In this document: positions 1 through 30,966 of the stretch, one piece after another
Numbering within the stretch: the stretch's first letter is position 1
Layout: each line of letters starts with the position of its first letter
Source of the DNA: a virus
Strand: one strand, 5' to 3'
IMG/VR virus record: IMGVR_UViG_3300045999_007039
Location: 1 to 30,966 of that record
Length of the DNA stretch: 30,966 bases
Notes under the pieces: model-generated
The model's database searches: none
What the model was told of the DNA's origin: nothing
Seen by the model: only the letters and a program-made list of their open reading frames with translations
Translations under genes and position numbers: made by a program

Positions 1-3000
1 AGGAACGTTTTGGCGACCATGTATTCAAAGATGGTAGTATCGTTCAGGGCGCTCAAATGTCTCTGGGATCTGCAGTTGCAGTAAACTTATCTTCTCAATA
101 TAACGGAACTGATATTACAGTATCCAACTTTAATAGAAAATATGTAAATAATTCAACAAATACATCAACGACAATATCAACAGCTTTTGTTGCTGCAACA
201 GAATCTGGTAGTACTCCTGTTCTAATGATCAATTATATTACAGGTGATGTTTTTAGTAACGATACCATTAGAACAACAGACTTTTCAAATTATGCAAACA
301 TTTCTGGACCACAAGGTGTTGGTTCACTTGCAAGTATTTCAGACGGTGTCATATTTGTTGATGGTTATTTTGCAAGAGTTGGTGCTCAGACAATAATTCT
401 TGACAAATATGGTGTCACACCAACATATCGTATTGGTCTAGAACTAAACAAAGAAATAGTTCTACCAACTTCAGACACTTCCCTATTAGATCCTGCATTA
501 GAAGCTTCAAATTTTCAAGCCCCTGGAGCTGCTCGTTATAAAATTGAACTAGTTCTTGCAAAAAGAACATTAGATAGTACAGACGATAGTAAGTTTATCG
601 AATTACTTCGTGTAGAAGATGGTGTAATCACAGATAAAATCATATATCCACAATATTCCGAATTGGAAAAGACTTTAGCAAGAAGAACAAATGACGAATC
701 GGGTAGCTATACGGTTAGACCATTTAATATTCGTCTAAGAAATCATGCTAATACAACACCAAATTCTGAGCTATTCACAGTCACTCTAGATCCTGGAAAA
801 GCATATGTAGAAGGTTATGAATTCGAAACAACATCTGCAAAAAATCTTACTCTTAAAAGATCTAGAGAATCATCAAATGTAAATAATTACACATTAACGA
901 TGAATTATGGTAATTATTTCTTGACAACAAATGCAAATTCAATGTCAGGAGCCACATCTACTGGTGTGTTTAAGCTTGATGATACTGGAATTGGACCACA
1001 ACTTGTTGATCTTCATTGTGTAAATAAATCAAGTTTGAGTTTAACAAATCCAACAACTTATAACTCTACAAAAATTGGAACAGCAAGAATAACTAATATT
1101 GATTATGATAGTGCATCAAACACACAGAATTCATCGACATATAATTATCGCGTTTATGTTTCTGATACAAAATATGGAAATCTTACTGGTATAATTTTTG
1201 CTAACACATCAAATGATAGTATTTTCCTATCAAATACAGGAAATCAAATATATTCTTCGACAGCAAATGCGTATCTTGGTACAATAATTCGCATAACATC
1301 AGGAAGTCTATCAGGAACAACAAGAAGAATTGTTAATTATGATGCAACAAATCGTAGAGCATATCTAGATTCAAACGTAACTATTCTGTCTGCAATTGCA
1401 AACACAGACACATATTCTATCGATTTTTCAACAAAAGACGTTGAATGTCTTGCTAATCTGACATCAGGTACGCCAATGACATTCAATGGTAGTTTCGATA
1501 TTGCACCTATAGGGAAAATTGGTAGCGTAAGTACCGGTGATGCATTTATAACAGACACTAACTTTGGAAAATATTTGTTTGAATATCCAGAAAATTATAT
1601 CAAAGCAGGTATTACTGATCAATCATATCAGTATTATAAAGTTCTTGCAACTGATACAACATTTACTACAGGTGCAACAAGCGCACTTTCGGCGGGAACG
1701 GGTGAAACATTCTTAGTTAATGGAACACAATCATCAACTCAAGCACTAGAAAACTTTATTGTTATAATAAAAAACAATCGAGGTACTGCAATCGGGGCAA
1801 ACGGTTCGATATTGCCTATGACAACATCAGGTTCTTCTATTGTTGTCAATAATAGTGGAACACCAACAGCTACATTTACAGCAGCTGGCGGTTTAACTTT
1901 TACTGCTGATATTTTGGCTAAAGTTGCGATTAATTCGGGATCAAAGATAAATGAAAAGCTTAAAACAAGAGTAAGTTCCAATTCAACACATATATTAACA
2001 CAAGGTGGAACCGCAAATGGTACTTTTAGCAATGTATCTGTTTACTCTGCAGTTGGTCAAGTTCATCTAAGTGCTCCAAATAAAATTCCTGGAAATAAAG
2101 ATTCGCTTTATGTATCCGATGTCTATTCAATAGATAAAGTTTATGATATTGGAACAGCTCCATTTACAAATGGCACTGCTCTATCATCGTATACTGATAT
2201 TACAAATAGATATAAGATGGATACTGGTCAAAGAGATACATATTATGACCATGGTGCTATAGAGTTTCTTCCTGGCAAAACACCGCCATCAGGAAATGTT
2301 GTTGTCTGTTTTAGCTATTTCAAACATGAAACAGGACCTAGTGATGGTCTAGGATACTTCTCGGTAGATTCATATCCGACATATGCAAATATTCCACAGT
2401 ATACTAGCACAACAACAGGTACAGTACATGACTTGAGAGATTGTATTGATTTTAGACCTAGAAGATTAGATGCATCTAATACTTCACCAGGATATACATT
2501 ACAAGGATTTAGAATATCTCTACCAAATGAAACATTTTCTTCAGACTATTCTTACTATCTTGCAAGAAGAGATAAGATTGTATTGACAAAAGATCGTTTC
2601 TTCCAAGTAGTTGAAGGTGTTCCATCTTTAAATCCACAGTATCCTAGAGAACCAGAAAATTCTATGGTTCTATATAATTTGACATTACCACCATACACAG
2701 CAGATCCTGCAAATGTAACTGTCAAATACATCGAAAATAAAAGATATACGATGAGAGATATCGGATCTCTTGAAAAGAGAATCGAAAACTTAGAATACTA
2801 CACATCTCTTAATCTATTAGAGAAAAATACACAAGTATTGACAATTCAAGATGCTGATGGTCTAGAAAGAACTAAAAATGGAATTCTAGTCGATTCATTC
2901 AAAGGACACGCTATTGGCGATGTTAAGAATCGCGATTATCGTTGTTCAATTGATTTTAGAACAGAAGAACTTCGTCCAGAAGCTATTACAGTAGCTCATT

Positions 3001-5978
3001 ATATGGACTATGACTATACAAATAGTTCAGGTGTTTCAAATACAGCAGGTATTGTTACACTTCCATATACAACGTCAATAGTTGTTTCTCAAAATGTTGC
3101 AACACAAACAGAAACAGTTCAACCATACTTGTATGCTCAATTCTTGGGTTCAGTATACTTAAATCCAGAAAGTGATTTTTACTTCAACAAATCAATATTG
3201 CCTGATGTAAATGTCAATCTTGCAGGAGAAAATGACGCATATGAAGCATTAGAAGCTGCATTCAATAACGATACATCTGTATTCAATACTGAATATGGTA
3301 ATTGGGAAACAAAATCAGTAGGTGTTGAAGTCTCAACAAATAGAATAAATGAACAAAGAAATTCTGGTTTTCAAGTTTGGCAAGATCAAGTTGAAAGAAC
3401 AACAACATCTACAGTAACAACACAAGTTCAAAGTGGAATTCAAAAGAAAATATCATTTGACACGATTACATCAAAATCAGGTGAACGAATCGTTGATCTA
3501 AGTATTGCACCTGTCATGAGAGCGCAAGATATTGATTTTGTCGGTCTCAAGTTCAAACCTAGAAAGACAGTATATTTCACTTTTGATGATCAGCGTGTTA
3601 CAAATTATGTTCTTCGTGCAAATGAAATTGTTTTCGACGGAAATCATTTCTTTGACATTAATAATTCTGAAAGAATAACTTCAGGAACAAGCAATGTAGC
3701 AAATGTCTTACTATCGCGTACAGTAAATTCAAGTAATATTGCATATATTACAGATGTTTCTGGAAATGTATTAGTTGACCAAATTTGGACAGGTTCGCGC
3801 TCAGGAAATACAGCAACTGTAGTATCATATAATCATTACTCGGGAACAGCAAGAAGTGCAAATTCTAAAGCAATCAATTTGTCTTTTGATGCATCTTCTA
3901 CTGATGGTTATTATACGGGAAACACAATATATTTTGTTGACGGTTTAGGAATTGGTGGTTCATATACAATCGATTCTTATACAGGAGCTACAAGATCTGC
4001 TTATAATAGCGCAGGATTCTTAGTTACACCGGGTTCAAATACACGATATTCTATTGGTACATCAAAAACCAATGAATACGGACAAGTTGCAGGAACGTTT
4101 GTTGTTCCTAGCACATCAACATTAAACTTCAAAACTGGAGAAAGAGTATTTAGAATTCTAGATTCTCAGTCCGGTTCATTAGGTGCAAGCACAACAAGTG
4201 GTGACGGTAAGTTTGCTTCTCAGGGATTGATTGGTGCATCACAAGAAACCGTAATTACCACTCGCGTTCCAATTCTACAGCGTGCTTCTGCTACAAGTCA
4301 GCGTATTGTTAGAGATGTCGTGACAAGAGATCAAGTGGTCGGCTCAACATTAATTGCAGATTTTACGCCTAGCACACCTTTTGTATCATCTCAATCAGAA
4401 AATTCATCGCCTGGTTCTGATCCTCAAGGACCAGAACCTAATCCTGTTTCTGATGCACCTTCAGGTTCAGAATCAGATTTTGGTTGTTGCGATCCATTAT
4501 CTCAAACATTCTTTGTGGATAAACAAGTTCATCCTGAAGGTATATTCTTGAATAGCGTAGATCTATTCTTTGCTGCTAAAGATAGCACAGGAACAATTCC
4601 TGTAGAAATTCAAATTAGACCTACAATAAACGGATATCCACACAGTTCTCTAATTCTTCCAAATGGTCGTGTTATAGTAGATGTCAATAAAGTAAATGTA
4701 TCAGATCTACCAAGCACATCAAATGCATCTACAGCAACAACATTTACATTTCCAGCACCTCTTTATATTCCACCTGGAGAATTTGCAATCGTAGTATATT
4801 CAGATAGTCCTGAATATGAAGTATATCTTGCAAAGCTAGGTGAACAAATTTTGGGATCTGATAGAATAGTATCAAAACAACCATACATCGGTTCGCTATT
4901 CAAGTCACAAAATTCAACGACTTGGACACCATTCCAAGATCAAGATCTAATGTTTGTGATGAAAAAGTGTGATTTCACAACGAATACTACAGGTACTGCA
5001 TTGTTTAATGTTAAAGCACCTAGCTCTAACACAAACATGGACGCAATGTATGTAAAAGCAGATCAAATCAAATTTGCATCTTCTTCATTAAATTATGGTT
5101 ATAAGTCTAAACCAAAGAGCACATCAACGCTAGAGAGTAGTTTTACATCTTTCATCGAAAATCAAGACTATGAATTTAACTCTGATGGTATCGGTCGTAG
5201 AATAATCAATCAATCAGGCGATTTTGTCTTACGTGCTAGCTTAAGTTCTACAAATTCAGACGTTTCGCCTGTAATCGATATGCAACGTGTTGGTCTATTC
5301 TCGGTTGAAAATTACATAAACAACGCCAATCTATCAAACTCTACAGTCGTTGTGACTAATGGTGGTGCTGGACACACTGCGCCTACTGTTACAATAACTG
5401 GCGGTAATGGATCGGGAGCAACTGCAGTTGCTAATGTTGTTGGTGGTGTTGTAGATAGAATTTACATTACATCCTTCGGAACTGGATATACAGAAACACC
5501 AACAATTACAGTTAGTGAAGGTGGTGCAACAAGAAATGCTACGGCAATTATTTTGGGTGAAACAAGAAATTCTGGCGGGAATTATCTAGCTCGATACATC
5601 ACAAGACGAGTCGAATTGGAAGATGGTTTCGATTCTGGAGATCTCAGAGTATTCTTAACAGCATACAAGCCTTCTGCAACTGGAATAGAAGTATATTATA
5701 AAGTCATGAATAGTGATGATAAGGACGATTTTGACAATAAGAATTATGTCAAAATGGCTCAATATACTCTCTCTTCACTAAATTCTACTAATACAAATGA
5801 CTACATTGAATACGAATATAGACCTTCGCTAAATTCTAGTGCTATAACATACACTACAAATGGTACTACATATGATTCGTTTAAGTATTTTTCAATTAAA
5901 ATTGTAATGAGTTCTTCGGACCCAACTATAGTACCTAAGATTCGTGATCTTCGTGTAATAGCATTGCCTGCGGAATAA
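1..5978 (+). CDS. DUF4815-type virion structural protein, 5' end outside window
   Basis: A very large structural protein of T4-like phages, probably a baseplate- or fibre-associated virion component. The frame is open from base 3 with no stop, and the codons before the first ATG (57) read ERFGDHVFKDGSIVQGAQ. This matches what I recall of the start of the DUF4815 family, so the ATG at 57 is internal and the gene begins left of the window. At least 1991 residues are present. The N-terminal part (to about base 900) is the DUF4815-like region, including DPGKAYVEGYEFET. A likely coiled segment lies near 2755-2830 (SLEKRIENLEYYTSLNLLEK). A GCCDPLSQTFFVD motif near 4480-4515 is followed by a conserved-looking beta-rich region. 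At about 5360-5550 there is a GGxGYT/TVTITGG-type glycine-rich insert. The protein is Ser/Thr/Asn-rich, as expected for an extracellular virion protein. Exact position in the particle is inferred. Confidence 0.85.
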   Translation, partial: ERFGDHVFKDGSIVQGAQMSLGSAVAVNLSSQYNGTDITVSNFNRKYVNNSTNTSTTISTAFVAATESGSTPVLMINYITGDVFSNDTIRTTDFSNYANISGPQGVGSLASISDGVIFVDGYFARVGAQTIILDKYGVTPTYRIGLELNKEIVLPTSDTSLLDPALEASNFQAPGAARYKIELVLAKRTLDSTDDSKFIELLRVEDGVITDKIIYPQYSELEKTLARRTNDESGSYTVRPFNIRLRNHANTTPNSELFTVTLDPGKAYVEGYEFETTSAKNLTLKRSRESSNVNNYTLTMNYGNYFLTTNANSMSGATSTGVFKLDDTGIGPQLVDLHCVNKSSLSLTNPTTYNSTKIGTARITNIDYDSASNTQNSSTYNYRVYVSDTKYGNLTGIIFANTSNDSIFLSNTGNQIYSSTANAYLGTIIRITSGSLSGTTRRIVNYDATNRRAYLDSNVTILSAIANTDTYSIDFSTKDVECLANLTSGTPMTFNGSFDIAPIGKIGSVSTGDAFITDTNFGKYLFEYPENYIKAGITDQSYQYYKVLATDTTFTTGATSALSAGTGETFLVNGTQSSTQALENFIVIIKNNRGTAIGANGSILPMTTSGSSIVVNNSGTPTATFTAAGGLTFTADILAKVAINSGSKINEKLKTRVSSNSTHILTQGGTANGTFSNVSVYSAVGQVHLSAPNKIPGNKDSLYVSDVYSIDKVYDIGTAPFTNGTALSSYTDITNRYKMDTGQRDTYYDHGAIEFLPGKTPPSGNVVVCFSYFKHETGPSDGLGYFSVDSYPTYANIPQYTSTTTGTVHDLRDCIDFRPRRLDASNTSPGYTLQGFRISLPNETFSSDYSYYLARRDKIVLTKDRFFQVVEGVPSLNPQYPREPENSMVLYNLTLPPYTADPANVTVKYIENKRYTMRDIGSLEKRIENLEYYTSLNLLEKNTQVLTIQDADGLERTKNGILVDSFKGHAIGDVKNRDYRCSIDFRTEELRPEAITVAHYMDYDYTNSSGVSNTAGIVTLPYTTSIVVSQNVATQTETVQPYLYAQFLGSVYLNPESDFYFNKSILPDVNVNLAGENDAYEALEAAFNNDTSVFNTEYGNWETKSVGVEVSTNRINEQRNSGFQVWQDQVERTTTSTVTTQVQSGIQKKISFDTITSKSGERIVDLSIAPVMRAQDIDFVGLKFKPRKTVYFTFDDQRVTNYVLRANEIVFDGNHFFDINNSERITSGTSNVANVLLSRTVNSSNIAYITDVSGNVLVDQIWTGSRSGNTATVVSYNHYSGTARSANSKAINLSFDASSTDGYYTGNTIYFVDGLGIGGSYTIDSYTGATRSAYNSAGFLVTPGSNTRYSIGTSKTNEYGQVAGTFVVPSTSTLNFKTGERVFRILDSQSGSLGASTTSGDGKFASQGLIGASQETVITTRVPILQRASATSQRIVRDVVTRDQVVGSTLIADFTPSTPFVSSQSENSSPGSDPQGPEPNPVSDAPSGSESDFGCCDPLSQTFFVDKQVHPEGIFLNSVDLFFAAKDSTGTIPVEIQIRPTINGYPHSSLILPNGRVIVDVNKVNVSDLPSTSNASTATTFTFPAPLYIPPGEFAIVVYSDSPEYEVYLAKLGEQILGSDRIVSKQPYIGSLFKSQNSTTWTPFQDQDLMFVMKKCDFTTNTTGTALFNVKAPSSNTNMDAMYVKADQIKFASSSLNYGYKSKPKSTSTLESSFTSFIENQDYEFNSDGIGRRIINQSGDFVLRASLSSTNSDVSPVIDMQRVGLFSVENYINNANLSNSTVVVTNGGAGHTAPTVTITGGNGSGATAVANVVGGVVDRIYITSFGTGYTETPTITVSEGGATRNATAIILGETRNSGGNYLARYITRRVELEDGFDSGDLRVFLTAYKPSATGIEVYYKVMNSDDKDDFDNKNYVKMAQYTLSSLNSTNTNDYIEYEYRPSLNSSAITYTTNGTTYDSFKYFSIKIVMSSSDPTIVPKIRDLRVIALPAE

Positions 5979-5982
5979 TCAC

Positions 5983-6189
5983 ATGAAAGTAAAAGTTACA
6001 GATACTTCTTATGTTCGTGACATTAATTCAAAAGCTATTTTGAATACGAACAAAAAAGAGCTACAAGAATATCAACAAAAAAAAGCAATGCTATCAAAAA
6101 TTAATGAAATAAATAACTTGAAGCAAGAACTTGCTGAAGTAAAAGACACTATGCATAAAATCTTGTTCATTTTGACGGAGCGCAAATAA
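5983..6189 (+). CDS. Small coiled-coil-like protein, 68 aa
   Basis: A short protein of unknown function. It starts 4 nt after the stop of the DUF4815-type gene and ends 1 nt before the next start, so it is translated as part of the same unit. The middle and C-terminal part (KKELQEYQQKKAML, then INEINNLKQELAEVKDTM) is charged with leucine/isoleucine spacing that suggests a single amphipathic helix or short coiled coil. No signal peptide or membrane segment is seen. Small helical proteins of this kind often lie next to large structural genes in T4-like marine phages, so a virion or assembly role is plausible but is inference from position only. Confidence 0.7.
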   Translation: MKVKVTDTSYVRDINSKAILNTNKKELQEYQQKKAMLSKINEINNLKQELAEVKDTMHKILFILTERK

Positions 6190-6190
6190 T

Positions 6191-7321
6191 ATGCCAATTA
6201 GCAATGTTGCATTAACAAACACTTTTGATGAATGGCGCACAAGAACTAATCAGTTGATTGTTTCTATGAACGATGTTTTGGGCGATGGTTTAGCTACATA
6301 TCGTAGTGTTACTTCCAATGTTGTTACAGCTAATTCGATAAGTTTATCTGGTGTTAATGTTGGATCGACATTAGTATCAGCATTTGATCGTGCTAATCTG
6401 GCTAACGGTACTGCTAATACCTCATTAGTTATTGCATCAGGTGCATTCGATAAAGCTAATAGTGCAAATGTTATTGCATCAGGTGCATTCGACAAAGCTA
6501 ATAGTGCAAATGTCATAGCGTCAGGTGCATTCGACAAAGCTAATAGCGCAAATGTTATTGCATCAGGTGCATTCGACAAAGCTAATAGCGCAAATGTCAT
6601 AGCGTCAGGTGCATTCGACAAAGCTAATAGCGCAAATGTTATTGCATCAGGTGCATTCGATAAAGCTAATAGCGCAAATGTTATTGCATCTGCAGCGTTT
6701 AATCGAGCTAATCTTGCTAACGGCACAGCTAATACAGCATTCGCTATTGCTCCTGCTGCATTTGATAAAGCAAATAGTGCCAATGTCATAGCGTCAGCTG
6801 CATTTGATAAAGCTAATGGATCTGTTCAATTAGGATGGACAACATTAGTTGCTAACGGAACTACTATCACACCGTCAAGTAATATTGATACATTAACGAT
6901 TAGAACGACAGGTAACATTTCAATAGTGGGTGTATCTGCTAATGATAACATTATTTTTGATTTGACAACGACTGGTGTTACAGCGGGTAGTTATGGTAAT
7001 GCGACTTCTATTCCCGCAATTACGATTGATTCTAGAGGAAGAGTAGTTTCTGCAAGCAATACTTCAATTTCAAATTTTTATACAGGATCATCTTCTGTTA
7101 ATACTGATTTTCCAATTGGGTCTTATTTAGTCGTTGATTGTGCTGGGTCTTATGCAAGAAATGCACAAATTCCAGTATATCTTGCTTTCGGTTCTATAAT
7201 TTATCAGGACACAGATGCTGGTGTAGGTAGTGTTTCTGGAACATGGAGATCTCGTGGATATTGGGCTGATACTGATGGTGGGTTGGTGAGTGGATATTAC
7301 TTAGTTCAAAGAGTATCGTGA
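6191..7321 (+). CDS. Tail fibre-like protein with GAFDKANSANVIAS repeats, 376 aa
   Basis: A fibre-type virion protein in three parts. Residues 1-65 form a short N-terminal domain (VALTNTFDEWRTRTNQL) of a type I associate with tail-fibre proteins of marine T4-like phages. Residues 66-215 are a repeat shaft: one 21-residue unit (AFDRANLANGTANT-type), six perfect 14-residue copies of GAFDKANSANVIAS, then one more 21-residue unit and further 14-residue units. Residues 216-290 are a beta module (FDLTTTGVTAGSYGN, then TIDSRGRVVSASN) that also occurs twice in the 1365-aa fibre encoded at 7911-12008. The C-terminus, ending GTWRSRGYW...YYLVQRVS, resembles a fibre tip domain. GGAG at 6177-6180 is a reasonable ribosome binding site. 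Which fibre it builds is unknown. Confidence 0.8.
   Translation: MPISNVALTNTFDEWRTRTNQLIVSMNDVLGDGLATYRSVTSNVVTANSISLSGVNVGSTLVSAFDRANLANGTANTSLVIASGAFDKANSANVIASGAFDKANSANVIASGAFDKANSANVIASGAFDKANSANVIASGAFDKANSANVIASGAFDKANSANVIASAAFNRANLANGTANTAFAIAPAAFDKANSANVIASAAFDKANGSVQLGWTTLVANGTTITPSSNIDTLTIRTTGNISIVGVSANDNIIFDLTTTGVTAGSYGNATSIPAITIDSRGRVVSASNTSISNFYTGSSSVNTDFPIGSYLVVDCAGSYARNAQIPVYLAFGSIIYQDTDAGVGSVSGTWRSRGYWADTDGGLVSGYYLVQRVS
6440..6691 (+). repeat. Six tandem 42-bp repeats (14-aa units) in a fibre gene
   Basis: Six head-to-tail 42-bp copies encode the identical peptide GAFDKANSANVIAS. The copies differ almost only at synonymous sites. The last four codons are GTT ATT GCA TCA in copies 1, 3 and 5 and GTC ATA GCG TCA in copies 2 and 4. 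Copy 6 returns to the first form except for its last codon. The alternation shows that an 84-bp dimer, not the 42-bp monomer, was the last unit to expand. Confidence 0.9.
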
Positions 7322-7331
7322 AATTTAAATT

Positions 7332-7359
7332 TTTTTGATATGATAAATAATATCAAAAA
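7332..7359 (+). promoter_or_regulatory. Hairpin enclosing a late promoter core
   Basis: A perfect 10-bp inverted repeat, TTTTTGATAT (7332-7341) and ATATCAAAAA (7350-7359), leaves an 8-nt loop that is exactly GATAAATA. Two G-T wobbles could extend the stem over the first Gs of the ribosome binding site of the gene at 7369. There is no U-run after it, so it is not a typical terminator. Confidence 0.6.
7342..7349 (+). promoter_or_regulatory. T4-type late promoter core GATAAATA
   Basis: GATAAATA matches the T4 late promoter -10 consensus TATAAATA at 7 of 8 positions, and matches NATAAATA exactly. It lies in a 47-nt intergenic gap, 20 nt before the ATG at 7369. The same extended core (GATAAATAA) precedes the gp18 gene, which supports it being functional. 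Confidence 0.65.
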
Positions 7360-7368
7360 GGGTATAAA

Positions 7369-7704
7369 ATGGCATCATACGCAGAACTTATAGTAGATCA
7401 AGGATCGACTTTTAGCACAATTTTAACCCTAACCGACGATACGACTAATCTACCCATCAATGTTTCTGGATATTCTATAAATGCAAATATCAAGAAGTCA
7501 TATTATTCGGTAAATAATACTGCTGTTTTTACATCCACAATCAATGATGCTGGAAATGGAAATGTTACAATATTGTTGGCATCTACGACAACAGAAAATA
7601 TAAAAGCAGGTAGATATCTTTATGATGTAAAAATTACTAGTCCATCAAGTGTTGTTACTAGAATTGTTGAGGGCATTCTAACTATAACACCTAGAGTTTC
7701 ATAA
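7369..7704 (+). CDS. Small beta-rich virion protein, BppU-like/Ig-like fold suspected, 111 aa
   Basis: A 111-residue protein opening ASYAELIVDQGSTFSTILTL and continuing with alternating hydrophobic strands (INVSGYSINANIKKSYYS, GNVTILLA, AGRYLYDVKI). This pattern, a 'QG.TF...L.L.DD...P.nlsGysi.a.ik' opening followed by beta strands, is typical of small BppU N-terminal-like or Ig-like proteins beside fibre genes in phages. It probably acts as an adaptor or decoration in the fibre module; that role is inferred. It is the first gene after a likely late promoter, with an AAAAAGGG ribosome binding site 6 nt before the ATG. The next gene starts 3 nt after its stop. Confidence 0.75.
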   Translation: MASYAELIVDQGSTFSTILTLTDDTTNLPINVSGYSINANIKKSYYSVNNTAVFTSTINDAGNGNVTILLASTTTENIKAGRYLYDVKITSPSSVVTRIVEGILTITPRVS

Positions 7705-7707
7705 AAA

Positions 7708-7911
7708 ATGTCTATAGCAGTAAAAATAAATTCACAAAATCAACAAAAAGTAAGAACAATGACACCGGTATCAATATCGGCGTCGAAACTTGTAAATTTG
7801 ACAGATGTATCTGTCGTTGACGGAAATAATAATTCTGTATTGGTGTATAATTCAACAACCGAAAAATATGAAATTAAAGCTCTTCCAATAATATTTGGAG
7901 GAACATTCTAA
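7708..7911 (+). CDS. Small hypothetical structural-module protein, 67 aa
   Basis: A 67-residue protein with the segment LVNLTDVSVVDGNNNSVLVYNSTTEKYEIK. The pattern 'L.dv...g..ngsvLvYn..t.kyei' is common at the N-terminal or shaft region of phage fibre proteins, so it may be a detached fibre module or an adaptor. No strong ribosome binding site precedes its ATG, which suggests translation coupled to the gene before it. Its TAA overlaps the next ATG by one base (TAATG), tying it to the 1365-aa fibre gene. Exact function unknown. Confidence 0.65.
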   Translation: MSIAVKINSQNQQKVRTMTPVSISASKLVNLTDVSVVDGNNNSVLVYNSTTEKYEIKALPIIFGGTF

Positions 7912-10900
7912 TGTCAAATACAACAACAATAATTCTTAAAAATTCAGGTACTAGCGGAAATATACCACTATCATCAAATTTACAATACGGTGAAATAGCA
8001 ATCAACTATGCTGATGGTGTATTATACTATAAAGCACCTAATGATCAAGTCTTAAGTATTAGTGGTAGTGGTGGTGCTGCATTTGATACAGCCAACTTAG
8101 CCATAACTATAGGCTCAGCAGCATTTGATACAGCCAACTCTGGTATAATCATAGGCTCAGCAGCATTTGATACAGCCAACTCTGGTATAATCATAGGCTC
8201 AGCAGCATTTGATACAGCTAACTCTGGTATAATCATAGGTTCAGCAGCATTTGATACAGCTAACTCTGGTATAATCATAGGCTCAGCAGCATTTGATACA
8301 GCTAACTCTGGTATAATCATAGGCTCAGCAGCATTTGATCGTGCTAATCTTGCAAACGGCACAGCAAACACAGCATTAGTTATTGCTCCAGCTGCATTTG
8401 ATAGAGCCAATACTGCAAATATAGTTGCATCTGCTGCGTTTGATCGTGCTAATCTTGCTAACGGCACAGCAAACACAGCATTAGTTATTGCTCCAGCTGC
8501 ATTTGATAGAGCTAATCTTGCAAACGGTACAGCTAACACAGCGTTAGTGGTTGCATCATCTGCATTTGACAGAGCTAATCTTGCTAATAGCACAGCAAAC
8601 ACAGCATTAGTTATTGCTCCAGCTGCATTTAATAGAGCTAATCTTGCAAACGGTACAGCAAACACAGCAATAGTCATTGGGTCAGCTGCATTTGATAGAG
8701 CTAATCTTGCAAACGGTACAGCAAACACAGCGTTAGTCATTGGGTCAGCAGCATTTGATCGTGCTAATCTTGCAAACGGTACAGCTAACACAGCATTAGT
8801 AGTTGGATCATCAGCATTTGACAGAGCTAATCTTGCTAATGGCACAGCAAACACAGCGTTAGTCATTGGGTCAGCAGCATTTGATAAAGCAAACGCAGCT
8901 TTTTCTTCAAATGGTGGATCTATATCAGGTAGTGTTGAGATTCAAGGAAATTTAGATGTAACTGGAAATTTGAATGTATTGGGAAATGTAGTTACATTCA
9001 ATACAGTTTCGATTGCAATAGATGATCCTATATTACTTTTGGCTAATAATAATACCGGTGATGTTACTGACTTAGGATTCACAGCACATTATGCAAATGC
9101 TACATCCGAAATAGTTCACACGGGTTTATTTAGAGATCATCAAACAAAAGAGTGGTTTTTATTTAAAGAATATAACGTACATTTCCTGCATCAAGGTGAA
9201 AGCGGTCATATTGACACTACAGGAAATAATTTTACAATAGATACGCTAAATGCGAACATAAGAACAAGCAATCTAATACTCAACGGCCAAAATACTAGTA
9301 TTTGGATATCAACATCATTTGATCGTGCCAATCTTGCTAACAATACAGCTAACATAGCATTAGTAGTTGGATCAGCTGCATTTGATAAAGCTAATAGTGC
9401 AAATATAATTGCGTCTGCTGCATTTGATCGTGCTAATCTTGCTAATGGTACAGCAAATACAGCATTAGTAGTTGGATCATCAGCATTTGATAGAGCTAAC
9501 TTAGCTAATAACACAGCTAACACAGCATTGATTATTGCTCCAGCTGCATTCAATAGAGCTAATCTTGCAAACGGTACAGCTAATACAGCATTAATAGTTG
9601 GATCATCAGCATTTGATAGAGCTAACTTAGCCAACGGCACAGCTAATACAGCATTAATAGTTGGATCATCAGCATTTGATAGAGCTAACTTAGCCAACGG
9701 CACAGCTAATACAGCATTAGTTATTGCTCCAGCAGCATTTGATAGAGCGAATATCGCCAACAACATTCCTGTTCAAAAAGCAGGGACATTGATATCAACA
9801 AGAAATAAATTGAATTTTATTGAAGCGGGTGGAACTACAATCACTGTATCTGATGATTCTGCTGGAGATAGGGTAAATATTACAATTTCATCAACAGCGT
9901 CTGGTGGTGATGCTAGTGCAGCATTTGATAGAGCTAACTTAGCCAACGGCACAGCTAATACTGCACTTATTGTTGCAATTGCTGCGTTCGATAAAGCTAA
10001 TACAGGAACGGGTGGACCTTCTTCTAATTCAATAGTTTTTGTATCAGACAATCCACCCGCAAATGTATCGAATGGTTTTTTATGGTGGAATAGTTCTGAT
10101 GGTTCTCTTTACATAAACTACGGAGATGCGGATACTGTTCAATGGGTTGTCACTAACCCTTATTTGAGTGCAGATCCTAACACAGTACCTTCTTATGCAA
10201 ATGTTGCGCCTGCATTTAATCAAGCAAATTCTGCTTATGATAGAGCAAATGTTGCTAATAATATTCCTGTACAAAAAACAGGGACTTTGATATCAACAAG
10301 AAATAAATTGAATTTCATCGAAGGTAGTGGAACTACAATCACTATATCAGACGATTCTGCTGGAGATAGGGTAAATATTACCATTTCATCAACAGCGTCT
10401 GGTGGTGATGCTAGTGCAGCATTTGATAAAGCTAATAGTGCAAACATAATAGCATCTGCAGCATTTGATCGTGCTAATCTTGCAAACGGTACAGCTAATA
10501 CAGCATTAATAGTTGGATCATCAGCATTTGATCGTGCTAATCTTGCAAACGGTACAGCTAATACAGCATTAGTAGTTGGATCAGCAGCATTTGATAGAGC
10601 TAACTTAGCTAACGGTACAGCTAACACAGCATTAGTTATTGCTCCAGCAGCATTTAATAAAGCAAATGCATCTGCACAGAATGCATTTTCAATAATAATT
10701 GCAAATGGAACATCGCTTGTAGCTGATAGCAATAACGATACACTAACTATATTAACATCAGGTAACGTTGCTATTACCGCAGATGCAGCAGGCGACAATC
10801 TAACATTTGATTTAACAACTACTGGTGTTATTGCTGCAACATATGGCTCATCAACGATTGTTCCAGTATTTGTCGTTGATTCAAGAGGACGTTTAACATC

Positions 10901-12008
10901 AGTTACAAATACGACGATTGATACAACAATAGCAACTGCTGCGTTTGATCGTGCTAATCTTGCTAATAGCACAGCAAACACAGCGTTAGTCATTGGGTCA
11001 TTAGCATTTGATCGTGCTAATCTTGCAAACGGTACAGCTAATACAGCATTAGTTGTCGGATCAGCAGCATTTGATAGGGCTAACTTAGCCAATGGCACAG
11101 CTAATACAGCATTAGTAGTTGGATCAGCAGCATTTGATAAAGCAAATGCATCTACACAGAATGCATTTTCAATAATAATTGCAAATGGAACATCGCTTGT
11201 AGCAGATTCTAACGCTGATACATTAACTATATTAACATCAGGTAATGTGTCTATTGTTGCAGATGCTTCTGGTGATAACCTAACATTTGATTTGACAACT
11301 ACTGGTGTTACTGCTGCAACATATGGCTCATCGACAATTGTTCCAGTATTAACTGTTGATGCAAGAGGTCGTCTAACATCAGTTACAAATACAACCATAG
11401 TTGCGTCAGCTGATCTATCATCTGTTGTTTTGAAAACAGGAAATACTATGACAGGCAATCTTGTCATGTCTGGTGCAAATGTTACATTTTTAGCTTCGAC
11501 AGTAGCTTTTTCTAATTCTGGCATATATTGGTCAAACACACCAACGGTAGGAATTGAAGCTGCAATATACGCAAGTGACGCAAATACAATATCTTTAGCT
11601 ACAGCAAAAACTGAGCGAATTAGAGTATTTGCTAATGGTACCGTGAATTTATTTGATAATATTTTACAAAGACCAAATTTCCGTGATTATTCTCTATATA
11701 GAACAGATTTAGGAAATGCAACTGGATCAATTACGATAAATTTAGAAAATGGTAACTTTTTTACAGCAACATCAACGGGTACAACAACGTGGACTTTTTC
11801 AAATCCACCAACAGGAACAACCGCAGGAGGATTTGTTTTAGAATTGACCAATGGAGGGGCACAGACTCAAAATTGGCCTCCTGCTACGAAATGGCCATCA
11901 GGAACTGCACCCACATTAACAACTTCTGGTGTTGATGTTTTAGTCTTTATTACGGATGATGCAGGCACCACTTGGAGAGGTGTTGCTTCTATGTTGGATA
12001 GTAAATAA
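7911..12008 (+). CDS. Large modular tail fibre protein with AFDRAN repeats, 1365 aa
   Basis: A long fibre protein. Residues 1-56 are an N-terminal cap (PLSSNLQYGEIAINYADGVL) as in other marine phage fibres. Residues 57 to about 331 are a shaft of 14-residue (AFDTANSGIIIGSA) and 21-residue (AFDRANLANGTANTALV...) units. Residues 332-468 are a beta domain (GNLDVTGNLNVLGNV, then IDDPILLLANNN). A second repeat shaft follows (469-618), then two copies of an IPVQK..TLISTRNKLNFIE module and a tandem 160-residue duplication (about 844-1163). The C-terminal 200 residues, ending GGFVLELTNGGAQTQNWP and TWRGVASML, look like a fibre head domain. GGAGGA (7897-7902) gives a strong start signal. It precedes the RCC1 gene without a gap and is likely a main host-contact fibre. 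Both 14 and 21 are multiples of 7, suggesting a trimeric heptad-based shaft. Confidence 0.85.
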   Translation: MSNTTTIILKNSGTSGNIPLSSNLQYGEIAINYADGVLYYKAPNDQVLSISGSGGAAFDTANLAITIGSAAFDTANSGIIIGSAAFDTANSGIIIGSAAFDTANSGIIIGSAAFDTANSGIIIGSAAFDTANSGIIIGSAAFDRANLANGTANTALVIAPAAFDRANTANIVASAAFDRANLANGTANTALVIAPAAFDRANLANGTANTALVVASSAFDRANLANSTANTALVIAPAAFNRANLANGTANTAIVIGSAAFDRANLANGTANTALVIGSAAFDRANLANGTANTALVVGSSAFDRANLANGTANTALVIGSAAFDKANAAFSSNGGSISGSVEIQGNLDVTGNLNVLGNVVTFNTVSIAIDDPILLLANNNTGDVTDLGFTAHYANATSEIVHTGLFRDHQTKEWFLFKEYNVHFLHQGESGHIDTTGNNFTIDTLNANIRTSNLILNGQNTSIWISTSFDRANLANNTANIALVVGSAAFDKANSANIIASAAFDRANLANGTANTALVVGSSAFDRANLANNTANTALIIAPAAFNRANLANGTANTALIVGSSAFDRANLANGTANTALIVGSSAFDRANLANGTANTALVIAPAAFDRANIANNIPVQKAGTLISTRNKLNFIEAGGTTITVSDDSAGDRVNITISSTASGGDASAAFDRANLANGTANTALIVAIAAFDKANTGTGGPSSNSIVFVSDNPPANVSNGFLWWNSSDGSLYINYGDADTVQWVVTNPYLSADPNTVPSYANVAPAFNQANSAYDRANVANNIPVQKTGTLISTRNKLNFIEGSGTTITISDDSAGDRVNITISSTASGGDASAAFDKANSANIIASAAFDRANLANGTANTALIVGSSAFDRANLANGTANTALVVGSAAFDRANLANGTANTALVIAPAAFNKANASAQNAFSIIIANGTSLVADSNNDTLTILTSGNVAITADAAGDNLTFDLTTTGVIAATYGSSTIVPVFVVDSRGRLTSVTNTTIDTTIATAAFDRANLANSTANTALVIGSLAFDRANLANGTANTALVVGSAAFDRANLANGTANTALVVGSAAFDKANASTQNAFSIIIANGTSLVADSNADTLTILTSGNVSIVADASGDNLTFDLTTTGVTAATYGSSTIVPVLTVDARGRLTSVTNTTIVASADLSSVVLKTGNTMTGNLVMSGANVTFLASTVAFSNSGIYWSNTPTVGIEAAIYASDANTISLATAKTERIRVFANGTVNLFDNILQRPNFRDYSLYRTDLGNATGSITINLENGNFFTATSTGTTTWTFSNPPTGTTAGGFVLELTNGGAQTQNWPPATKWPSGTAPTLTTSGVDVLVFITDDAGTTWRGVASMLDSK
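8079..8901 (+). repeat. Repeat shaft 1: 42-bp and 63-bp tandem units
   Basis: The block opens with six 14-residue units (one AFDTANLAITIGSA and five identical AFDTANSGIIIGSA). It then holds eight 21-residue units of the AFDRANLANGTANTAL type, with one 14-residue unit (AFDRANTANIVASA) after the first. Neighbouring DNA copies are nearly identical. Confidence 0.9.
9315..9764 (+). repeat. Repeat shaft 2: 63-bp tandem units with one 42-bp unit
   Basis: A second array of 21-residue AFDRANLANxTANxAL units, with one 14-residue AFDKANSANIIASA unit. It ends in AFDRANIANN, directly before the first IPVQK module. Copies near 9615-9660 and 9680-9720 are almost identical in DNA (gatagagctaacttagccaa). Confidence 0.85.
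9765..9930 (+). repeat. Direct repeat A1 (166 bp) encoding an IPVQK/LNFIE beta module
   Basis: Nearly identical to 10263-10428, offset 498 bp. It encodes IPVQKAGTLISTRNKLNFIE followed by a TTITVSDDSAGDRVNITISS strand pair. A diverged copy is in the 207-aa gene (20111-20734). Confidence 0.85.
10263..10428 (+). repeat. Direct repeat A2 (166 bp), partner of 9765-9930
   Basis: Second copy of the IPVQK/LNFIE module. It is preceded by a segment (PAFNQANSAYDRANVANN) that also precedes the module in the 207-aa fibre paralogue. Confidence 0.85.
10441..11400 (+). repeat. 480-bp tandem duplication in the large fibre gene
   Basis: Bases 10441-10920 and 10921-11400 are two in-phase copies of a 480-bp (160-codon) unit: three 63-bp AFDRAN repeats followed by a beta module (AFSIIIANGTSLVADSN...FDLTTTGV...DSRGRLTSVTN). 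The 3' halves align without gaps at a constant offset of 480, for example 10661 with 11141. A diverged copy of the beta module lies near the end of the 376-aa fibre gene. Confidence 0.9.
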
Positions 12009-15000
12009 ATGTTGTTAGTTGAGAAACTCATATCAATAAATCCTACAATTTCTCAAGCAAATAATAATATGTTATATGCTTGGGGAAATATGAGATTTGG
12101 TCAATTGGGAAATGAAAGCTCTTGGGACACGCCTGGTAAATTAGACACATCTAGTTGGATAAGCGTAAGTGCTGGAAAAAATCATGTAGCTGCCATTAGA
12201 AGCGATTATAAATTATTCACATGGGGATATAATGGTCGCGGTAATCTGGGCGATGGTACAACGACAGCTCGTTCATCACCTGTTCAAATAGGAACATCAA
12301 GCTGGACAAGTGTTAGTGCTGGAGAATCACACACAGTAGCCATTAGAAGCGATGGTGCGATATTTGCTTGGGGCTATAATAATAGAGGTCAACTTGGTGA
12401 TGGTACAACAACAAATAGATCATCACCCGTACAAATAGGCACATCAAGCTGGACTAGTGTTAGTGCTGGTGGTACTCATACAGCTGCTATTAGATCTGAT
12501 GGTTTGTTATTTGCGTGGGGATACAATACTACTGGTCAACTTGGTACAGGAACTTTTATAGAACCTACAGCTATAGATGGATTAAGTTGGATAAGTGTTA
12601 GTTCTGCCGGTGTTCATACAGCTGCTATTAGATCTGATGGATTATTGTTTACATGGGGTAATAATACTAATGGTCGTCTTGGTGATGGCACAACGACAAA
12701 TAGATCATCGCCCGTGCAGATAGGCACATCAAGTTGGACAAGTGTTAGTGCAGGACAATCACACACAGTAGCCATTAGAAGCGATGGTGCTTTATTTACA
12801 TGGGGTTATAATAATTCAGGTCAACTTGGTGATGGTACAATGACAAATAGATCATCGCCCGTACAAATAGGCACATCGAGCTGGACTAGCGTTAGTGCTG
12901 GACTTACACATACAGCTGCTATTAGATCTGATGGATTATTATTTACATGGGGGTACAATGAGCTAGGATTTCTTGGTAATGGCGAATCAGGAATAGTACC
13001 AAATCAAATTGATTTACTAAGCTGGACGACTATAAGTTGTGGTCAATATCATACCGCTGCGATTAGATCTGATGGATTATTGTTTACATGGGGTCGTAAC
13101 TCATATGGTCGTCTTGGTGATGGAACGACGATAGACAGATCATCACCTGTACAAATAGGCACATCAAGCTGGACAAGCGTTAGTACTGGTGGAACGCATA
13201 CAGCTGCTATTAGATCTGATGGATTATTGTTTACGTGGGGTCGTAACAGTTATGGTCAACTTGGTGACGGTACAACGACAAATCGCTCATCGCCTGTACA
13301 AATAGGCACATCAATCTGGACAAGCGTTAGTGCTGGTAGTATTCATGCGACTGCTGTTAGAACTGATGGTGCATTATTTACATGGGGTCGTAACAGTTTT
13401 GGTCAACTTGGTGACGGTACAACTTCGGATAAATCATCACCTGTACAAATAGGCACATCAAGCTGGACTAGTGTTGGTTCTGGTTTTATTCATACACTTG
13501 CTATTAGATCAGATGGATCGCTATTCACCTGGGGTCGTAATAATTACGGACAACTAGGCGACGGTACAAAAACAGATCGCTCATCACCTGTACAAATTGG
13601 TACATCAAGCTGGGCAGTTGTTAGTGCTGCTGTTTCTCATTCAGCTGCTATTAGATTTGGTGGTTCGCTATTTACTTGGGGTATTAATAGTTCAGGTGAA
13701 CTTGGTGATGGAACACTCTCATCCAAATCATCACCTGTACAAATAGGAACATCAAGTTGGACAATTGTTAGTTTATCCCACTTCAATAATTTTTCATTAG
13801 CTATCAGGTCTGATGGTGCTTTATTTGCATGGGGTCTTAATAGTTCAGGTCAACTTGGTGATGGTACAACGACAACTCGTTCATCGCCTATACAGATAGG
13901 CACATCTAGCTGGATAAGCGTTAGTGCTGGTAGTATTCATACAGCTGCTATTAGATCTGATGGCGGATTATTCACATGGGGTCGTAACAATTTCGGTCAA
14001 AAAGGATTTATTATAAATCGTTCATCACCTGTTCAAATAGGTACATCTAGTTGGACTAGTGTTAGTGCTGGGGGTCGTAATCAGGGGATAGGTCATACAG
14101 CTGCTATTAGATCTGATGGCGGATTATTCACATGGGGTGTTAATAGTTCAGGTCAACTTGGTGATGGCACAACGACAAATAGATCATCACCTGTTCAAAT
14201 AGGTTCATCAAGTTGGACAAGTGTTAGTGCTGGTGGAACTCATACAGCTGCTATTAGAACTGACGGTGCTTTATTTACGTGGGGTTATAATAGTGGTGGT
14301 CGTCTGGGTGATGGTACAACAACAAATAGATCATCACCCGTTCAAATAGGAACATCAAGCTGGACAAGTGTTAGTGCTGGCGCCTATCATACAGCTGCTA
14401 TTAGATCGGATGGCGGATTGTTTACATGGGGTAGTAATAGCAACGGTCAACTTGGTGACGGTACAACGTCAGCTAAGTCATCACCTGTACAAATAGGTAC
14501 ATCAAGTTGGACAAGTGTTAGTGCTGGCGCCTATCATACAGCTGCTATTAGATCGGATGGCGGATTGTTTACATGGGGTGGTAATAGCTCAGGTCAGCTT
14601 GGTAGAACAATAAACCAATCATCACCTGTTCAAATAGGCACATCAAGTTGGACTAGTGTTAGTGCTGGTGGCACTCATACTGTTGCTATTAGATCTGATG
14701 GCGCACTATTTGCATGGGGTCTTAATAGTTCAGGTCAAATAGGCGATGATACAAATACAATTAGATCTTCACCTGTACAAATAGGAACATCAAGTTGGAC
14801 AAGTGTTAGTGCAGGTGGAACTCATACAGCTGCCATTAGAACTGACGGTGCTTTATTTACGTGGGGTAATAATAGTACGGGTCGTCTTGGTGATGGTACA
14901 ACGACAGCTCGTTCATCACCTGTTCAAATAGGAACATCGAGTTGGACTAGTGTTAGTGCTGGAATGGGTGGTTATCATACAGCTGCTATTAGAAATGATG

Positions 15001-16175
15001 GTGCTTTATTTACATGGGGGGGTAATAATGCAGGAGAATTGGGTAATGGCACAACGACACAAAGTTTATCACCTATTCAAATAGGCACATCAAGTTGGAC
15101 AAGTGTTAGTGCAGGTCGCTCATTCACCGCGGCTATTCGATCAGGCGGTTCATTATTTACATGGGGTCTTAATACTCCTGCGGTACCTGTGCTTGGTAGA
15201 CCTAGTGGAATGAGTAACATAACTCAAATAGGAACATCAAGCTGGACAAGTGTTAGTGCTGGAGTTAATCATACAGCTGCTATTAGGTCTGATGGTTTAT
15301 TATTTACCTGGGGTCGTAATATTTCAGGTCAACTTGGAGATGGCTCATTAATAAACTCAAATTCACCTGTTCAAATAGGCACATCTAGTTGGACAAGTGT
15401 TAGTGCTGGTGGAACTCATACAGCGGCTATCAGGTCTGATGGTGCTTTATTTACATGGGGTCTTAATAGTTCAGGTCAACTTGGTGATGGTACAACGACA
15501 GGTAAATCATCACCTGTTCAAATAGGTTCATCAAGTTGGACAAGTGTTAGTGCTGGTGGAACTCATACAGCGGCTATCAGGTCTGATGGTGCTTTATTTA
15601 CATGGGGTTATAATGGTTCTGGTCAGCTAGGCGATGGTACAACGACACGTAAATCATCACCTGTACAAATAGGTACATCAAGTTGGACAAGTGTTAGTGC
15701 TGGAAACGGACACACAGCTGCTATTAGAACTGATAGTGCATTATTTACGTGGGGATATAATGGTCAAGGTCGTCTTGGCGATGGCACAACAACAAATAGA
15801 TCATCACCCGTTCAAATAGGAACATCAAGCTGGACAAGTGTTAGTGCAGGACAATCTCACACAGTAGCCATTAGAAGCGGTGGTGCATTATTTGCTTGGG
15901 GTAGTAATGCAAATGGTCGTCTTGGAGATGGTACAGGAACAAATAGATCATCACCCGTACAAATAGGAACATCAAGCTGGACAAGTGTTAGTGCTGGTGC
16001 TACGCATACAGCAGCTATTAGGTCTAATGGTTTATTATTCACCTGGGGTCTTAATAATTACGGTCGTCTTGGAGATGGCACAACAACAAATAGATCATCA
16101 CCCGTTCAAATAGGATCATTTAGTTGGAAAAGTGTAAGTGCCGGTGGCGATCATACAACAGGACTAACTTTTTAA
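12009..16175 (+). CDS. RCC1-repeat beta-propeller protein, putative phage adhesin, 1388 aa
   Basis: Almost the whole protein consists of RCC1 (regulator of chromosome condensation) type repeats. I count 28, starting at MLYAWG (base 12069) and ending at [12 protein letters not shown]. The usual unit is 49 residues: [18 protein letters not shown], then [18 protein letters not shown], then [12 protein letters not shown]. RCC1 repeats form seven-bladed propellers, so 28 repeats could make four. Repeats 1, 4, 7, 14, 18 and 22 lack the standard LGDGTTT loop. Only about 20 residues precede the first repeat, and no catalytic or attachment domain is visible. The ATG follows the fibre gene's TAA with no gap, and a tail-assembly-chaperone-like gene follows. 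This position suggests a receptor-binding component at a fibre tip. The repeat call is firm; the adhesin role is inferred. Confidence 0.8.
12069..16172 (+). repeat. 28 tandem RCC1 repeats, about 147 bp each
   Basis: Tandem units of mostly 147 bp (49 codons). Some neighbouring copies are nearly or fully identical over more than 70 bp, for example 14361-14432 with 14508-14579 and 15387-15461 with 15534-15608, both at an offset of exactly 147. This points to recent unequal recombination or gene conversion. Confidence 0.9.
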
Positions 16176-16190
16176 AGTGAGGAAACATTC

Positions 16191-16691
16191 ATGGCTGAAT
16201 GGGTATATATACAAAACAACGAAATACTTGAATATCACGATAAATTGCCTAAATCATGGAGAACTATTTCTGGTTTAGATAAAGCAAATATTACTTTTTT
16301 AAATTCTGTAGGTTGGTTTAAAGTAGAAAAACAATATCAATCTTTTGATGAAAAAACACACAGAACAGATGGATACAACTACGAAATACAACCAGATAAA
16401 GTTATAGAAACCCTAAATTTAATCGAATTGAGCATAAACGAAATAAATGAGATAGAAAATAATAGAAAACAATCTTTTTTCTCACACTTAAAAACTGAGA
16501 GAAATAGAAGACTATTAGAGTCTGATTGGACTCAATTGAATGATGTAATAGAAAAAAACACTCAACAATGGACAAATTCTTGGAAAACTTATAGACAGGA
16601 ATTAAGAGACATAGTGCAAAAATATGAACAAATGGACATGTACAATATAGAAATGATTGAATGGCCCAAATTAAATCTAATCGATGAATGA
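16191..16691 (+). CDS. Tail (fibre) assembly chaperone-like protein, 166 aa
   Basis: The C-terminal half carries the signature of the phage tail assembly chaperone family (Pfam Phage_tail_APC type): R..RLLESDWTQL at about 103-116, then WKTYRQELRDI at 131-141 and a final IEWPKL. The N-terminal half (LPKSWRTISGL, then SVGWFKVE) also fits proteins of this class encoded just after fibre genes. Such proteins are thought to help fold or trimerise tail fibres and need not be in the virion. It follows the RCC1 gene by 15 nt, with a GAGGAAA ribosome binding site, so the RCC1 protein or the fibre before it is the likely client. The family assignment is by motif; the client is inferred. Confidence 0.7.
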   Translation: MAEWVYIQNNEILEYHDKLPKSWRTISGLDKANITFLNSVGWFKVEKQYQSFDEKTHRTDGYNYEIQPDKVIETLNLIELSINEINEIENNRKQSFFSHLKTERNRRLLESDWTQLNDVIEKNTQQWTNSWKTYRQELRDIVQKYEQMDMYNIEMIEWPKLNLIDE

Positions 16692-16707
16692 TCTCAAATT
16701 ATTCATC
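16683..16707 (+). other. Hairpin across the stop codon of the chaperone-like gene
   Basis: GATGAAT (16683-16689) and ATTCATC (16701-16707) form a 7-bp stem, extendable inward to 10 bp with one G-T wobble and leaving a 5-nt loop. There is no U-run after it, so it may protect or attenuate mRNA rather than terminate it. The arms are AT-rich, so chance cannot be excluded. Confidence 0.35.
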
Positions 16708-16717
16708 AACAAGCACA

Positions 16718-16725
16718 CATAAATA
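16718..16725 (+). promoter_or_regulatory. T4-type late promoter core CATAAATA
   Basis: CATAAATA matches NATAAATA (7 of 8 with TATAAATA). It lies in the 78-nt gap before the enzyme island, 44 nt before the ATG at 16770, so the island could be transcribed late, with the virion genes. Confidence 0.5.
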
Positions 16726-16769
16726 TACTAAATGATAATTGCTACTTTATTATAATTTAAAGGTGAAAC

Positions 16770-17804
16770 ATGCATCCGATTGATCAAGAACTAAATCTAA
16801 TGATTCGTGGTCGTTTTGACGAAGCTTGGAAAATTTCAGAAGAATTAGAAAAAACAGAACCAAATAATCTAAGACATGTTTTCAATAGAGGTTGGTTTCT
16901 AATCAATCAAGGTAAATTTCAAGAAGGATTTCAAGCACTCGAAGCAGGTCGATTTTTAAATGTCTATGGTTCTAGAAAAATTCCTACAGACAAACCAATT
17001 TGGAAAAAACAAGATCTTACAGATAAAATCGTAATAATTGCTTTAGAAGCGGGTTATGGCGATCAAATAATTTTCGCAAGATTTGCTACAGAAATAAAAA
17101 ATCTTGGCGGTAAATGTATATTATGTTGTGACAAATCGTTACATGCTATGTTCTCACGAATCGAAGGTGTAGAAAAATGCATCACGTTAAACGAAGTGAG
17201 AGAAACATATCACGACTATTGGATTCCTGGATTTAGTTGTAGCTGGCTATTTGGTCATACATTCGAAACACTTCCAAATAAACCCTATCTATCAGCGAAT
17301 CCATTAAGCGTTCCTCTCTGGAAAACAATGTTGAATTCAAAAAAGATAAAGATTGGAATTAGGTGGAGCGGCAATCCTAAATTTGAACATCAACAATTTA
17401 GAATTTTTCCACCGGAACCATTAATCAATTTTCACAAATATGATGAATTGCAATTATATTCCCTACAAAGAGATAGTGATTTAAGAGAATTACCAGAATC
17501 AATTAGTGATCTTCAACATTTACTTTTGTCATGGGAAGATACTGCAGCAGCAATAGAAAATCTTGATCTTGTAATTACATCTTGTACAGGAATTGCTCAT
17601 CTAGCATCAGCCATGGGTAAACCTACTTGGGTTATAGTTCCTATTCTTCCATATCATGTATGGGCATACGGAGAAGATCATAGTCCATGGTATCAGAATA
17701 CAACTAAAATCTATCGACAAAAGAAATTTGGTGATTGGACCGAAACTTTTGAAAAATTAGAAAACGATTTAATTGAAAAATTTGATTTGAAAAGAAAGGA
17801 TTAA
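16770..17804 (+). CDS. TPR-containing glycosyltransferase, family 9 (heptosyltransferase)-like
   Basis: Residues 1-60 look like tetratricopeptide helices (GRFDEAWKISEELEKTEPNN, then FNRGWFLINQGKFQEGFQAL). From about 85 the protein resembles the glycosyltransferase family 9 / ADP-heptose:LPS heptosyltransferase fold: GYGDQIIFARF at 95-105, IGIRWSGNP at 195-203 starting the C-terminal Rossmann half, and TSCTGIAHLASAMGKPTW at 270-287 forming the nucleotide-sugar site. A TPR head on a GT9-like body is a familiar architecture in marine bacteria and their phages. The start is supported by AAGGTG at 16760-16765. The sulfotransferase gene begins 2 nt after its stop, so the two are probably co-translated. 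The sugar donor and acceptor cannot be told from sequence; LPS, another surface glycan, or virion fibres are all possible. Confidence 0.75.
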   Translation: MHPIDQELNLMIRGRFDEAWKISEELEKTEPNNLRHVFNRGWFLINQGKFQEGFQALEAGRFLNVYGSRKIPTDKPIWKKQDLTDKIVIIALEAGYGDQIIFARFATEIKNLGGKCILCCDKSLHAMFSRIEGVEKCITLNEVRETYHDYWIPGFSCSWLFGHTFETLPNKPYLSANPLSVPLWKTMLNSKKIKIGIRWSGNPKFEHQQFRIFPPEPLINFHKYDELQLYSLQRDSDLRELPESISDLQHLLLSWEDTAAAIENLDLVITSCTGIAHLASAMGKPTWVIVPILPYHVWAYGEDHSPWYQNTTKIYRQKKFGDWTETFEKLENDLIEKFDLKRKD

Positions 17805-17806
17805 TT

Positions 17807-18601
17807 ATGAAAACCGTGCATTTTATTGCAGGATTGCCTCGTTCTGGTTCAACAATGCTGTGTAATATTTTGAAACAAAATCCTGATATACACTCAGAAG
17901 CAGTTTCATCACTATCATCAATTGTTGGTTCAATTCATGCTAACTGGAATTCATTTGAAACAAATAAAGAATATCCAAACGACAAAGCAAAAACTGGTGC
18001 TATTTCAGGAGTCATTCAAGGATACTACAGTCACATTGAAAAGAATATTGTTTTTGACAAAGATCGTCAATGGATTTCTCAAATAGGATTGCTTGAAAAT
18101 ATTCTACAAAAACAGATAAAAATTGTATGCATGGTACGCAATCCAGCAGAAATTTTAGCATCATTCGAAAAACTTAGAAAAAATAATCCAAACTTTTTTG
18201 CTCTTCCAGATCAATCTCTAAGAGAATCTTCGACAATTGCATCAAGAGCATACTTCTACGCGGGACCTAACGGACCATTAGGTTTAGCTCATGCTCACAT
18301 GAAAGATGCAATAACTATGGGATATCTTGATAGACTATTATTCGTAGATTATGGAAGATATTGCAATAGTCCTAAATCACAAACCAAAAGAATATACGAC
18401 TTCTTTGAAATTCCTCAATTTGAACATACATTTACAAAAATTGAACAAGTTGAAAAATATAACGATCTTGCCGTAGGATTACCAAATCTTCATAAGATCA
18501 AACCGAAATTAGAGAAAACAACTGTTAATTGTGTAGAATATCTTGGTCTTGATTTGTATGAACAATACAATAGAGAAATATTCTGGAATGCTTGGATTTA
18601 A
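17807..18601 (+). CDS. PAPS-dependent sulfotransferase family protein, 264 aa
   Basis: The N-terminus carries a 5'-phosphosulfate-binding P-loop, GLPRSGSTML (9-18). IKIVCMVRNPAEILASFEKL (104-123) matches the 3'-phosphate-binding region, with Arg111 and Ser119 in the expected places. A late segment, RLLFVDYGRYCNSP...RIYDFFEIP, matches the typical C-terminal part of the fold. The protein would transfer a sulfuryl group from PAPS to a hydroxyl or amine acceptor, most likely a glycan given the neighbouring glycosyltransferase; the acceptor is unknown. The ATG is preceded by AAAGGA. It is soluble, with no signal peptide or membrane anchor, so it acts in the infected cell's cytoplasm. The adenylylsulfate-kinase-like domain two genes downstream may be linked to its cofactor. 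Confidence 0.8.
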   Translation: MKTVHFIAGLPRSGSTMLCNILKQNPDIHSEAVSSLSSIVGSIHANWNSFETNKEYPNDKAKTGAISGVIQGYYSHIEKNIVFDKDRQWISQIGLLENILQKQIKIVCMVRNPAEILASFEKLRKNNPNFFALPDQSLRESSTIASRAYFYAGPNGPLGLAHAHMKDAITMGYLDRLLFVDYGRYCNSPKSQTKRIYDFFEIPQFEHTFTKIEQVEKYNDLAVGLPNLHKIKPKLEKTTVNCVEYLGLDLYEQYNREIFWNAWI

Positions 18602-18671
18602 TGACTCGTTAGAAGTCCACAATAAAATACGATAATTTTATAAAAGAACATATTATGAGAGGAATATATTA

Positions 18672-19274
18672 ATGACACCAGAACACAATAAACTCAATAT
18701 GGGTTGTGGTTACAAAAAACTAGAAGATCATTGGAATGTAGATGTCGATTCAAAATGCAATCCAGACGAAGTATTTGATTTCGAATCAACACCATGGCCA
18801 TGGGAAACAGACTTTTTTGAAAGCATTCATGCAGATAATGTTCTAGAACACTTGGGTCAAAATCCAAAAGTATTCACAAACATAATCAAAGAAATGTATA
18901 GAGTGAGTAAAAACGGCGCTCAATGGTATATCTGTGTGCCACATCATCGATGCGATTTATTCTACGATGATTATACGCATGTTCGATTCTTGACTGAAAA
19001 AACATTTAGAATGTTTGATCAAACAGTAAATATCAAATCCATTAAAAATAAACTAAGTGATAGCACTTTTGGTATACAGCATGATATTGATATTGAAGTT
19101 TTTGATGTAACATACAATATTGTTAATTATTGGAGATCGCAACAAGAACAAGGTATGCTGGGTGCAAAACAACTTGACATAAATTTAAATACAATGAGTA
19201 ATGTTGCAGAATCAGTAAATATTTTTGTGAAAGTACATAAACCAGGTCGAATGAAAGATTATAGATTGACTTAA
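18672..19274 (+). CDS. SAM-dependent methyltransferase (class I), 200 aa
   Basis: Motif I is LNMGCGYKKL (8-17). An acidic strand end WNVDVDS (21-27) is in the position that contacts SAM ribose. DNVLEHL (55-61) matches the motif of Methyltransf_11/predicted SAM methyltransferases, followed by IKEMYRVSKNGAQWYICVPH, a typical strand 5 region. The protein is short and has no DNA-target recognition domain, so a small molecule or glycan is a more likely substrate than DNA. It lies between a sulfotransferase and a kinase/nucleotidyltransferase, as in surface-polysaccharide gene clusters. A GAGAGGA ribosome binding site (18657-18663) supports the ATG. Substrate unknown. Confidence 0.75.
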   Translation: MTPEHNKLNMGCGYKKLEDHWNVDVDSKCNPDEVFDFESTPWPWETDFFESIHADNVLEHLGQNPKVFTNIIKEMYRVSKNGAQWYICVPHHRCDLFYDDYTHVRFLTEKTFRMFDQTVNIKSIKNKLSDSTFGIQHDIDIEVFDVTYNIVNYWRSQQEQGMLGAKQLDINLNTMSNVAESVNIFVKVHKPGRMKDYRLT

Positions 19275-19291
19275 CCTTTGGAGAATATATT

Positions 19292-20068
19292 ATGACAAGA
19301 ATTCTAATTATGGGACTACCTGGCTCAGGCAAAACAACCATAGCCAAAAAAATATGCGAACTACTACCCGATACATACTACCTCAACGGAGATGAAGTAA
19401 GAAAAAAATATGATGATTGGGACTTCTCTAGAGAAGGCAGACTTCGTCAAGCTGATAGAATGCGCGATCTAGCAAAAGAAAGCTATCATTCGTTCGTTCT
19501 AAACGACTTCATATGTCCATTGCCTGAGATGAGAGAAAAAGTAGATCCTGACTGGATCGTTTGGATGGACACGATAGAAAAAGGTCGATATGAAGACACT
19601 AATAAAGCATTTGTTCCACCAAATGAATATGATTTTAGAATAACTGAACAAAATGCAGAAAAATGGGCTCCATATATTGTGGAAAAAATACTCAATAATA
19701 CTAGAAGACCTACTTTTGATTGGAGAAAAGAAACAGTTCAAATGCTTGGTAGATGGCAGCCATGGCACCAGGGACATCGTGCATTGTTTGAAAGATTGCT
19801 AGAGAAAAAAGAACAAGTGTGTATAATGGTTAGAGACTGTCATGGTTGGAATGATTCAAATCCTTTTAATTTCGATCAAGTATCTAATGCAATTAAAAGA
19901 GATCTTGAACCACTATATCAAGGAAGATTTCATATCATGCTAGTTCCAAATATAACACATATTGGATACGGTAGAAGTGTTGGTTATACAATTCAAGAAG
20001 AGACATTTGACGACTCAATAACTAAAATATCAGCAACTGAAATAAGAAAAAACATGGGACTAAAATAA
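19292..20068 (+). CDS. Adenylylsulfate kinase-like plus nucleotidyltransferase fusion, 258 aa
   Basis: Two domains are visible. Residues 1-135 are a P-loop kinase like CysC: GLPGSGKTTIAKK (8-20), LNGDEVR (31-37), then DFSREGRLRQADRM (44-57) and FICPLPEMRE (73-82), which follow the order of APS-kinase motifs. Residues 148-258 are a HxGH nucleotidyltransferase: GRWQPWHQGHRALF (153-166), where HQGH is the catalytic signature, and ISATEIRKNMG (246-256), the usual C-terminal motif. In length and motifs this second domain looks more like the NMN/cytidylyltransferase class than a full ATP sulfurylase. It could phosphorylate and activate a small molecule or sugar, or help supply PAPS to the sulfotransferase at 17807; the sequence does not decide. 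The start has a GGAG site. Confidence 0.7.
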   Translation: MTRILIMGLPGSGKTTIAKKICELLPDTYYLNGDEVRKKYDDWDFSREGRLRQADRMRDLAKESYHSFVLNDFICPLPEMREKVDPDWIVWMDTIEKGRYEDTNKAFVPPNEYDFRITEQNAEKWAPYIVEKILNNTRRPTFDWRKETVQMLGRWQPWHQGHRALFERLLEKKEQVCIMVRDCHGWNDSNPFNFDQVSNAIKRDLEPLYQGRFHIMLVPNITHIGYGRSVGYTIQEETFDDSITKISATEIRKNMGLK

Positions 20069-20072
20069 ATTA

Positions 20073-20090
20073 TTTCATAAATATATGAAA
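20073..20090 (+). promoter_or_regulatory. Palindrome overlapping a late promoter core
   Basis: TTTCATAAATATATGAAA is a 7-bp perfect inverted repeat (TTTCATA / TATGAAA) around a 4-nt loop AATA. The late promoter core at 20076-20083 lies inside it. Confidence 0.5.
20076..20083 (+). promoter_or_regulatory. T4-type late promoter core CATAAATA
   Basis: CATAAATA in the 42-nt gap between the enzyme island and the 207-aa fibre gene, 27 nt before the ATG at 20111. It would restart late transcription of the virion genes downstream of the island. Confidence 0.55.
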
Positions 20091-20110
20091 TACAATGGGT
20101 AAAATAACTA

Positions 20111-20734
20111 ATGGCTTTAAATTTTCCACAAAATCCCACTACGGGAGATGTATATCAAACTTATGTGTTTGATGGAACTAAATGGGTTTCTGAAGCCACA
20201 TTAGTTATCGATAGTGTTGCACCAGCATTTAACAAAGCAAATGATGCGTATAGTACGGCTACATTAGCATTTGATCGTGCTAATGTAGCTAATACCGTAC
20301 CCATAGAAAAATCTGGCGTTCTCATATCAAGTAAAAACAAAATAAACTTCATAGAGGGAACAAACACCACAATAACGATAACAGATGATTCTTTGGGGAA
20401 TAGAACTAATATAACAATTAGCGCAAGTGGTAGTGGCGGCGGTGGCGGTGGCGGTGGTTCAAGTGAAATCAATACTTTCTTCACTACTAGTTCAAGTTAC
20501 ACTATGACAAGTTCAGATCAAGCTATAATATCAAATGCTACGACTGATATTACCATAACACTACCATCAGCCGCAGTTGCAAAAAGTTATTATTTTTTTA
20601 ATGGTGGTTCTGGTTCAATGACACTTGAAACTGTAAGTAGTCAGTTGATAAATAACGATACAAGTTTAATTTTACGATATAATGGATCATCGTGTAGACT
20701 AGTATCTACTGGATCTAAATTTTTAATAATATAA
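20111..20734 (+). CDS. Short tail fibre-like protein, 207 aa
   Basis: The N-terminus (NFPQNPTTGDVYQTYVFDGTKW) is a common opening of phage fibre-like proteins. It is followed by short AFDRAN-type helices (AFNKANDAYSTATLAFDRAN) and a diverged copy of the module found twice in the 1365-aa fibre (SGVLISSKNKINFIEGTNTT, then TITDDSLGNRTNITIS). A run of eight glycines separates this from a C-terminal beta domain (ITLPSAAVAKSYYFFNGGSG to the end), which resembles small fibre tip domains. The segment order matches bases of about 10030-10425 in the 1365-aa gene, so this is a short paralogue of its middle. The ribosome binding site is weak. It is likely a minor fibre or fibre adaptor. Confidence 0.75.
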   Translation: MALNFPQNPTTGDVYQTYVFDGTKWVSEATLVIDSVAPAFNKANDAYSTATLAFDRANVANTVPIEKSGVLISSKNKINFIEGTNTTITITDDSLGNRTNITISASGSGGGGGGGGSSEINTFFTTSSSYTMTSSDQAIISNATTDITITLPSAAVAKSYYFFNGGSGSMTLETVSSQLINNDTSLILRYNGSSCRLVSTGSKFLII

Positions 20735-20749
20735 TCTGAGGAAAATCTA

Positions 20750-21085
20750 ATGGCATATTTTGAACAAACAAGATTAGCAAATGAAAAAGATGAAGTTGTT
20801 AATCCTGCATCAGAAGAATCTATTATACTTCTAAGAAGACTTATAAAAGTCTTGGAATCACAGTCTGTAGTTGACCCACAACAACGTCAGCGTATTACGA
20901 TTGATTCGATTACCGCAGGTTTAACGTTAGCTACAGTCAGCACGGTTAGTGCAGTTACTACAGTTAATACAGTTGGTTCGGTTACAAATATTGCTGCGTT
21001 AAATGGTTGGAATCAACAAATGTTTGCTGATCCTGCAAGACAAGCGTATAATACTGGCATTCGTTCGGCATTAACATTCTCATAA
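20750..21085 (+). CDS. Hypothetical virion-associated protein, 111 aa
   Basis: I do not recognise a named family. The N-terminal half is helical (EESIILLRRLIKVLESQ). The central part is a low-complexity beta-prone run of T, V and S (TLATVSTVSAVTTVNTVGSV) and the C-terminus reads NGWNQQMFADPARQAYNTGI. Proteins with this architecture (helix, TVSTV-type stretch, 'DPARQAY' tail) sit next to large structural genes in marine T4-like phages, so a virion role is likely. GAGGAAAA before the ATG is a strong start signal. The next gene begins 20 nt downstream with its own SD, so the two are co-transcribed. Confidence 0.65.
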   Translation: MAYFEQTRLANEKDEVVNPASEESIILLRRLIKVLESQSVVDPQQRQRITIDSITAGLTLATVSTVSAVTTVNTVGSVTNIAALNGWNQQMFADPARQAYNTGIRSALTFS

Positions 21086-21105
21086 GAGGAATTCGGGAGT
21101 AAATT

Positions 21106-24100
21106 ATGGCACTAACATCAAACAAATTACAAAAGCAAGTCGATCTACCTGTATGGGAATGGACAAGACCGCTACCAGCTACACCCGGCACCACAGCTGG
21201 TGTTTCGGCATTTTGTAATGCTGATAATACCGATTTCGATGAAAGATCAGGTCGATACATTTATATGCTATTAAACGCAACAAACTTTTGGAGATATGAT
21301 ACTGTTGCTGATACATATCTTCAACTTGCTACACCCGGTATACCACCCACAGCTGCTTCTTCAATGCAGTTTGCTGGAGCACAGGGATATTATGGTCGTG
21401 TAATTTCAGCAACTTCAACTACAATTACAACAGGTCTACCCAATTCATCAGCACTTGGCTATAGAATTCGTATCATTTCAGGTAAGGGTGCAGGTCAAGA
21501 ACGTATTATCACAGCAGTTTCTGCTCCGGTAGTAGCAGATTGGGGCGGCGTTTCAACAGCAGCTACTGCAAACATTACAGATGCATCAAAAGCATGGACA
21601 TTTAACAACTGGATCGGATACGTTGTTCGTACAACTGGTGGTACAGGCCAGAATCAGGTTCGTAAGATTTTGTACAATTCTGCAACAGTATTAGCAATTG
21701 CAGATCTTAACATTTATGCGTGGGATAGTAACGCTGTTCCATTATCTACTACAGCAGGTACCATCGGCATAACTACAACAGCAATTGGTACTCAATATCA
21801 AATTGAATCTTCGACAATCACTGTTGATAGTGCATGGAGCGTAACACCTGATGACACATCACGCTATGTAATTCAGTCGGGCGGTGTTTGGCTAGCATCC
21901 GGCGCAACAGTAGCAAACGGTGGATTAACTTTGCAATATTATAGCGTTCTTGAAGACGTTTGGTATGCAAAGTCAATCAATAGCAATATGGTACCTGCAG
22001 TTCCTTCAGATCTTTCTTTAGAAAGATTTACTGAAAATTCTAGTATTTGGTATACAGGTAAAGCAACTTCTGGAAATACAACAACTCTTACTGACGCAAA
22101 TGCAAATTGGACCACAAATCAATGGGCAGGATATCACTGCTTTATTTGGACCGGTACAGGTAAAGCGCAAATTGCTGAAATTTTAAGTAATTCCGGAACA
22201 GCTCTAACATTTTCAACTACACTAGGAACAGGTCTTGATTCAACAAGTCGATATAATATTCTTGGTTATGATGCCGGCACTCTAACCTCGGCTACAGGTC
22301 GTATTCTAAGTGATACATCTAAAACTTGGGAAGTTAATCGGTGGGCTAATTATGCAATTCGTATCATTGCAGGTACAGGCGATGGTCAAATGCGTCAAAT
22401 TATGAGTAATGGTACCGATAGCATTATAACATACGATCCATGGAATATTCAACCTGATAATACATCGATTTATGCAATTCAATCATACACAAATGACATG
22501 TTGATGACTGTAGGTGCTAGTGCAGAAACATTTTTATATCATGCTGAAGGATCTGACTTAGTATCGCACGGTAGAATTCTTGATGAAGGTACAGTACAAG
22601 CAGCAGCTGCACTACCTGTAGACGGAACTAGCACTGCTACACATGTCGTATATGAACAAAAACCTGTAACAATCTCTTCTATTTCAGGTACAACTACAAT
22701 AACCGCTACCACTTCACATTCACATCAGTTTAAAGTAAATCAATGGGTATCAATTCGCGGTATTACTAATACTACGAATGCATATAACGTTACGGGTAAA
22801 GTGCAAATTGCAAGCATTCCTTCTGCAACATCATTCACATATACACCGTTTGCGGCAGGAACAGGTACATATCAGTATTCCGATAACGTAACTGTCGGTG
22901 TATCGGTTCTACCAGATGCTTCGAAATATCATGCCGATCTTGCAACAGGCGGTTCAACAACAACTGTTACATTCTCGCGAGCAACACCAACTAATATCAA
23001 TGGATGGTATGCATATGGTACAAATATTGCAGCGGGCGCTCAAGTACAAAGCGGCGCAGGTACGACAACAATCACGTTCAATCTAACCGGTGCAGGTACA
23101 CCCACAGGTACAATTATTTTCTCTAAGTGGCCACGTCCCGTAACAGCAACATATTCATCTGGTGGTGGTGCAGGTGTGTTTACCACTACGTTGACAGGTA
23201 ACGTTCCAGCATATTGCAAAGGCTGGCTTGTAACAGGAACTAACATCGGATTGGGTACTTACTTAACTGGTGGTGAAGGTACTGCAACTATCAATCTGTC
23301 AATTCAAAATTCTGGAACACCTTCTGGTACTATTACATTTAGTCATCCAACTAATTTACCATTACCCGTAACTGCAACATATAGCTCAGGTACCGGAACT
23401 TCAATTACATTGTCAGCAAGTGTGCCTACGTATGTTCGCGGATGGTTTGTTTCAGGAACTAATATAGGAAATGGCACAACTATTGTTTCTGGTGAAGGCA
23501 CTGCAACTATTACACTTTCACAGTCTACAAGTGGCACACCTTCAGGTACTATCACATTCTATCCACCTACCATGATACCTGCAATGCTGTACGCAACGAC
23601 AGCAGCGCCTGTTGTTACAGCGACCACTTTCGGTCTACTTGCTACTGGTAGCCCTATGCAGCTTGTTGCTCAAAATACTACGAATGGTACAATTATGACG
23701 CCAATTGCTGCACTTTCTGCAGTTGCTGTTGGTTTGTCTAGATTTGTTATTGCAAAGCGCGATATGATAGGTCAACATTATGTAAACCAGAATCTATCAT
23801 ATCTATCAGGTGTTTCATTAGGTACACAGTCAACAACAACACTAGTCGATACGAATAGTTTTTGGTCAACAGCAACAGGTTCAGGTGGTAGTTCGGGAGC
23901 TACATCATTCACTATCTCTGCAGTGGGCTCACCTATCCATAATGGATGGTATGTCTCAGGTACTGGTATTGCCGCAGGTACGCGAGTATTAAGTGGCGGT
24001 GGTACTACAACTATTACTGTAGACACACCTCTAACTGGTACAGTATCAGGTACGATTGTCTTTAGTGCATGGGCAACAAACAACATAATTGGTAGACGTT

Positions 24101-24657
24101 TGCGTGTTGTTTCTTCAACTGGTATAAACCAAGAGTTGGCTATCACGGGTGTTGCTCCTACTACAGGTACTTTAACGACAGGTACTGCTGTAGCTTCGGG
24201 ATCAGGTTCTTCAACTTATATGATATTGCCAACAGTCGTTCCTGGTGTTGGGTCGCATTTGAGATGGCAGTCTGATTCATCAACTTCATCAAATCAAGGA
24301 CGCAACGTATTTAGATTTAGAGGTGGTGGTGCTGTTGGTTTAGATAGAATTGACTTGACAACAGATTTATTCCATTTCATGACTATAACACCAAACTTTG
24401 AAGCATTGACGACAGGTTCACATTATGCATATGATGGTAAAGATCGAATTTACATTCAACGTGACGCAACCAATCGTATATACTATTTCGATTTGACAAA
24501 CAACACAATATATGGTGCGGGTTTTGTACCATATGCTGCGGGTACTGCTGTTACTGGCAATAGAATGGAAATTTTCAAAACTATCGATGGTTTAAAATAC
24601 CTGCTTTTCAATCGTCATGGTTCTTCGGAAACATTTAGACAACTAATATTCTTTTAA
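21106..24657 (+). CDS. Large repetitive virion structural protein, 1183 aa
   Basis: A secreted-type, Thr/Gly/Ser-rich protein with no catalytic motif that I can see. The opening (LQKQVDLPVWEWTRPLP, then RSGRYIYMLLNATNFWRYD) is followed by several domains with the pattern W..N.W.GY..RI..GTG.GQ.R.I..N, at about residues 150-210, 315-370 and 405-450. Four copies of a beta repeat (GW.V.GTNI..GT.V.SGEGTATITLS....GTPSGTITF) lie at about 625-820 and 940-990. The C-terminus (DGKDRIYIQRDATNRIYYFDL) looks like a single propeller-like blade or a capping domain. It lies between a short fibre gene and the neck genes, so it is a virion protein, perhaps fibre or baseplate. Two SD-like elements (GAGG and GGGAG) precede the ATG. 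Exact role unknown. Confidence 0.75.
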   Translation: MALTSNKLQKQVDLPVWEWTRPLPATPGTTAGVSAFCNADNTDFDERSGRYIYMLLNATNFWRYDTVADTYLQLATPGIPPTAASSMQFAGAQGYYGRVISATSTTITTGLPNSSALGYRIRIISGKGAGQERIITAVSAPVVADWGGVSTAATANITDASKAWTFNNWIGYVVRTTGGTGQNQVRKILYNSATVLAIADLNIYAWDSNAVPLSTTAGTIGITTTAIGTQYQIESSTITVDSAWSVTPDDTSRYVIQSGGVWLASGATVANGGLTLQYYSVLEDVWYAKSINSNMVPAVPSDLSLERFTENSSIWYTGKATSGNTTTLTDANANWTTNQWAGYHCFIWTGTGKAQIAEILSNSGTALTFSTTLGTGLDSTSRYNILGYDAGTLTSATGRILSDTSKTWEVNRWANYAIRIIAGTGDGQMRQIMSNGTDSIITYDPWNIQPDNTSIYAIQSYTNDMLMTVGASAETFLYHAEGSDLVSHGRILDEGTVQAAAALPVDGTSTATHVVYEQKPVTISSISGTTTITATTSHSHQFKVNQWVSIRGITNTTNAYNVTGKVQIASIPSATSFTYTPFAAGTGTYQYSDNVTVGVSVLPDASKYHADLATGGSTTTVTFSRATPTNINGWYAYGTNIAAGAQVQSGAGTTTITFNLTGAGTPTGTIIFSKWPRPVTATYSSGGGAGVFTTTLTGNVPAYCKGWLVTGTNIGLGTYLTGGEGTATINLSIQNSGTPSGTITFSHPTNLPLPVTATYSSGTGTSITLSASVPTYVRGWFVSGTNIGNGTTIVSGEGTATITLSQSTSGTPSGTITFYPPTMIPAMLYATTAAPVVTATTFGLLATGSPMQLVAQNTTNGTIMTPIAALSAVAVGLSRFVIAKRDMIGQHYVNQNLSYLSGVSLGTQSTTTLVDTNSFWSTATGSGGSSGATSFTISAVGSPIHNGWYVSGTGIAAGTRVLSGGGTTTITVDTPLTGTVSGTIVFSAWATNNIIGRRLRVVSSTGINQELAITGVAPTTGTLTTGTAVASGSGSSTYMILPTVVPGVGSHLRWQSDSSTSSNQGRNVFRFRGGGAVGLDRIDLTTDLFHFMTITPNFEALTTGSHYAYDGKDRIYIQRDATNRIYYFDLTNNTIYGAGFVPYAAGTAVTGNRMEIFKTIDGLKYLLFNRHGSSETFRQLIFF
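22981..23569 (+). repeat. Three degenerate beta repeats of about 65 aa
   Basis: Three consecutive protein-level repeats share GWxVxGTNIxxGT, GEGTATITL and GTPSGTITF elements; a fourth copy lies at about 23881-24072. They are diverged in DNA, unlike the fibre and RCC1 repeats. Confidence 0.65.
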
Positions 24658-24662
24658 GGTTT

Positions 24663-24666
24663 GGAG
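24663..24666 (+). promoter_or_regulatory. Ribosome binding site GGAG fixing the start at 24673
   Basis: GGAG lies 6 nt before the ATG at 24673. An in-frame TTG at 24661 overlaps the SD and cannot be served by it, so the ATG is the start. Confidence 0.75.
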
Positions 24667-24672
24667 TTACAT

Positions 24673-24846
24673 ATGACTATTCAAGAATTAATTATTATAC
24701 TACAAAATAGAGTGCTTGCTTTAAATGAAGCTAGGAAACATGCGGCAAACTCAGGAGATCCTGAAAGAGTCGTTCAGATCGACAATGATTTGATAACTAC
24801 TAACATAAGTTTGGATCAAATGAAAAAAATATCATTGAATACTTAA
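24673..24846 (+). CDS. Small helical protein upstream of gp13, 57 aa
   Basis: A 57-residue protein, TIQELIIILQNRVLALNEAR...GDPERVVQIDNDLITTNISLDQM, predicted by eye to be two amphipathic helices (a helical hairpin or short coiled coil). Small proteins of this pattern directly precede gp13 in marine T4-like phages. The start at 24673 rather than the upstream TTG is chosen from the GGAG spacing. It ends 1 nt before the gp13 ATG, so it is translationally coupled to gp13. Function unknown; a structural or assembly role is inferred from position. Confidence 0.65.
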   Translation: MTIQELIIILQNRVLALNEARKHAANSGDPERVVQIDNDLITTNISLDQMKKISLNT

Positions 24847-24847
24847 A

Positions 24848-25804
24848 ATGAGTACAATCAATTCGCGAAATAATCTTATTGATTATTGTAAACGACGTTT
24901 GGGTTTTCCTGTCATCGACATAAACGTAGATGACGATCAGGTCGAAGATAGAATCGATGATGCTCTTCAGTTCTATCAAGACTATCACTATGATGCAATT
25001 CAAAAGATTTATCTAAAACATTTAGTATCACAAACTGATGTTAATCGTGAATATATTGACATGACACAAGCTTCTGGTGTAGCTACAGTTGTTTCTGGAA
25101 GTGCTACAGTTACGGGTTCCGGGACTAATTTTACATCAGAATTTGCAGCCGGTGTCACACAATTGACCATAAACGGAGAAACAAAAACTGTATCTTCTGT
25201 CATCGACAAAAGTACAATGACAATGGATTCTGCATATTCTTCAAGTGCAAATTCAGTTCCTATTAGTATTGTTGGGGCAGCAGATTCTATCACTGGTGTC
25301 ACAAGAATATTTCCTATATCAAATGCAGCAACCGTAAACATGTTCGACCTTCGTTATCAGCTGCGTCTACATGAACTATATGACTTCACATCAACATCAT
25401 ATGTAAACTTTGTGTTGACACAACAACACTTACGCACACTAGACATGTTATTTTCAGGCGAACAGCCTGTTAGATTCAATAGACATCAAAATAGATTATA
25501 TATCGATTTTCAATGGGGAACTGATATACAAGCTGGTGAATATTTGGTCATTGAGGGCTATAAGATTATTGATCCCAATTCATACACAGATGTTTACAAT
25601 GATCGTTGGTTAAAGAGATACGCAACAGCACTCATCAAACGTCAATGGGGAATGAATATGAAGAAGTTCGGTGGTATTCAGCTGCCTGGTGGTGTTCAGT
25701 TAAATGGTCAACAAATATATGATGAAGCGGAGTCTGAAATTTCAACACTAGAACAAGAAATGCAAGACAAATATGAACTTCCTACGGAATTTTTACTTGG
25801 CTAA
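24848..25804 (+). CDS. gp13: Neck protein gp13-like, 318 aa
   Basis: Head-completion/neck protein homologous to T4 gp13. The N-terminus (LIDYCKRRLGFPVIDINVDD, then QVEDRIDDALQFYQDYHYDA) and the core (NMFDLRYQLRLHELYDF, then WLKRYATALIKRQWGMNMKK, then QQIYDEAESEI) match the family well. With gp14 it forms the neck that joins the filled head to the tail. Residues 75-143 (ATVTGSGTNFTSEF, then INGETKTVSSVIDKSTMT) interrupt the usual strand and look like an inserted beta domain of the kind seen in fibre proteins. The gene has no clear SD and relies on coupling to the 57-aa gene. gp14 begins 12 nt downstream. Confidence 0.85.
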   Translation: MSTINSRNNLIDYCKRRLGFPVIDINVDDDQVEDRIDDALQFYQDYHYDAIQKIYLKHLVSQTDVNREYIDMTQASGVATVVSGSATVTGSGTNFTSEFAAGVTQLTINGETKTVSSVIDKSTMTMDSAYSSSANSVPISIVGAADSITGVTRIFPISNAATVNMFDLRYQLRLHELYDFTSTSYVNFVLTQQHLRTLDMLFSGEQPVRFNRHQNRLYIDFQWGTDIQAGEYLVIEGYKIIDPNSYTDVYNDRWLKRYATALIKRQWGMNMKKFGGIQLPGGVQLNGQQIYDEAESEISTLEQEMQDKYELPTEFLLG

Positions 25805-25816
25805 TTGGTTTGAAAT

Positions 25817-26701
25817 ATGGCAGTAAATCATTATTTCAATAATTTTCCTGGTATTGTTACACCAGAACAGCTTCTTGCTGAGGATCTTATTATAGAAACA
25901 ATAAGACAATATGGAACTGATGTGTTCTATGTTCCAAGAAAGTCGTTAAGTGATGAAGATGCAATTTATGGTGAAGATCCTGTAAAAACATATAATGCTG
26001 CATATTCAATGGAGATGTATATTCAATCAGTCGCTGGATTTGAAGGTCCTGGTGAATTTTTTAGTAAGTTTGGTTTAGAAATTAGAGACTCCCTCAGAGT
26101 AGTTGTTGCTCGTCGTACATATGAAAAATATGCACCCATTTCTTTATATCCAAGACCGCGCGAAGGTGATCTTGTTTATATTCCTGCACTTGCTAATCTC
26201 TATGAAATTAAGTATGTGGAAGAAGAAAGAAATTTCTATACATTAGGTCGTCGTCCACCATTATTTTACTATTATGAATTAAGCATGGAACTTTATAAGT
26301 TTTCAAATGAAAGATTTACTACAGGCGTTAAAGAAATTGATGATGTTGGTCGTTTGTATTCGTATACACAAAATATGTCAATGAATTCTGGTGGAACTGG
26401 AGCATACTTGAGAGAAGAAACTGTATATCAAGGTGCAAGTTTTGCAACTGCCACATCTACAGCAGTTGTTAAAGATTGGTATCCAAGTAATACAACACTA
26501 CAATTGATCAACATTAAAGGTACGTTTATAGAAGGTGCATCTATTAAAGGCGTTACATCAAATGCAAACTTCACAGTAACAACATTTAATAGACAAAATT
26601 TTGAAGGTGTATCTGATGAAATTGCAAACAATCTTGAAATACAGACAGATGCAAATACAATTATCGATTCCTTAGAATCAAATCCTTTCGGAGATCCTTG
26701 A
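25817..26701 (+). CDS. gp14: Neck protein gp14-like, 294 aa
   Basis: Second neck/head-completion protein, homologous to T4 gp14. Recognised from HYFNNFPG..TPEQLLAEDL, QYGTDVFYVPRKS, the central EGPGEFFSKFGLEIRDSL, PREGDLVYIPALANLYEIKYV and LYKFSNERFTTGVKEID. T4 gp14 is about 256 residues; this one has 294. The added part is mostly a beta module at residues 201-257 (ETVYQGASFATATSTAVV, then LQLINIKGTFIEGASIKG) that recurs in gp15 and in the DUF4815-type protein. Its TGA overlaps the gp15 ATG by one base. Confidence 0.85.
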   Translation: MAVNHYFNNFPGIVTPEQLLAEDLIIETIRQYGTDVFYVPRKSLSDEDAIYGEDPVKTYNAAYSMEMYIQSVAGFEGPGEFFSKFGLEIRDSLRVVVARRTYEKYAPISLYPRPREGDLVYIPALANLYEIKYVEEERNFYTLGRRPPLFYYYELSMELYKFSNERFTTGVKEIDDVGRLYSYTQNMSMNSGGTGAYLREETVYQGASFATATSTAVVKDWYPSNTTLQLINIKGTFIEGASIKGVTSNANFTVTTFNRQNFEGVSDEIANNLEIQTDANTIIDSLESNPFGDP

Positions 26702-27759
26702 TGACAGGTATCTTTGGTAACCATTTTTATCATCGAATTACACGCAAACTTGTAGTTGCATTTGGTTCTCTATTCAATGAACTTCAACTTGTAAGATACA
26801 ACAAAGCAGGAACACAAGAACTTGAGAGAGTTCTTGTTCCTATTGTATATGCCCAAAAAGAAAAGTTTTATAATCGAGTTAAGGGTGATCCTAATCTACT
26901 AAAGAGTATACAAGTAACACTACCAAGAATTTCATTTGAAATTGTTGGTGTTGAGTACGATCCATTAAGAAAGCAAAATAGTTTATTAAAAAATACAAAT
27001 ATAGAAACTGCAACAAATACAACACAAAAAACTCAGTATATGGGTGTACCTTATAATTATGAATTCAGTCTTTCAATATATGTAAGAAATATTGAAGATG
27101 GGTGGCAAATAGTAGAACAAATACTTCCAATTTTTAATCCCGATTACACTTTAACACTCGATTTAGTAAGTTCGATGGGTATTAAAAAAGATGTACCTAT
27201 CATATTGAATTCTGTTGGTTATACAGTAGATTATGAAAGTTCACACGATGACGACGAAACCAGAGTTGTTATTTTTGATCTCTCTTTTACAGTAAAGGCT
27301 ATGCTTTTTGGACCTATCACAGATTCTAAGATTATCACAAAAGCAAACACGAATATTTACGGAACATTTTCAAGTGGAACTTCTGGTGGCAATGAAATAT
27401 TGGTTATAAATTTGCAACCCGGTGGATTTAGCACATTCAAATCTGGAGAAATTATTTGGCAGGGTGGAACTTATGAATTCCCGTCTGCAAAAGCTGAAGT
27501 CATTGAACACGATACGTTAAATAGAAAACTATATATCAAAGATGTATATGGAACAAAAAATGGATTTGGTGTATTTACTAACAATGTAAATATAACTGGA
27601 GCATCTTCTGGTGCAAATTGGAATGTTTCTACGTCATATACATCTAACATAAAACTTGTTATTGGTACAGTTGTTCCTGATCCAATAACCGCAAATGTAA
27701 ATAGTGATTTTGGATTTACAGAAACAATAATTGAATTTCCACAAACATTAGGATTATGA
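26701..27759 (+). CDS. gp15: Tail sheath stabiliser/completion protein gp15-like, 352 aa
   Basis: Homologue of T4 gp15, the ring that terminates the tail and caps the sheath so it can join the neck. Matching segments are GNHFYHRITRKLVVAFGSLF, RVLVPIVYAQKEKF, VTLPRISFEIVGVEYDP, YNYEFSLSIYVRN and QIVEQILPIFNPDYT. I start it at the ATG overlapping the gp14 stop (TGATG) rather than at the TTG three bases earlier. T4 gp15 is 272 residues; the extra length here is at the C-terminus. Residues 249-310 hold a beta module (GEIIWQGG, AKAEVI, NRKLYIKDVYGT, then ITGASSGANWNV) like the one in gp14. Confidence 0.85.
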   Translation: MTGIFGNHFYHRITRKLVVAFGSLFNELQLVRYNKAGTQELERVLVPIVYAQKEKFYNRVKGDPNLLKSIQVTLPRISFEIVGVEYDPLRKQNSLLKNTNIETATNTTQKTQYMGVPYNYEFSLSIYVRNIEDGWQIVEQILPIFNPDYTLTLDLVSSMGIKKDVPIILNSVGYTVDYESSHDDDETRVVIFDLSFTVKAMLFGPITDSKIITKANTNIYGTFSSGTSGGNEILVINLQPGGFSTFKSGEIIWQGGTYEFPSAKAEVIEHDTLNRKLYIKDVYGTKNGFGVFTNNVNITGASSGANWNVSTSYTSNIKLVIGTVVPDPITANVNSDFGFTETIIEFPQTLGL

Positions 27760-28172
27760 TGAGTAAAATTGATGATAAATTGAGTGAGATATTAAATATC
27801 GAACCAGTAAATAAACAAGAAATGGTTCCTGTTGAAGTAGAACCTCAAAACGATACACAAACGGATTATGACCTAAGTCGTCAAACAATTCGTAACCTTG
27901 TTAGAAAAGGTGAAGAAGCACTTGATGAATTACTCTTTGTTGCCAAGCAGAGCGAAAGTCCTAGAGCCTATGAAGTTGTTGCTGGTATGATAAAGAACAT
28001 ATCAGAAGTCACAAAAGAATTGATTGATCTACAAAAGAAAATGAAAGAATTAACAGAAGATACATCAAAATCTTCTAATGGTGTAAATGTTCAAAATGCT
28101 GTATTTGTAGGATCAACAGCAGAACTTCAAAAACTATTAAGACAAAATAAAGAACAGCAATCCAATGGCTGA
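27756..28172 (+). CDS. gp16: Small terminase subunit gp16-like, 138 aa
   Basis: Identified mainly from position between gp15 and gp17 and from the central helical hairpin typical of T4-type small terminases (YDLSRQTIRNLVRKGEEALDEL, then ESPRAYEVVAGMIKNISEVTKELIDLQKKMKEL). The protein forms rings that regulate the gp17 packaging motor and recognise DNA to be packaged. Two ATGs lie side by side: 27756 overlaps the gp15 stop by 4 nt and 27759 overlaps it by 1 nt. Either could be used, changing only one Met. The 3' end overlaps the gp17 start by 8 nt. Confidence 0.8.
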   Translation: MMSKIDDKLSEILNIEPVNKQEMVPVEVEPQNDTQTDYDLSRQTIRNLVRKGEEALDELLFVAKQSESPRAYEVVAGMIKNISEVTKELIDLQKKMKELTEDTSKSSNGVNVQNAVFVGSTAELQKLLRQNKEQQSNG

Positions 28173-29832
28173 CACTATTGCATATATGTCTAATCCCAAT
28201 CTAAAACGCGCAGGCGTCAAGATTGAGTGGACAGAAGATCAAGTTAAGGAATATATGAAGTGTTCCGAAGATCCTGTTTATTTTGCATTGAACTACATTC
28301 GGATCGTCAACGTTGACGAAGGTCTTGTACCTTTCAAAATGTGGAACTTCCAAAAAAACATGCTTGAAACATTTCACAAGAATCGTTTCGTCGTTTGTAA
28401 AATGCCTCGTCAGGTTGGTAAATCGACTACAATCATTGCATATCTTTTACATCAGATTTTATTTCGTGATAACACAAGCGTTGCAATGCTTGCAAACAAA
28501 GGATCAACTGCTCGCGAACTATTAAGTCGTCTACAGCTTGCATATGAAAATCTGCCGATTTGGTTGCAACAAGGAATTGTGACATGGAACAAAGGTAATA
28601 TTGAACTTGAAAATGGATCAAAAGTTCTAGCTGCAGCAACATCATCGAGCGCAGTTCGTGGTGGATCATATAACATTCTATTTCTTGACGAATATGCGTT
28701 CGTTCCAAACAATCAAGCCGATCAATTCTTCAATTCTGTGTATCCTACAATTTCTTCTGGTAAGACATCACAGGTTCTTGTTGTGTCTACACCCAACGGT
28801 CTAAATCATTTCTATCGTATGTGGGCGGATGCTACAAGCAAGAGAAGTAATTATGTACCCGTTGAAGTTCATTGGTCAGAAGTTCCAGGTCGTGATGAAA
28901 GATGGAAAGAAGAAACAATAAGAAATACATCAGTTGATCAGTTTAGGGTCGAGTTTGAAACACAATTTGTTGGCTCTTCTCATACATTAATATCAGGAGC
29001 AAAGTTAAAAACGCTTGTATTCAATAATCCAATTCGTCAAGATGGTAGATTTGATGTAATCGAAGAACCTCAAACTGGTCATACCTATGTTATCACGGTT
29101 GATGTATCAAGAGGTCAGGGCCTTGATTATTCGGCATTTTCGATTATAGATGTTACAAGTATACCGTACAAACAAGTTGCCAAATATAGAGATAAAGATA
29201 TTTCACCTTTACTTTATCCGACAATTATATTTAATGCAGCCACAGCATATAACAATGCGTATGTATTGGTAGAAATTAATGATATAGGTCAGCAAATATC
29301 TGATATTTTACATCATGAACTTGAATACGAAAATCTTGTCAAGATACAAATCAAGCCTCGACAAGGACAGCAAATGTCATTTGGACATACAAAAAAGATA
29401 CAATTTGGTGTCAAGACATCTGTGACTACAAAGAGAATTGGTTGTTCAAATTTGAAAACATTGATTGAAAGCGATAAGTTATTGATCATGGATTCTGATA
29501 CAATAATGGAATTGATGACCTTTGTAGCTACTCGCGAATCTTTTGCTGCTGAAGAGGGTAGTCATGACGATTTGGCTATGACATTGGTTCTTTTTGCTTG
29601 GTTTATAGCCCAAAGAAACTTTAGGGAGTCTTTAAACGGCGATATTCGTACTGTGCTCCAAAAAGAACAACTAAATATATCGCAAGATGACTTAGTACCA
29701 TTCGGTATTATTGATGATGGCATAAATGATAGAAATATGGAAATAGCGGACATTGAAAGACAGTGGGTTGAAGAACGTAAATTGAAAGCTCCGTTAGATA
29801 GCTATGATTATGATTGGCGTGGTAGATTTTGA
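28165..29832 (+). CDS. gp17: Large terminase subunit gp17-like, 555 aa
   Basis: DNA-packaging ATPase and nuclease. ATPase domain: the adenine-binding-type Q motif region (FKMWNFQKNMLETF), Walker A PRQVGKST (81-88), Walker B ILFLDE (171-176) and the coupling motif STPNG (208-212). Nuclease domain (RNase H fold): first acid Asp313 in VITVDVSRGQG, second acid near VLVEIND (Glu370), third acid in EGSHDDLAM (Asp468/469), the same order as in T4 gp17. It looks complete and active. It overlaps gp16 by 8 nt and lacks a strong SD, so it is coupled to gp16. The gene ends 66 nt before gp18. Confidence 0.93.
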   Translation: MADTIAYMSNPNLKRAGVKIEWTEDQVKEYMKCSEDPVYFALNYIRIVNVDEGLVPFKMWNFQKNMLETFHKNRFVVCKMPRQVGKSTTIIAYLLHQILFRDNTSVAMLANKGSTARELLSRLQLAYENLPIWLQQGIVTWNKGNIELENGSKVLAAATSSSAVRGGSYNILFLDEYAFVPNNQADQFFNSVYPTISSGKTSQVLVVSTPNGLNHFYRMWADATSKRSNYVPVEVHWSEVPGRDERWKEETIRNTSVDQFRVEFETQFVGSSHTLISGAKLKTLVFNNPIRQDGRFDVIEEPQTGHTYVITVDVSRGQGLDYSAFSIIDVTSIPYKQVAKYRDKDISPLLYPTIIFNAATAYNNAYVLVEINDIGQQISDILHHELEYENLVKIQIKPRQGQQMSFGHTKKIQFGVKTSVTTKRIGCSNLKTLIESDKLLIMDSDTIMELMTFVATRESFAAEEGSHDDLAMTLVLFAWFIAQRNFRESLNGDIRTVLQKEQLNISQDDLVPFGIIDDGINDRNMEIADIERQWVEERKLKAPLDSYDYDWRGRF

Positions 29833-29839
29833 AAAACGT

Positions 29840-29873
29840 TTTTTGATAAATAATAACATATATTTGTCAAAAA
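29840..29873 (+). promoter_or_regulatory. Hairpin between gp17 and gp18 (possible terminator or late control element)
   Basis: The left arm TTTTTGATAAATA (29840-29852) pairs with TATTTGTCAAAAA (29861-29873) in a 13-bp stem with one G-T wobble and an 8-nt loop. The sequence after it is TTTCT. A weak AT-rich terminator for gp17 read-through is possible. The left arm also contains the promoter core for gp18. Confidence 0.5.
29845..29852 (+). promoter_or_regulatory. T4-type late promoter core GATAAATA before gp18
   Basis: GATAAATA, followed by ATAA, lies 46 nt before the gp18 ATG, in the only gap of more than 20 nt in this part of the window. The tail sheath protein is needed in high copy, so a dedicated late promoter is expected. 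The same octamer is used at 7342. Confidence 0.65.
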
Positions 29874-29898
29874 TTTCTACTTCTGAAAGGAGTAAACA

Positions 29899-30966
29899 AT
29901 GGCGTTTCAATTGAGTCCTGGTGTAGTTACAACCGAAATCGATCTAACAACAATAATTCCTGCCGTTTCTACTACAAATGGTGGTTTTGTTGGAGATTTT
30001 GAATGGGGTCCTGCAAACACCGTCATAACTGTCGATAGCGAGAATACACTTGCTAGCATTTTTGGTAAGCCAACAAACAATTCTGCAACATCATTCTTTT
30101 CGGCAGCTAGCTTCTTGGCATACGGAAACAACTTGAAAGTTGTTCGCGCAAGTAATTCAAGTCTAAGAAATGCCACATCAAACGGAACTGGCGTATTGAT
30201 AGAAAACAACGATCAATGGTTGAGCAATTTTAGATCGACTACGACAGCAAACAACGGTTGGGCCGCTACAAATTTCATTGGTGTTGCAGCAAGACATCCA
30301 GGTAGCTTAGGAAATTCAATTAGAGTAGCATATTGTCCTGCCGGCAACGCCTCTCTATTTTCATCTTGGGCATACAATTCGTTTTTTGATTCGGCTCCAG
30401 GAACATCGCAATATGCTGCATCAAGAGGAACATCAAATGATGAAATTCATATTGTTGTAATCGATGCAACTGGTCAAATTGCAACAGGAGGAACTCCAGC
30501 AGGAACAAATGCAGCTGGCGCTGTTCTAGAAACATGGAAAAATCTATCAGTTGCATCTGATGCGAAGAATTGGGACGGATCATCGAACTTCTATGTTGAT
30601 GTCTTAGCTTCTCAATCAAATTGGATTCGTTGGCTAGCACATCCTGCAAATACAACAAATTGGGGTACTGCAACATCAAACGGCGTAGCATACGTAGGAG
30701 TCTCTGGACTAACATCTGCAATAGCAAACGGTACAACACTATCGGGTGGTGTATACGCTACAGCAACTGATGCAAATGATATAGTTGCATGGGATAAGCT
30801 AAAAGATGCAGATTCTGTTGATGTTTCGCTACTGGTTACTGGTGATGCTAGTCCAAGTGTAGCTCAACATGTAATTGATAATATTGCGGAATATAGAAAA
30901 GACTGTGTTGCATTCGTATCACCATCTTCTGCTAACGTAGTTAATAATTCAGGATCTGAAACAATC
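29899..30966 (+). CDS. gp18: Tail sheath protein gp18-like, 3' end outside window
   Basis: Contractile tail sheath subunit. The frame is open from the ATG to the last base (356 codons) and continues past the right edge. The N-terminus (AFQLSPGVVTTEIDLTTIIP, then GGFVGDFEWGPAN, then SENTLASIFGKPT) and AASFLAYGNNLKVVRA match T4 gp18 (LSPGIELKE..., FQWGPA, FGQPT, FLQYGNDLRVVRA). Later parts (GVAARHPGSLGNSIRVAYCP and LKDADSVDVSLLVTGDASPSV) fit the sheath insertion and protease-resistant domains. A strong AAAGGAG site (29886-29892) sits 6 nt before the ATG, consistent with high expression. Confidence 0.9.
   Translation, partial: MAFQLSPGVVTTEIDLTTIIPAVSTTNGGFVGDFEWGPANTVITVDSENTLASIFGKPTNNSATSFFSAASFLAYGNNLKVVRASNSSLRNATSNGTGVLIENNDQWLSNFRSTTTANNGWAATNFIGVAARHPGSLGNSIRVAYCPAGNASLFSSWAYNSFFDSAPGTSQYAASRGTSNDEIHIVVIDATGQIATGGTPAGTNAAGAVLETWKNLSVASDAKNWDGSSNFYVDVLASQSNWIRWLAHPANTTNWGTATSNGVAYVGVSGLTSAIANGTTLSGGVYATATDANDIVAWDKLKDADSVDVSLLVTGDASPSVAQHVIDNIAEYRKDCVAFVSPSSANVVNNSGSETI

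Follow-up and report, generated by a model that had tools for sequence, protein, structure and literature searches.

The window, a 30,966-nucleotide stretch of viral DNA (IMG/VR record IMGVR_UViG_3300045999_007039), carries four intact enzyme ORFs spanning positions 16770–20068; these and all other features named below lie on the + strand. The first encodes a glycosyltransferase with N-terminal TPR-like helices and a GT-B (GT9-like) domain (GT; 16770–17804), the second a PAPS-dependent sulfotransferase (ST; 17807–18601), the third a class I methyltransferase (MT; 18672–19274), and the fourth a protein in which an APS-kinase-like P-loop domain is joined to an NMNAT-like nucleotidyltransferase (KN; 19292–20068). 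On their 5′ side lie a long fibre ORF of 1365 aa (F1365; 7911–12008), whose C-terminal part has matches in relatives, an RCC1-repeat protein of 1388 aa (12009–16175; Pfam RCC1, 27 stretches, 1026.7 bits), which we propose as a fibre component and substrate, and a tail-assembly chaperone-like protein (Phage_tail_APC, PF16778, 49.1 bits; 16191–16691). On the 3′ side of KN, a short fibre-like ORF of 207 aa (20111–20734) weakly matches a trimeric adhesin domain. As megablast of the region against phages returned no match, relatives were found by protein searches. In these relatives the C-terminal domain of F1365 is encoded upstream of the chaperone and RCC1 genes, and in locus L278 it is fused to RCC1, with the match falling inside RCC1 ORFs.

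Motif scanning identified the T4-type late-promoter core ATAAATA upstream of GT (16719–16725) and again between KN and the short fibre gene (20077–20083). The window holds six copies of this motif against 15.4 expected by chance, every one on the + strand, and three of the five copies inside the coding span, including the two named here, fall within its intergenic 1.1% (p = 1.3e-5). Scans for sigma-70 promoters and terminators gave results at chance level. In this window, KN apparently shares one late transcription unit with GT, ST and MT. A preliminary description of this DNA had placed a GT9-like enzyme with TPR, a PAPS sulfotransferase, a class I methyltransferase and a CysC-like/HxGH fusion between the tail-assembly chaperone and the short fibre gene, with a late-promoter core at each boundary, and our analysis bears out all of these points.

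By sequence, GT scored under the Pfam cut-offs both for GT9 (PF01075, 17.4 bits vs 22) and for TPR (PF13371, 15.7 bits). Its predicted structure (pLDDT 92.4) is globular and combines paired TPR-like helices with a GT-B domain; residues 1–62 are alpha-helical in the model, and residues 80–341 adopt the GT-B fold of GT9 type, with a Z-score of 17.6 to both 3tov and 1psw, which were also the top Foldseek matches. The nearest folds are those of GT9 WaaF/3tov and of TibC (Z 16.1 to 4rap_B). In a 50-row alignment, Cys272 was the sole invariant cysteine and none was found among the nearly invariant columns, while the invariant Asp98, within a GxGD motif, is a candidate counterpart of the catalytic Asp110 of TibC. 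As modeled, GT is soluble and TPR-bearing, and resembles FlmG and TibC instead of lipid-carrier enzymes. The conserved GT-B core by itself cannot tell a protein from a glycan acceptor.

FlmG of Caulobacter crescentus is a TPR + GT-B flagellin O-glycosyltransferase of 596 aa, whose TPR part (~310 aa) binds the substrate and which places pseudaminic acid on flagellin (PMC7591256). The window's GT is likened to it by domain plan only, namely N-terminal TPR-type helices followed by a C-terminal GT-B domain, and in the mode that we propose a repetitive filament protein would likewise be glycosylated in the cytoplasm, without a carrier, ahead of export or assembly; GT differs, however, in its ~80-aa TPR part, its RCC1 partner, and its coupling to MT and ST. 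TibC, a GT9-like protein glycosyltransferase of the bacterial autotransporter heptosyltransferase (BAHT) group that acts on a repetitive surface protein, possesses a four-cysteine iron-finger and an N-terminal beta-barrel (PMC4358343). GT shares its GT9-like GT-B fold but lacks both the iron-finger cysteines and the beta-barrel, carrying TPR-like helices instead, and its substrate is putative.

ST was assigned well above the Pfam cut-offs (PF00685, 65.5 vs 22 bits; PF13469, 57.6 vs 27 bits) and matched PHROG 27463 (1.1e-52). Across 35 ST sequences, the residues Gly9, Pro11, Arg12, and Gly14 of the 5′-phosphosulfate loop and Arg111 and Ser119 of the 3′-phosphate R...S site were invariant. Among solved structures, its nearest relatives were the protein-tyrosine sulfotransferases (TPST1, 6.5e-14), a similarity of profiles only. 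MT matched PHROG 6636 and is fused to GT in a clade of relatives; across 33 MT sequences, Asn9, the GxG motif I (Gly11-Cys12-Gly13), and Asp24, the acidic residue after strand 2, were invariant. Additional GT and MT genes separate ST from MT in the relatives L005, L007, and L083; in L277, cysD-, cysN-, and cysC-type genes adjoin ST, with GT, MT, and RCC1 nearby.

The protein searches yielded 57 deduplicated viral GT loci, 43 with at least 2 kb on both sides and 50 with at least 4 kb downstream. RCC1 was present in all 43 well-flanked loci, at most 1 kb away in 41, and among the 50 with sufficient downstream sequence MT was found in 49 and ST in 39. The reverse test recovered GT in every RCC1-seeded locus whose RCC1 match stays clear of contig ends. 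By contrast, none of 27 terminase-seeded control loci contained RCC1, GT, ST, MT, or KN, although 12 of these terminases are 82–95% identical to that of the window. GT is fused to MT in ~25 loci, including the isolate BUCT-ZZ01, which also carries RCC1; GT-ST fusions occur in L155 and L278 and the inverse ST-GT order in L063 and L281. The phage S-SRM01 has RCC1 and ST together with a divergent GT. Mirror-tree correlations, computed on unequal subsets and only supportive, related GT similarities more closely to those of MT (rho 0.86) and ST (0.75) than to those of the terminase (0.52). GT-linked RCC1 repeats further share the motif SSPVQ[IV]G and a tryptophan at column 4 (98% in phages, 94% in bacteria), which is not a leading residue in GT-less repeats. 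Hence GT, MT, and usually ST form one cassette, partnered with the upstream RCC1-repeat protein (12009–16175); the cassette tracks this ORF and not the phage backbone, and is exchanged together with the fibre.

Homologous RCC1-GT-MT/ST groups are also present in Bdellovibrionales chromosomes, where GT was found in 11 of 141 genomes, with RCC1 directly adjoining in 9. Tat-type signals, identified by motif calls only, were carried by 12 of 13 RCC1 proteins where the genome has GT and by 0 of 17 where it does not (p = 1.5e-7); the RCC1 subtype may have been passed down jointly with the Tat signal within one clade. The Patescibacteria-type phylum search yielded one genome in 380. Some bacterial RCC1-GT pairs adjoin fibre genes whose products, by BLAST comparison only, are similar to the Bdellovibrio MAT prey-recognition fibres; for these fibres Pfam returned no useful family, and just one was picked up by regular-expression scans for MAT motifs. 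Their C-termini and the F1365 tip look alike, but we do not claim homology between them (hhalign probability 1.9%, E 0.025).

The phages Jenst, LIBA6276, SP-15, and SeaP2 likewise have RCC1 repeats within their tail-fibre block or next to it, but GT, ST, and MT are neither annotated nor detected there and the repeats lack W...SSPVQ[IV]G. Together with PS6, these unrelated phages carry RCC1 fibres without such a cassette, and decoration is therefore dispensable for RCC1 fibres generally. In mycobacteriophages, a phage-encoded enzyme attaches glycans to structural proteins of the virion itself, capsid and/or tail (Freeman et al. 2023, as described in PMC11652166); here, by comparison, the RCC1 fibre is the putative target, and methyl- and sulfotransferases are further members of the cassette. 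Our literature search found no system that decorates RCC1.

Since GT, ST, and MT travel with the RCC1 fibre, and their relatives stand beside exported bacterial RCC1 proteins, the phage probably decorates its own fibre chemically. We consider it likely that the cassette is dedicated to protein decoration of the RCC1-repeat fibre, which would be O-glycosylated in the cytoplasm, the sugar then being methylated and sulfated; synthesis of a glycan bearing sulfate and methyl groups is plausible. According to this model, the RCC1 protein would be produced late and, still in the host cytoplasm, fold into successive beta-propellers (27 repeats, ~four propellers), onto which GT would dock via its N-terminal helices. 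The GT-B domain would move a sugar from a host nucleotide-sugar onto recurrent hydroxyl side chains of the RCC1 repeats; MT would then methylate and ST sulfate that sugar (or ST might sulfate the protein), and the decorated protein would be assembled on the tail fibre. The proposed benefit may be altered receptor binding, protection, or no binding to the phage's own progeny. KN would play no part in this scheme.

The preliminary description had counted KN in a four-gene unit, and its suggestion of checking co-occurrence in related phages gave a divided answer: GT, MT, and usually ST indeed occur together with RCC1, but KN mostly stands apart. KN lies outside the conserved unit: of the 67 viral loci with KN that remained after deduplication, 49 are without GT, and KN was present in only 16 of 50 GT loci. 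KN-bearing isolates include Stenotrophomonas and Xanthomonas phages in which the RCC1, GT, ST, and MT queries were unmatched. These distributions weigh heavily against a four-enzyme pathway in which KN provides PAPS to ST, despite the proximity of its N-terminal half to APS kinases by both sequence and fold (PF01583, 32.5 bits vs a cut-off of 21.1) and its place in the same apparent late unit here. The match to the apsK equivalog TIGR00455 is far under the cut-off (27.7 vs 138.7 bits), and the NMNAT-like half, with its HxGH/ISATEIR signature, is much smaller than ATP sulfurylase. Given its independent distribution, we rejected KN as a minimal PAPS synthase as the best reading, and consider that pathway very unlikely. 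Somewhat less improbable, though still doubtful, is that ST acts on RCC1 tyrosines in a TPST-like manner and MT on protein, giving three separate modifications rather than one decorated glycan: the best profile match of ST among solved structures points this way, but ST and MT are each found fused to GT, and the tyrosine at repeat column 28 is conserved in just 15%.

The preliminary description had also left two targets for the glycan, the virion's own fibres and the host envelope. The former is strongly supported and is narrowed by linkage to the RCC1 ORF; the latter is weakened by the bacterial cassettes beside Tat-type RCC1 proteins and by the soluble, TPR-bearing nature predicted for GT. 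Phage genes for enzymes that modify receptors are frequently found in linkage with those for receptor binding, and the linkage would also be expected if the enzymes made a glycan bound by RCC1. Late remodelling of the host envelope that masks receptors, with RCC1 linked only as the fibre recognising that glycan, would fit the joint exchange of cassette and fibre. We nevertheless regard it as unlikely, considering the Bdellovibrionales groups, the globular GT model with its TPR-like helices, the lack of a lipid-carrier or flippase-type gene in the window's cassette, and a predicted timing that is late for host masking. Phage fibre regions are also hotspots for cargo genes, and the additional GT and MT genes of the three relatives noted above would suit a mobile surface-glycan island functionally unrelated to RCC1. 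This reading is largely refuted by the linkage to RCC1 in 43 of 43 well-flanked loci, the conserved order, the three types of fusion, the recurrence of this partner in bacteria, and the RCC1 subtype common to GT-linked proteins, and we give it hardly any weight.

Decoration of the RCC1 fibre may also be one instance of a broader phenomenon. With somewhat more confidence than doubt, we propose a previously undescribed modification system for RCC1 beta-propeller repeats, in which a TPR-bearing GT with MT and ST would decorate folded RCC1 proteins in the cytoplasm, whether phage fibres, Bdellovibrionales proteins exported folded through Tat, or Patescibacteria-type surface RCC1 proteins. The finding ties phage RCC1 fibres to bacterial RCC1 surface proteins and identifies for RCC1-repeat fibres a partner system that can be put to the test, for which BUCT-ZZ01 on Synechococcus elongatus is a suitable isolate. 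If phages bring their own fibre-decorating enzymes, host recognition would include a chemical layer that is unpredictable from the fibre sequence alone.

All four enzyme ORFs described earlier at 16770-20068 proved intact. The first (GT, 16770-17804) encodes a 344-aa protein with weak sequence matches to GT9 and TPR models; its AlphaFold model, built from a 50-row alignment, was confident (pLDDT 92.4) and predicts TPR-type helices at residues 1-62 and a GT-B fold at residues 84-341. Foldseek placed E. coli WaaF and a Veillonella GT9 enzyme at the top, followed by TibC and, more weakly, by SPINDLY and an OGT homologue, and VIA-align gave Z scores of 17.6 to GT9s and 16.1 to TibC. The sulfotransferase (ST, 17807-18601) is clearly PAPS-dependent by sequence, with cofactor-site residues invariant in the alignment, the methyltransferase (MT, 18672-19274) carries the class I motif, and KN (19292-20068; PHROG 10255) combines APS-kinase-like and NMNAT-like domains in one protein. 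The tail-assembly chaperone gene APC (16191-16691) lies 5' of the cassette and is itself preceded by a 1388-aa ORF built of RCC1 repeats (12009-16175). The late promoter core claimed at each island boundary was also recovered, as ATAAATA occurs in the gaps that precede GT and the short fibre gene. Since this motif is depleted in the window (6 found versus 15.4 expected), confined to the + strand and sited in these gaps, it supports late transcription of the enzyme genes as one unit.

Viral relatives were collected for each enzyme, all genes were placed by tblastn and duplicates were removed, leaving 57 loci with GT. An RCC1 gene was present in all 43 GT loci flanked by 2 kb or more of sequence on each side, lying within 1 kb in 41, and conversely GT was found in every RCC1-seeded locus whose RCC1 match stays clear of contig ends. 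RCC1, GT, ST, MT and KN were all absent from 27/27 terminase-seeded control loci, each of which includes sequence upstream of the neck genes and 12 of which have terminases 82-95% identical to the window's. Therefore, the cassette goes with the RCC1 fibre and not with the phage.

Among viral GT loci with 4 kb or more downstream, MT was found in 49/50 and ST in 39/50, most commonly in the order RCC1-GT-ST-MT, with occasional rearrangements (L128, L156, L165). A single GT-MT polypeptide occurs in about 25 loci of one clade, including isolate BUCT-ZZ01, whose tail-fibre block has the fused gene after a 'BNR repeat' (RCC1) gene; GT-ST (L155, L278) and ST-GT (L063, L281) fusions were also identified. 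GT identities correlated with those of MT (rho 0.86) and ST (0.75) more than with those of terminase (0.52), albeit over unequal subsets. GT, MT and ST belong together. In contrast, KN accompanied only 16/50 viral GT loci, while 49 of 67 viral KN loci lacked GT, and it stands in another gene context in isolates that include Clavibacter phage 33 and Stenotrophomonas phage DLP6. The co-occurrence expected in related phages was thus borne out for GT, MT and ST with the RCC1 fibre but not for KN, and the proposed four-gene unit reduces to three enzyme genes plus RCC1. KN itself (also L036-L114, L158 and L159) is common among viral contigs and recurs in phages of Stenotrophomonas, Xanthomonas and Clavibacter.

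Scanning bacterial and archaeal genomes yielded six loci. L276 comes from a T4-like phage, its contig having been binned with a Bacteroidetes MAG; each of the remaining five again has GT near RCC1, mostly with ST or MT nearby. In one small-genome bacterium, cysD-, cysN- and cysC-type genes stand immediately 5' of ST (L277:3981-7498), with GT, MT and RCC1 nearby, resembling a self-contained sulfation locus. Among 141 Bdellovibrionales genomes, 90 encode RCC1 and 11 encode GT, and the two genes directly adjoin in 9 of these 11, on contigs of up to 4.1 Mb; several pairs are accompanied by MT, an FkbM-type methyltransferase or ST. In the tenth genome (G042), GT sits amid housekeeping genes with two Tat-type RCC1 proteins elsewhere, and in the eleventh (G142) GT is divergent and falls outside the clade. 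Because the phage GTs group as a single clade with strong support, separate from bacterial GTs, the tie to RCC1 spans a deep split. The bacterial pairs adjoin genes for very long fibre-like proteins, which have C-terminal domains related to one another and resemble Bdellovibrio MAT prey-recognition fibres (L279:426-8558, L312:10472-15649, L313:9553-11622, L314:9242-13291, L315:1-2103 and L316:1-7596). A further stretch, L283 (ON073792.1, Aphanizomenon phage Yong-DA), holds polysaccharide-export, sugar-transferase and dockerin genes with few phage genes, and the record may be a bacterial contig.

A twin-arginine signal motif was detected at the RCC1 N-terminus in 12/13 proteins from GT-bearing genomes versus 0/17 from GT-less ones (Fisher p=1.5e-7). 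These calls rest on the motif, proteins that share a genome or clade do not count as independent, and the GT-less proteins were taken from the best RCC1 scores; N-termini in GT-less genomes were mostly Sec or lipoprotein-like. Since Tat exports folded proteins, it would be the route for a protein that cytoplasmic enzymes modify once it has folded. In most bacterial RCC1 proteins the Tat-type signal is followed by a short conserved motif resembling (F/A)W(K/R)K (N-termini of L312, L313, L314, L280, L315, L316, L337 and L338). Phage and bacterial GT-linked RCC1 repeats share Trp at column 4 and SSPVQ[IV]G, both missing from GT-less repeats, and the two serines of SSPVQ[IV]G are, speculatively, candidate acceptors.

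The closest functional model for GT is FlmG, which binds flagellin through its TPR part and uses its GT-B part to glycosylate it in the cytoplasm (PMC7591256). TibC, which glycosylates a repetitive adhesin (PMC4358343), is a fold relative, but its iron-finger and barrel are missing from GT. Virion glycosylation by phage enzymes is already known, as reported for mycobacteriophages (PMC11652166), and RCC1 fibres of other phages occur without such enzymes; our literature search, which covered few subscription papers and no preprints, found no paper in which such a cassette acts on RCC1 proteins.

The preliminary description left the glycan on either virion fibres or the host envelope. Envelope remodelling by these enzymes is possible, but leaves the bacterial RCC1-GT arrangement unexplained, while the 43/43 linkage favours the fibre and narrows it to RCC1. 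In L278:4332-8802 (a Nomurabacteria genome), a domain resembling a phage-fibre tip and related to the C-terminus of the window's 1365-aa long fibre ORF (7911-12008) is fused N-terminal to RCC1 repeats, which suggests that RCC1 is associated with the tip of the fibre. We infer that GT would glycosylate the RCC1 fibre protein, that MT and ST would then methylate and sulfate the sugar, and that the decorated RCC1 protein would be mounted on the tail fibre.
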